This document shows positions 1-64,000 of a stretch of 64,000 bases of DNA, one piece after another. Source of the stretch: Cerrena zonata. Taxonomy: Eukaryota; Basidiomycota; Agaricomycetes; Polyporales; Cerrenaceae. The stretch is from contig JASBNA010000010.1 in assembly GCA_038087015.1 (NCBI GenBank), forward strand, positions 682,001 to 746,000. The letters are read 5' to 3'. Both the position numbers and the translations under genes were made by a program. Within the stretch, counting starts at the first letter, position 1. The number at the start of each line of letters is the position of its first letter. Below the pieces are notes generated by a model. That model ran no database searches. It was not told where the DNA came from and was given only the letters and a program-made list of their open reading frames with translations.

Positions 1-1668
1 GCCAGAGCGTTGGCAGAGGAGTTGAGGCGGAGGAGTATACATTTAAAGCGGCTACGAGGTCGTTCAGACAGTCGCGACAACCCTTCAATATCAAGACATG
101 ACAAGGAAGATCGACTCGACGAAGTGCTGTGGACCGCGTACTTTATGATGCTGGAAAGTGACGGCAAGAACGAGAGGCAGCTTCGAGAGTATGCTCAGAT
201 AGACGATTGGCTAAAGGACTTTTGGTTTCACTCGGACGGTGCGTCGCGAGCGATGTGGAGTGTGAAGGGGGAAGAATGGCCGGCCAACCACGAGCGAATG
301 TCCTTGGCAATGTGGTTGCTCTGGCTTACGTTGAAACCAGGTATGTCGTATATACTGTGTGCCTTATCTTATCCTTACTTGAACATATATGTAGAGGAGT
401 ATATGGCGGACCAAGAAATGTTCCGGTCTGCCACTGGCATCCTCAAACTTATAGCACTTGGTGCTCATACCGTGAGTCTCTACTTGGGTGCTGATTGAAT
501 TCTCTGCTAACCCAACAACCTATAGTATCCTCTGTGTTACCCATCGTGGTGTGACTTTATCCCAAACCGCCCCTGTAAACAAGTATCCCGAATACGACAC
601 TACTCTACCGACCTCAATGTTGCAGCACCCGCACCAGCGGCCCCCGCCATCTTGGCTTACCTCACGCTTGCAAATAAGCTCACCGTATCCTGGGAGGCCA
701 TCAACTACATGAAGCCCCTGGCACCGACTGTCGCTAGCCTGGTCCCTGTCCGAAGCAGCACGGAGTGGGAAGGTGAATGGGTCCGAACCCTCAGTGTGGC
801 AGACCCCAAGGTCGTGATGGGCAATACACTTTCGGGAGCATTCAGACCGGGGAGTTTGCAAGGTGTTTGGGAAGGGCTATTCACGGTGCGTTCATGTCGC
901 GTATATGCGTTGTCTTGGGATGGACTATTAACAGCCGAGGATATGTAATTCTCGGTCTACTTTAGTATACAGAGTTCACAGCATATGCCGCGCTGCTCTC
1001 AGGCGCACCACCTGCCACGCTCCAACGTTCCCTCGTCGCACAACACCGACAGACTTGGAAACTCCGCGAATATTACCTCTTCGATGATGGCTCCTCGCCG
1101 CTTCCCCCTGGGAATCCCTCGAGAGGGTACATCCCGGACGGCGCCGCAGTCCGCGAAGTTTCTGACGGACTTGAAATGAAAGAAGTCGGCTCACAAGAAG
1201 CGATTGTATATCACAGTTGGTCGACATTGCAGAAGAATGGTGTTTCGCTTACGGACAAAGTGAAGGATGTATTCATTACGGGCGAGGTATGCGGGTTCAG
1301 TTTTGTCTTCATATCGTTGCATGTCGTGCTCTCATCATTGAGCAAATTGACCCGGTATCGCTATTCATTTTATCTTAGGGTCATTCTGCCTGGGGTCAAT
1401 TTAATTTGATTGGCCGTGTACGACCGGGTGATGGGTTCTTCAGCCTATCCAAGGAATATGTGCGTTAGTTTTCATGCAGTCATGTTTGTCTTCCGTAACT
1501 GATAGCATTCTTGATACTTAGGTGGATGGTGAGCGTGGTAGATGGCTCTACAGAGGGTATATGATTGGAGATGTTCATGCAAATCTTTCGGGAAGATGGA
1601 GAGATACCTTGACTCCGCCTCAAGTCGCTGGATACGAAGGCTGTTTTGTACTGAGCCGGAGAAGGTGA
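1..1668 (+). CDS. F-box-associated basidiomycete protein, 3' part
   Basis: Six exons fit one reading frame: <1-340, 395-471, 526-885, 975-1286, 1379-1459, 1522-1668 (439 codons including the stop). The frame is open at base 1 with no convincing ATG, so the 5' end, where an F-box would be expected, lies outside the window. Introns are 54-92 nt with GT/AG ends. The C-terminal part has the block WGQFNLIGRVRPGDGF, then LSKEYVDGERGRWLYRGY, a pattern I associate with basidiomycete F-box proteins of unknown substrate (family knowledge from memory). There are no membrane segments. The role as a substrate adaptor of an SCF ubiquitin ligase is inference, because the F-box itself is not visible. Confidence 0.75.
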
Positions 1669-1830
1669 CACCGGCGACGGTAATATGACCTACCCAGGTT
1701 ACCTTTCTCCATTCATGACCATTTCATGTATTTCTAGAATCAAAAACAACCAGAATTCTTACTGTTGTATTTACTAACTAGTAACTACTCCAGAGAACAA
1801 TTCATGAACTTCATTATCAAAACACCATAT

Positions 1831-3527
1831 CTAAACCGATTCTGGTTGTTCCCCCGTGTCATTTGTATTATGGTCAATATCGGAATCAAGCAACCCAACA
1901 GAAAGTGGTTTGTCTGAAAGAACAGTCTCACTCTCTGAATCCCTGTTCATAACGTCCCCAACCCAAGCATCATTGAGCGACGCGCCCATATTTGCGAGGA
2001 TAGATTCGGAGAATTGAATGGACGAGTCAGCATCTAGTTGACCGTTCTTGAGATAGACAGATCTCAAGTCTAAAAGGAAGTGGGCGAGGATGATTGAGGT
2101 GAGTCTACAAGCGGATTAGATAAAGCAAGAAATGGAAATGTGAGTTTCCTACCCTTCGTTGATGTAGATGAAATAGGTTGTATTGGAGCTTTTCTAAGTG
2201 ATACGAGAATGAGACCGGAAAGCTAATGCGAAAAATAAGGATAGAGAAGCATACTCCCAATGGAACTGCCAAGGAGAGAGCGTCCAGTATGACCGACAGC
2301 AGATTGAGAAGGAGTAGAATTCTGAGAGACTTCAGTGAAATGATTCGAGGAGATCTGCTTGGAAACATACACAAATTGGAAAGATCCTATTCATCCACTA
2401 AGGTCAAAACACGATAAAAATACAGTTTCGATAGATGACACACCGTTCCTGACAAGCAAGGTCGCTACATTGGTCTTGACATGTAGATCTCGACTGGTCC
2501 TTATGATATCGGCAGTCTCGACAAACGTGAAGACCAGAATAGCGAGATCAGTTGCTACGGCAATGACCCTCGCGATGATAGGCACTATCGAGAGCTTAAA
2601 GTCGGTGCTCAAAAGTGTATACAGCTCAAATACGTACAGCTAGGAATGTGATCAGATATCTTCGTGAACGTGGAAGAAAATAAATACGTACTATATGTAA
2701 TGAGAGACGAGAGGAACACTCCAGCAGCCTCTGAATGGCTTGGAGCGAATCACGACAAAGTCTTGTGGTCGGGAATAGCTATACTGCATCGAACGTTGGA
2801 CGTTCACATCACGCTGAGAAAGTTTGTGGGACTTACGATATTGTTACACGGTGTAAAAATACTTAAGATAAAGACGAGGATCACGGGAGCCCATTTCTTC
2901 TGACAAATCGCCCACACTCGAAGACAGTTTAGGCCTAGACGACTGTTTAGCAGACATCCAGGCCGTGTCTACAGTTGTTGAAACTTACCTGCGACGCCGG
3001 AGACGTGAATGACATCACAGGCATAGTGCATGATATTGAACGCTCGGCAACTACCAGGGATATGTCAGCAGTAGATCAGCTGTCTATATTGAAACAGACC
3101 GCGCACATCTGGAGTTTAGGGTATCAGCATTTAGCGTGTGTATGTGGAACAATCATAAACGCACAGGAACAGTTCCGACGAGAAGAAGATTATCAAGCGT
3201 GAGGAGCGCCATGGCCAATAGGGCACCGTATCTGACGATAATGTAGAGAAGGGTGACCACGCTGAACCGTCTTCGCCAGATACAAGAGACCTCCTGTTCG
3301 AGAGAGAGCACTGTATCATAGAATACTACACCTGTATATAGTGTGGGTTGATAGCTATGCGATCAGTGAGCCCTTGTGTAGCTTACATGCAGCGGAAAGC
3401 ATTATGTATCCAGTGACATAGTCTGAGGCACTAATCACGAAGGTTCAGCGTAATTCACTCCAGTCGTAGATACCTTTACTTACATCTCTGGGATGATCTC
3501 ATCCGGACTGAGACCAAGTTCGGACAT
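1831..3527 (-). CDS. DUF6533-like seven-helix membrane protein, paralogue 1
   Basis: Multi-exon gene on the minus strand, ATG at 3527 (starts MSELGLSPDE), stop at 1831. Hydrophobic exons follow the order seen in the other four copies: FYDTVLSLEQEVSCIWRRRF, the CRAFNIMHYACD exon, CLRVWAICQKKWAPVILVF, then IARVIAVATDLAILVFTF and a C-terminal LLDLRSVYL followed by the NMGASL box. The conserved early motif (D.I..L..E...IW.+) fits the fungal DUF6533 family of integral membrane proteins; function unknown. Introns are about 55 nt. Reading frame across the middle requires a 2-nt micro-exon at 3107-3108 between two 56-nt introns. A TATA element lies at 3606-3614, about 80 bp before the ATG. No break was found, so this copy may be functional. 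Confidence 0.7.
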
Positions 3528-4613
3528 GGTCTGAAAACACGATTGACTATGTAGAGCGAATGGACACCGAAAGGCTACGGAGCGAGAGTCCCTACCACCT
3601 AGCGGTATATAAAAGTAGGCGTCACGGAATCAAAAAATAGCATCGTGTCGATCAAGAGAGGAAATGACCGCCATCGGAGGCTGCCTGGCGATCAAAGAAG
3701 CATCAGCTCTACGACATTAGTGCAGATTTACGTGCACGTACTGACCGGAGTTGATACATCGTTGAACCGTTCGGCGCGTGAGACCGCCGAAATGTCAGCA
3801 TATATGAGGATCATTGCTCGTACTCGATAGGGAATGTCAGTAGTAGGGCCTTAGAAGTAGGTCGACTTCATTTCACTGGATATTAGCAACATCCGACTCG
3901 GAGGCGTGAAAGAACGATTGTAGCAATTCCTGGTAGATTGGTCGGTATTACCGCGACCCATACTAATAGGACTACCGTTATCCTCAAGTCAAGCAATGGG
4001 ATATATCTGCTCCGTTCAAAGCATCGATATTGTAGTGAGGGTAAGAGAACAAGGTGCAGTCAGGTGGAGGCGCTTGTGATGTGTGCACTATTTTTGCTTT
4101 CGTCCGTTAGGTTTATGTATAACAACGTTACTATCTTACTCTTTGTATCTGTGGTAAAGGATATCCTCGTTTAGCTTGCCGAGGAGATATCCAGCCTCGC
4201 GGTACTACTGCACTTTTTTTTTACCCACCTCAATAGTGTACGACATGCCGCTATATAGAATATAGTGCAGACGCAGCAAAGTGCGTAATCGTATGAGACG
4301 ACCTGAGTGGCAGCCCTTAGCATCCGCAGTCTATGAGTCAATCATCTTAGGTCATAAAACGGTGTATCAGAGCAGTATTTTTATGACTGAATTCATATCA
4401 TTATTTAATTCCGTCACACGCGGGACAATTACTTTGAGAAGTTCATGTTGAGTCAGAATCTAATACCTTGTGTATGTCCAACCTGCAAGCTCGAGGGTTT
4501 TGAATGATATAATTGCGGCTTCTCCATGTGCTATCTACTATGCAGCAAAAGTAAGAAAAGAACCAGCCCAATTTGCAACATTACTCCATATACAACAGTG
4601 AAATGTCAACGTT
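3528..4613. other. Intergenic, no gene recognised
   Basis: This stretch lies between two minus-strand genes. Only short ORFs (up to 78 codons) without recognisable domains occur. The first 100 bases hold the likely promoter of the gene ending at 3527. A T-run lies near 4212-4220. Nothing else is seen. Confidence 0.6.
3606..3614 (-). promoter_or_regulatory. TATA box of DUF6533 paralogue 1
   Basis: TATATAAAA on the plus strand also reads as a TATA-type element (TTTTATATA) for the minus-strand gene. It sits about 80 bp upstream of the ATG at 3527, at a spacing similar to that in the other four paralogues. Confidence 0.5.
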
Positions 4614-6327
4614 TCAACCATGAACCGACACCATGGGAGCAAGTGCTGATCGAACGCTAACATATAGTTCAAAATCTTGCCAACGGATCAAAGGCGTCGA
4701 GTCGTCACTGTCATAAAATTTAGTTAGAAGTTCGTCGAAGAATCTACCAGCACCACTCATATGCAAGATTCCAGCTATGGCGGCATGGATGGCAATGAAA
4801 TGAGGATCAGGCACACTAAGCGTGCGAGATCTCTTCTGTGTCCGAAGGAATTCCCCGCCCCTGTCCCTAAACACCACCGGAGGATCATGAGGCCGCTCCA
4901 GTCTACGGGTACGGAGGCCCGCCATATCTGGATTGTAAACTCCGATATTATACTCATTGGCTCGCTACAAATCATTAGCTGAATACTGGACCTCAAGTAC
5001 AACCACTCACGTCAGTCTTCTGAAAACACCAATGATACCCATCAAAACCAGCATGTGCGTCAAATTGAAGTAGGATACCATTAGAAACATCATCAATGAG
5101 AGATTTAAGCGATTCAATCTCCTCGCCGCTTAGGCGAGAAAAGTGAGTGAGAATGTTATAAGTAACCATTGCAGATGCATACTGGAAGTGGGTTCAGTAT
5201 TGCACTACTAAGATAACAATGAAAAGGACTCACGGAATCTGAATCTTTGTTGGAATCAAAAGTAGCAATCGCGCGGTGGAGGATATGTGCGGCTGGCACA
5301 GTAAATACTTCTCCCCCCTCTGGATGATGGCGCTCCTTGTAGCTTGTGATCACGCATTCATACCCATCTCGCTCACGGACCTAGACAAAATTCGTGTCAG
5401 ATATCGAAGACTGTGTTGACGAACAGAACAAACATCATCTACAAACGTCGAACGCCGGTATTTCGGAGCACCTTCGAGGGATGTCACATCTAAACCATCT
5501 GCAAGCGGTGTAGCGTCTCGACTAGGTGTCTTGTTTATTTGTCTACGATGGCTGCCATTGGCTTTGACTGAGCATAAGTAGTCAAAATTTGAGATGAGAT
5601 CACAACAAACTAGAGTGACAAACATATGTACAACAGATGTGTCAGCCAGGCAACCGTCAGGTCCTTCATCCGCTCCATTGATATACTCCCAGCTATAACG
5701 ATTGCGGAAGCCACATAACGTTGCGAATCATTACCTCCTGCATCAGCCGCGTGGTACATCATGGCACTCATAATTCGATCAAGGCGAACTTGCGCTTGTT
5801 CATAAGTATAGAGACCTTCCTTAGCGGCGGCAAAAGATTCGATCGACCCTTCAGCCCGTCTAGGTAAGGTGGTCAGTTGTCTCATCGCTCTTTATGAGGA
5901 GTTCGACTCGATTCTGATATTCTCGAGATATGTACGCTGCCACCGACAGACCAGAGCTGGTCGATTGAAAGCTCGCAGAGGTCTCTATTGAGAGATTTGA
6001 GAGACTGCTGACGTCACTGATGTTACTAGAGTCAAATTCATTGCAGGTTGTAGGACATGACTTTGACAAAGGGTGATGCGTTGAACGGTAGGTGAGTGAG
6101 GCGTAAACGAGTCCAATCTTAGATAAGGATCGTGACTGGGCCATGTGTAACCGCGAGCATCTTCGCGTAGATGCAGCTACCAAGATGTCCGGTACGACGA
6201 CAAACAAGGGCCCATACCCTCCAAAAAGGAAGCCTTCATGTCCTCTAGGAATGATTGAGTTTACTTGGGATGACAGCTGCGAAGCATCCTTCAACTTCTG
6301 AGTCTTAAATATTGCAAGTACCTCCAC
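4614..6327 (-). CDS. Fungal HNH-endonuclease-like protein
   Basis: The 3' exons are clear and in frame: 5434 and upward, 5234-5380, 5011-5181, 4614-4964 (stop TGA). The exon starting at 5380 encodes VRERDGYECVITSY, followed 25 residues later by AAHIL, the pattern of the fungal HNH_2 family (Cys and His in place). The next exons give DDVSNGILLQFDAHAGFDGYHW, also typical of the family, and a final helical segment. Upstream, RYVASAIV and AWLTHLL match the usual N-terminal helical region. The 5' part is unresolved: the first long frame (starting near 6327 with GTG, or at an internal ATG near 6148) and the MRQLTTLPRR frame at 5885 differ by one frame with no obvious intron between, so either a splice was missed or a frameshift is present. 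Nuclease activity is inferred from family only. Confidence 0.65.
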
Positions 6328-6595
6328 TCCTGGGACTGAGGAATGCGACTGTGCTCACGTATAATATAATGTTTCTTTTCAATACGAGAGCTTTACGGCT
6401 TGTAAGCCCGATTGCATGATGACCTATGAAGATTTTGGATTTGTTGTATGAATTCTTGAATGTGTCTCAAACAGAGCATCGTCTATGGGCGCCTAATAGT
6501 CCTTCACCTCTTGCATCCCACATTATCGTCTTGTCTTCAAACAATCATCATTATACGACAACAAGGGTTCCCTCTTATTTTGGCACATATATTTA

Positions 6596-8245
6596 ATGGA
6601 GAAACTTCCCTCAGATCCCGACAACCCATTTGTAACGCCAGCAAGAAAACGAACATGGGTCCCAGGTTCCGTGACAAATGTCATTTCAGCGAAGCGCAGA
6701 CGTATCTCGTCTGTATCAGTAGATCTTTCGAATGGAGGGGATACTAGCTTGAGTGTAGAATTGGGCTTGGAGAGTAGCTCGTCGAGTTCTACGGTACGCA
6801 TATCGCTTCATTTTGACCTGTTTGGGCTCTGAAATTGAAGCAGGCCGATCGATTCATTCCAACGGGTCCTCCGGGTTTCGCGTCGCTCACAGTCACGCCT
6901 AGAACGAACCGAATCGCGCGAAGCTTCGGTCTTGTTGAAGACAAGATACTACGCTACTCAGACGGACCAAAGTTCAAACCGTTCAACCCACTGGCTGGCA
7001 CAACTGAACTCCGGAACGAATCCCTCAAGTCCCTATCCCATTCAAACACCGTCCACTCGTCTTCCGCTGGTATTCACCTTGCCAAACGACAATTCTTACT
7101 TGCCCTGGATGGCCCGGGTGTATCGAAGGAGGTGTACGACTATCCAATAAGCTGGTCTTCTGGCAACACGAACCTGATAGCAGTCGCGTGCAATGATGAT
7201 ATTTATTACCAAGATCTTGACACCAAAACCATCACACATTTGTGCTCCTTCGATGAAGATCAAGGTGACCCTATCAGCCTCGACTGGTGCAAACAAACAC
7301 CTACGACATTGGCTGTAGGCACGAAGGCAGGCTCTGTATCATATTGGGACGTCCCCACAAGGAAACGCGTCGGTTCCTGGCAAGACATTTACTTAGGCGA
7401 TGTCGGTGCTATGGCCTGGAACGGGACAGTGCTAACATCTGGACTCGCACGAGGCGAAGTCAGGTTGTTTGACACGAGGACTTCGGAGGCTGTGGGTAAA
7501 ATCTCGAAACACAAATCGAAAGTAATAGGGTGTAAATGGAGTACGGACGGGTTGTATCTTGCAACAAGTGATAAGCAGGGGATCTTGAATATCTGGGACT
7601 GGAGAGCTGGGAAGGAGTTGAGTGATAGTGACAGGCTAGGAGGGAGACTGAAACACGGTGGACCCGTCAAAGTACGTCCCATTTATACATCGTCGTTTGG
7701 CCGCGTTTAACACACTGCCACAGGCTTTGGCTTGGTGTCCATGGAAGCCCGAATTGCTAGCCACAGGTTCTATCTACCCTGACGGCAGAATCAGAATATT
7801 CAACATCAAATCCCTTACTACTACCCCTTCCAAACCACCGTCGTCGTCTTCATCTACCCCTAAGGCACCGTCAATCATGAAACCCGAACATACAATATCT
7901 CTGCACACATCCGTAACCTCACTCCACTGGTCCCCACATTGTAAAGAGCTACTCAGCACACACGGTTCCTCGTGGGACCCTAGAGCATCATCTACTCAAC
8001 CCATCCCCCTTCCTGACGCACCATTATGTAACTCTATCGCTGTTCACGCATATCCCTCATCTAAACGCATCGTTACCGTGACTAAAGCGCATCTCGGCGC
8101 GGTCGGTCACAGTGTCCTCAACACTGATGGCACGAAACTGTTTACCATCTGCCCCGCCGAAGAAGCTATGAAAATGTGGAAGGTTTGGGAGGCCGAACCT
8201 ACCGTGGAGAAGAAGAGCTCATTTGATCAATACGTGATCCGATAG
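6596..8245 (+). CDS. Cdc20/Cdh1-family APC/C activator, WD40 protein
   Basis: Three exons: 6596-6793, 6844-7671, 7724-8245 (516 codons including the stop); both introns are about 50 nt. The first acceptor could also be at 6840, adding one Gln. The N-terminal third is basic and Ser-rich. Exon 2 opens with ADRFIP, a C-box-like DRFIP used by APC/C activators to dock on the cyclosome. A WD40 propeller follows: LALDGPGV, DYPISWSSGNTNLIAVAC, SLDWC, AVGTKAGSVSYWDV and further blades to the end. The last residues are YVIR, an Ile-Arg tail as in Cdc20 and Cdh1. Family role: recruits substrates to APC/C for ubiquitination in mitosis or meiosis. The sequence is divergent from canonical Cdc20 or Cdh1, so a meiosis-type (Ama1/Mfr1-like) activator is possible. 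Confidence 0.85.
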
Positions 8246-8621
8246 AACGATTGAAGAAAGGACGTTTTGGCTTTCAATACTCTCATTGTTTTCATTTCTC
8301 GTTGTTATGGGTTCACTTACCTGGAATATGGACCTAGTCAATCTTTCTGTAGCCTCAGCTGACATTGCATACCCCTTTCTTTAGCTAACTATCCCTCTTT
8401 TAAGTATACCTAATTGTGTACAGTCTTCTATCGGGCCTCATAGTATGTCCTTGGTGTATTTTAGCTTACCTGCCTTGTATTACTTTGTATAAATCCTAAC
8501 TGCCACGAATCATATTTGTTATAACGTTACAATTGATGAGAACAGCAAGAATATACATTTATGTTACAAGGGTTTCGTATCAATCGTAGATCGTAGGAGA
8601 ATCATTTTAGTGAAGACTCAT
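8246..8621. other. Convergent intergenic, 3' ends
   Basis: Space between the stop of the Cdc20-like gene and the stop of the minus-strand beta-galactosidase gene. It is T-rich on the plus strand, as expected for two convergent 3' UTRs. No gene seen. Confidence 0.6.
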
Positions 8622-11600
8622 TTAGCGTGGCTCCCAAGTGGGGTTGTTGACTGCAATGTGTCCAACTCCACCATCGAGGACGTCGTCTACGACAAGATCC
8701 AAGGTCGGAGCGACAGCGGTGTTTTGCAAAGCCCAGAGGGCAATAGCGACAGTGCTAGTCGATAATTCCTCGTTAGTGAAGTGGACACGAGCGAGGATAT
8801 ACTAATGATTCAACCTACTTTTTACCATGGTAATTCAAAATACCTTCTGGGACGGGGAATTTGGATTGAGGTCCGACGTTAGCGACACGCTGGAGTGGAA
8901 CAACAAATGAGATTCATCCCAACAAGTTTGGAAGTAAAATAAATGCAAGTTTACCTTGCCGAAGTGCCATCCGTTGACGAAGAGAATAGCACGGTACGGT
9001 TGGTTCACTTGATCAAATTGGAAGGACATGAAGACGTCTTTCTCCCTCGGAATCTCCAGATCGAAAGTGGTGATAAAGAAGCCGACACCAGCTCCACCGG
9101 ATGGAAGACCTTCCGAGAGATCACGAGAAGACCATTTCGATGTGTCAAATCCGGGAAGATGCCAGCCTTGACGTTCACCAAAGAGACCGCCTTCGTTGAA
9201 GATACCACGAACTTTGTCTGGGTAGCTAAATAATGGTGAAATCTCTATTAGAATGAAGACTCATTACGGAGAGAGGTAGACTTACCCAAGATATCCACCA
9301 ACCTTGCCTTGGACTTTCCAGGTGGTGATATTTCCGTCATTCAATTGGAAGCCAGTGATACCACGAGGCGATTTCTCTATTCATATTATCAATATGTGCA
9401 CTGGATAATAATGCCAAATATCGCGAAACGCACCAGTAGGATCCTCATCATTACCCATGTTATCCTGTATAACAGTAATAACGTTGTCTTCGCCTTGTTT
9501 AATGGAACCATCTGGGAACGTGTAAAGTGCGTTGGTCTCTTGTCCGCCCGAGGTTGTACTGATAAATTGGTCGTTGATCCATACGGATGTGGCGAAGACT
9601 AGGACATAAAACAACATATAAGTCAATAGTTCGATCCTGTGAATGTTTGTTTCGTCACTTACAGCTACCACCGTTGACGGAAAGGTTAGCAGCGGTCTCA
9701 GAGCCTGTAGCATTAAAGTGTCCTCTCCATAGAACGATATTTTCGCAGCTGACAATCACAGTTAGAAAATGGGCATCAATATAGGAAGGGAATATCGTAC
9801 AAGCCATAGTCGCATCCTGGATGGAAATGAGTAAAGGGAAGATAACCCAATTAACCAAGGAGAGAACTTACCATACAAAATTCTGCCATCTCCAAACTTT
9901 GGCTTAGTCGTGATATTGGTCATAGTGTGGTCGGCGACAACCCAACTCTCATCGGAGAAGCCGGCTTGCACCTCAGGCAAGCTGTCAGCGAATTTCCAGT
10001 TGGTCAACTCAGGCACGGTGATACCAGCCGCCTCCTTGCTCAACGATAAATGTCCAGTACGGATGACGTTCGAATGAGAGTTTCCGACAAAGTCAGTTGG
10101 TACTTCGAATCCGTTCCAAGATACTGTTTTGACTTCAGGAGGGGCAATCACTGTGAGAATAGTACTAGCGTTCAAATCACCGCGCAGGGCAAGGTGTCCT
10201 GAGCCGCTAATCGTCGCGTTCCTGACAAGGTATGGACCACCGATGAGAGCAGTAGTGTTGGTACCAAATTGCCAGAAACTCTTCAATGGGGATGAAGAGT
10301 GCTCGGAAGCGATTGCGGGAGCCCAGAACGAGCCAGCAGTAACGGGGTCACTGAACAGCACGAGCTGTGATTCAGATTCCCAAATCGTGACCAATCCCTT
10401 GCTTCCGGCCAAGATAGAGACGATGGTGTTGGTGCCATTCTTAGCGAATTTGACGTTAGATTGAGTAGCTCGGACAATATCCTCGCCAATGGGTGCAAAA
10501 GAGAACTCGTGATCCTGATCTTCGTCACCGAAAAGGAAGAGGACGTCACGACTGCCAATGGTGCCAGCGAAGAAGACGCTTGCGGTGGAATAAAGTACAC
10601 TTGACTTGCTGCCGAAAGAGTAGTCGGTGAGGATCAATTTACTCTGACGGCCGTTGAGAGCAATTGTGCTAAAGGTCTGGGGAATGGTGAGGGGCCCAGC
10701 GGATGATGGAACCGTCAAGGAGAATGTGATAAGAGAACTGTGAAACTGTCAGTCAACGACCAGAGAAGTCAATTCAGGAGATTCACGTTGAAGTTGAGTT
10801 AGCTTGTCTGACGATAAAGAAGCCGGTACCACTATCAGGATTCTTCAAGAATGTGACGAAGGCAGCAGATCCACTGAGAGCGACATCGGGTATCCCAGTG
10901 CTGGTATCACCAATCCAATCGGTTTTTCTGAACTGAGGAGAAGATCGGAGGAACACAGATTGTCGCTTGAGTTCGTCGAACTTCGCGCTTAGAGCACGGG
11001 ATTCACGAATCGCTGAACCGTAATCATAGCTAAGACTCGCTGTTAGGGAAGACATGCAAGATAAGAACGACATAAACCCTACCTGGTATATACACCTGGG
11101 AATGGAATAGCACCCCAGCTTGTACCACTACAAAACTCCGTTAGTGCGAAGCCACTCATTGATTGGATGATAGACATACCCGTAAAGCATGTAGTATGAA
11201 ATCAACTTCGCGTTAGAGGCCCAGTTTTGTTTGTAGAACACATCCTGGAAATCCGGTCCGGTCAAGAGCTCGCAAGCATCATACCCAGGTCCACCCCACG
11301 GATCAAAGGAACCGCCTTGGAACTCTGGAATGTACCACGGCTGACTTGGGTTAACTTGTTCGTGGTATTGGTGATAGTTAGTCGTAACCGGTCTCCAAGT
11401 GCGAGGGTGAGAGCAATCGAATGCTTGAGGGTAGGCATCCAAGCCGTAGATGTCCACTGCACCAGTACCGTTGATAAAGTTTGATCTCTGTCCAGGGTCA
11501 TTGTATGTCCTAAGCCCTCAAGGTGAGTGGAGAACTGTGACTGCAACGATTGAAGACCTACAGCGGGACCACAACACCATTGTCGATGAAGCTTTGTTCT

Positions 11601-12797
11601 AATTGCACGAAATACTCGGCGTTCTCGATGGGGACTCTGTCTGTATTCATTATCTGCGAAGTACGTTCACGCATCAGAACATTGCAATTCACTGCGATAA
11701 ATGCTTACCAATCTGCACAGCTGTAAACAACGAGTATTAGCCCTGGCATCTAACTTTAAACCAACTCGGACATACCGATAATGGGGCCGCCGTTTGAAAC
11801 TTGGTTCGGCTTAACAGCAGCAGCGATGGCCTCAATGTATGGCGTCCAATTGTCCTTGAAATCAGTGGCGTTGGTACGAAGAGTCGAAGCTGTGAGACTA
11901 GTCGCCCAGTGTGCAATACCACCGGCGGATGTCTCTGCATTGATCTACACCATGACGTCAGTGGGTTTCAAACGTTTATAATTGACCTTAGTCAACGCAC
12001 ATATGGACCTATAGCAATATTTTAGGATGAATATGATGGTGAAATGATAGAAAACAAATACCTGGACGGAGCACGATGAAGATACCAGCCAACTTCGCTG
12101 CATCGAAGATAGGTTGGAGAGCACGCCAGTCGTTGAAATCGATGACATTAGGGGCAGGATTGGTTAAACCCCCTTCAAAATGTCACATTGAGACAGAAGC
12201 AAATAGTGATTCTCCCGATGACGACGTACAATGAATGTAGATGCTAACACCATTCAACCCAGCGGCGGCCATCTTTTGGAAGATATCGAGCCATAGGTCC
12301 GGAACAGGAAGACGGAAAGTATGGAACTCCCCGGAGCTGCATCGTGTCAACAGGAACTTCTAGAGAAAGAGAGATGATACAACATACTATAAGAAGATTC
12401 GCTGGTCGTTTACGAAAAGCGTATAGTTATCCCATTGAACTGCGTCTGACAGTCCGGTAGATTGGCGAGGCGGATCTGCCCGTACTGCCAAAATGCCGGG
12501 CTCTACTTTGGAAGACTCGACTGGCCATGTTAACAGGACAATGACCAGCGAGAAGAGGGTAGGTAGGGCCCAAAGACGATGACGCGTCCAAAGCATCCTC
12601 AAACGGGTAGCGGTAGAGAAGTGAAGATGTCCAGCCTGTTCCGGGGATTGTCCATCGTGCTCTTTATGCTGTCCGAACATAACCCCGCTCGAGGTGACTG
12701 CATGGTCCCCATTATGGCAAGGGGAAGAGTCATTGCCATATGACCATTGAATATTGTTGGCGAATGGCTTCTCGAATGGTGTATGACGAGTTGTCAT
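8622..12797 (-). CDS. GH35 beta-galactosidase, membrane-anchored form
   Basis: Large gene split by many short introns. The start is ATG at 12797 (an upstream TTG at 12815 is in frame but not an ATG). Exon 1 (12388-12797) encodes a Ser/Pro-rich stretch, then a single hydrophobic segment [12 protein letters not shown], so the protein is probably a type II membrane protein rather than secreted. The glycosidase starts at [24 protein letters not shown] (split here by an intron). The proposed acid/base Glu is in VQIDNEYR, assembled across a 12-nt micro-exon (11709-11720); the nucleophile Glu is in WYIPEFQGG near 11330. The long exon 9872 to about 10739 covers the middle beta domains; the jelly-roll domains follow ([20 protein letters not shown]). 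Family role: release of terminal beta-galactose from oligo- and polysaccharides. Other splice sites were followed only loosely. Confidence 0.85.
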
Positions 12798-13901
12798 ATT
12801 GGGGCGGTCCGCCAACGGCTGCTATAAAAGACAATACCCCGACGCAAAGTTCAATGAGGTCAACTTCGTTCGACTCGCTCGTGTCTCGATAGCGGTTGTT
12901 CAGTGATCAGATACTGAAAGTATTCCTAAGAAACGCTAAACTTTGTAGTGAGTTTTATCAAATCTTGTCGTTTCGATACCTCTCACCATGCACGAGGTCC
13001 GTTCTAAGTTCGGGTTCAACTTGGTGTGGATGAAATGCGGGGAAGAACGTGGGGATCACAGCTTTGGCGTGATCTAACCACGATGCCGACGGTCCGGAAG
13101 AATATCATCTCACACACTTACGACGATGGTGATCTCGATATTCCGAATCCCTGCAGGATATTCGGTTTACCACATAGTTTGTATATGTTTCTTCGGGTCA
13201 TGCTGCCAGACTGCTGGATGTTATGATGGACGTTTACATATGTTTCCTTTATTTGTTTGGTGACAGCAATTTATGACATTTGCGTAGTTATATTTACGTC
13301 ATCTAGCCGAGGTTTATACTGAGTTGCGAGTAAACTAGAAGCAGCATTCAGGATATGATAAGTAGATAGTACTTCACAAAGGAATATTAGACGAAAAGAG
13401 AATTGCTGTGACTTTACGGGAAACGTTCATCAGAAACTCCGGTTGAGCATCCGACTCGAAGAAAGCATTGACGTTTGGGAAGCAAGATAATGACTACACC
13501 TAGTTCTTTAAGGGAAACATTCACAGTTGACGTTGACAAGACGGCCCGATAAATATCGGAAGCATGCTGTGGTTGAGATGGCACCAGAGCGATACGTCAC
13601 CATTCGCTATGACCGTTATCAATAAAATCCAAGAGCAAAACGGGAATAAACACTATAAAGCGTACCTATAATCATTCTCTACGTGGAGAATTCGTTACGT
13701 AGACTTACATTGACCGAAGACGTTAAAGTTACAACAAAAAAGTCAATTCAAATTTTAAAATGTATCACAGTGAAGAGAAACATAAATGTCATCAACCAAC
13801 AATTCGTACAGGCAGGAATATTTCCTAACCGGCTAGCAATAAAATCCCGTTGCATTTGCCCATATTGGACACAAGTGCATAGAAAATTCTAGGCAACTTA
13901 C
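12798..13901. other. Intergenic, no gene recognised
   Basis: Lies upstream of the beta-galactosidase gene and downstream of the MFS gene. A TATAAAA on the plus strand near 12824 does not face either gene in an obvious way. ORFs of 60-70 codons lack any recognisable feature. Confidence 0.55.
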
Positions 13902-16417
13902 TTACTCTCCAACGGTACCAGCAATGACGCTACCGTGGACACCCCAGCCAACTCCCAGTCCGAACATAATCCATCCAATGAAAATGATAGCAACCGAGAC
14001 GATCAAGAACAGCCATCGCACTCCTTCGCGGCCTGGATAAGGTGCTTTGAGAAGTTTCTCTTTGAGTACAACTTCATCGACCTCATTCACATCTTCTGTC
14101 TCTTTGCTAACTGCGATGCCTTTGATCTGACAGAGTCTGTCAACCTCAGCCGGAAGTGCTCTAGGAGCAATCTGGGAGAGTCGAGCAGCAGGGAGAATTG
14201 TGGGAGCCAGGTAGGATAGCGCGAGAAGCGTTCCCGAGACTGCGACAGAGAGGAAAGCGTAGACAAGCCACAGCGTGACCGCAGGGTCAAGGGAGTCACT
14301 TGCGGTATCGTCCTGAAGCTTCCCAGCCGCAGTTGTGATGATGACAATGGAGGCCTGTACAACGGACTCTGCGATTCAAAAAAAATGAGTTCAGCTTTGG
14401 AATATGATGACAAGGATAATTCACTTTTAATCGCAAAGCTGTAGACGATAAACATGAGTAACTTGTGCAGTGGAAAAACAGATATTTTACTTACCCAGTA
14501 GCGAAGTATCGAGGGTCGGGAATGATGGATCGAATAATTTCCACTTGAGGTGCAGGTGTCACAGACTGAAATATCGTAAGTAGGCGCCACTCTATCTAAT
14601 TGGCAGGACATTACCTGAGAGAGTGCGTAGAAAACGTAGGCGGCAACTGCGGAGGACCGTCAATACATAGCGAGAGCATACGGGGTGGTGTTCGACTTAC
14701 CGAAGGAGGGAACAGTGTGAGAGAATTTGAGCAAAAGCATAGAAATGAGGAAAGTGACACCCGAAAGGAGCACTATTGTTCATCCTTCAAGTCAGATATG
14801 AATGTCGAATATCTCACGAGACACTTACAAAATCCAACACGTTGTCCGTAAACGTCGATGTAAATACCGAGGAAAGGCGTCAGGCACGCAGGAAGTAAGA
14901 GGTAGAAACTGGAGACCCAGCCGCCGATGACTGCACCCTTCTTGAGACGCTGTTGAGCGAATTGTCTAGTGACAAAAATCAGATATATATATATAGGCGG
15001 TACTGGCTAAGCACTGGACTTACGTCGAGATCGAGACGAAGGACTGGACACCGGCATTCTCGAAGATGGCGAAAAGCACGACGAGCCAGAAGGTAAGGGG
15101 GAGATGTCTAATAGCTTTCAGGCTGAAGGCGCCAGATTTAACTTGACCGACATGACGTTTTCCGCTAGTCTGATCGGTAATGTCGTATGTCCTGCGAAGG
15201 TAACGATCCAAGAAGAATACAGTCACGGCGCAAAGGAACGAGAATAGAGCAATGGAGGCACTGATCCACAAGGCGAACGCATAGGATCCAAGGTTCCTGG
15301 TGATAATGTTGGACGTGGATTGACCAGTAAACTGAGCCAGGTTGGCGATACCCCTGTAAGAAAGAGATCAGTTATTGAGCCAACTTATGACAATGACGTA
15401 GAACTAACCAGATTGCACCTGAGATCAACGGTTGTCAGTACAAATTCCTCCACCGTCATAAATAACACTCACCAATAGAGAAAGCAAAGCCGCGGCCAGG
15501 ACCGAAGTAGGTTGCGAAGATTCTGTGTTGGGCGTTGTCTAAAGAACCGTCTCCAATAGCGGCTAAAACCTTGCCGACGATGAGGAGGGGGTAGCTATTG
15601 AGGTTGTTCGTCGCAGCACCGGACATGACCATGGATCCACTCAAGTGGAAGCCTGCCAGTATAACAGACAGGCTCGTACCGCCCCATTTGTCAATGCAGA
15701 AGCCGAGTGCAACGCAGAGGAAGGTGTTAACCTGTAAAGTGCATCAGACATTAATCTCAACGTGATCCAAAATAGCACTACGTACTAAGTTCGTGATAGC
15801 AACCTACAATGTAGTATTAGTCAGAGTAACTGTCATAGATAGCATAGGTGTAGACCTGCCAATGTCGCAAACTGTGAGTTGTTGATATGGGTCTGTTTGA
15901 TAATTGTAGTCTTCAAAGAGCTGTCACGTAGCGTTAGTAGCTGTACGTAAACGTGAATCTGTACTCCACACATACACAATCAGACCCTACAGAAGTCCCT
16001 TTATTAGACCGAGAACATTGAGGAAAAATAATCAATACTTACGTTCGACCAATGGTTACCGACTGTCAATTTTAACGAATCAGCGATGGTAGTGAGACGT
16101 AATGCGACACACTTACAAGTACAGAGGCAAGTCAGAATAATTATGGCAAATTGCCAACGGTAAGGGAGTTTCGGTTTGCCAGAAACGCCCGCCTCCTTAT
16201 ACGACAAAGACTGAGCATGGACGTCGACGTCACTAGACTTGGAGTCGTGTTGATCGTACGAGGACTTTTCTTCGATGGGGGACCCTTTCTGGGCATCAGC
16301 AGTAGTGACAGCCATGGCAGAATAGGATGGAGGAAAAGTGGAGGGAGAACAACCAGAAGGAGGTTGGACATCTACCTTCATCTTATCAGATACATATAGG
16401 AATGCGCAGTGAGACAT
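13902..16417 (-). CDS. MFS transporter
   Basis: Minus-strand gene of roughly a dozen short exons, ATG at 16417 (in-frame Met at 16381 is an alternative), stop TAA at 13902. The N-terminus is a hydrophilic, Ser/Asp-rich cytosolic stretch ending in LPYRWQ, followed by the first membrane helix FAIIILTCLCT. Later exons give NTFLCVALGFCIDKWGG (the MFS loop between helices 2 and 3), then the SYPLLIVGKVLAAIGDGSL, ATYFGPGRGFAFSIG and NLGSYAFALWISASIALFSF helices, a cytosolic loop (DRYLRRTYDITDQ), LTFWLVVLFAIFENAG and the final helix WLFLIVSVAIIFIGWIMF. This is a 12-helix major facilitator layout. The pattern around helices 1-4 reminds me of MFSD1-like carriers, but the substrate cannot be told. The neighbouring beta-galactosidase may be coincidence. 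Confidence 0.75.
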
Positions 16418-18338
16418 CTATCCTCTTTTCGGTATCCAACTTCATGGCGTCGTGCCCACGCCGCCATGATGGAAAAGGACCCCCTCAATGACCGCCTGTT
16501 CAAAAGTCGGGCAAGGGACGATGGGTGTGAGATGCCGTGTTCACATCCGGAAGGAGTTGCACCCCAGAATGTGAGCATGGGCGGATGATTAGGTTGCGGA
16601 AAATAGACGTGTACATCAGTATTGGAAGTTCTGTTCTTCATGAGACAGCCAAACAGGAGTTTTCTTCTGGGTGCAGCCTTTCCTCCCACGAGAATGCTGA
16701 TGGGTGCAAGACATCAGGTATCAGATAAGATAACCCACTCCTGGGCCCGGTCGTTCTGTGAGACAAAATATCTCACTGCGCACAGAGAGAGAATGAGTAT
16801 GACACGCCAAGAACCTGGTTAGACGTGAAGAAGCATCCGAGTTGGCACAAGGTTCAGGCACGTAGAATGAATACCGTCTTTCCTCGCTCGGCCGAGTTCC
16901 AATGGGCGGGGATAACTCCTCAACGGAATGCATAGAAACGGGTCGCCGAAGGTTGTGATTGAGACACCTGCCTTGATGAACGCATGGGAACTAAAAATAG
17001 ATCGTTTGTCATCTGGCGCGTGTGAGAATCCGTGGAAAGAAACCGGATGCTCCAACTGCTGTCCGAAAGTCATCGTTACGCTGCCAGAGATGGGTATGAC
17101 GAAAATAGGTTGGATCCTAAACAGAGGATCGCTCTGCAATAAGTCCTGTAGAGAAAGCAATAAAGTGGATGATAAATCCTGCCGCGGCGGCACACGTACA
17201 ATTATGGTTCTACAGGGACCAATGGTTCCCAATTTGGAATATTGAGTTGTACGCGGGCCATCGCAGGGCGTCCTTGCAATTTTCAGCGTGGAATCTGTGT
17301 GAGGAGTACGGGCAGCTGAGTCGCATTGCTTTCAGTGGCGAAGGTACGATGTCACTGCAATCCGAATAATCTGAACCGTTTTCTTCGAATCACCACAAGT
17401 CATTTGCTTGGCATAATGTCGACAGACACTCGTGTGACTGTACCTTCGCCTAACAAGAACAGAACAGATGGTCCGGACGTGAGCTGATGAACATCCTGAC
17501 AACTCTGTCCGAGGGTCACCTTATTTCTCCGACATGCTGTGGGGACAATAGTTCTAAAAGGTAGTATTCATCGATGATCAACTTGCCATAATGTTGATGG
17601 CCCGGCTCCACATGCGGGCCATAGTAAACAAGAACTGACAACTGGAACATTCCGACCATTGAAAGGCATTCAATGTCGGAAGGTTGTGATGAATCTACGC
17701 TGGCTTAGCAAGATATATAATCGGTGACTTATAACGTGATACACTTACGAGAGGTTCGGAGACGGAGGAAGTTGGTTCGGGACGGTGGACAGGTAGGAAC
17801 ACCTGAGACGTCGGAAAACATCGGACCATTCATACCGTAGTTCGAGCACAGGAACACTTACGTCTTGTATCAGTGACAATATTGAATCATGTGCTTGGAA
17901 GACTCACATAGGATGTATGCCAACGCGTTTACCACCCTAGAAATATGTCTATTGATCAATTCGTCACTAGTAACCGGCATTCGAGTGGGAAGCACTGGTG
18001 TACATGCGTACATAAAGGCCTAGACGGAAGCTAGTGTCAGGAATTCTTCTAGAGTGTGAAAGTTGCGATCAGTAGTATTGAAGCGAAACGAGCGAAGGGA
18101 TGTTTGCATGTTACAGCTTCGAGCAATTTCGATACCTTAAAGACACAGTGGATGAAGAAATTGGAATAATACCGAGAACGTACAAGGATCGCTGTGTCAG
18201 ACAGAACGGATATCTCAACATGATGGAGCACTACTCTGTCCGATGATCAACCCGAGGTGTGCATACTATACAACAAATCGAACTCTGTAATGATGTCAGT
18301 GTAGCGCATACACGCGACCACAAACAAATCTCACCAAC
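16418..18338. other. Intergenic, no gene recognised
   Basis: Nearly 2 kb with only ORFs of 60-137 codons. The longest (16819-17232, minus) is Ser/Pro/Ile-rich with no domain or splice logic. A short GC-rich inverted repeat (GGCCCGG/CGGGCC type) lies near 17597-17622. I see no gene. Confidence 0.5.
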
Positions 18339-18902
18339 TCAATGAATCATGCTTTCAACGACACCTGCATGGTCTACGGTATCTTTCAATACCTTCTCCT
18401 GTTCTCCCAACTGATTCAACTCCTGCTCTCCGAGTTGTTCGAGTACTTTCTCCATCCTCTCATAATCCGCAGAGAGCGCATCCAACTCATCCCTCAACTT
18501 CAAGTTCTCCGCACGAATCTCTGGCTCCAATGCTGCCCTCTTTCGATAGTCCTCGCCTTCCATCTTCTTGTCTCTTTCCAACAGCATACCATACATCCCC
18601 TTCCACTTTTCCACATCCTCTTCTAGCCTCCGTATTCGCTCTTCATATGTTCCGCGGATGAGAACAAGGCCGTCGTTGACCTTTCCTTCAAGGATGGTCA
18701 CCTGCTCGAGGAGTTCATTATTCTCCTTCGTGACTTCCCCTACATGAGCAGAGGCTTTGCCATAGAGTTCTCGGAAGAGCTCTCTGTCTTTTTCGGCGTC
18801 GGCTTTGCGACGCTGGAGTTCTTCGTTGGCAGCTTGTAGCTGCACCACGGCGGGGTCAATAGTAAGGTGGGTTTCAGCTTCAATTTTGTTTTCGTTTTCC
18901 AT
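18339..18902 (-). CDS. Coiled-coil protein of unknown function
   Basis: Single intronless ORF of 187 codons, ATG at 18902. The whole protein is Glu/Lys/Arg/Leu-rich with heptad spacing from about residue 20 to 170 (VQLQAANEELQRRKADAEKD, then ENNELLEQVTILEGKVNDG, then NLKLRDELDALSADYERMEK). A short repeat QLGEQE occurs twice near residue 160. There is no signal peptide or membrane segment, so a cytosolic or cytoskeletal dimer or tether is likely. No family recognised. Absence of introns is unusual beside its neighbours but fits a short gene. Confidence 0.65.
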   Translation of the reverse strand: MENENKIEAETHLTIDPAVVQLQAANEELQRRKADAEKDRELFRELYGKASAHVGEVTKENNELLEQVTILEGKVNDGLVLIRGTYEERIRRLEEDVEKWKGMYGMLLERDKKMEGEDYRKRAALEPEIRAENLKLRDELDALSADYERMEKVLEQLGEQELNQLGEQEKVLKDTVDHAGVVESMIH

Positions 18903-19156
18903 TCGTTTGCGTGATAGGTGATTACAGGTAAGAATGCAACGTGATGAACATCGTGGTCGAAGTCAAGCACCACAGGCAATAATATATTACTAGTGCCATA
19001 AAAATGTATGAAATTGATAATAGCCTATATTATTAGATCCATCAAAGCTAAATTACCTTGATTTATAAGCGACGCGTCATAAGTTGTGAAACATACGCGT
19101 CCTGAAAACCCAATCTGCTTTCATTTCTTCCGTTAACCACTCACTTACGAACCACC

Positions 19157-21304
19157 ATGGCACCTCTATCTGTACACATTAAACACGCAGGGAAGGTCTA
19201 CGACGTACAACTGCAGACCGATCAGCCACCGACTGTATTCAAGGATGCGATCTACCAAGTGACTGGCGTTCCTCCGGAACGCATGAAGGTTATGATCAAG
19301 GGCGGTATGCTGAAGGACGACCACGATTGGAAGAAAGTGGGACCCAAAGAGGGACAGACATTCATGGTGATCGGAGCTGCTGGAGAACTCCCCAAGCCTC
19401 CGGAAAAGCCAATCGTATTCCTTGAAGGTACGCTCGTTCGTCTTGTTTCAGAGATAAAATATAGATATTGAATGTTACACACAAAATAGATATGGATGAT
19501 TCAGAGCTTGCGCAGGTGGTACGCGTCGCATTTTCTTGAATTCAAATTCGTCTTACAAGGAGCGAGTGCCTTGAAACTAAATAACTGACATATACTATCC
19601 ATAGGTCGCTTACCCTGTTGGCCTTGTCAATCTAGGAAACACATGTTACATGAATTCTACAGTCCAAGCATTACGTGCTATTGCAGAACTCCAGACGGCC
19701 CTAAATGCGTAAGTCAACTATCTTTTTTTTTTCTTTCGCTCTCTAGTTACTTACCGTCGATGTAATACTGCCACAAAGATCATCGCCAACAGGCATTCCA
19801 ACGCAACTCAAACAGTTGTTCGGCGGAATGACACACACCACTGAACCAGTGACCCCTAGCTCCTTCCTTTCCGATCTTCGTCGGGCTTTCCCTCAATTCG
19901 CTGAAATGAGCCGTGCAGGGGGCGCTATGAAAGCATTCGGTGGAATATATGCTCAGCAAGGTAATGCAACTTAAGCCGTCAGACGAGTATTGAGTTTGGA
20001 GTACTCATCTTCGATATACTATCTAGATGCCGAGGAATGTTGGTCCCAAATTCTTCAAGCCTTGAAAGAAGTCCCCGGTCTTCCTGGACCCTCCAGCTCT
20101 GGCTCTTCTTCCAAAAGTTTCATTGAGCAATATGTTGGTGGAGAGATGCGTCGCGAGTAAGCTTATTATTTTTACGATATGTTCACAACCTCATTCATGG
20201 TTTTTGTTTTATGATTTTGTCAGGTTAAAATGCGACGAAGCCCCAGAAGAGCCACCCACTATAACCACAGAGAAAGTACTCAAAATCGAGTGCAATATCT
20301 CTATCACCACAAATTACATGCTGAGCGGTATCATGGATGTCCGTATTTCTTCTTGGTCCTTTTTTTGTAGCACTGCTTAATGAAGTTTGAACGTCATTCT
20401 CAGGCTTTGGATGGTCACCTCGAAAAGAACTCCCCTTCTCTCGGACGACAGGCTATTTACAGTACCCGTTCGCGTCTATCGCGGATACCTTCATACCTCA
20501 CTGTCCACATGGTTCGATTCGCATGGAGGGCAGACATCAACAAGAAGGCCAAAATTATGGTACGTGCTCATTCTCCTTATCTAGTTTGCACCTGTTCATA
20601 ATTCTCAACTAACATTATTTATTTAGCGCAAAGTGAAATTCCCAACCGAGTTGGACGTCATTGACATCGTCACAGACGAGCTCAAAGAGAAGCTCCTTCC
20701 CGTCAATAGAAGACTACAGGAACTCGAGAAGGACCGAGCTGAACGGCGGAAAATCCGAAAACGCACAAAGGTCGTTGCTAGCTCCTCGTCGAAAGAGAAA
20801 GATGTTGAAATGACAGATGTGTCTGTCACTACCTCTACGAACGTAGACGATGGCCCAAGTAAAGAAGTCGCCGGCGGCGAATTGGAGGACGAGAGCGTCT
20901 ACCGGGAAAAGGAGTTGAAAGAGCTTGAAGGCCTTGTTCACGCGGATCTTCGTGCCGATATTGGAAGCAGCGTTAGTGGGATGTATGAGCTTGTCGGTAC
21001 GTATCTACTCCTCTTTGGCCGTCTCCCGTGTTCCTTACTCTTTTTCCTTTTCGCAGCTATCATCACACACAAAGGTGCAGCAGCAGACGCAGGTCACTAC
21101 ATGTCTTATGTCAAACGCTCTGTCTTCCATCCCATTTCGCGTAAACCTGGAGAACCGGGTATTCCAGATGACGATGAGGATTGGTACAAGTTCGATGATA
21201 ACAAAGTGTCGATTTTCCCGAAGGAAAAGTTGACCACCTTGGATGGAGGTGGAGAGGATTCGTCGGCGTATGTGTTGTTGTATAAGGCAAAACCTTTGGC
21301 ATAA
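19157..21304 (+). CDS. UBP6: Ubiquitin carboxyl-terminal hydrolase UBP6/USP14
   Basis: Nine exons keep frame: 19157-19427, 19490-19515 (or -19518), 19605-19708, 19779-19960, 20027-20156, 20224-20338, 20404-20559, 20627-20996, 21057-21304; about 533 residues. The N-terminal 75 residues form a ubiquitin-like domain (VHIKHAGKVYDVQL, ending GQTFMVIGAAGELP), which in this family binds the proteasome base. The catalytic Cys box is GLVNLGNTCYMNS, the His box DAGHYMSYVK, followed by DDEDWYKFDDNKVS with the expected Asp/Asn. A charged helical insert (RRLQELEKDRAERRKIRKR and an acidic Ser stretch) sits between the fingers and the His box. Function: trims ubiquitin from proteasome-bound substrates. Length is near the usual 480-530 residues, and the gene appears intact. 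Confidence 0.95.
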
Positions 21305-21566
21305 GTGGCTTGATCGTTTGGATGTTCTAGTGCTGCATGTTGAGTTGTAGATAGCTAGAGATCGAGATGCATAACCGAGTCTCGCTGTTTTACCTAAGGC
21401 GGCACCATCGTTTCATTGTGCTTAGGTAAAGTGTCTGCCGTGTTGTATATATAGCGAACTCCGATTCACCGTATCTCGCAATTGTACATACGACGTGTGC
21501 TTCTTGCCACTCACCTCACAGTCGGACTCATACGCCATACCAACTTGAAAGTTGCTAATTGCAACA

Positions 21567-22761
21567 ATGGGTCAATATTGGACAATGTGCGTTATAAATG
21601 TATCCCTAGCGAAACTACATGACCTAGACTATGCATGCCTTGTACAGCGTGAACCTAGACAAACGTCAAAAGAGATCCAGTGGCAAGCTGGGTGAAGACT
21701 TATTCAACGGAATCTGGACCTACCTTCCTACTCTTCTCACTCGGCCAACTGGCATAGGCTCTGCAAATTTGGACGAAATTCTTGAGTCGTCGCGGTTCGT
21801 CAGAGAACGCAAAACAGACAAGATGTAAGCTGCTCTCATCTGTATTCACTACACTTCTTGAGTCAATTCATTTAGAAATAGAACATTGAAATCATGCCAC
21901 GAGACCTCTGGGCCCATCTCTAAGTGTGGCGGGAAGGTGAATGACGTGTCTCATCCTCCTTTCGTTTCCCGTTCCCTCTTGACCCTACCAGTCGAGATTC
22001 TCACTATGGTATTTGACCTAATCTCTGCCGACGTGGATGTCATATATCTCAGCATGGCAAGCAAGACTCTATGGTACATAGGCTACAACTGCCTCCAGAA
22101 ACGATATTGTGAAGACTTGGGGGAATGGGCCGGCGATCGACTTATCTGTCTTGGCGATTACTTTAGCAAGGAAGACCTTCCTGAAGGTGTATCCGTTGAA
22201 GACGTGAAAGGCCTTGAACCTTTTGGTTCTGAGGAAGAGGAAGAGGAAGAGGACGAAGGTTCTACGTGTACCTATGTGGAGTGGAGCAGCCCTTGTTTTC
22301 CACCATCGAACTACTATGACTGGAAATTTTCCTCAAGCCTCTCGGCCCTAAGCAGATCCCTTTACTTTCCCTTGGTCAGCGTCAATGTTGTCTATGACAT
22401 GGACCGCGAATGGATCTTGTGTAATCTCACCAAACATGAGTATATCAGGGGTCGTGCCATCGCCGATATGACAGGCACTGAGAACAGCAATGGTCCTTTC
22501 ATGGGAGACCGGCTGAACCTTGGAACAGTCCTTATCACTCGCATTTGCTGGTCGTCGGAACTCAATACAAGCTTATCCCATAATCCAGAAAATATACATC
22601 GAGGTGCTTGGGCGGGACACAGAATTAAAATCACTACCGTGGATAAAATCAATGACGACCTATCTACATGGAAGGATATCAGTGATGTTGTCGTAAAGGA
22701 TATCGAGGCCATTTGGGAGGCTGACTGCGGGGGGGAGTGGAAGGACATGAAATGCTGGTGA
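21567..22761 (+). CDS. MGQYW-type F-box protein
   Basis: Three exons: 21567-21586, 21648-21824, 21876-22761, 360 residues, frame-checked. The protein begins MGQYWTIVNLDKRQ, an N-terminus shared by a large agaricomycete family (from memory), then GKLGEDLF. An F-box-like helix pair is seen at LLTLPVEILTMVFDLI..DVIYLSMASKTLWYIG, followed by WAGDRLICLGDY, a block typical of this family. An acidic run of Glu/Asp lies in the middle. The expected role is substrate adaptor of an SCF ubiquitin ligase; the substrate is unknown. Exon 1 is only 20 nt, so automated gene callers may start this gene wrongly. Confidence 0.8.
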
Positions 22762-23364
22762 TAAGTTACGGTATGGTTGCCTAATATTGGATTTTTCTGC
22801 TTTCACAACTTGTACACCGTTCCGACGATTGATGTAAAAGTTATCAATGGGTTGTATCCGTGCATATATGCATATCTGTCCGGACCGGTTTTACATTGTA
22901 ACTGGATGTTACAGTCTCTGCGATCCATTCGGAAACTGTGTGCAAGATGTTGTGTTTTCCTTTCGGGCTATATCTCATACCACACCAATTAAATAAGATA
23001 AGTATGCTAATCATTGCTTCGTTCAGGACTCAAAGGCTCTCTTATCATCGCACCCTTTAACTAGTATGTTTATTATGTGCACTAACGGCTTGGTATAATA
23101 GAACCTTGCAATCAACGTCTTCGATCATATGGGAACGGTTGAATCGTTCGGTGGCGTGATCTATCAGACATGCACGTTAATGTTTGTTTACCACGAAAAT
23201 TGTTTATGCAATGTTGCTAGGGAGCCAAGGATGACCTGTGTGAGAATAGCCTTTTTGCCAGACTACATAAACCTGATGCCCCATCAGTATGTTCAACCAG
23301 ACTCTGTTGTCACCGCTTGACTGACTTATTTATTCTTCTCTTAGGCCTCCTAACCATTTGAACG
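22762..23364. other. Intergenic, no gene recognised
   Basis: Space between the F-box gene stop and the assigned ATG of the membrane-protein gene. It could hold an unrecognised 5' exon of the latter (an ATG at 23129 opens 63 codons), but no splice join to 23365 kept frame. Confidence 0.4.
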
Positions 23365-24392
23365 ATGGAAGTACTGACGAAACGGGCTCTAACACGGGAC
23401 CTCGTCCAGTTCCTCTATTTCGGGATCTGGTCAAATGTGAGCTCCGAAATTTGCTCCAACGAGGTCAACACAACCCAAGGTTATGCTTTGAATACCAGTG
23501 TTCATACTTCCGAGATCACTGCTTCATTCAGAGGTCATTATATGTTCGTTACTAGATCTTACGTTGTCCTGCTAACACGACTCCTCTGCTTACAATCCAG
23601 GGAGTAGGCTGGTCATCTCAGGAAGACAGGATGCCAATTCAGGAGTAGCTTTGATCACTCTTGATAAGGTTAATTCAACCGTAGACACATTCTCATCTGT
23701 CTCTAAATGTGGTGTGTACTTCGACAAAACCATGTCGGATGACATCCACTCGTTCAGAATGCAGTTACTTCCTGTTCAAAGCAACCAAAGGTCAGAGTCT
23801 GCAACACCACAATTGCATGTACATGAAATTGCGTGAGTTTCTGTGACCCCGACAGAGATAATATTGTCATTTAATCTCTTTTAGCTATTATTTCGATCGA
23901 GAAGTCGAGTTCCCATCGGCGCCAGTGACCAAATCCGGTTCAAGTACTCCAGTCGCAGCTATCGTGCTCCCCGTGCTTGGAAGTATCATAGGTTTGATAT
24001 TGTTGACATGGGGATACAGATGGGTTCGAAGACGACTGAGGTCTACAAGACGTAGAGAACTCGAAGCTCAGTCGACAAGCCCTACGGAAGCGTTCCTTCC
24101 TATGGAACCCATGTTCACTGCGAATATGATGGAACATCGAACAGACACGACTATATCATATGGACAATCTGAACATGTTGTTTCGAATCCCGCCTCTATT
24201 TCCCCAAACGTTCCCCCACCAGCCCCTTCTCCACCAGCTCCGCCAGTTCCATCAATTCCACCCCTTTCACTAGTTTTACCTCGGTCACCGATTCTACCGC
24301 CTTCTCGTGCCGTTTCGCCTCCTCCAATACCACCGCCTAGCTATACACTGGAGAATGTTGAACCTCCGCCATACATACCTCCGGAAGGGTGA
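23365..24392 (+). CDS. Single-pass surface protein with Pro-rich cytosolic tail
   Basis: Three exons keep frame: 23365-23533, 23601-23832, 23885-24392, 302 residues. The first ATG (23365) has an in-frame stop just upstream. The ectodomain is Ser/Thr-rich with possible N-glycosylation sites (NVSS, NTSV) and the strand pattern ITASFRGSRLVISGRQDANS, close to a beta-sandwich ectodomain found in many agaricomycete membrane proteins (from memory). One transmembrane helix follows (VAAIVLPVLGSIIGLILLTW), then a basic stop-transfer (RWVRRRLRSTRRR) and a tail rich in Pro (PPPAPSPPAPPVPS and more). No clear signal peptide is encoded at this ATG, so a 5' exon may be missing. Function unknown; surface sensing or cell-wall contact is a guess. 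Confidence 0.65.
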
Positions 24393-24724
24393 TGTTAGTG
24401 ATAGCGAATGGAGAGATGTATCGTTACCCTTATTTCACACTGTAGTTTTATCTGCAATCGGGCTGTATCACTGTATGGCACTAAGACTTTGTCAAATAGT
24501 TTGGACGGACTGGGTATTGATCGATATTGATCATCTAGCGATGTCCATATAATAGACTCTCGACTTACAAGCAAAGCATACGACAACAACTGTGAGGATA
24601 TACTTCATAGCTAGCTATAGCATGTAACAGTGTGAGTAGAGGTCTGGACTCGTTAGACGGCATTACAAAATTATCCTATGATACTTCTCTAATAGATCAT
24701 TAGTTCGTTAGACTACTTTTACCT
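24393..24724. other. Convergent 3' intergenic
   Basis: AT-rich space between the stop codons of the surface-protein gene and the minus-strand PPR gene. Short ORFs only. No gene seen. Confidence 0.5.
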
Positions 24725-27314
24725 CTACTCGGCCACATCCCCATGCACCGGTTTAGGATGGGAATGCAAGGTTTTCTCTCTTCGCATCTTCAATGAACCC
24801 TCGTAAGATTTGCAGACCCACTTCAGATACTTGATCCCGTCCTTTTTATTGGCAACAACCAACCGCTGATGCAGGACATCGAGTTCGGTAAACGTCAATA
24901 GGGGAGGAACGGTGTCGTCTGGAATATCGACCTCAGTGGTCAATCGGACTAAAGGTCGGTTTGCAGTCAGGGAGGTACGTGTAGAGCGTAGCTCGTGTTT
25001 GGGGGGTGGTTCACGAATAGCCAGTGGTGGATATCGTTTGACGAAAGCACGAACGTGATCGAGTGCTCGGTTGAGGTTTCCGGTTCTACGTAGACGGTTA
25101 GCTTGGGCAAGGTTTAGTGAAAAATGTGAAAGCTTACATGGAAAGCATTCGAATCATCGCCGCATTCGCCTTCTCGACCTGTCTCGCACTAAGTGATACT
25201 GACCCAGCTGCCCGTGACCACCACGAGGCTTCTATAGCCTCCCACTCCTTCCAGACTTCTTCAGCAAATTGCAATGCCAGTTTGCGCTCAAGACTTTTAG
25301 GAGTTCGTGCACATCGCTCTAGAGCGAGGATATACGTCGATGGGGACCTTGGGACGTCTTGTTCTGGGAAGATCGTACGGTAACGTTCTGACCAGGTGTC
25401 GAACGACGCATGGACATAGAGAACCGAGAGGTAAGCGTTTAGGAGACGGGGATTCAAGTGGACGTTCTTGAATCGTAAATCTTGCGAGTCAGCTTTGTTG
25501 TCCGCAAGGATGCGCGCCATGAGACTCTCGACTTCAGAAACGACCGCTGCTCGAGTTTGAGGCGGGAGTTGTGTCGTGACAGGGTCGTTTGCATTCTCTA
25601 TGACTGGCCCTGGCGCCGCAGACTGTTCATCAACCTCTGGGAGTTCTTCCTTGACGAGCGTTTGTGACCGTTTGAATGGAGGACGATACGCCGCATATGC
25701 ATTGAATACGTGCATCATCACCTCCTCGTCCACAAACATATCACCTTCGGGATCCTCCAGACTCGCCTGAACCATCTCTGCAAGTATCCATCTCGCTCGA
25801 CCAAGGTCACCTACACGTTTTGCACCCTCCAGCAGTGCTATGAACAACCGTCTGTCTGGCGCATACGCAGAATGTCCTCTAGCATCCCTGTGAGTATCTA
25901 ACATCTCCCCAGCCAATCTGAACGCTTCATGAACATATTTCTTGTCACTTGCTCGTGCACATGCAAGGATGACAGCTGTGTACGCTCCGGCCGTTGGCGG
26001 CATTTCGTGGTCTACAGTCATTTCGGTGAATAGATCCAAGGCGCGCTCTGTCTCGACACCATGAGCGAACGAGGGTGTAGCACAGGCACGAATCATCAGT
26101 GTATAGGTCACTGCATCGGGATACGGGTGAGCGGCATAACGCATGTGGGCGAAAAGATCCCAAGCGTGAGCGTGAGCAACAGCTGTATGTCGATGGAAGA
26201 GATGAGTAATGAGACGTGTATAGGTACGTTGGGGAGCGGGCGTGGCGCTGTTCTCGTATTCGTGAAGGGTTCTGAGGGCATTGGTAGGCATGTCTAGCGA
26301 GGTCTCGTTAAGTAAATGTGCTTTAATATGGAGGTCACGTAGTCTCTCAGGGACGGCAACGCCCCTGGGGTTGTACTTCTCCAGCAACGTCTCGATGGTC
26401 TGTATATCGCCTCTATCAGAGAATATTTCTGCGACACTGCTAAGAGTATCGGCAGAGATAGGGACTGAGGACTGCTTCATCAAGTCGAATACGAGATGCA
26501 AAGATGGTTTGTCATTAACTCTGGAGCAATAACGGGCTAGGGCACCCCATTCAGCCGAGGTGAGAACTCCGAGAGCGACGGACTGGCCGGACGAGGTAGA
26601 CGGCTGAGTTGGTTGGACGTCGTCGATGAGTTTTCGCAGTTCAGCGAGCAAAATGCCATGTGAAGTAGCAAGTGTTGTGCGATCAGACGGAACAGAAACG
26701 TCTGAAGTTTCGTTGCCCCGAAGAGCACGAAGTCGAGCAGATATTGAATCAGTGAGGTCGTCTAGAGTTTCATCTTCCTCAGTACCAAGAATACGTCGAG
26801 CAACAGTTTCTAAGTGGAGGAGGTCGTGTTCTTCGCTGTAGTAGACATGCCTTGCCTCTTCTGGCGGCTCGTCAGAGGGCATGGCCAACAAGTCTTCGTA
26901 AAGTGTGAGAAGCTCATCTTCAGAGTATGAAACGTCCACCAGAGATTCCTGTAAACATAGATAGGCACACAAATTGGTACTTTAAGGAATGAGATACGCA
27001 CTTGGGCCTCGACTGTGTTCTTCAAAGCATTAATACGTTTGTCTAGCTCTGATATAACTCCTGCCTCCTGAATGTTCGTAGATGGTACAACGCCATCCTC
27101 ACGGCGAGTTGATTTCCCCTTCCTAAGACATTGTGCTTCAGTACCAAAATTTGGACGGTGATGAAAATACGAACAATGAGTATAGTGACTGTATTCCACT
27201 TCCAGAGGCCCTGTTTTCTGCAAGCGCAGCTTGACTATATCGACGTCTTCCAACTCGACGTGCATGTCCTAGTAGTTTCAATGTTGATCCCAAAACATGC
27301 AATCGACTGGACAT
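24725..27314 (-). CDS. Mitochondrial pentatricopeptide-repeat protein
   Basis: Four exons in frame: 27190-27314, 27002-27122, 25138-26948, 24725-25085; 805 residues. The start at 27314 gives MSSRLHVLGSTLKLLG followed by RRVGRRRYSQAAL: basic, Ser-rich, no acidic residues, a classical mitochondrial presequence with a likely cleavage near the RRY-SQ motif. Helical repeats with PPR spacing lie mid-protein, for example RTYTRLITHLFHRH, DAVTYTLMIRACATPS, GAYTAVILACARASDKKYVH and DRRLFIALLEGAKRVGDLG. PPR proteins bind single-stranded RNA and act in processing, stability or translation of mitochondrial transcripts. Which transcript is bound cannot be told. The C-terminal exon (Lys/Arg-rich) is outside the repeats. 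Confidence 0.8.
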
Positions 27315-27673
27315 AGTTGCAGGTGGCAAGATGAGCTACTTGATAATTTCCTACAATATGAGCAGTTGCTTAAAATATATCCTTTATTATTTATAATACT
27401 ATATATGGAGCTCCCCTAAGATACTTCTTATGCTAGAGTCAATATTAATGGTAACAATATCATTAATAATAGTTTTGCAAGTTTACGAGCGCTCAACGAA
27501 TCAAATATTGTGACACCCACCTTGCCAGTATTTTACTTGTACTTACTCTCGTTCACCTTACAGTACGTCTAATTTTGATTTGCGTTCGAATAAATTGATC
27601 TGGAAACGATACGTATCGCCTTACCCATACTCTCAAACCATTTTGCTGCTCATTCAACTGGCCGAGCCACTCT

Positions 27674-28280
27674 TTAATACTGACATACGCTGCCACGAGC
27701 AAATCTGCAAGTACGGTGTCCCAGTTCGATTTGAACCATGGGAGCTGTGTCACCTTCTTGGATATCAATGTCGTGCCAAATGGATGCATGTAGATACTTC
27801 AGGATTGTCTGTCCATCGGCCCAGGAATGCACACTGAATATACACTGCGGCTTTTCTTTACTGGCGGATCGAACTGTCAAATGTTAGCTTCGTAACTATT
27901 CGTAGATGGGCGAAGTTTATGTTCTCCGCCGGGTATACTCTACAGACAAGACTGTAAATGTTGCACTGCTATAAAGTCTTGCGTAATGAAGTGCAGAACA
28001 ATGGAAACAAACTTCTTGAGAATCTTACAGTACCTTTCAAGGAGCTGAATGTATCGCATAAATCTCGGAAATACCCGTCCACTTGACCATATGGACATTC
28101 TTCGTGAGGACCTTCGACGTCGACCTCCTTCCATCCTCCCACCACCGCTACCCTCGTCGTCGACGACCACGGGCGAACGTTGAACGTCTTCAATAATCTC
28201 AAACGTCTTTCTTTACTGTTTTCATTGCTATCAACGCTTAGCAAGTTGTGATACCTATTGCATACAACAGACAACGACAT
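27674..28280 (-). CDS. Unknown small protein, tentative two-exon model
   Basis: ATG at 28280 opens 247 nt (28034-28280) reading MSLSVVCNRYHNLLSVDSNE, with GT donor at 28033. An acceptor at 27874 restores frame into 27674-27873, ending in TAA, for 148 residues. The joined protein is mixed polar with two Trp-containing segments (VVGGWKEVDVEG and SVHSWADGQTILKYLHASIW). No domain recognised. The intron would be 160 nt, long for this locus, so an extra exon may exist; another frame in the same area (LLVAAYVSIKEWLGQLNEQQ, 27553-27789) is also protein-like and may be the true 3' exon. The start lies only 31 bp from the divergent gene at 28312. Confidence 0.4.
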
Positions 28281-28311
28281 CGAAGCGGTTACCAATTACC
28301 GAGAATTGAAG

Positions 28312-29078
28312 ATGCTCTCCTCACCAACGTTCCCCTCTCTCTTATGCCTCCTCACGCTCTTTTGCCTAAGTGTCTCGGCATATCCCTCGATCCCCGTACC
28401 GCCCAAATTCACTTTGGAAAAGCGCACCGATCCATTCTTCCCAGACGAACCTGCATCATGTCCCATCTGTGCTCAAAGCTATCCGAGCATCAATAGCTGT
28501 GCACAGGCTGCACCGGTGTTATCGAATTTCTCAATGGTATGTCTAGCTTTTTATGGAGACGCTGTTGACATGATCGACGGGATTTTGTAGATCATTTTCA
28601 ACCCGGGAGCGTTCATTGATGTGATCAAGTGTGCCTGTACCGACACCTTCCAGAGTAGGTATGTCTTCAAGCTTCTTGTCTGTAGCTCTGTCCCTCACCG
28701 CTGAGGTTCGATGTATAGCTTTCCCTCAATGCGCAGATTGGTACGTCTTCATCTTCTCGCACATTGCCATTCCTTACTCACCTTTCTTCCCCCCGGCCTG
28801 ATAGCTTTATAAAAACCAACCAATCTGACGTCCTGAATACACCAGATCTCCCGGGCGTGGTCAGTGGCATGCGACAAATTTGTGCCCTCGAAAGCACATT
28901 GCTTGGTAACGTGAGTGTAACCGATGGTGAAGTGAACGGTTCAAGCACCGTCGCGACGCCTACGCCTACCGCTACTACCAACGATGCTCTGCATATCGTT
29001 GGTATGAGCTCAAGTGTGAAGGTGGTTGTAAGCGGTGTTATGGGACTGCTTTTGGCTTGTTCGTTGGGTGTTTTGTGA
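28312..29078 (+). CDS. Small Cys-containing secreted, GPI-type protein
   Basis: Four exons keep frame: 28312-28536, 28591-28654, 28719-28740 (22 nt), 28805-29078; 194 residues. An N-terminal signal peptide is clear (LCLLTLFCLSVSA then YPSIPVPP), followed by KR, a possible Kex2 site. Cysteines occur in CPICAQSY, CAQAAPV, KCACTDTF, PQCADCF and QICALES. Predicted N-glycosylation sites include NQS, NVS and NGS. A Thr/Ala/Pro stretch precedes a C-terminal hydrophobic tail (VVVSGVMGLLLACSLGVL), the layout of a GPI-anchored cell-wall protein. No enzyme domain. The spacing of cysteines resembles a common basidiomycete secreted family of unknown function. Confidence 0.75.
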
Positions 29079-29587
29079 AGAGGGGGCGAGTCGGGTGTTT
29101 AACGACGAGTCCGTTCGACGAAAACTGGTTTCGGATATTTCCTGTGGAGGTCATACCCGGTATTTATTTGCTATCTCTTATACTATTCTACTGTGCTACC
29201 GTGTTTGACACTGTTTGTATACTTACGACCTTTACGACCATGATATTTACGACTTGTAACGATCACTAACGAACATATCCAATCTATCCGTGTTTTCCCA
29301 TCATTCTAAGACACTCTATTACATCTTTTCATCGCGAACCTCTTGGTTATCCCAAGCTGTTGCCCGATCTCTCTTGTGTATATGTATGTCGTCATAGTAT
29401 CCTGTGTCACATAAGTAACTTCCAATACTGTGACATAACGCGTTTGTCACGCGTTTCACTGGCAATAGCACGCGTCTTGCTCTTTCCAGTTACACCCACT
29501 CATCTTCCGCAACCATCTCCTTCACACTTATATCTGTCTCAAAGTTCTGCTGATACTGTACTTGGGATTAACAAAAGATTATCTAGA
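29079..29587. other. Intergenic, promoter region of ASF1
   Basis: Contains the 3' UTR of the secreted-protein gene and the upstream region of ASF1. No ORF with recognisable features. T/C-rich runs near 29485-29540 precede the ASF1 ATG by 50-100 bp. Confidence 0.5.
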
Positions 29588-30393
29588 ATGTCTATCGTCA
29601 CGATCAGGGTATGTCTTATGATATCAATTCGACCCACACCGCTCAATTCAGATGCGTTTGGCGTTGAGCAGCTATGTAATTCGGAAACAGGCAAAAACAA
29701 CTACTAACACTATCTTCTAGAATGTTGAATTTCTCAACAATCCCGCACGGTTTCTAGACCCGTACCACTTCCGTGTTACCTTTGAATGTATCGCACAACT
29801 CCCTGAAGGTTCGTTTCTTTGGGTCCAAATCACCTCACTTGATTGCATCTAAGTTTCTATTGTAGACCTTGAATGGCGTCTCATCTATGTCTCATCCCCC
29901 GGAAACGAAGAGCTCGACCAGGAGCTTGATGACTGTCTCGTTGGCCCCGTACCGGTCGGAGTAAACGCGTTCGAGTTCGAAGGCTCAGCCCCAAACCCTG
30001 CCAAAATCCCACCAGAAGACGTCCTAGGTGTCGCTGCACTGATATTGACCGGAAGTTACAAAGAGCAGGAGTTTGTGCGAGTGGGGTACTATCAGAATAC
30101 GGAATACGATAATGAGGAGATGAAGGAGAACCCGCCACCGTTGGAGTCGATTCGGTTCGACAGATTGGTGAGGGACATTAACACGAAGCCGAGGGTGACG
30201 AGGTTTCAGATAAAGTGGTGAGTGAATTTGTTCTGTTTTCGATCAAGATGGGACATTAATTCGTGTCGACGTGCTTAGGGATATTGCACCACAAAATCAG
30301 AACGGCTTGGCAGCAACAACTGTCTCTGCGGGTGCAGCGACGTCTGCTGCTGTTCCCTCGGCAAACGACTTGGAGATGGAAGACGTTCAATAG
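29588..30393 (+). CDS. ASF1: Histone chaperone ASF1
   Basis: Four exons: 29588-29608 (MSIVTIR), 29721-29808, 29866-30217, 30279-30393; 191 residues, frame-checked. The conserved core is almost continuous: [72 protein letters not shown] and [15 protein letters not shown], ending [17 protein letters not shown]. The core binds the histone H3-H4 dimer in the nucleus and hands it to CAF-1 or HIRA. The tail after residue 155 is short and Ala/Ser-rich, with an acidic end (LEMEDVQ). Length and motifs are normal for fungi. A decayed copy of its 3' end lies near 35815. Confidence 0.97.
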
Positions 30394-31170
30394 CCTGAAC
30401 CAGATCGTTACGCTTCCCTCCTAGAACGCAAAAGTGCTATTCGATACCTAATTCTATCGTTCAATCCCCCCTTGCACCACCCATCATTACTCACCGGCAC
30501 TATTGAATATCCCTCGCTGTTGTCGACCTCTTAACATGTTGTATCTCTATTTCTGCGATCCATTCACTTGCTATTCGTCGCATGTGGGACCATTTTACCC
30601 TTAATGCACGATGTAAAAGGTCCTTAACGATTATGGTATACCAGGGTCTCATTCGCTCAATACGAGTTCTAACCTTTATTACAGTCCCTTTGTCCAGGGC
30701 CGCTTCCTGGGAACGGGTTGGGTCGTATCCCGACTACTCCCTGGTTTTGTTTCAAATCTGGATAACTTGGATGGGTTTCCATTATTTCCTAAACTGCAAT
30801 AGTATGGACACAAACCATTAACAAGTGACGTTACGAGCCTACTGAGCGGTATATCATGATCCCGCTTCGTGTCCCTCCTCGTCCGAGAGTCCCGTTGCTG
30901 AGAGGGGATCCATCTCTACGCCTTTCGTTATGCGATTTATTCAGCCTAAGGGGATATGTTTTATGGTCATTCCGGTATTTTCGGCGTTGCATTATGCGAA
31001 ACATAATTTCTACAGGTAGGCGTAATCCAACAAAATCTAGACCCCGGCTCTATGAACTACAGAAATAACACCGTGAGTAGACGGCTCTTCGGAGATATCT
31101 ATTGTGTCGGGTGGGCTTGAGACATCATATGCGTCGTTAATGGTCGCAAGAACTAGATACAACAACGTCC
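30394..31170. other. Intergenic, no gene recognised
   Basis: 3' UTR of ASF1 followed by short ORFs of 70-79 codons without domains. Nothing further is seen. Confidence 0.5.
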
Positions 31171-32875
31171 TCACCTAACTTCCGATACCTCCTCTATATT
31201 ATCTCGCTCGATGAACTCCTTGCTATCAGCCAAACCAATAGAGAACGGATATTCTGAGTACTGAGTGTCTTCTGATTCTTCGACATCAGCCCAGGAAGCA
31301 CTCAATGTAGCTCCCATATTTCCCTCGATAGCAGAGGCGAAAAGGACGCTTGAGTTCTTCGATGGAGGGTGTGTGAAATTATTTGTGGTGTGATAGATGG
31401 AGCGGAGACTTAGGATGAAGTGCGAAAGGACAATGGAGGTGATACTGTAGACTTGGGTCAGAGAGATGGGAAGCAATATACTGGATAAGAGTGCTTACAC
31501 ATTTTGCATGTAGATGAAGACTGAGGCTTTTGCACCCTCCTAGAGGATAATTGAATAAACTTTGTCAGATGTCAAAATTTTCAGTTTGGGGTTGCTTACA
31601 CCATCAGTTGCAACAGAAAGAACATCAAGGATTACTGCAAGGATATTGACAATAAGCAGTATGCTATATTGGTTGTGTGAGATTCAAACTCGAAGTATCA
31701 ATATATGGAACACCATACCCAAATTGAATAGAGCCTGTATTTCAGAGAAATTAGCTAGCTTGTACACAAATTAAGATGATAGATATTACCATTGTATGCC
31801 AGTGTGGTGGTCAGTTTGCTACTGACTCTCACTGCTTTATCCATTTTGATAATATAAACTGTTTTCCACAAGGTAAAACCTAGTACTGCAGCATCTGCAG
31901 CCACAGAGATTGTCCTAGTGATAACTCCCACTATGAGAATTGTGTGTTAGGTTAGATACCTTGAAAAGATATTCAAAAATACCAACAGCTGCAATTGTAA
32001 TAATTAGCTCCAAGAGTCTTACCAAAATATAAGTTTTACTCACTAAATATAAGATATGGTATCTGACTCAACCCAGCAGCCAGCTAGTGGGCCTGAAGGT
32101 ACAGCGAGGTAGGAACCCAAAAAATTGATGCTGTAAGCATACTACTTGTGCCTTGAGTATCATTTAGAATTAAACAGTCATGAAAACTTACTATGTTAAT
32201 AGCTGGATCAAACATGCCCAAGGTAAATACCAGAAGAGTAGGGACCCATTGGTGTTGACAAATGCTCCAGATACGAAGACAATTAAATACTACAAACATG
32301 TAGAAAATCAGTGAATGTTAGCTAGCATATCTTAGATACTTACTTGCATACGAGAAGAGACAAATGATGTCTACAATATAAGAAGTGAAGGATAATCCTT
32401 TACACCTGATTGTGGACATCAGAACTTTGAAAGTCAAAGTTTATGGATCATAGTCACCCCTAAAGTCATTGTTCAGTAAGTGAGAAAAACCATCGAAGAT
32501 ACTGACTTACAATAACAACATTTGTAACACCAGAACCGTCGAGGACTTGCAGAGCTATATTAATAATGGTCCCATATCTGATGACCTAAATACAATATTG
32601 TTCCTGTCCCAAGTTTCCGTTGCCAGATACACCTAAACTCCTGTGAAAACGAGAGGATTGTATCATAAACAACGAGAGCTAGCAGCGATATCAGATCGTA
32701 AACTAGTAACAGAATGACGGAATGATACTGACCTAGCGCGGCAACGAGGACGTGGACGTGAGACTGAGTTAGTGAGCTAAAGAGAACGTAAGACACATAA
32801 TCGAAACGTGAAATGGTATGTAGCCTTACATTAGAGCGGCAGGCTTCATCGGAGGTGAGACCCTAAGTCTGACAT
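31171..32875 (-). pseudogene. DUF6533-like paralogue 2, broken by two frameshifts
   Basis: All exons of the family can be traced on the minus strand from an ATG at 32873-32875 to the C-terminal exon (IVLSHFILSLRSIYH and the GNMGATLSASWAD box, stop at 31171). Exon 1 reads MSDLG and then hits a stop at codon 10; dropping one G from the GGG run restores the family motif. A second extra G after YL in the DTILSFSQEFRCIWQRKLGT exon (about 32586) again shifts frame to an early stop. Both are single-base gains relative to paralogues 3 and 4. Splice signals, the GG micro-exon (32458-32459) and the TATA element (32965-32974) are still present, so inactivation looks recent. Confidence 0.7.
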
Positions 32876-33383
32876 ATCGACGGACGGGTGCTAGAACAGC
32901 AGTGACGTTGGTATCACGGATCACTGAGGAGCCAACGACAGAGGCGCGGTAAAGACCAAGATTCATTTATATATGACTCATGTCATGGTATCGCAGGATT
33001 GACATCACGACAGGAACGAGCACCAGAGTGGATAGAAATATAAAAGCCGAATCCTAATGGAGGTAACGAGAATATCGCGAAGGATGTGAGACATCACAGC
33101 ATTCGAGGCTGAACGTCAAGACATGATTGGGTATTTGATCGAAATCGTCATTTACCCCCGACATTCAAAGTTGATTGCGGATAAGAACTGAAACTAAGGC
33201 ACTCGGTCATAATGGAGTTAACAAATGAGCGACATTCAAAATGCGACGCACACAGAGGGTTCTGTTGTAGTGAGCTAGGTACACATGAATAACACACCCG
33301 TCGGATCTGAAAACTACTAGTATGAGAGAAGCGAGAATAGACGACACCGAACGGAGTGGGGTGGGCTTTACTTTCATCGAGGC
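32876..33383. other. Intergenic, promoter of paralogue 2 and beyond
   Basis: Contains the TATA element for the broken paralogue 2 at 32965-32974. The remainder has only short ORFs. Confidence 0.4.
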
Positions 33384-34217
33384 TGTACAAAGTAACTTTT
33401 TCCGTTCACTTGTCTCACTTGGCGCCTGCCATTTCCTGCGAATTAACTTCGCTTCACTGGTATGCACTTCAATCACACCTCACTTGCCTTCACTTGCTCA
33501 CTTGGTGGACTTCTCCTATGGTCGCCGGTATTGATTAGTACTACGGGCCCTGATGTACAGTGGTATGCTCTCTTAACTTAAGTTCATCTTGAATCATTGA
33601 TTCTTTCGTACAGAGACGATGTCCGCCCTAGGTCCCCTCACCCCTGTATTCTCTGTCATCGTAAGCACCAACTACGAACTTGGTCGGTATACTGGATACG
33701 ACACACGTTGCTGATATCTCGATGATTGCTGGTGCCTCTGCCCGTACCTACCCCTGTTTTCTGACCAAAAGACCCCGCTTGGCTTCCATTATCCCTAATC
33801 CTGTGAATGGATCCAATAATGTCTAGACCATCGGCTCGATGCGCAGTCTTACAATATGCATCTAGTAGTCCTAGTGCGAAAAAACATGTGTTTAGTTGTT
33901 TATTGACGTCTGAATCAAGAAAGGCGACACAAGTGAAAATAATGTCCTGTTGATAGCGAGTGGCTATCACCAAGATATACAGGTGAATTTTTATATCCAG
34001 GAGCAGCTGGTACGCTCTTAGATGGTGAACTGTGAAGTAGCAGTCAGATCGGGAACCGCATATCTTCACGGAGGGCAGGACGTTGACCAAGTGAAAGAAA
34101 GAAAGCAAGTGAAGATTCTAAGAGTACTTGGATTCGCGTGAGAAATTCCACTTGTAGCGCGACAAGTGAGAACAAGTCACTTTTATAAGGGGCAAGTGAG
34201 ACAAAAAAGTGAAATTG
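33384..34217. mobile_element. Possible foldback-type DNA transposon
   Basis: Left side has five TCACTTG motifs (33406, 33415, 33480, 33490, 33498). The right side has four CAAGTGA motifs, the same motif inverted (34088, 34106, 34163, 34193), plus a CAAGTCA variant at 34173. The outer arms align imperfectly as inverted repeats (TTCACTTGTCTCACTTGG on the left; TTCACTTTTTTGTCTCACTTG on the right, read on the minus strand). Subterminal clusters of one motif in opposite orientation are typical of foldback or hAT-like transposase binding regions. The interior carries only a 150-codon minus ORF of no known family. Ends and target duplication were not resolved. Confidence 0.4.
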
Positions 34218-35079
34218 TTAATCCTCCTTCCATCTCATTGCTACGCTGAGCCGTAGGCCTAGCATAGCATTTAAAACCTTCTCGCGTATAAAGTGTGTTG
34301 CTCCCATGCACCGCGTGTGGTGTACCATATCCCCATCGAAGAGCGATCAATGATTGAGAGGTAGTTTTCATATAGATATTAAAGAGAGATCGAAACGCTT
34401 ATTAGCTCTTCGTGATGCTCATGTAGGCAGGGGTTTGTATGAGTGAAGATGATCATTGATGTTGTCCTATTATCATAAGGAGGTTTGGTCTTCCACCTCA
34501 CTGACTCGTGTCGAGAGGGAGGGTTTACAATTGGAGCTGTGAGGAAGATCTATACTCAACAAATTGTGGGCGGTGCAATAGTTCAGAATAACCCGTTCCT
34601 GAAAAAAGCTAGTCTTGATTAGGTACTGACACCGGGAGTCCCGAGGAGTCCGGGTCTTGGGTGGAAAAAGTCGATTTTGGCCTCTTTCTGCCATCACATG
34701 TATACAGAACACGCCTTCGTTTCAACAGATCATATCTGGATATGGTGATTTAGTAAACGCATATATCGCTCTGCGAAATTTAGGTGAGAAGATAGATTTA
34801 AACACCTAGAGAAGACACGTCTAGGTAATCTGCAACGCATAACCGCACCTCATACTCATATCCATGAGACAGCAGAACTAGCGACCAAGGGGGTTGGATA
34901 CTGCGTATGAGGTATTGAGTGTTCAGAGAACCTTGCGACCTCGTAACCTCGGTACTGGTGACGGGCTTGTTTTGCATTGTTTATTTTCAAGATATATGTC
35001 TGAAATTAGGAGTTGGTATTGACGCAATGAGCCGTAGGAGAGTAATGATCATCCAGAGGGATCAAATACCATAACCACG
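34218..35079. other. No gene recognised
   Basis: Only short ORFs (up to 79 codons) without features. Nothing else seen. Confidence 0.4.
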
Positions 35080-36010
35080 AGTTTTCATCGAGGATGATGA
35101 TGTAGAATGTAGAATGTAGGAGTGAGGACGAGTGAGGGGAACAGGTAGAAGTCGGTCAGGTACGTGTTACGCTGCGAGTTACGGAGGAATGGACCGTATT
35201 TTATTAGTATTGACGCGTCAAGAAGAGGATAGCGCAAGGAAACGTACTAGAACTTGCGAATAGCGAACTTAGTCTCGGACTGTACCTTGTGGACATTCGA
35301 CCCGGTCTATTTTGCGATATCTGCTTCGGAAGTGACGCGTTTTATACGTTAAAGGGCATCGATGAAGACAGTTGTTACAAATCTTCATGTAGGAACGCGT
35401 GTTAATATAGTCCGTAGTTCGAAATAAGGTAGACATACATGACAACGCATAAGCCACCTCTGCCACAATCGGACGCTCTGATAGGGATCGGAGATATCAT
35501 TTACGAATATTGTGGGGTGAGATGAAGATGAGGAGACAGAATGTGACCATCTCCGAGTCTGACACGAGAACGAGAGATGTCAGGATGTTATGATAGACTA
35601 TGGCGACAGAAGTTTTGGGATCAGTACTACGGTCTTCGATGATACTGAACATTGGAAAGCAAACAAATTAACGTTTAACAGTTGCAGAACTTTCGAACAA
35701 CACACACGGGTCGGGGGTCATAACTTGTGGAGACACGAGCTGGAAGTATGTTACTATGTAGAGAGTGATCGGGTTCCAGATACGGTTGGCACATATCGCT
35801 TGATATCTATGACGTCACTGTCTCAACAGGCACTATAGCGTCTGCTACCATTCCCTCGTCTTCAATCTCCAACTTGAAATCATTCGCAGCTCAATAGCGG
35901 AGATGTGGTCTATTGAAACTATCCCTTCGTCCTAGAGCTGCGCTACAGTCTATAATTCTGTCCTCACATCCTTGCTAGCACCTTGCTCATTGGGGCTTAA
36001 ATGTTAATCA
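35080..36010. pseudogene. Decayed chimeric fragment: BAP31-like part joined to ASF1 3' end
   Basis: Positions about 35090-35740 align by eye, in the same orientation, with 39950-40700: exon 4 to the promoter of the BAP31-like gene. Shared stretches include GAGGACGAGTGAG, TTAGTCTCGGACTG, GGGCATCGATGAAGA and ACACACGGGTCGGG. Positions about 35815-35960 then align with the 3' end of ASF1 (30315-30450; GTCTGCT and CCATTCCCTCG/CTGTTCCCTCG, then GCTCAATAGC against GTTCAATAGC). Both halves have many substitutions and lost frames. The fragment joins pieces of two genes that now lie about 9 kb apart. Confidence 0.6.
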
Positions 36011-37104
36011 TTTTCCCTTGTCCTTGTCGACTCCTGAGCGTGTTAGGACCCTACATCTGTGTTCTATTCAGTGGTACCTCGCCACCCTCATGATTATCCT
36101 TCATTTCTGCTACCCTAGCGACTACGTGATCAGCGAGACCGTGACTTGATGCAAATGACACTGGATCCCTTTCCGGGTCTGCAATGGGTTCGCATTTTCT
36201 TCCTTAGCGTCCGGTTACACTCGAGTATCGATAAGCTAGACACATCTTTCCGCTCTACCTCGAATCCATCGAATCTTACTAAATCCTCACACTCCCAGGC
36301 AGCTCAACGCGACTTACTCTCCGTTTTGGGTCTGGGGCCTCTCGTCTGAGCTGGGATGTCGCTCTTTGCGAGCCATGTTGCTAAGAAGGATATAGCGTTT
36401 GACCTCACGGCTTTTAGAAAAGGCCCAAGGTAGATCATTTGTATTTCTCGTGCTCAGGATCTTACCCGTGAAGCTTATTGTAGAACATCACCGTCCCTGC
36501 GACACCGTACTAAGCTCTGGTGTCCCCCTCACCTCTGTCGATTTGCCACACATATATGCATCTCAAGAGAGATAGATATACACTGTGCTGCAAGGAATTT
36601 GGCAGGAGAATCCGTCCAGGGCTTCGTCTAATCTTGGTGCTCCAATCCCACCTACCTGGCGAGAAGGTGCCTCGACTGATCAAGTATCATGCATCATAGA
36701 GATGTACATTCCTCTTCGATCTTCCATATTATCGCATATGATGATATCGACGAGCATTAAAATCAAGTAATATCTATCTCGTCATGTACCGCATCTCAGT
36801 TCAGGTCAACAGACCCTTCGTTTGCCTGACCACCTCGTGATTTGCAGCCGGTTGTCTCACTCGCAGAGGATTGGAGATCTATCCTCTCTGAGTACGATCT
36901 CAGCAACAATGATCGTCATGCCGAATCTGTTTTAGTAACTATCAACAAAGCTCGGAGAGCCTCTCATGTTATTGACGGCCACTCCGAAATTCGAGATGAC
37001 AGACCTATAAAGGCCCTCGCAGAGATGCCCTTACTACGATCCCATCTTTCATTTTTATTTTTAGCCATCACTAACATCTTTCTTTGTCTTCACATTCTGC
37101 TCAA
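36011..37104. other. Intergenic; promoter of paralogue 3 at its end
   Basis: No gene recognised in 36011-36990. A TATAAAGG element at 37006-37013 precedes the ATG of paralogue 3 by about 99 bp. Confidence 0.45.
37006..37013 (+). promoter_or_regulatory. TATA box of DUF6533 paralogue 3
   Basis: TATAAAGG about 99 bp before the ATG at 37105, matching the spacing in the other paralogues. Confidence 0.5.
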
Positions 37105-38955
37105 ATGTCTGATCTAGATGTAACCCTTGAGGAAGCTATCACTCTAGTGTGAGAGCGTTAACTCTATTGTTATTACCTGCTGTCTGATATTTTCCCTAAA
37201 GCTCACAAGTACAGGAGGAAAGATTCATTTTTCTTGTTGCATTAGGTAATTAGCATAACAATGTTTTACTGCTTGACAAGGATCTGACATGTTTCTAGTC
37301 CTTGCTCTTTATGATACAATCCTATCCTTCCCTACAGAACTGAGGTGTATATGGCAAAGAAAGCTAGGCACAGGGGCAGTCCTATATCTGTTTATCAGAT
37401 ATGGCACCATACTTAATGCCTTTCTTTCAGTCAGTATTGCTAGTGTTCTTCCAAAAACAGTTGTTGTAAGTGATATCTCAACTATACTGGTATATCTTAA
37501 TTGAGCTGAATATCCAGATGTAACTCAAAATCACTGTTCTGAGATCTGTCAAATCTAATAAAATATATTAGGTGCAGGATGCCACTTATCTTTAGCTACA
37601 TTGTGGACTTATCTTGTCTCATTGCATATGCTAGTAAGTAATCACCATCTAAAGTATATTTCCCCCCTATCACACCTGATAATCTATTTCTCCAATAGCC
37701 TTGGATTGTGTTCGCATATGGAGCATTTGCCAGCATGAGTGGGCTCCCACTTTACTGGTATTTGTTTTGAGTATGTTTGATCCAGTAGTGAATATAGTAA
37801 GTTTGTATTTTCATTGTTAAATAAAAGACTACTTAGTATTTTGACAGTATGTCAAAATTGCACAATATGCATCAACAACTATTCTCATACCATCAGGCCC
37901 ATTAGCAGGTTGTTGGGGGTCTCCTCACATTGTGCCATATGTCTAGTAAGTCAAATATACAAAAAAATCAGAAGTATTGATAATAAAACAAACATTTTGG
38001 GAATAGCTGTCTGTGATCCAAGGCCCTTCAGAAAGTTTGTATTCTGATATGTATTTTTTCTAGTGCCTTTGATTACCAGGGCAATATCTGTAGCTGCAGA
38101 TGCTGCAGTGATTGGTCTGACTTTATGGAGAACAATGTATATCTTTCAAGTAGATCATGATGCTAGAGCTAATAACACCATAACCATGACACTCGTTTAT
38201 AATGGTATCATCCACTCAATCACTTAGTATTAATTATTCTGATAAAATATCTGCTTTTAGGCTCTCTTCAATTTGGGTGAGTTTAGGATAGATGTTGAAA
38301 TAATCTGGATGCTAATTGATGAATATAGGATACTACTTATTATCAATGTCATCTGTGTGGTTCTTGATTATTTTGCAATTGGAGGATCTGTTGTGAGGGC
38401 TATCCCAACTGTCAAACCTAGTGATGCCTAAGCTCTAACTCAAATCCTAGATCAATGGTCCAGCTCTCTCATATTTTGTTTATATTCAAGGAGTGTAAGA
38501 AAAACTATTGACAGATGCTGCTTACTGTTTTTTTCTCACTTGCATTTCACAGCATCACATCTATTGTACTTTCACATTTTATTCTAGATCTCCGCTGCAT
38601 CCATCATCAAATCAATGATGGCTCTGAGTCATCTAGCTCGAGACACTCTAGTTTGCATTTTGCCTCAGCTATAGAGGGGAATATGGGAGCCACCTTGAGT
38701 TCTCCCTGGGCAGATGAAGAGGGGGATGGTGATGAAATAGAGGGAAATATCCAGTACTCCGAGTATCCATTCTCTGCCGGACTGGCTACTATCAAGGACA
38801 ATGTCATCACCGCGGATGCAAGTGAGCTCCCAGAAGCCGGGTGAGTACCTCTATGTTATTTCTATCAATCAAATTAAAGACCTGACTACGACTCAAACCC
38901 ATCTAGTACGACAGCTGGGATGACGGAAGAGATTGAATTGTCACATATTGTCTAG
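37105..38955 (+). CDS. DUF6533-like seven-helix membrane protein, paralogue 3
   Basis: The 5' exons are 37105-37148, 37202-37245, 37299-37465, a 2-nt micro-exon 37518-37519, then an exon from 37572. Later exons run to a TAG at 38953-38955. The product starts MSDLDVTLEEA. Membrane segments in order: SQVQEERFIFLVAL, ALYDTILSFPTELRCIWQRK with FIRYGTILNAFLSVSIASVL, CRMPLIFSYIVDLSCLIAYA, CVRIWSICQHEWAPTLLVFV, the STTILIPSGPLAGCWG loop, LITRAISVAADAAVIGLTLW, LLIINVICVVLDYF and IVLSHFILDLRCIHH. The C-terminal box GNMGATLSSPWAD is shared with paralogue 2. Every exon is open, so this is the best intact copy. Likely an integral membrane protein; function unknown. Confidence 0.75.
37518..37519 (+). other. 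Proposed 2-nt micro-exon of paralogue 3
   Basis: Sequence CCAG-AT-GTAACT. The flanking introns are both 52 nt (37466-37517 and 37520-37571). AT plus the G of the next exon makes the Met codon before Cys-Arg-Met. Without these two bases exons 3 and 4 are out of frame. Equivalent pairs are at 3107-3108, 32458-32459 and 48729-48730. Confidence 0.6.
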
Positions 38956-39471
38956 ATCGGGTTATTCAGTCACATCTATGACCGACTGACTTGTGTTTTC
39001 ACCATTTAATTATTCTCCGGTTTCCCAGTATTTCGGTGCTCGTATGTGCTAGAGCTGTATATCTATCACCCGTATTGATTGCATATCTCAACCATATCTA
39101 TTTTACGAGGTCCTAGGACCTTCCTTTCAAGCTTCGATGCAGGGATGATATTATATTACTCACAATAGATGTCTTTGCATCTGCTCCCCATCAACGAAGA
39201 ATTCCATACCTGTGCACCCCACCACATACGTACGCCCACATCTCACTTCAATGAAGCACCCCTAAATACGAGTAAACGTATATATCATCCCCAAGAACCC
39301 ATATACACAAACCCCCCATTCATAAGGAGCAAAGAAACTAAAACAAGACACAGTAACAAACACCCAACCCAAACCGCCTCATCTCCATGGGTAATCGCGA
39401 CAGCAACAACTAATCATATTAGGGAGGAGTCGAGGGGAAAGCAACTTCGGTGTGAGGCCAGGGAAGCCCTT
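38956..39471. other. Convergent intergenic
   Basis: Separates the stop of paralogue 3 from the stop of the minus-strand BAP31-like gene. The plus ORF entering from 39169 is a shadow and is not supported. Confidence 0.5.
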
Positions 39472-40531
39472 TCAGTCCTTGCGTTTATCAGAAACATTCC
39501 CAGACGCCTTGTTAAACTCGGTAGCGAGTCTGTCGTACTCGACTTGGTTCTGCGCTGCTTGTTTCTTCAAGATCTCTATAGAGGATTCGGGAGGAGTGGA
39601 TTAGCAAGGGTGCGATTCATCAAACAAAATAAACAAGGTAGATTGAGAGCGATGGGGCGAGAAGACAAGAAGAGAGAAGGCAAGAGGGGAGAAGACAAGA
39701 ACGACGAGAAGACAGAAGGGAGAAAGAAGACGCGTACCGTAATCACGAGTCTTAGCCTCAGCGGCTTCGAGTTTCTTCTTGAGCTCAGCAATTTGCTTGG
39801 TTTGGTCGGGCGAGGGGGAGGATTTTCCGGTCTAGAGGCCAGGGGTTAGCATATTCGCGTTTAGCGGATTGTCATAGGTAATAGGTGCGTGAGAAGAGAA
39901 AGCAGACGTACATCTTGCTTGAGCTTGGCGTATTCCTCTTGGGTGTGAATGAGGTCGAGGATGATGTAGAATGTACGGGTGAGGACGAGTGAGAGGAAGA
40001 GGCAGAAACCTGTTAGGTACGTATTACGCTGTGAGCTGCAGAAGTGTGTAGAAGCTCATCAGCATCAATGCGCGGAGAAGAGGATAATGCAAGGAAGAGA
40101 GACGCACTAAAACTTGCGAGCAGCGAAATTAGTCTCGGACTGGACGTTGTTAACATTCGACCCTGTCTGTCTTGCGATGTCTGCTTCGGCAGTGACGCGC
40201 CACATCCGTTGGAGGGCATCGATGAAGAGGATTGCTACGAAACTAATCAAGCAGGAACACGTGTTAGTTGTGTCTGTAGTTCGGGATATAGCATGAAGGG
40301 AGACGCACATGAACGTAATCTTCAACCCATAAGCCACTTTCGCTACGATCGGACTCTCTGATAGGAATCGGAAGAACCGTTTGCGGATACCGTAGGGTAA
40401 GGGGGAGACGAGGAGACAGAATGTGACCATCTCTGACGCCAGCAGGAGGAATGTTAGGGTGTAGCTGTGTAGTTTGGGACGTTGAGAAACATGTTAGGTT
40501 AGGGAGCGGAGGGTACGTACTAGACTGTCAT
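39472..40531 (-). CDS. BAP31/Yet-family ER membrane protein
   Basis: Six exons in frame: 40521-40531 (11 nt), 40309-40464, 40108-40242, 39912-40035, 39738-39831, 39472-39575; 207 residues. The start MTVYYTLTFLLLASEMVTF is split after the fourth codon. Three membrane helices: YTLTFLLLASEMVTFCLLV, ITFIFVAILFIDALQRM and YLTGFCLFLSLVLTRTFYII. Between them is the conserved YGIRKRFFRFL and the lumenal loop with SNVNNVQSETNFAARKFY. A cytosolic coiled coil (IAELKKKLEAAEAKTRDY) ends the protein. Family members (yeast Yet1-3, human BCAP31) act at the ER membrane in export and quality control of membrane cargo. Apparently intact, and the only clear housekeeping gene among the repeats of the right half. 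Confidence 0.9.
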
Positions 40532-42378
40532 GATGGGCTACCTCGAAACTTCAAGGAAAACGGAGGTTTTGGTGTACTGCAGGATCAAGAATTGTTCAAT
40601 GAAACCAAACGACAGAAAAACAAACAAGTTGAAATACAAACAGTCGCAAAAGCTTCGAACGACGAATTTGACAAAGAGACCACACGACACACGGGTCGGG
40701 AGTTATAACTTGAGGTAGGGCAGGAGAATAGTGGGGAGGTGAACGAGATGTTGAATGCGTGTAGTGAGGGCTTTTTGAGGAGAGGGACGAGTCTGGTTGT
40801 GGTCTGGAGTAAGCACAGCACCCAGCAGCGGACACGTACATTCATAATGGTGCCATACGTCATCGACCGTCGCCGAATGACGCTCGATCATTGGCTCTCT
40901 TTTTCCATCTAGAACCACGTCTTGCTTGTTGAACTGGCCGTTCCTTTTAGGTTCCCCATGTTATAACCTTTCATCAAAGTCCTCCGTATTCTACAAAATA
41001 GTGTTAGACTCATATAACTATGGTATGACACGAGACACAGGCCGTCCAACTTGAAGATGGACTGACTCGTGTTGTTTTAGCTTTTATGCCGACGAGGCAG
41101 AACTGACTGCGGTCACGACCCCGCGTTTGATCTTCCTTCTCAATGCAATGTTCAGCTTTCCACGTCGCCCACGCAGTATCGCAAGTTAGAAGTCGTGCTG
41201 TGTTCCACCACCGCCTCCAAGATCATAAAAAATGGTAACTGGAACGTCTTGATGACACTATGGCTGCCTACCTCAGTCCTTTCGTTTAACGTATCTAAAA
41301 CGTCTTTTTACGAGACGATAGTGGTGCTTAGCCGGGACCGACACGAGTCCTGCTGTTACCAGTAACATGTTGTGGGCACGATCGTGCTAAATTCCCTCCT
41401 GGTTTCGCTAATCCCATCCTGCTGGATCGGTTCACTTCGAGAAAGTGTGCTTCTCTCACTTGGCCTTCCTTCCTTATAGTAGTAATACTGCTATCTTACG
41501 AAACAAATGCCTTTCAACACAGAAACGTTAGACTGGAAACGAAAGTTCTGCATCAAGGCGTCGTTCGCCAGATCCAGACACATTGTATAGCTTATGTGGC
41601 TACTCAAGTATAAACTCATTTTCAATATCAACGTGTAGTTTTCGCTCTTGTGCTGTTGAGGCAATATGCACTGCGATCAACGTTGCGAGAGCGGCGTGTG
41701 TATCACAACTTTCGGATATTACAGTGACATTCTTTAACCAACAGGCTGGATTTTCACTTTCTATCCTCCTCGTACGATTCATTTTTGCTTGCCTTGCGAT
41801 AGACGAATCTATTCTCATACGTGCTCTGGGCTGGACGGCTTGCGGAACATGATTACAAGATAGATTGTATATGACGCAAAGCGTTGGAGGTATGTTAAGA
41901 TGCGAGTTTAATATGAACAAACACTCATTGCGTCAAGTCAATCAAGCGATTAGCAGCGATACATATCCCGACAACAAGGTTCCTGACCGTCCGTCGATTC
42001 CTCTCAGTGAGGCTTCACCCGCTCATGACGTCTTTGCTCAATTCGCCAATGAGGCGTTATGATGGTAGTGAATGCTTGATGTTCTTCAATATTCAGACCT
42101 TTTGACCGATCGTTATCCATAATCTTGCAGAAGTTCCTCCTATCTTGATCAAAATATTGGTTGTTGGCTTAATTCCGATCTTTACGAAACAGAACATGAC
42201 TATTCCGCATCGTTCACGAAATCCATATCGCAGAACTAGGGAGCGCACGCGGTCCTTCCAAATCTACTCCCCAATCGCATCGCCATGGATGATGAGATTA
42301 CAAACAGTCATTCTTCACGAGGTTGGAGTCTCTATTCAACCTAACCATAGGACCTAGTACGAGCAGAAAAATAGTATT
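40532..42378. other. Intergenic, no gene recognised
   Basis: Upstream region of the BAP31-like gene and about 1.6 kb of short ORFs without features. The first 200 bp are matched by the decayed fragment near 35700. Confidence 0.45.
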
Positions 42379-43988
42379 CTACGCCATCTCTCGCAACTCG
42401 ACCTCCTCAAATCTCTCTAACCCATCCGAGTCATTCTCAGCCCCAGAAGTATTCAAAGTAGACCTCGGATTGCCTTCTGCAACTGAGGCAAAGTGGAGAG
42501 TTGATGGGTTGGACTCTGTATAGTCATTGGATTTGTGATCTACGAAGCGGAGGTCTAGGATGAAATGTGAGAGTAGGATAGCAGTGATGCTACAAGTCAA
42601 AGGTTAGAGAGGTATTGGGATTGATAGAGGTGTGAGTCACTTACATGTCTTGGATGTAGATGAAGGATGAGAAAGTCTGGAATAAAATAATGAAATCAGT
42701 AACATATTGTATTGTGATGATGCACCTTACCTCAGCAGTGGCAATAGAGAAGGCATCCAATACAACAGATATGACATTCATGATCAATAGTATGCTATAT
42801 AGACAAAATCAAAATATACATTGAATAGAAGTTCAAATAACTCTTACCCAAACTGAATAGAACCTAGGGATAACATGGTGAGTTCAACTAGCAAGATATA
42901 TATAGTTCAAAATCACATTACCATTGTAGACTAACATTGTAGTTAGTTTATTATTAGCCCTTGCTTCTTTATTTACTCTGAAGATATATATTGTCCTCCA
43001 TAGAATAAACCCAAGGACTGCAATATCTGAAACTACTGCAATACTTCTAGTGATAACACCCCCTTTTAAATTTATATCAGTTGCTATATCTGAAAAAAAA
43101 TCAGATCAATGACATACAGCTGTCGGAAACTATAAGTACACAACTTATCATTGTAAATAGAGAATAGATTACATACTAGATATATGGTGAATCAGCTACA
43201 GTTGACCAGCAACCTGCAAGAGGACCAGACAATACAACAATGTACTCTTGAAAGAACACTTCCTTATTGCCATACTAGTTGTATAGTTATAGTGAGCATA
43301 GTTGAATCTGAATATTTAAATGTCAAAAACTTACCAGATTGATAGCAGGATTGAACATACTCAAAAGAAACACCACCATAGTGGGAATCCATGCATGTTG
43401 ACATATACTCCATACACGGATACAATTGAAGGCTGGACAAGTTAATGTTCCCTTAGTCAATGTAATACAGTAAATCATATCTTAAATACCTACATGCATA
43501 TGACAGAAGACAAGAGAAATCTGCAAAGTAGGTGAGTATGGATATGGATTTGCAGCCCTAAGAGATAGAGAAGTAAATATAATCCTAGGAAATATCTAGT
43601 TCGACACCCACATTGACAGTTTTCACAACATTGAAAGCTGCAAGGATTTGGAAAAGTAAGTCCACAAGTGTAGCATATCTGATGAGCAGATATAATATTG
43701 TTCCTGTTCCAAATTTCCTCTGCCAGATACCCTTGATCTCCTTTGAGAATGTGAGTATTGTATCATAGGTTGCAAGGGCTACAAATAATAATAATGTTAG
43801 AGATTAACAGAATAATGAGATTAGAATGATTACTCAGTGCAGCAGCAAGCATAGACCTGCGCAACTGATTTTGCGAACTGTACAAAAGGCGGTATCGTGA
43901 TGTCAATGGTTGGTTTAAACTGATAATGGAAGATGTATGCTTACATCAGAAAGATAACATCGTTGGGTGTGAGGTCGGATTCAGACAT
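42379..43988 (-). CDS. DUF6533-like seven-helix membrane protein, paralogue 4
   Basis: ATG at 43988 (MSESDLTPNDVIF), stop TAG at 42379-42381. Exons follow the family order: a short N-terminal helix exon, YDTILTFSKEIKGIWQRKFG with LLIRYATLVDLLFQILAAF, GCKSISILTYFADFSCLLSY, IRVWSICQHAWIPTMVVFL, VLSGPLAGCW, ITRSIAVVSDIAVLGFILW, LLIMNVISVVLDAF and AILLSHFILDLRFVDH. Here the exon after the 54-nt intron 43558-43611 begins directly with GGC TGC, so the second intron present in the other four copies is missing. A TATATAAG element (44084-44091) lies about 100 bp upstream. No frame break seen. Function unknown. Confidence 0.7.
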
Positions 43989-44083
43989 TGTTTGTTAGAA
44001 ATATGAGGTGGTTCGAGTGAATCAACAGTGGTAGATGTGAACTGGACTCAATAATGGACTGAGAGCATCCGAGTTGTGGCTAT

Positions 44084-44091
44084 CTTATATA
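44084..44091 (-). promoter_or_regulatory. TATA box of DUF6533 paralogue 4
   Basis: TATATAAG on the minus strand, about 96-103 bp upstream of the ATG at 43988. Confidence 0.5.
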
Positions 44092-47000
44092 GACTGCAAC
44101 AGATATATTAGTTTTCGAACCAACACCGTACAGCATGTAACGTAGTCATGTTAATCAGAGCAACCGCGGTAGAAAACACAACTGGAACGACACAAGTGAA
44201 TGGGGTAGTAGACGAGGGTAGGAAAAAAAGAAGTGAGCCATATCGAAAGACCCTACTGGTGGCAAGAGGAGTCTCCGTCAACAATGCGCTCCGAACGAAG
44301 GTCGTCGCTTGAGGTGAGATTCCGTGAAGGAGAATCCTTCGAGATGGACGCCCGTAAGGGATATCAGATGTGATCTACTGACAGAAGATTGAGACGTTAG
44401 ACAGGAGAAAGCGCACACGCATTTGAGGTAGATCACCGTGCCATAAGTCCTTCAATATGTATGCCGTCCTTTTAGGACAGCGGCGAGACTACGCCATGGA
44501 CCATTGACAATCGTCCGTAGTACTAGAAGAGATTTATGCCACGCTGGCGTTCGTCAAGTGCGAGGGAGATACTATCGCACATGCGATGTTTTTCGAGGGT
44601 TTGACCGGATCGACGACAGAAGTATGGTACTTGATATAGAAAGGGCGTCAGAGCCTCATGCCAATCTGTCAGGATGAGAGCAAAGCACACGAAGAGACAT
44701 CAAATTTGGTGTGCATACCGGGTTCGACAGTGTTACTAACGCTTTTCCATGTTCTTGTATGAACGTCTAGTGCAAAGATAGAGATGCCGCAAGATGATCG
44801 ATACACACCGAACCTCAGTCGAATGACGTGAAAGATGAGATGCTTGATCGAAGAAGCAATAGCTGCTTAAGAGTGAAGCGCTCTACTGCGTAAGAGCCCA
44901 ACCGGTCCCGTTTCCAGGCGGTGCGAGTTAGGTGGGATCCTGTCCGGCGACCCTGGTCGTTCATGACAAGTGATTTGCAACGGAGGATATAGACAGGTCG
45001 GACTCGAATCAGGAGGCGGTCTCCTTCTCTGCCGTGATTCTTTTCGGGGAGATACTTGTCTGTAAGCGAGATTGCGTGCATCTGCCGAAGAATACTGGTC
45101 TTAGAATGACGGTAACAGAAACGATGGCATGTGCGCTCGTACTCTCCGTGCTAACCGGCGCACGCTACCACACATTATAACGGTCTGTTTTTCCGTGCAC
45201 CATAGGTGATACTAGAGTTGCACTCTGATGAGATTATACAGATTTGAGTTTGAAAAATAAGAGGCTTACTTGATGATACAGATTAGGTCACCGATTTCAT
45301 CGGTCACTGACAAGAGGATGTCGATAAGATAATACATGCCAGCTAAAGTACTCTTCCGAGGGTACCCCAATTCCAAATGGACTCATAGAGAGTCCTAGAT
45401 TCTAAGGCTAGACTCAGTATTACATTAGATACCAACGCAAGTGGCGCAATCGTGATAGGAAGCACAAATTGAACGCAACCACGGACATTTATTCTGTGGG
45501 TATATGAGCTAGAGATGGAATCTAGGGAAACATATTATGAGTATGCAGCAAGTGACATCCACGTACCTGTTCATGACGGCGATCCTAAAAGTGAGATGGA
45601 GTTCCTAATGAAAGGAGTTTATTGATGACCACATCACCAAGTCCTATGAGAAAGATATGTTCTTTGTACATAGATATCGCAACGACGAACATACTAAATG
45701 ATGCTGTCGTCGACATGGGCATGTAATGATGCGGTTTAAAAGCTATTATGCGGCTGAGTATCAGATGGAGTTGACCCTGTGTTCATATCGAGGCATGTAT
45801 ACAAGTCTGAGCACATTGAATCGAAATCGAGCGAATCGGTCGCTGAGTAAAAGTTTCCAAACCTCAGGAGGTTCAGGTTGAGTTTCCACGGACAATGCCG
45901 GTCGGACTTCGAAATGGCCCATTTCGTACAGCAGTGACAGGTAGTGACTAGTCGAACTGTCCCTAGGGCATTGACTACAATTGTCACGAAGGTCAAGCAC
46001 CACTATGCTGAAATCGATACTTATGGATGCCAGTGTGTCTCGTAATCCTGTGAATGGAATAATTACTCCGGCCGAGCCTACCAACGTCTGATGTTTACTC
46101 TCATCTGCTTCGCTGCAAGTCTTTTATATTCGTATGGTTGATGGGGGACAATGATGTTTCTGGACGAAAGCTGTCGATTTTTGCGGTACGTACCGAAACG
46201 ATCGCCTGTTTTGTAGCTCATTCATACCCTTTATACCGCGGTTCATTGTCTCATCCTTCGAACGACAATACGTTCGTACACAACTGTACAATATCTGGAG
46301 ATATTACCTCACATTCAGGGTCACTTATGTCTATCGTGACATAATAACAACGTTGCATTGAATAGCACATCACAAGTAACCCTCGATCTTAAACTCATCA
46401 CTACGTCCTATTTGCACTATATGGGTCTTTCTCCAAACCCTCCTCGCGCCAAACGAAAAGCCTTTGACTCCGAACCAGTCCACGATGAACGGTCTTCATT
46501 GCTTGGTGGTCCTTTCCCAGTCCCCCTTCTCACCACAGTGCCTATCTTGTCTCGGTTCTAACATCAATAGACTCTTAGGTACTCAGCGATCTCGCTGGTC
46601 TTGAATTATCAACCTCCAGTTTCTTGATATACCACCACTCATGCTCTGGTACACGCAACCTAATGTCTTAGCTGCACTCACGAGCATCACATTCCATTGA
46701 CATATGCTACGAAGATGAAGACAAGAGGGTATCCTGTTGTTGTCGTTTCGCATGTACCTTGGGGCAGTAGGGTAGTAGGTTCAAGCTAAGTACCACCCGC
46801 CACAGTCCTGTTCTTCCATACGGTGTCTTGAATGATCTCTGATATCCATGTCTCCGTGAAGGATTGCAGAGCTTAGCTGAGATGGTTGCTATAGATTGTC
46901 ATTGATACTGTTTCGTGTCAACTCAAGATATGATTGTGTTTCACGAAGCTAATCTTCCTCCTTTTGCAATTTACTCATGTTACTCATGGCTCCCGCATTA

Positions 47001-48234
47001 GGATACACGTGGTAGTCCCTCAGGGTCTGTTGGAGGGCAATGTGCCGAAATCCAATTTAACTCCAAACCTCGTCGCCCTCATCCTGCGCTGATTTCTTCA
47101 GAGACTGCGGAGACCGAGACCATCAAGTTGAACAGTATCATTACTATCGAGTTCAGCATCATATCAGTCTTATTTGTATATATTGTTGGAGAACTATGTG
47201 TTCTGTGTAGCTCGTCTCCCACATCAAGTAATCTCACGACGCGGCCTCGGTGAGTTTTCTATATTTGCTTCTTCCTCTTCCTCATTCTCACATGTATACT
47301 GTACATCGTCCCAGCCCAGGGCATATATACTAACCTCAAAGACAAGGTGGTCTCCCCGAATTATCATTTTTTGGGTACAATAACGAGTGCTTTCGGCGAT
47401 TCCTGTTGCTGCCTGGAACATCTTGCCGCGCGCGTTCCTCTCAAGTCATTTTTGAGCTCATTGTTTTCATTCTACTTAGATCGATGCATGCTTTTTCAAG
47501 TAGATGCGGACCAAAGGCGTGCTCTGTTTACATTTATTTATCTTGCGACGTTGGCATCTCTGACCCTCCTCAAACGTGTTCTTAGCTCATTTAGCTCCCT
47601 TGTGATCGTGATTTGATTTGTGACATTTCGCTCTAAACACCCGGAGAGCCTATATCCAGGCATAATGATAGCAATGCTCGCACTACACATACGACGGGAT
47701 CGAACAATCATCACATTGTATGCTCTATTTCAGGGATGCGAGCCTACAATCACGTTATCAGGAAGTGTGAGATTTCTGTCCTTGGTGTGATAGATGGTCA
47801 GGACAATGCGATATCAAAGTCTTTCATTCTTTATTCACCGTATTCTGTTTCAACCTTTTCAAAAACGGGATAAATTCCATGTCCTCGGCGGCTTGCTTAT
47901 TTTGCACTCTGTCAATAGGCTCTTTGTGTTTGCTACGCAAGAATTGTAGTGAATAATTATATAGGGATTAAGATATATCGTTGTTTGTTTGTCCACATGC
48001 ACATCTGATCGGTGTTGTGTCTCAAAGGGACATTTGGAATGACCGCACCATCACATAGTGTAACTTGCTTCAAGTTATTTTCATCCTTTGTACTCTTGTT
48101 AGTTGCAATCATAGTATTGTCGGCGCCATTCTAGGTTGATTTTTAACCTCAACTGCTTGGTAGGTGATGTTCGGTTGTAAGGTCAATATGATTAAATCAA
48201 TCTCATGTGTGGCATGATAAGGGGAAGTCAACCC
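44092..48234. other. Long intergenic stretch, no gene recognised
   Basis: About 4.1 kb. ORFs of 65-107 codons occur on both strands (for example 45761-46084, minus) but none shows a domain, splice logic or coding composition that I trust. No tRNA, rRNA or transposase motif was recognised. It may contain decayed repeats. Confidence 0.45.
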
Positions 48235-48241
48235 TATAAAT
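48235..48241 (+). promoter_or_regulatory. TATA box of DUF6533 paralogue 5
   Basis: TATAAAT about 80 bp before the ATG at 48317. Confidence 0.5.
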
Positions 48242-49654
48242 TCAGGTTTCTATCTTTGTCCCACTCTCATCTCCAAGTTCCTTCTTCTGGCTCATTAACA
48301 GACATCTTCCACCAAAATGTCAGAACTAGACCTGACACCTGAGGAAGTCATGATATTGTAAGATCCATTATTCCACCATTGCTGTTTTTTAATATAATAC
48401 ATTTTCCAGCTCAGAGACCCATACTCAGACATTCATACTTTTCTCTGCATTAAGTGAACTCTCATTATTCAATAACATATATGCTTGTGGTCTGAAGCTC
48501 TGGAAAGCTCTTGCAATCTATGATGTAACTTTGACTTTCTCTATGGAGATCCAATTTATCTGGAAAAGGAGATTCAGCACTGTGGTAATATTATATATAT
48601 TGATCAGATATGCTGTTATCCTGGGTTTATTAGTTGACATTCTTGGTGTATTCAATGTCTCAAGAACAGCACTTGTAAGTAGATTTTCATAATGTGATTG
48701 TCTTATTTTGATTACCTCAATTATTCAGGGGTGAGTAAATTGTGATTATCTCAAATGCATTGGTTCTAATTTATAAAACCAGCTGTAAGATACTGGATAC
48801 TTGTGCATATATTACACAGATCTCTTCTCTATTAGCATATGCTGGTAAGTAGGCAATGTAGTATTTTCTATATTAGATTTACAAGTATTGAATTATAGCA
48901 TTTGACTGCATATGCATCTGGGGAATTTGCCTACACAAATGGATACCCACTACATTGGTATTTTTTCTCAGCATGTTTACTCCAGCTATAAATATAGTAA
49001 GTGTCTCTTTCTATTGGGGTTGATTGGGTTTAACACTCTCAATAGTACCTTGCAGCTATAGCTATTTCAAGTTCATACACAATTATATCCTCAGGAATAT
49101 TGACAGGCTGTTGGAATACTCCAACTATCAGTTTATATCCCTAGTAAGCTACTTGATTCTATCTTAAAATCACTGATATTAATTCTACCAGTTGTAAATA
49201 CTTCATCTTATACTATGTGATGTATATGCTAATATATACAGTGGGGGTGATTACCAGAGCCATTTCTGTAGCTGCTGATGCTATGGTACTTGGCCTTACA
49301 CTTTGGGAAACACACTATATTTTCAAAACAAGTAAAGAGACTAGAGCCAGTCACCCTCTAATTGCTGTGTTAACCTACAATAGTAATACTATTATCTCTT
49401 CTCAAAATTGTGACATACTAATGATAGTTATTTTTAGGCTGTATTCAATTTGGGTATGGTTATAGTATATGTTTATCTTGCTGAGATTATACTCATTTAT
49501 TCTAGCATACTTCTTATCATGAATATCATCTCAGCAATCCTAGACATCCAGTCTGTTGCAAGCACTGCTGTAAGAGAACACAATAATTATAACTTGTTAC
49601 AATCTAATCAAATTTTATTGTAGAATAACCTCCCAAATGCTTCATATTTTATCC

Positions 49655-49659
49655 ATATT
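49655..49659. repeat. Target-site duplication, left (ATATT)
   Basis: ATATT immediately before the 5' LTR; identical to 58523-58527 after the 3' LTR. A 5-bp duplication is standard for Ty3/Gypsy integrases. Confidence 0.9.
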
Positions 49660-50248
49660 TGTTACACGCTATGGCTGACCCCAATTCATTTTCCTCGGAC
49701 TATCTACCCTTACTCGCTTATCCCCTTTTCTTTATCACCTTTTAACCCTTCGGACTTGGTCGGACTACCTTTTCTGTCCCTCTCACCCACTTCCACATGG
49801 TCACTTAGCTAGTATACCCTTATCTAGTAGCTACTTTCCCACCATCATCACTTCCCCTCTTCTGCAGCCTTCCATCTTGTTCTTTAACCCTCCACTTCCC
49901 TTCTGTACCGTTGCTTCCTCCGCTTTCTATCGGTTTCTCTCACTTTCTCCCCGAGATCCCCTTTCCCATTGTTCTCATTAGTACTTAAGGACAGCCTGTA
50001 ACTCACCGATTCCCCAGACTGAATCTACGTGGATTTACCCCTGTAACTCCTGACCCTCTGCCTGCTTGACTTGGCCAGCTTCGCCTGTGCCCAAGGCTCG
50101 CTAGAGTCTGCGGACTTGAACCTCAGAGAACCGTACCGAGTGACTAGAGTGAACTCTCGTCTTAGGTTTAGGATAACCCAACCCCTATTCCTACTCGACA
50201 TCTTTGACTTAGACTTTGACTACGTTACATCGGCTCTACCGCGTAACA
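49660..50248 (+). repeat. 5' LTR
   Basis: 589 bp with TGTTAC/GTAACA ends. Compared base by base with the 3' LTR, only one difference was seen: ACTTGGTC here against ACTTCGGTC there. If self-priming holds, R begins at 50016 and U3 spans 49660-50015. Confidence 0.95.
50016..50026 (+). promoter_or_regulatory. Predicted transcript 5' end, self-primer
   Basis: AGACTGAATCT is the exact reverse complement of 50251-50261. In Tf1-type elements the first 11 nt of the mRNA fold back onto the primer-binding site. A weak TA-rich element (ACTTAAGG) lies about 30 bp upstream at 49982-49990. Confidence 0.6.
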
Positions 50249-50250
50249 AA

Positions 50251-50261
50251 AGATTCAGTCT
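50251..50261 (+). other. Primer-binding site, self-priming type
   Basis: AGATTCAGTCT starts two bases after the LTR end. No TGG-initial tRNA-complementary site is present at this position. The 11-nt match to 50016-50026 replaces it. Confidence 0.65.
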
Positions 50262-50292
50262 TCCCATCGTGCGAGGCATACCCTTGCACCGA

Positions 50293-50406
50293 GACCAGAC
50301 CAGGACCCGCCCTAACGTAGTTGGGCACTGATAGACATCGACAGACACAGACCAGACCAGGACCCGCCCTAACGTAGTTGGGCACCAACAGACATCGACA
50401 GACACA
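50293..50406 (+). repeat. 57-bp tandem repeat in retrotransposon leader
   Basis: Two nearly identical 57-bp units (starts 50293 and 50350) containing GACCAGACCAGGACCCGCCC and AACGTAGTTGGGCAC. They lie in the untranslated leader; a packaging or translation role is possible but unproven. Confidence 0.8.
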
Positions 50407-50529
50407 GACAAGACACAGACCAGACCTAGGAAGTCCTGCAGCGGACTACAGACCCCATCACAGACGTATAGGACGACTCTACCAAGCCCTTCTTGTTACA
50501 GAAGGCCCTCTAAAGGAACAGAGGACTAG

Positions 50530-50580
50530 GGATCACGGAATCCACCAGACGACAGGATCACGGAATCCACCAGACGACAG
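50530..50580 (+). repeat. 25-bp tandem repeat in retrotransposon leader
   Basis: Two copies of a 25-bp unit (GGATCACGGAATCCACCAGA and five more bases), starting at 50530 and 50555. Confidence 0.8.
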
Positions 50581-50665
50581 TAAGCCCTTCACAGATTGGA
50601 AGGCACTCACAATAGTTTGTTAGCAAGACAAGCCCTTTGAACGCAAAGGCATCAGACCAGACACC

Positions 50666-52243
50666 GTGGCTTCCTTCAGAGGACTCAACCAAGACGCAAC
50701 TAGGAAACCGTATCGAGCGATCTTACAACAAGACGGCACATACCTCCTCCAAGACAAGAAAGTAGTCTTTCAGAATAACTACTGGAGATACCTTGACCCT
50801 CAAGGGAAAACAGTATCACCCTACGAGTTCAGACCATTGAACGCATTTCGAAACTACGAATTCGAAACTCCACCCGATCGCTCCTACCTTGCGCTTGAAG
50901 ACGGAAGATTAGGACTTCGAACCCTTCGAGACCCTGAGACTGAAAGGGAATCGAAAATCCAGTATCACAAGAACCTAGATCTTTGGATATACCGACGAAC
51001 CAAAGAAACCGATCCCTTGAAGCCACTTGGAGAAGATCAGTGGCAGGGAGACAATTGGAAACCAGGCACTCAGACTTACCGATACGCCAAGCGAGTTTGG
51101 GACCAGAGCGTAGTAGTTGGAACCACTCAGCCACAGGACACAGGACCCATCGCTACTGGGTCAGCGGACAGATCCGCATCGCTTTCCACCCAAAGTACAG
51201 AAAAGGACGACACACCCCCAGACCAGACCCCTACACCATCGAACAGTGGCGAGCAGCCACCTGGACCCCCATCAGAACCATCCGGTAGTAATCCAAATCC
51301 CTCTCCACCGCCTCCACCACCAGACAGACCACCCAGTCCACCACACGGTCCATCCATTAACTCACCAAACATGTCCACCGGAAAAGCAGAAGTTGCTAGA
51401 CCAGAAGCCTACGATGGTAATCCTGATACCGTATCAGTATATACCGTCCATTGCGAGCTAGTCTTTGCCCTCAATGGCTCCATCTACGACACAGACCGAA
51501 AGAAGAAAGCCTACCTCTTATCCTTTTGCACAAAGGATCTCGCCGCAGCATGGGCAGAAGAAGCGATTGGCCAATGGATGAAAGAAACTTCCACCACTCC
51601 TGCCTTCACCGCTCTCACTTGGGACCAAGCCAAACACGAATTCCAGAGCAAGTTCCTCCCCAGCGATCTTGTAGCCGAAGCCCTGATGAAACTCAAAACT
51701 ATCCGCCAAGGAGACGAGTTTGAGAAGTTCCTTGCTGAATTCAAGAAGTATCAGACACGTTCGGGACATACCAGTGTCACACATATTCGGCAGGATTTCC
51801 TCAATGCTCTCAAGCCAGGACTCAAGGCCAAGTTGCTCAGTGTCCGATCTGACAATGTCGACACTATCGCCAAGCTCTACGAAGAAGCTCGGAAATTCGA
51901 GATGCAGTACCTGATTGACACTGCAGGCTCCAGAGGACGAAGCGAAGGAAGTAGTCAGAAAGGACAGACGAATTGGAGACGAAAAGGACAAGGAAGGAAA
52001 GGAGCAAGGGTGAAGGCCCTCTCAGCCGAAGAAATGGATCGACACTTCAAAGAAGAACTTTGCTTCAATTGTCACAAGAAAGGACACAAGTCGGCCGAAT
52101 GCCGACAGAAGAGGATTCGCGAAATCGAAACCGCCATCGAAGACCCCAAGGTCCCATCCGCCGAGGTAAAGAAACTAGTGGCCTCAATTGACCGACACGA
52201 ATTCCTACCAGAAGAAAAAGACCTCCTCGATGAGGGTTTTTAA
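50666..52243 (+). CDS. Gag of the chromovirus
   Basis: Open frame of 525 codons, opening after a stop at 50621. It has no ATG until codon 236 (51371, MSTGKAEVARPEAYDG). The GTG at 50666 sits in ACACCGTGGCTTCC, one base from a strong Kozak ATG, and is taken as the start by position. Domains in order: a novel N-terminal part (residues 1-150), a Pro/Ser/Thr-rich linker (about 165-230), the capsid core from YDGNPDTVSVYTVHCELVFA through FLPSDLVAEALMKLKTIRQG and HIRQDFLNALKPGLKAKLL, a basic stretch, and one CCHC zinc knuckle CFNCHKKGHKSAEC near residue 466. It ends at TAA 52241-52243, directly after the slippery site. The protein forms the virus-like particle and packages RNA. Confidence 0.85.
   Translation: MASFRGLNQDATRKPYRAILQQDGTYLLQDKKVVFQNNYWRYLDPQGKTVSPYEFRPLNAFRNYEFETPPDRSYLALEDGRLGLRTLRDPETERESKIQYHKNLDLWIYRRTKETDPLKPLGEDQWQGDNWKPGTQTYRYAKRVWDQSVVVGTTQPQDTGPIATGSADRSASLSTQSTEKDDTPPDQTPTPSNSGEQPPGPPSEPSGSNPNPSPPPPPPDRPPSPPHGPSINSPNMSTGKAEVARPEAYDGNPDTVSVYTVHCELVFALNGSIYDTDRKKKAYLLSFCTKDLAAAWAEEAIGQWMKETSTTPAFTALTWDQAKHEFQSKFLPSDLVAEALMKLKTIRQGDEFEKFLAEFKKYQTRSGHTSVTHIRQDFLNALKPGLKAKLLSVRSDNVDTIAKLYEEARKFEMQYLIDTAGSRGRSEGSSQKGQTNWRRKGQGRKGARVKALSAEEMDRHFKEELCFNCHKKGHKSAECRQKRIREIETAIEDPKVPSAEVKKLVASIDRHEFLPEEKDLLDEGF
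52234..52240 (+). other. -1 ribosomal frameshift heptamer GGGTTTT
   Basis: In the gag frame the codons are GAG GGT TTT TAA. A slip of one base back re-pairs GGG and TTT and continues TTA ACT GGG in the pol frame, which is open from 52234. XXXYYYZ form, touching the gag stop codon. Confidence 0.75.
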
Positions 52244-55200
52244 CTGGGGGATCAGAGTCAACATATGTATCCCCCACTCTCGCCGTCAGAAGTGTAATAG
52301 TAGCCGATACCCATAACTTATCAATGAACATTGGTATTACTTTACACAATGACGGGAGAAATGTTGAAACCAAAGCCCTTATCGATAGCGGAGCTAGTGG
52401 AATATTCATGGATGAACGATGGGCCACCCAGTGCAAGTTTCGGAAGCAGACCCTCGCAGAACCCCTCAATTGCACCAACGTTGATGGAACCGCCAACAAA
52501 CATGGGTTTATTACTCACTATGTCTGGGCAGACACCACACTAGGAGGACAGAAGGTACCAGTACGATACCTCTTGACGTCGCTTGGAAAAGACAAAGTCA
52601 TCTATGGATTCTCGTGGCTCCAGTACTACAATCCCTCGATCAACTGGCAAGACGGCACCATCACTTTGCCAGCAATCGCCCCTACGAGAATCTCACTCAT
52701 GCGAGTCAACAACTTCACCGAGTACATCCTGCGAAGAACCCAGATTGACCCTATTGCGGTGGCCCCTCAGAAAGAATGCATCGACGAATCCGAACACCTG
52801 AAGGCCTTCATGGACGATGTTAGACCCAAGGAGGTAGAACGAGAACCCGACGAACCTGAAACCCCGAAGCCATTTATCAGGAAGATAATGGATGGCGCAA
52901 TGGAATGGGCCAAGAGCATGCAACAATGGCTGCCCATTCGACGATTCAGCCCGGCCATGGAAATGGCACAGAAAGCCGAAGAAGACAAGAAGAAGGTCCC
53001 ACTTGAAGAACTAGTACCAGAAGAGTACCACGACTACCTGGACACCTTTCAGAAGGGAAAGGCGGAACGATTCCCAGCACCAAGACCCTATGACCACTGC
53101 ATCCAGCTCAAGGATGATTTTGTGCCTCGACGAGCTAAGAACTACAACCTATCGCATGATGAACAGAAACTGCTGGACGAATTCCTCGAGGAGAATCTAC
53201 GCAAAGGATATATTCGAAAATCAAGCAGTCCCCAAGCCAGCGCGTTCTTCTTTGTTGGAAAGAAGGATGGATCAAAACGACCCTGTCAAGATTACCGGTA
53301 CCTCAATGACTCTACGATCAAGAATGCTTACCCTCTCCCGTTAGTCACGGAACTGGTCCAGCAAATGAAAGGAAAGAAGGTTTTTACCAAGCTGGACCTG
53401 CGGAATGGATACAACAATGTGCGGATCAAAGATGGAGATCAATGGAAGGGAGCCTTTACCACCAACCGCGGCCTGTTCGAGCCGACAGTTATGTTCTTTG
53501 GGATGTGTAACTCCCCGGCCACCTTCCAGTCGATGATGAACGACCTGTTCCATGACGAAATTCAAGAAGGATGGTTGGTAATCTACATGGACGACATGCT
53601 CATTGCCTCGGAAGACATGAAGGAACACCGGCGACACGTCAGAAGAATCCTGAAGAAGCTCAAGGAAAACGATCTGTACCTCAAAGGCGAAAAGTGTATC
53701 TTCCACACCACCAAGTTGGAATTCCTTGGCCTTATTCTCGAACCCAATCAGATCTCTATGGACCAAGTCAAAGTGCAAGGAATTCAAGACTGGCCAGAAC
53801 CGAAGACTGTCAAGCAAGTACGATCGTTCTTAGGATTTGGAAACTTCTATCGGAAGTTTATTGCCCATTACTCGGAACTGGCAAGACCCCTCATTGAACT
53901 AACCATGACGGTAGATAAACAGAATTCGACCGAGACGTACAAGGATGGCACCCCGAAGAAGGTTTTCGAATGGACGGACAAGCACCAGAAGGCATTTGAA
54001 GAACTCAAACGCAGATTTATTACGGCCCCTGTTCTCAGAATCCCAGACCCATCGAAACCCTTTGTGCTGGAGACTGACGCATCAAAGGTAGCAACGGGAG
54101 GTTGCCTGAAACAGCAAGATGACCAAGGCAAATGGCACCCTTGTGGATTTATCTCGCAATCGTTCTCCTCGGCTGAACAGAACTACGAGATCTATGACCG
54201 AGAATTGCTAGGAGTTATCCGAGGACTAACAGAATGGAGACACCTGTTGGAAGGACACCCGGAGGTTGTAACATGCCAATGCGACCACAAGAACCTGACG
54301 TACTGGAAGGAAGGACACCGATTAACCCCTCGACAACGGAGATGGCATTTGTGGATGTCGCGGTTTAACATCGCACTCCAACACGTTCCAGGGAAACACC
54401 TTGTTGTGCCAGACACCATGTCCAGAAACCCGATCTATGGCAAAACCACCGACGAAGACGACACCGAGATAATGCTGCCAGACAACCTCTTCCTTCGCGA
54501 ATGCACACTGGAAGATGTCAACGATGAACTCGTGTTACCAGAACACATGTTCCTTCGATATGTCAACACCGATCTCAGGGAACGAATTGCGAATACCACG
54601 GACCTCGATGAAACACTCCAAGACGTACTGAATGCACTAAAAGGGTATGGCACCCTACCGAATTTCTTTGGAAGAAACACCACACTCGACGAATGGGCCT
54701 TGGAAGGCAACATCATGACATACAAAGGACTAGTGTATGTCCCCAAAGATGAAGAACTGCGACGAGATATCATCAAGATGCACCACAACCATCCCACGGC
54801 GGGACACCCAGGTCACTTCAGGACACTAAAATTGGTCGGACGAGATTACTTCTGGCCCGGAATGTCGATGCAGATCAAGAAATACGTTGAAGGATGCGCC
54901 ACCTGCCAACAAAACAAGGTCATTACCCATCCAACAAACCCGCCTTTGATGCCCATCGAATCCAAAGCGGAACGACCATTCGCACAGATATCATTGGATA
55001 TGATCACTCACTTGCCAGAATCGGATGGGCACAACTCAATTCTAACCGTGGTGGACCACGGGCTTACGAAGGGGGTGATCTTTGCCCCTTGCAGTGACAC
55101 ACTGGATGCCGAAGGAGCAGCCCTGCTCTATTTTTCGAATGTTTACAGACGATTTGGACTACCAGACAACGCGATATCAGACAGAGGACCCCAGTTTGCA

Positions 55201-57741
55201 TCAAAGTTTATGAAGGCACTCTGCGAACTCCTAGGAGTCAAGCAATCCCTCAGCACAGCATACCATCCTCAGACCGATGGCCAAACTGAACGAATGAACC
55301 AGGAAGTCGAAACGTATCTTCGTATCTTCACAGCCAACAATCCCAGCGAATGGTCGAAACACCTAATCACAGCCGAGTTCTGCCACAACCAAAGGAACCA
55401 CGAAACCCACAAGCAGTCCCCATTCAAGCTCATGATGGGATGCGATCCCATCGCGATCCCCACTGTGGTACCACGATCCAACGTTCCAGGAGCCGCCAAG
55501 CGATTGCAGGAACTCCAAGCCATGAGAAACGAAGCCTTAGCTGCACATGACCTAGCCAGAAACCGAATGGCTGCCCACAGCAACACCAAGTTCGAGCCAT
55601 TCAAAGAAGGACAAATGGTATGGCTGGAAGGAACGAACCTCAAGACAGGATACGAAAACCGAAAGCTGGGACCCAAGCGAGAAGGACCCTTCAAGATTGA
55701 GAAAGTTGTCTCACCGCTCGCTTATCGACTCCAACTCCCAGACAGATGGAAGATCCACCCAGTATTCCACGCCTCACTCCTTACGCCGTACAAGGAAACC
55801 GAAGAACATGGCCCCAACTTCCCAAGACCCCCACCTGACCTAATCGAAGACGAAGAAGAATACGAAGTAGAAGCCATCGTCGGACATCGCAAGGTTCGCA
55901 ATAGGAATAAGTTCCTGATCAAATGGAAGGGATACCCTTCCTCCGACAACACCTGGATATGGGAATCAGACCTCGAACACAGCAAAGAGTTTGTGGAAGA
56001 ATACAAGCAACGAAGAAGCATCCGAAGCGTAGAAGTCGAACCCATCCCCACTATCATGATCCGACGAATCACCGACAATCACTGTGATGGGGAAACCCCA
56101 GGAAAAAACCCCAAAGCACAGCCTCCGTTCCATGAAGACAAGGTATGCGAAGCTATAGGCAGAACACAGGATCAAGTACACTGCCTCTCCCACGAAAAAG
56201 ATAAAAGGAGCCAAACCGATCCTCTCCGTCATGCCTCCCTTCAATCCCCTTATCCCAACCCTTCTATTGGAATTAGCCCGGGTTCGACTAGTCGTAGTTC
56301 ATCTGAACGAACTCTTGATCCCCCAGCTAGGTCACCCTTTGCTATCCGACACCTCGAGGGCACGATTGGAACAGATAATAGCCCTCTTCACGGAAGTCCG
56401 ACGCGCTGTAAATCTCGAATCAGACCGACTTCAACGAATCGCGTTCGCCAACATCGTCAATCGAACAGGCCCTCGTCCAGACTCGCCAGAAAACGAAGCC
56501 GACCTCGACGCTGCTCTACTGGACCTCTTCACCATCCCAGTGGTGTAAATGCCATCAGCCCGATCATCTCAATCCACGCAGACACCAGAACCCACACAGC
56601 AACGACTGGAATTGATCTCACTCCAACTGAACCTAATTCGCACCTTCATATTCAACGCCGACCATTTCCTTCGAAACCGAGAATCCTCCGAACACACCCG
56701 GGTATTACTCGAATTTGTTATAGCCACCCTTATCGAAAAAGCTGGTGTTCTAGCAAGACAACAGCTCGAGGAACTTCTCAACCTCGAAGGGGACGAAGAC
56801 GCCGAAGGAGATACCGACTCCGAGTACAACAGCAGCGAAGGCGCGGAAGCCGACGACGAACAAACACTAGTTTAAGGAATCATGGACCCAGCATCGTCTC
56901 CGTCTACAAGAACCCAAGAACCCAATTCTCCAGGCCAGCCAGCCGTAACCGTTTTCGACGAATTAACCGATATTCTCCACCGAGTCACAGATGTCTTGCG
57001 ACCCCGCACCAGTCAAATGGCATCGGATGTGGCTCGAAACGAGCTAACAGTTGTGTTAGTATTGTTGCGAGTAGCTCGACAACATTTGGGGATAGCTGGA
57101 AGGGTCGGACAGCAACATGCCCTATCCAATGCTCGCCCAAGAACTCGATCTCACCCAGGACCACTCACCACCGCAACCGGAGATATCTCTCAGCAGCAAT
57201 TGACCACCGCCCTCATTCAAGCCAGAGACCAGGAGATGAGAATATCCGTCTCACCTGTTCCCACATCCCGAAGCTCTTCACACTCTGGGTCAACGCGACC
57301 AGAACCCTGTCAGTCCAGGAACCCTCCTTCACCGAACCCTATCCGCTCCCACCAGTATCTTCGAGAACGAGGTCGACCCCGATCGACATTCCCATATGCC
57401 GACCCAACAGATGGTTCCAACCCACTATACTCGGTAAATGCCGCTACACCGAACCCGCCCAATGCGTGGGATCGTGGACCACCAAGGGTTTAAATGAGGA
57501 CGACTCTGCGACGAGTCATCCTCCAGACAACACCACTTCGGGGCCTTGCACCCTACTCAATGTTCCAAGTCTACTACTCGTTCTTCATCTTCTTGCTGTT
57601 CTTGCACGCTGCCACCATCACTGGGTGTGCCTTCATCATTCGCCACGTCACCAACGCTTTGACCCCCCGACTCCTCCATCGACGAGACAACTCCTCCACC
57701 GACCAATCCAAATACAAGTACGGTTGGGGGGACCCCGATAA
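52234..57741 (+). CDS. Pol: protease, RT, RNase H, integrase, chromodomain, long tail
   Basis: Frame open from 52234; first Met at 52324 (residue 1 here). Protease LIDSGASG (20-26). Reverse transcriptase with LDLRNGYNNVRI and YMDDM (421-425). RNase H with LETDASKVATGG (about 583). Integrase zinc finger H-H-C-C (HHNHPTAGH near 820, CATCQQNK near 859) and D-D-35-E core (LDM near 892, SDRGPQF Asp 953, TERMNQ Glu 989). Chromodomain EVEAIVGHRKVRNRNKFLIKWKGY...DNTWIWE (about 1180-1225). The frame has no stop after the chromodomain until 57739-57741. The last 540 residues are rich in Arg, Ser, Pro and His and overlap the small ORFs in another frame; whether they are made is uncertain. Expression as Gag-Pol by -1 frameshift. 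Confidence 0.9.
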   Translation, partial: GFLTGGSESTYVSPTLAVRSVIVADTHNLSMNIGITLHNDGRNVETKALIDSGASGIFMDERWATQCKFRKQTLAEPLNCTNVDGTANKHGFITHYVWADTTLGGQKVPVRYLLTSLGKDKVIYGFSWLQYYNPSINWQDGTITLPAIAPTRISLMRVNNFTEYILRRTQIDPIAVAPQKECIDESEHLKAFMDDVRPKEVEREPDEPETPKPFIRKIMDGAMEWAKSMQQWLPIRRFSPAMEMAQKAEEDKKKVPLEELVPEEYHDYLDTFQKGKAERFPAPRPYDHCIQLKDDFVPRRAKNYNLSHDEQKLLDEFLEENLRKGYIRKSSSPQASAFFFVGKKDGSKRPCQDYRYLNDSTIKNAYPLPLVTELVQQMKGKKVFTKLDLRNGYNNVRIKDGDQWKGAFTTNRGLFEPTVMFFGMCNSPATFQSMMNDLFHDEIQEGWLVIYMDDMLIASEDMKEHRRHVRRILKKLKENDLYLKGEKCIFHTTKLEFLGLILEPNQISMDQVKVQGIQDWPEPKTVKQVRSFLGFGNFYRKFIAHYSELARPLIELTMTVDKQNSTETYKDGTPKKVFEWTDKHQKAFEELKRRFITAPVLRIPDPSKPFVLETDASKVATGGCLKQQDDQGKWHPCGFISQSFSSAEQNYEIYDRELLGVIRGLTEWRHLLEGHPEVVTCQCDHKNLTYWKEGHRLTPRQRRWHLWMSRFNIALQHVPGKHLVVPDTMSRNPIYGKTTDEDDTEIMLPDNLFLRECTLEDVNDELVLPEHMFLRYVNTDLRERIANTTDLDETLQDVLNALKGYGTLPNFFGRNTTLDEWALEGNIMTYKGLVYVPKDEELRRDIIKMHHNHPTAGHPGHFRTLKLVGRDYFWPGMSMQIKKYVEGCATCQQNKVITHPTNPPLMPIESKAERPFAQISLDMITHLPESDGHNSILTVVDHGLTKGVIFAPCSDTLDAEGAALLYFSNVYRRFGLPDNAISDRGPQFASKFMKALCELLGVKQSLSTAYHPQTDGQTERMNQEVETYLRIFTANNPSEWSKHLITAEFCHNQRNHETHKQSPFKLMMGCDPIAIPTVVPRSNVPGAAKRLQELQAMRNEALAAHDLARNRMAAHSNTKFEPFKEGQMVWLEGTNLKTGYENRKLGPKREGPFKIEKVVSPLAYRLQLPDRWKIHPVFHASLLTPYKETEEHGPNFPRPPPDLIEDEEEYEVEAIVGHRKVRNRNKFLIKWKGYPSSDNTWIWESDLEHSKEFVEEYKQRRSIRSVEVEPIPTIMIRRITDNHCDGETPGKNPKAQPPFHEDKVCEAIGRTQDQVHCLSHEKDKRSQTDPLRHASLQSPYPNPSIGISPGSTSRSSSERTLDPPARSPFAIRHLEGTIGTDNSPLHGSPTRCKSRIRPTSTNRVRQHRQSNRPSSRLARKRSRPRRCSTGPLHHPSGVNAISPIISIHADTRTHTATTGIDLTPTEPNSHLHIQRRPFPSKPRILRTHPGITRICYSHPYRKSWCSSKTTARGTSQPRRGRRRRRRYRLRVQQQRRRGSRRRTNTSLRNHGPSIVSVYKNPRTQFSRPASRNRFRRINRYSPPSHRCLATPHQSNGIGCGSKRANSCVSIVASSSTTFGDSWKGRTATCPIQCSPKNSISPRTTHHRNRRYLSAAIDHRPHSSQRPGDENIRLTCSHIPKLFTLWVNATRTLSVQEPSFTEPYPLPPVSSRTRSTPIDIPICRPNRWFQPTILGKCRYTEPAQCVGSWTTKGLNEDDSATSHPPDNTTSGPCTLLNVPSLLLVLHLLAVLARCHHHWVCLHHSPRHQRFDPPTPPSTRQLLHRPIQIQVRLGGPR
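56231..56548 (+). CDS. Retrotransposon 3' ORF A, unknown
   Basis: 105 residues, ATG at 56231, in the +1 frame relative to pol. Mainly helical and amphipathic: PTLLLELARVRLVVVHLNEL, ARLEQIIALFTEVRRAVNLE, then an acidic end with LDAALLDLFTIPVV. The frame is open from 56159. The stop TAA is followed directly by the ATG of ORF B. Codon choice (CGA Arg, GAA Glu, C-ending codons) resembles the verified part of pol, which supports this frame as coding. No family recognised. A protein-interaction or structural role is a guess. Confidence 0.65.
   Translation: MPPFNPLIPTLLLELARVRLVVVHLNELLIPQLGHPLLSDTSRARLEQIIALFTEVRRAVNLESDRLQRIAFANIVNRTGPRPDSPENEADLDAALLDLFTIPVV
56549..56875 (+). CDS. Retrotransposon 3' ORF B, unknown
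   Basis: 108 residues, starting at the ATG that touches the stop of ORF A (TAAATG), same frame. Ser/Thr/Pro-rich N-terminus, then helices LELISLQLNLIRTFIFNADH and LEFVIATLIEKAGVLARQQL, and a strongly acidic tail (EGDEDAEGDTDSEYNSSEG). The helical pair resembles that of ORF A in spacing, so the two may be ancient duplicates. Expression would need termination-reinitiation, readthrough or a spliced message. No family recognised. Confidence 0.65.
   Translation: MPSARSSQSTQTPEPTQQRLELISLQLNLIRTFIFNADHFLRNRESSEHTRVLLEFVIATLIEKAGVLARQQLEELLNLEGDEDAEGDTDSEYNSSEGAEADDEQTLV
56882..57493 (+). CDS. Retrotransposon 3' ORF C, unknown
   Basis: 203 residues, ATG six bases after the stop of ORF B and still in the same frame. 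N-terminal part has a helical region similar in style to A and B (TVFDELTDILHRVTDVL, then ELTVVLVLLRVARQHLGIAG). The second half is a low-complexity, Pro/Ser/Arg-rich stretch (SQSRNPPSPNP-like) ending in DRGPPRV. The stop TAA again touches the next ATG. No family recognised. Confidence 0.65.
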   Translation: MDPASSPSTRTQEPNSPGQPAVTVFDELTDILHRVTDVLRPRTSQMASDVARNELTVVLVLLRVARQHLGIAGRVGQQHALSNARPRTRSHPGPLTTATGDISQQQLTTALIQARDQEMRISVSPVPTSRSSSHSGSTRPEPCQSRNPPSPNPIRSHQYLRERGRPRSTFPYADPTDGSNPLYSVNAATPNPPNAWDRGPPRV

Positions 57742-57769
57742 TCAAGACGCCAATGATGGATGGAACTAA
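57494..57769 (+). CDS. Retrotransposon 3' ORF D, predicted membrane protein
   Basis: 91 residues, ATG directly after the stop of ORF C (TAAATG). One or two close hydrophobic segments form a membrane anchor (MFQVYYSFFIFLLFLHAATI continuing TGCAFII), flanked by Arg-rich sequence before and RLLHRRDN after, and a hydrophilic tail. Placed where some LTR elements carry an envelope-like gene, but it is far too short to be a classical envelope protein. Its stop overlaps the start of ORF E. Confidence 0.65.
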   Translation: MRTTLRRVILQTTPLRGLAPYSMFQVYYSFFIFLLFLHAATITGCAFIIRHVTNALTPRLLHRRDNSSTDQSKYKYGWGDPDNQDANDGWN

Positions 57770-57890
57770 CATCCTCATCTACATTGCCGCATCGCTGGTG
57801 TCTGTCGGACACCTTGTAATGTTTTATTTTGTTTTCCGCCGAAGCATGCAGGTCCTCAACGACCTCGTTGGAACCCGAGACCCACCTTAA
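57753..57890 (+). CDS. Retrotransposon 3' ORF E, 45-residue membrane protein
   Basis: Begins with ATGATG at 57753, overlapping the end of ORF D by 17 bp in the next frame, and ends TAA at 57888-57890. Composition: short polar start, one membrane helix (ILIYIAASLVSVGHLVMFYF), then FRRSMQVLNDLVGTRDPP. This is a typical small single-pass protein, with positive residues just after the helix. Too short for most ORF filters. Coding status is inferred from its position in the ORF string and its clean helix. Confidence 0.55.
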   Translation: MMDGTNILIYIAASLVSVGHLVMFYFVFRRSMQVLNDLVGTRDPP

Positions 57891-57897
57891 GCCCAAA

Positions 57898-57917
57898 GGT
57901 GTTTAGGGACAAACACC
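57898..57917 (+). terminator. Hairpin before the 3' LTR
   Basis: GGTGTTT-AGGGAC-AAACACC: perfect 7-bp stem with 6-nt loop, just after the last ORF and just before the purine tract. Could be an RNA element; true termination is expected in the 3' LTR. Confidence 0.5.
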
Positions 57918-57919
57918 AT

Positions 57920-57932
57920 AGGAGGGAGCTAA
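57920..57932 (+). other. Polypurine tract
   Basis: AGGAGGGAGCTAA directly abuts the 3' LTR, the place where plus-strand DNA synthesis is primed. It is interrupted by CT, which is tolerated in some elements. Confidence 0.7.
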
Positions 57933-58522
57933 TGTTACACGCTATGGCTGACCCCAATTCATTTTCCTCGGACTATCTACCCTTACTCGCTTATCCCCTT
58001 TTCTTTATCACCTTTTAACCCTTCGGACTTCGGTCGGACTACCTTTTCTGTCCCTCTCACCCACTTCCACATGGTCACTTAGCTAGTATACCCTTATCTA
58101 GTAGCTACTTTCCCACCATCATCACTTCCCCTCTTCTGCAGCCTTCCATCTTGTTCTTTAACCCTCCACTTCCCTTCTGTACCGTTGCTTCCTCCGCTTT
58201 CTATCGGTTTCTCTCACTTTCTCCCCGAGATCCCCTTTCCCATTGTTCTCATTAGTACTTAAGGACAGCCTGTAACTCACCGATTCCCCAGACTGAATCT
58301 ACGTGGATTTACCCCTGTAACTCCTGACCCTCTGCCTGCTTGACTTGGCCAGCTTCGCCTGTGCCCAAGGCTCGCTAGAGTCTGCGGACTTGAACCTCAG
58401 AGAACCGTACCGAGTGACTAGAGTGAACTCTCGTCTTAGGTTTAGGATAACCCAACCCCTATTCCTACTCGACATCTTTGACTTAGACTTTGACTACGTT
58501 ACATCGGCTCTACCGCGTAACA
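57933..58522 (+). repeat. 3' LTR
   Basis: 590 bp, TGTTAC to GTAACA, matching 49660-50248 except for one extra base. Confidence 0.95.
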
Positions 58523-58527
58523 ATATT
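58523..58527. repeat. Target-site duplication, right (ATATT)
   Basis: Matches 49655-49659. The interrupted gene reading resumes here. Confidence 0.9.
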
Positions 58528-58970
58528 CAGGATGTGTAAGAGTTCCAAGATTAAACATTGCCTATAGTATAGCTGATTTTTTATATTTCATAGTACCATA
58601 TCAATTATACTTTCACATTTTATCCTCAACCTTAGCTCCATCTCTCAGGAAAGAGAGTGTTATGTGGAGAGTACTTTTGCCTCTACCATAGAAAGAGATT
58701 TAGCAATTACTTGGAGTGTCTCATTGGATAGTAGGGAGGGAGCTCTAGAAGAAGATATTCAAGACTGGATCCAGCACCAAGAATGTCCATCTTCAACTAA
58801 GTCACTTAATATTGAAGAAGCCAATATATCTGACAGACAAGAGGCAGTACCGGAAGCCGGGTAAGCTCTAAGGTATTCTTTTGAAATCACAACAACTCAC
58901 TTGAAACATTTTAAGTCCTTCTGGCACTCATCCGCCTCTTGCGCCACATGTACGGCCACTGTCCCCGTAG

Positions 58971-60910
58971 CGGGGGAGTGCATATTACCGGGCATTGAGC
59001 TCTGAATCCCAGTAGCTCTCTCATTCTTAGTCATAGTTCTGTAGATTGTGATATGTATTTACCACCCATCGACATTCCGGCATCATGATGCTAGTCATTA
59101 TAGAGTATATCAATAGTCTTACTAAATTGAGCATTAGGTATAAGCTATACAGGGCGAGAGAGAACACAGCTGGGTGGAAGAATCATGACATGCATATGTG
59201 AGACAAATGAGGGCAAATAATACCGTTGTATGACTAGCCTCTTCTAGCAGCGTGGCAAACATCAAATGTCAAGGGGTTGTGTCGAATGATCCATTGATGC
59301 TCTCAGCTAGAATACCCTCCGGTCTCAAGCTGAGGGGAAACATTGATGGTGTGAAGGAGACAAATTGTAACGGTTCAAGTACGTACTAGGGACAATCCGC
59401 ATTCACCGTTCGGCGTGCGTTATACTAGCATACCGACAATAATCCCCGCTGGCGTCACAATCACTTGTGGACAGTTCATTCCTATCTGTCAAGAGCATTG
59501 TGATGTGCTACAATCTGTGAGAGAGATGACAAAGGGCCACACTTTTGAACAAATACTGGCATCATTCTGAGAGCGGTTGGGATCTGCTTTACCTATTCTA
59601 TTCGAAAAAACAATGTTATTGTCTGTGAATGCCAGTCAGTTCATTGATTTTGAAGAGACGACGAAGTCCCTGAAATGCCCCTGTCGCGATGGGAGCTTAC
59701 TGCACACGACGCGTCATGCCTAGAAGATTGCACGGCAAAACATAAAACATTGATTTTCGTAGACCAGTTCATGGTACGTGATGTCCGTCCAATTATTGCG
59801 GGAGCAGAATGGTACTGTGAGTAACTGTCTGTAGACAATAATAGAGGTAAGAGTATACTACTATGACACTGAAGGAGAACATAATTTACTGTCACTTCAG
59901 GTGTCGATGTATCGTACGAGACGATTCAATGTTTCTTCCATGCTACCCTTCTCCCGACGTGTGCATGAATCATCGCAATGACTGTCAGAACAACCAAAAA
60001 GACGGATGTGGAGATGTCTTGTCATTTTCTCGATCCCGATTGCCTAGATATCGCATCTAATCTTCAGATGATAGTAAATGACAGAGCGAAGAACAAGGGG
60101 ACAGAACCGGTCGACTCACCCTTAAAAATTCAACTCGGCATCCAGCGACAGAGTTCTCGTTGTCGGTCTCAGAAAGTGATTAGTTTATATAGGACTAAAT
60201 ACGAACTTTCCTCGCAGAGAAATCTTGGGTGAGACGTTACACCGAATATTCCCTGTTGTTCGTTGAGTTGGGATTGTTTTTATCTACTTGCCCGCTTGTG
60301 TGTTGTGAAAGAGTAGATAAGGTAGGTAGAGTAGGGAGAATATAGGAGAGTTTAAGGGTTTAGGACTAGGAAAGAGACTGGAATATAAAAGCTAAGGATA
60401 AAGACTTTAACTGAACAAACTTATGTCCACTTAAAACAGGATATGACTCTTAAACGCTGAATGATACGACTGACAAACAAGAGAGACACTTTGTCTCTAG
60501 TTTACTGACTTATAACTGAGAGGGGAAGACTACTAGACAGGTTCTAGTGAGTCACTTTAGATTACTTTAATCTAAAGGTAAATACAGGAAAAATACTGGA
60601 GTTCAGAGGCTTGCTTGGAAACTGCTTCCAACCTTCTTGCTTAGAGGGAAGAGAGGGGCTCTATTTATGCTTTTTGGAAGCCTCCTTTCTCTAGCCAATC
60701 AGGTTGTGACAAGTGTCTACTCCACTTGTTGCTAATTAAAATACAAAGATGTACTTATATAGAATAAAGTTAAAGTTTTTGGTAACTATGTTTCAGACTT
60801 GAAACATGTTTCAGATAAATATTGTCATGGTAACCTTGTATTCCTATACTGTCTTTGATATTATTGTCTTGTTTGTCCCTGATACTTTGATATGATGAAC
60901 CTTAAACACA
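58971..60910. other. No gene recognised; AT-rich repeat-like part after 60230
   Basis: 58971-60230 has only short ORFs. From about 60230 the sequence becomes AT-rich, with a TATAAAAG (60386) and many imperfect repeats, resembling the untranslated or LTR part of another element. No ends were identified. Confidence 0.4.
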
Positions 60911-60985
60911 TCACTCTGACTCAGGTAATGTTTTGTCACTCTGACTCAGATAATGTCTTGTCACTCTGACTCAGATGATGTTTTG
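60911..60985. repeat. Three 25-bp tandem repeats
   Basis: Units start at 60911, 60936 and 60961 (TCACTCTGACTCAGATAATG and five more bases), with 1-3 differences each. Confidence 0.85.
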
Positions 60986-60988
60986 TTA

Positions 60989-61098
60989 GTTTTGATTCCG
61001 AATTGCCGGGTCTTGATTCCGAAGTAATGGTTCTTGGTTCCGAAACACTGGTTCTTGGTTCCGAAACACTGGTTCTTGGTTCCGAAACACTGGTTCTT
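60989..61098. repeat. 21-bp tandem repeats (about five units)
   Basis: Three identical 21-bp units at 61029-61091 (GGTTCTTGGTTCCGAAACAC + T), preceded by two degenerate units. The minus-strand translation is a repeated Cys-Phe-Gly-Thr-Lys-Asn peptide, probably fortuitous. Confidence 0.85.
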
Positions 61099-63747
61099 GT
61101 TGTGAGAGTAGTAAAGTCCCATCATTAGAGATCTGCAGTACCAGTTTCCAGCTACTGTCTTCACAGATAAGTCTAGGGTTGACTTCTGTAATGTAAAATC
61201 CATATTTGATAATTAAATATTATCAAGAATAATATTCTCTTTGAGGATTGATAGTGAGTCTCTTGCTGTTATGTTCATGCATGAAACCATTTTCATGCAG
61301 GACATCATATGTGGGGAATTTGAGGTGAGCACCATACTTGGTGATGATACGAGCATGAATATAAATACGTCCGACGGTTTGAAGGGTCCATTTTACTCAA
61401 TTTCATTGGAATATTGTTCAGAGTTTCTCATTAGATGTTATAGGATATATGACAGGTATTTCGCTGATGTTGAGATATGTTCAGTGATCTGATATACTAC
61501 CAAAGAGATGAGGAGACTTACTAAATGATCTAGTCGAGCATCAATCTCAATCCCATCAATCACCACTCGAAAACAGCGCAAATCGCTTCCACATAATGGT
61601 TATGGCCAGGGTGCTTTTTATGAAGGTATCGGGTTCAGCCGTATATGCACGCGGCCGAAGGTCAAGGGGCGATCATGAGGGGAAAGGTGGACGAGTAATA
61701 TTGGGGAAGTTGTGACGTCCTTCCATCGCCGCTGATAGTCATGAGGAGTGCGACAAGTTTGGCGGAGGTCTGTGCACGTATATAAGGCATGGGGTTGTCC
61801 GGAAAGTCATCGAACATAGCCGCGAGAAATACAAAGAGAAATCGTCGGTCTCATCGGAAAGTGTGAATGTGACTCAGAGTACGTTTTCTACGGAGTCAAT
61901 GCCGGGATCACAGAATAGTGTTGGATAGCGAACGCAGACCGCGCCAACGGCTATTGCTCTCAAATGGACTGGAGGGAGGATGGAGTGGTAACCCAGGTGC
62001 ATGCTCGAATATGACATCGCTATGCTGCATAACTGCAGGCCCGATTGGCAATTTCGTTATCTCTAGGGGGATTATAAGTATAGTAAGGGGAGATAATGTG
62101 CTCATACCCACCACAGTGTCCGTCAAATAACGATTGACTCGGTGGGGTGGCAGTGGTTGTTCAACGCTCACGTCCAACGAACGTCGCTTTTTGATCACCT
62201 CTCTCACTCGACGTTCCCAAAATCTGGATGCACTTCATACCAAAAGACAGAGCCGTGGTCGACAAGCAACCCTGCTCAGAATGTGGTATCCAATACTGCT
62301 GTTTGACTTGTTGGTTATTACAAGGATGAGACTCCCCCAGCATACACAAGTCGGATGTAAACACTCTATAGTGCACCAGCAACAACAGTCAGAAAGCATA
62401 TAAAGCAAGACACATAAAACATCCAGAATAAAAGAACGACAGGTTCGTTTTCATTCCTTTGCACACCTTGTCATTGTCTTGATTCCGATCTTCTACATTT
62501 GACCTTCCCGCAATGTTGCAATGAAAGAGTGGAGGATACTTGGTCTCGTAAGATCGCGGCAATCTCTTCTACAGCTAGGTAGAGAACTTTATGGGGTGAA
62601 TGATACAATAGGTGAATCCGCGGCCGCAGTATCATCACTTGTACGTCAACCCTGGTAGAAGATTCGTAGGATGGGGAAGAGGTGATGAGATAGAGAATGT
62701 CGAGATCCGACCCTCAATTGCAGAACTGGTGATGGTAGAGCATACGAGGTGATCCGTTCAAGTATTTGTTTATTTCCAATGGTACGTTTGGGGTAGGTTG
62801 TAGGTCATAACTAGAGGTGTTGTTTATGGAGTGCCTAGACACGCCAGTATGCATTTCATCGAATGGTTTATATGACTTACTAGAAATTCTTTTCAACACA
62901 TCTATATTCATATCTATATCTCTTTCTCCCACTTAAAGGTAGCGCAGATGCCTCTCCAAAAACGATTCTTTCGTCCCGTTAAGCTATTTGCTTTGTATGT
63001 ACAGCGGTCTAAAGGGAGAAGGTTAGTTATAGGAGGAAAGGCGGACTCGAAGTACGACTCGGGAAGCTCATCCATTCACCGGTATGGAGTGACTTGGCAC
63101 TGTATACAGGCTACTCGATGTAAAGTAGCACTATTGACCTAAGAGGCACTCGAAATGGGTGAACCCGAAGGAATACAAGTTAGAGCCAGGAGAGAAAGGT
63201 GCAAAGTAAGAAAGGCTAGTGACGAGAGCCCAAGAAGAGACAGACTGAGACAGACATCGTCAGAGACAACATCCGAAGTAGAGGCATATTGAACATAGTA
63301 ATACTTGTAAGCATGGTCGAACTCCTGGCCGGGCTCGATCGAACGATCGACTCGGAAAATAGTTATTTCCGCCCCATTATGTTACGTCACTGGCAGTACG
63401 CTCGGAGTCACTGTTTGTCTCAACTACCACAACGTTTCTCCCCGGAAATCACATATGACCATATTGTGGTCCATTATGAGCCCATGTTGAGCTACGACAC
63501 AATGCTACGACACAATGCTACTCGGAAGAGTTGTGTGTCAGGACAATGCATGAGTTTCACGCGATTGATCCATGGCCCTCAGAATTCCGGTGCTGTACAG
63601 TGTGTTGCATAATAAATGAGACTCAACTCGCGCGAGCGAGGTATCCCTCCTTCCAAATGTGGACAATAGCGCCTATATTCTGTGACTGTGTGACAATCGA
63701 GATGATATCGAGTGCAAGTGAGCCTGAAGTACGAGTACTTAGTCTTA
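61099..63747. other. No gene recognised
   Basis: Short ORFs only (largest 107 codons at 63289-63612). A 13-bp direct repeat (GCTACGACACAAT twice, 63491-63516) lies near the transposase. The 5' end of the transposon starting at 63748 is presumably somewhere in the last few hundred bases, but no terminal inverted repeat could be assigned because the other end is outside the window. Confidence 0.4.
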
Positions 63748-64000
63748 ATGGCCCCCCACCTTTCTAATGACTTGCGCGAGCGTATTGTGGTCTGGCATCA
63801 TGCCGGACGCTCGACAGAGGATATAGTAGAGCTTTCAGGGTGCTCCAGATCCACAGTTTTCCGTATACTCAAGACATATCGTGAAACTGGGGGTGTTCAA
63901 ACAACTATCACAGAGTCTCGTGGTTGTCGTCGTGTGCTCGACACTGATGATATTGCATATATGCGTGCAGTCCTTGATGCAGACCCTACTCTATACTTGG
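63748..64000 (+). CDS. Tc1/IS630-type transposase, N-terminal part
   Basis: 84 codons open to the window edge. The start MAPHLSNDLRERIVVWHHAG leads into a helix-turn-helix (STEDIVELSGCSRSTVFRIL, then KTYRETG), the DNA-binding start of Tc1/mariner and IS630-like DDE transposases. A second helical block follows (LDTDDIAYMRAVLDADPTLYL). The catalytic DDE region lies outside the window, so integrity cannot be judged. No intron seen. Confidence 0.75.
   Translation, partial: MAPHLSNDLRERIVVWHHAGRSTEDIVELSGCSRSTVFRILKTYRETGGVQTTITESRGCRRVLDTDDIAYMRAVLDADPTLYL

Follow-up and report, generated by a model that had tools for sequence, protein, structure and literature searches.

Chromovirus copies in Cerrena zonata carry different chains of stop-to-start ORFs between the chromodomain and the 3' LTR

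LTR retrotransposons are usually seen as gag-pol machines in which extra ORFs are occasional passengers. The window analysed here, a stretch of 64,000 nucleotides from Cerrena zonata, holds a chromovirus in which five ORFs, A to E, are set one against the next behind the chromodomain. Are these ORFs genes, and if so, how might they be translated and what might they do?

We found a full-length Ty3/Gypsy chromovirus at 49660–58522, with near-identical LTRs and a 5-bp target duplication. Its main features are:

49660–50249, forward strand: 5' LTR, 590 bp, TGTTAC...GTAACA, preceded by ATATT at 49655–49659
50666–52243, forward strand: gag (Retrotrans_gag, 9.5e-9)
52234–52240, forward strand: GGGTTTT heptamer
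52324–57741, forward strand: pol frame, 1805 codons, PR-RT-RNaseH-INT-chromodomain, the chromodomain ending at about 56013 and a basic tail staying open to 57741
57933–58522, forward strand: 3' LTR, followed by ATATT at 58523–58527, with a purine-rich stretch immediately upstream

The two LTRs show 0 mismatches and 1 gap, have TG...CA ends and are flanked on both sides by the ATATT duplication. The gag frame is open from a GTG at 50666, in the context ACCGTGG, and the earliest ATG after the LTR lies only at 51371. The heptamer adjoins the gag stop on its 5' side in a phase that fits −1 frameshifting from gag into the pol frame, and its motif suggests that it may have this role. Within pol we identified RVT_1 (6e-31), RT_RNaseH (1.5e-31), Integrase_H2C2 (5.3e-21) and Chromo (1.1e-14), and an rve match (1.7e-6) below the curated cut-off of that family. 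With RT, RNase H and integrase present and the chromodomain on the C-terminal side of the integrase, the domain set bears out the earlier identification of the element as a chromovirus. Viral contigs searched with the integrase and ORF B gave no relative, and a search of a phage collection gave no match.

The ORFs behind the chromodomain are:

56231–56548, forward strand: ORF A, 105 aa, predicted two-helix hairpin, dN/dS 0.055
56549–56875, forward strand: ORF B, 108 aa, predicted hairpin with an acidic tail, dN/dS 0.037
56882–57493, forward strand: ORF C, 203 aa, constrained at residues 23–145
57494–57769, forward strand: ORF D, 91 aa, single hydrophobic stretch, constrained at residues 23–91
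57753–57890, forward strand: ORF E, 45 aa, single hydrophobic stretch, overlapping the end of D

ORFs A–D share one reading frame, with the junctions TAA ATG (A/B), TAA GGAATC ATG (B/C) and TAA ATG (C/D), and E starts 14 nt upstream of the D stop codon and 11 nt downstream of the pol-frame stop. The overall span, ORF lengths, common frame, junctions and the D/E overlap agree with the preliminary description. We assessed chance with 20,000 Markov-1 sequences modelled on 56231–57769, where the observed chain has four ORFs of at least 90 codons with gaps of at most 6 nt. Chains of even three such ORFs appeared in 0/20,000 simulations; with the limit lowered to 40 codons, three-ORF chains appeared in 3/20,000 and four-ORF chains in none. 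Since it is absent from these simulations, the A–D chain is beyond chance.

The A–E module was found in two copies in the genome, the one in the window and another that is 94% identical. Between these copies, substitutions were nearly all silent in A (2 amino-acid changes compared to 8.9 expected), in B, in residues 23–145 of C (dN/dS 0.044) and in residues 23–91 of D (0.036), and the integrase–chromodomain region of the same pair gave a dN/dS of 0.035. The ends of C differed, at 1.1 for residues 1–22 and 0.33 for residues 146–203. In the second copy, A/B and D/E are letter-identical to the window and B/C retains its stop, 6-nt gap and ATG; the first ATG of D has become ATA, and the ATG at 57560 is a possible alternative start of D. 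These data show that A and B, as well as the cores of C and D, code for proteins under purifying selection. The preliminary description had looked to other copies for conserved stops, ATGs and frames with dN/dS below 1. This held for A, B, the cores of C and D and the A/B, B/C and D/E junctions; in this two-copy comparison, clear constraint was absent from residues 1–22 of C and of D and from E (4 substitutions, 2 of them amino-acid changes, not significant), and the D start was lost. The picture it gave for a decayed gene, either one unbroken ORF or stops at random places, was not seen for A–D, and the second copy itself is decayed, with a TGA in pol, a TGA in A and the ATA at the start of D.

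Elsewhere in the genome, five further copies (L037 to L041), 87–98% identical in pol, have one or the other of two different modules in the place of A–E. Module S1 consists of a zinc-knuckle ORF (ORF1) and a second Gag (Gag2), and module S2 of ORF1 to ORF3, and these ORFs are also set stop-to-start. The S1 junction reads TAG, 5 nt and ATG into a different frame. In S2, ORF1 and ORF2 are joined by TGA, 6 nt and ATG in the same frame, and ORF2 and ORF3 of L041 by an overlapping ATGA into a different frame; L039 has not retained the ATGA, and its ORF2 stop has moved so that ORF2 overlaps ORF3 further. The dN/dS values were 0.035 for S2 ORF1, 0.38 for ORF2, 0.11 for the first 320 codons of ORF3, 0.12 for Gag2 and 0.54 for S1 ORF1, which is weakly constrained and shortened in L038. 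Gag2 and the Gags of the backbone group to which it belongs share 27–28% identity. A search with Gag2 gave 24 matches among the matches listed.

The window module has no blastn match to the other two modules, though pol is 91–94% identical, and in L040 an S2 module is joined to an M0-type U3, that is, one module to the U3 of another. The slot from chromodomain to 3' LTR appears to house interchangeable accessory cassettes that recombination moves between copies, and the exchange could proceed by template switching between co-packaged RNAs during reverse transcription. Backbone trees were nearly unresolved for the module clades, so that single origins were neither supported nor rejected; AU tests did not reject a single origin per module (p 0.11–0.42), and an integrase-piece tree grouped both window-module copies weakly together (77/70).

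The first reading had left unremarked that the pol frame covers, in another frame, all of A–C and most of D. We counted pol-frame stops in the window, L041, L039 and L037, leaving out L040 and L038. Across A–D the window had 0 stops in 498 codons compared to 14.5 expected, and the sister chains had 0/301 in L041 (10.2 expected), 1/312 in L039 (10.3) and 0/117 in L037 (4.7). A–D could be imagined as chance or decayed by-products of a long coding frame in the pol tail, as pol is open for 1805 codons and its stops are rarer than codon usage predicts. However, changes are mostly silent in the A–D frame and mostly amino-acid-replacing in the pol frame, where silent changes numbered 0/14 over A and 1/9 over B and dN/dS over C was 1.3. 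The absence of the chain from all simulations also speaks against such an origin, to which we give a very slight chance. The pol tail in the window is thus stop-free yet without amino-acid constraint. It is not open in every copy: the second copy of the window module has a pol-frame stop at 56803, and the tail ends 55 codons past the chromodomain in L038 (before ORF1), 73 in L039 and 113 in L040. Among the three module kinds, 1/2, 1/2 and 1/3 copies have a stop-free tail, with one copy of each kind open through the chain.

How could several products be made from such a chain? We consider it probable that A–E form an accessory cassette, polycistronic and housed in an exchangeable slot of a young chromovirus, that is translated by leaky scanning together with termination-coupled reinitiation. 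Scanning ribosomes may reach A–C by leaky scanning, because the next ATG in any frame after that of A is that of B, and after that of B is that of C. Stops abut or overlap starts, as in coupled termination–reinitiation, at A/B, B/C, C/D (the start being lost in the second copy), D/E and the S1 and S2 junctions (the ORF2/ORF3 stop having moved in L039). Reinitiation at abutting junctions would be the better fit for C/D, D/E and the frame-changing sister junctions. Against this reading, it offers no explanation for the start of A itself, which has no pol stop near it and four ATGs in the preceding 185 nt. Upstream of A there are more than 100 ATGs but no pol stop close by, which suggests as carrier RNA a 3' message that is spliced or starts internally. 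We read the stretches upstream of ORF1 by eye for a shared splice acceptor and saw nothing convincing.

The preliminary description had proposed coupled reinitiation or stop readthrough. Stop–start junctions recur in the sister modules; readthrough is not supported as a general mechanism, because it cannot join the two sister junctions that change frame. Joining A–B–C–D into one protein across leaky stops would suit their common frame, the 0–6 nt between them and the in-frame S2 ORF1/ORF2 junction. The three stops are all TAA, however, and each junction has an ATG; D/E is not in one frame, and S1 ORF1/Gag2 and L041 S2 ORF2/ORF3 change frame, with an ATG 5 nt past or overlapping the stop. We regard readthrough as quite improbable. 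Leaky scanning alone is a better contender, though in our judgement rather unlikely. In this view A, B and C would supply the earliest three ATGs of an RNA that is spliced or starts internally, and the close spacing would be only a relic of the chain's origin. No ATG in any frame separates successive starts from A to B to C in either copy, or from S1 ORF1 to Gag2, or from S2 ORF1 to ORF2 save for an early in-frame Met, and the four first-position ORFs contain 0 out-of-frame ATGs compared to 3.7–4.4 expected (P 0.003, for a grouping made after the fact). Against it, C holds 10 more ATGs before that of D, and S2 ORF2 holds 4 out-of-frame and 1 in-frame before the ORF3 start. Because of these intervening ATGs, D, E and ORF3 need another route, and we retain the combination of leaky scanning and reinitiation.

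Structure prediction gives A and B each a two-helix hairpin, in line, for these two, with the helical style previously ascribed to A, B and C; homology in sequence among the three did not follow. We compared the profiles of nine hairpin segments in all 36 pairings, with reversed controls throughout, and the sole supported pair was B with the hairpin of the S1 zinc-knuckle ORF (93%). On this profile evidence, ORF B is homologous to that hairpin. Common descent of A, B and C was not supported by sequence, the next-best true pair scoring 4.5%, A–C 1.4% and the best reversed control 6.2%. In fold searches at an E limit of 10, B had 537 matches in the PDB and A had 422 among viral models, none of them at 0.001, an outcome that says little for a two-helix hairpin.

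The predicted membrane nature of D and E is upheld by membrane-type hydrophobic stretches (KD19 2.29 in D and 2.00 in E). An env gene, hinted at by their position, is not supported: no Env, fusion or glycoprotein family reached its cut-off, and the S1 and S2 ORFs tested have KD19 values of at most 1.26. D and E could still be parts of an envelope with A–C as partners, given these stretches and the location between pol and the 3' LTR. However, with 91 and 45 aa and one hydrophobic stretch each, they leave scant space for an ectodomain beside a transmembrane anchor, and with no envelope family found and no comparable stretch in the sister cassettes, an Env-like module seems improbable. The cassette products would most likely be accessory or structural proteins of the particle, a weakly supported assignment made because S1 codes for a second Gag and for a zinc knuckle linked to a hairpin of the B type.

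A broader reading is tentative and, taken as a whole, possible rather than probable. The chromovirus backbone might be a platform with an exchangeable 3' slot, whose polycistronic sets are swapped by recombination during reverse transcription and help element families to compete with one another or with the host. The sets would be a chain of hairpins with membrane proteins, a zinc-knuckle hairpin with a second Gag, and ORF1 to ORF3. Working copies would keep the pol frame open through the cassette, and the last gene would be translated fused to Pol if the two share a frame (as in S1 and S2), or on its own by reinitiation. We lower the odds of this platform in view of how few copies, in the fractions given above, have an open pol tail. 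Three differing gene chains, their ORFs mostly constrained, do occupy one slot on backbones that differ by about 2–13% from RT to chromodomain. If the cassette reading is true, accessory genes travel with these elements and are traded among them much as in viruses, and one eukaryotic message may hold several genes in a stop-to-start row. With its second Gag, S1 opens the rivalry of element families to direct testing, and a pol tail that is free of stops but not constrained poses a clear question about overlapping frames.

In the available parts of the survey by Muszewska et al. (2011, PMC3248453), fungal Gypsy elements usually have two ORFs and mostly a chromodomain, and many extra domains are mentioned only for complex transposons built by multiple insertions. 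The window element resembles fungal chromoviruses in its LTRs, gag and PR-RT-RNaseH-INT-chromodomain order, and departs from those described there in that its group has three kinds of multi-ORF cassette past the chromodomain. It shares with complex retroviruses, which have an accessory-gene region near the 3' end, small ORFs there that overlap other frames; unlike them it has no recognised Env, its ORFs are chained stop-to-start and its cassettes differ among closely similar copies. Additional ORFs between pol and the 3' LTR are also found in plant LTR retrotransposons, whereas here they form a mostly constrained chain and differing modules sit on one backbone. Coupled termination–reinitiation occurs in fungal RNA viruses (AUGA in HvV190S, UAAUG in a hypovirus) and the LINE SART1. 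Abutting or overlapping stops and starts are common to these and to our elements (ATGA in L041 S2, TAAATG in the window); several consecutive junctions, gaps of up to 6 nt and an LTR element as carrier set our case apart. Finally, Ty1 makes a Gag-derived restriction factor, p22/p18, which is a truncated form of Gag. The S1 cassette likewise has a second Gag-type product, in this case a separate, diverged gene.

We re-read the window sequence and found the five ORFs, A to E, between the chromodomain and the 3′ LTR (56231-57890) with the positions and stop-to-start junctions claimed in the preliminary description. None of 20,000 Markov-1 sequences gave as many as three such ORFs in a row, compared to the four observed. 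The element that carries them has gag followed by a pol whose domains run in the order protease, RT, RNase H, integrase zinc-binding and chromodomain (the protease match, gag-asp_proteas at 4e-4, is weak and below the family cut-off), and it is therefore a chromovirus. Judged from its sequence it is a recent insertion, because its LTRs differ by a single gap and the same five bases flank both sides. Copies were sought in the genome to which the window belongs (55.5 Mb, 171 contigs).

Features of the window element and of the sister modules S1 and S2 (L-numbers are loci compared)
49660-58522: full-length LTR element; LTR pair with 0 mismatches and 1 gap; ATATT at both flanks
50666-52243: gag; Retrotrans_gag, 9.5e-9
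52234-52240: slippery heptamer GGGTTTT directly before the gag stop; phase fits -1 slippage from gag to pol
L037, L038: S1 module; zinc-knuckle ORF, TAG, five bases, ATG of a Gag-type protein
L039, L040, L041: S2 module; ORF1, TGA, six bases, ORF2 (ORF2 read in L039 and L041)

ATG is absent between the end of the 5′ LTR and 51371 (50250-51370). The N-terminal part of gag has a GTG in an ACCGTGG context, present in 3/3 copies read there (L070, L071, L072), and 15 of 20 substitutions against these copies fall at third positions; translation of a longer Gag may begin at this GTG instead of an AUG. The leader holds a 57-bp tandem duplication (50292-50405, its two copies 95% identical), and a 21-bp tandem repeat lies outside the element at 60992-61096.

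The genome search for the A-E module returned one other copy, on contig C37 (94% identity over 1843 bases). Among the protein-level queries (A, B and D), A and D found only these same two places, and B added two weak S1-module matches and one elsewhere at E 0.11. Window and C37 copy align without indels across 54595-58031. The dN/dS ratio comes to 0.055 in A and 0.037 in B; within C it is 0.044 over residues 23-145, and within D 0.036 over residues 23-91, the limits in C and D having been chosen after the changes had been located; the integrase-chromodomain reference is 0.035, and whole C and D give 0.24 and 0.17. Amino-acid changes were fewer than when the same substitutions were placed at random: 2 versus 8.9 in A, 1 versus 6.0 in B, 2 versus 11.0 in C23-145 and 1 versus 5.7 in D23-91 (each P below 0.001). 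We saw no clear constraint in C1-22 (dN/dS 1.1), D1-22 (0.69) or E (4 substitutions, 2 amino-acid changes, P 0.46). Junctions A/B and D/E are letter-identical; TAA, six-base gap and ATG persist at B/C, where gap and flank have changes; at C/D the TAA remains and the ATG has become ATA, which means that the start of D may be its second ATG, 57560. The C37 copy is decayed, pol and A each containing a TGA. Its stops correspond to window 55474 (pol), 56803 and ORF A; that at 56803 is CGA-to-TGA, the other two replace Arg codons, and the pattern is the one expected from CpG loss. The conservation of stops, starts and frames raised in the preliminary description holds for A, B, the cores of C and D and three junctions; the first ATG of D is lost, A is interrupted by its TGA, and E shows no clear constraint.

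The preliminary description had not mentioned that the pol frame is itself open across A-D, as far as 57741. Over 498 codons it has 0 stops, compared to 14.5 predicted by synonymous-codon shuffling within A-D; the shortage in the same relative frame is milder in gag (19/27.4), pol (37/51.9) and the ORF of L012, a more distant relative (8/15.1). Its amino acids are not conserved between window and C37 copy (silent 0/14 over A, 1/9 over B; dN/dS over C 1.3), and the C37 copy has a single pol-frame stop within A-D, at 56803. In L037 and L041 the pol tail runs through the chain without a stop, and in the other three a stop codon cuts it off, after 73 codons in L039, 113 in L040 and, ahead of ORF1, 55 in L038; TGA codons occur earlier in pol in L037, L040 and L041. 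An open tail beyond codon-usage prediction is thus present in one copy of each kind, though not in all copies.

An integrase-chromodomain search of the genome listed 88 matches, 30 of these as loci, and part was analysed. Five further copies have a closely similar pol (93-98% protein identity; L037-L041, the same loci as L007-L011), and one piece, L034, is at 88%. In 5/5, DNA homology to the window breaks off at 56064-56117 and returns only at 57899-57912, beside the LTR. The second part of the S1 zinc-knuckle ORF is homologous to B (phmmer 3e-9 among 14 proteins; genome search 6e-5 and 2e-4; profile probability 93%). The S1 second Gag (Retrotrans_gag 4.2e-8) is 31-35% identical to one Gag set of this genome, compared to 27-28% for Gags from the backbone group to which it belongs; from the places of its members, that set seems to lie mostly just upstream of L012-group integrases. 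This second gag gene sits near the chromovirus 3′ end (L037:2011-2823, and L038), and contigs C68 and C4, which carry it, also have Gag matches of the ordinary 5′ kind upstream of it. S1 dN/dS is 0.12 for Gag2 and 0.54 for ORF1, which is shortened in L038. In S2, an ATGA overlap leads from ORF2 to the 493-codon ORF3 of L041; the overlap is longer in L039, whose ORF3 carries an insertion, and in L040 both ORF1 and ORF2 are incomplete. S2 dN/dS is 0.035 for ORF1, 0.38 for ORF2 and 0.11 for ORF3 (first 320 codons), and a decayed ORF3 relative with many stops lies at G000:C9:886377-888889 (44-60% identity). L012 and its relatives (~55% pol identity) have a single 259-codon ORF, beginning in L012 52 bases past a pol TAG. 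The first ORF is in the +1 frame relative to pol in 4/4 groups (window and L012 from coordinates).

Identity from RT to chromodomain, in 500-column stretches, is about 91-98% regardless of module (87-94% for L040; 95-100% where a piece of the C1 copy briefly overlaps). Over most of the backbone, same-module pairs are no closer than mixed pairs: the two A-E copies share 93.0-96.3%, and the window and S1 copies 92.7-96.2%. In the last stretch, adjoining the module, no pair is closer than the two A-E copies (96.3%), which also cluster weakly in the integrase tree (77/70). In rough comparisons of aligned LTR slices of unequal length, window, C37 copy and L040 share a U3 type (84-87%), though L040 has the S2 module; L039 and L041 have their own (92% to each other, 42-50% to the former), and the S1 pair a third (85% to each other, 60-66% to window and C37). 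In L040, recombination has probably brought one module together with the U3 of another. Backbone trees are almost unresolved, and AU tests are compatible with one origin per module without establishing it (p 0.11-0.42).

For translation, coupled reinitiation or stop readthrough had been suggested. Readthrough cannot serve at the S1 and S2 junctions where the frame changes. In both copies, the stretch from the A start to the C start holds no ATG in any frame besides the starts of A, B and C, and S1 ORF1 (L037) and S2 ORF1 (L039, L041) likewise reach the following ORF without another ATG, save for an early in-frame Met in S2. Pooled post hoc, the four first-position ORFs contain 0 out-of-frame ATGs versus 3.7-4.4 expected (P 0.003; none significant singly). 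This absence of intervening ATGs favours leaky scanning at the first ORFs. Since C and S2 ORF2 contain additional ATGs, coupling or another route would be needed to reach D, E and ORF3. Four ATGs lie within 185 bases 5′ of A, and no pol stop lies near it; the simplest guess is that spliced or internally started RNA brings ribosomes to A.

AlphaFold2 predicts two-helix hairpins for A (single sequence; helices 7-34 and 40-79, pTM 0.60) and B (four sequences; 15-43 and 48-84, pTM 0.56), with ten-residue helix blocks at pLDDT 73-97, which supports for A and B the helical style proposed for A, B and C. Fold searches with the predicted structures gave no significant match. D and E, previously assigned to an env position, do have hydrophobic stretches (KD19 2.29 and 2.00; A up to 1.67). 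As a general reading of the slot, an env module is nevertheless unlikely: none of A-E has a Pfam match above the family cut-off, and the S1 and S2 ORFs tested have no stretch exceeding 1.26. The second Gag, and the zinc knuckle that is fused to a B-type hairpin, suggest that the cassettes may act in assembling particles or in competition among families of elements.

We know of no earlier description of such stop-start cassettes. Muszewska et al. 2011 (PMC3248453) give two ORFs as usual, and report many additional domains in complex transposons built by multiple insertions.
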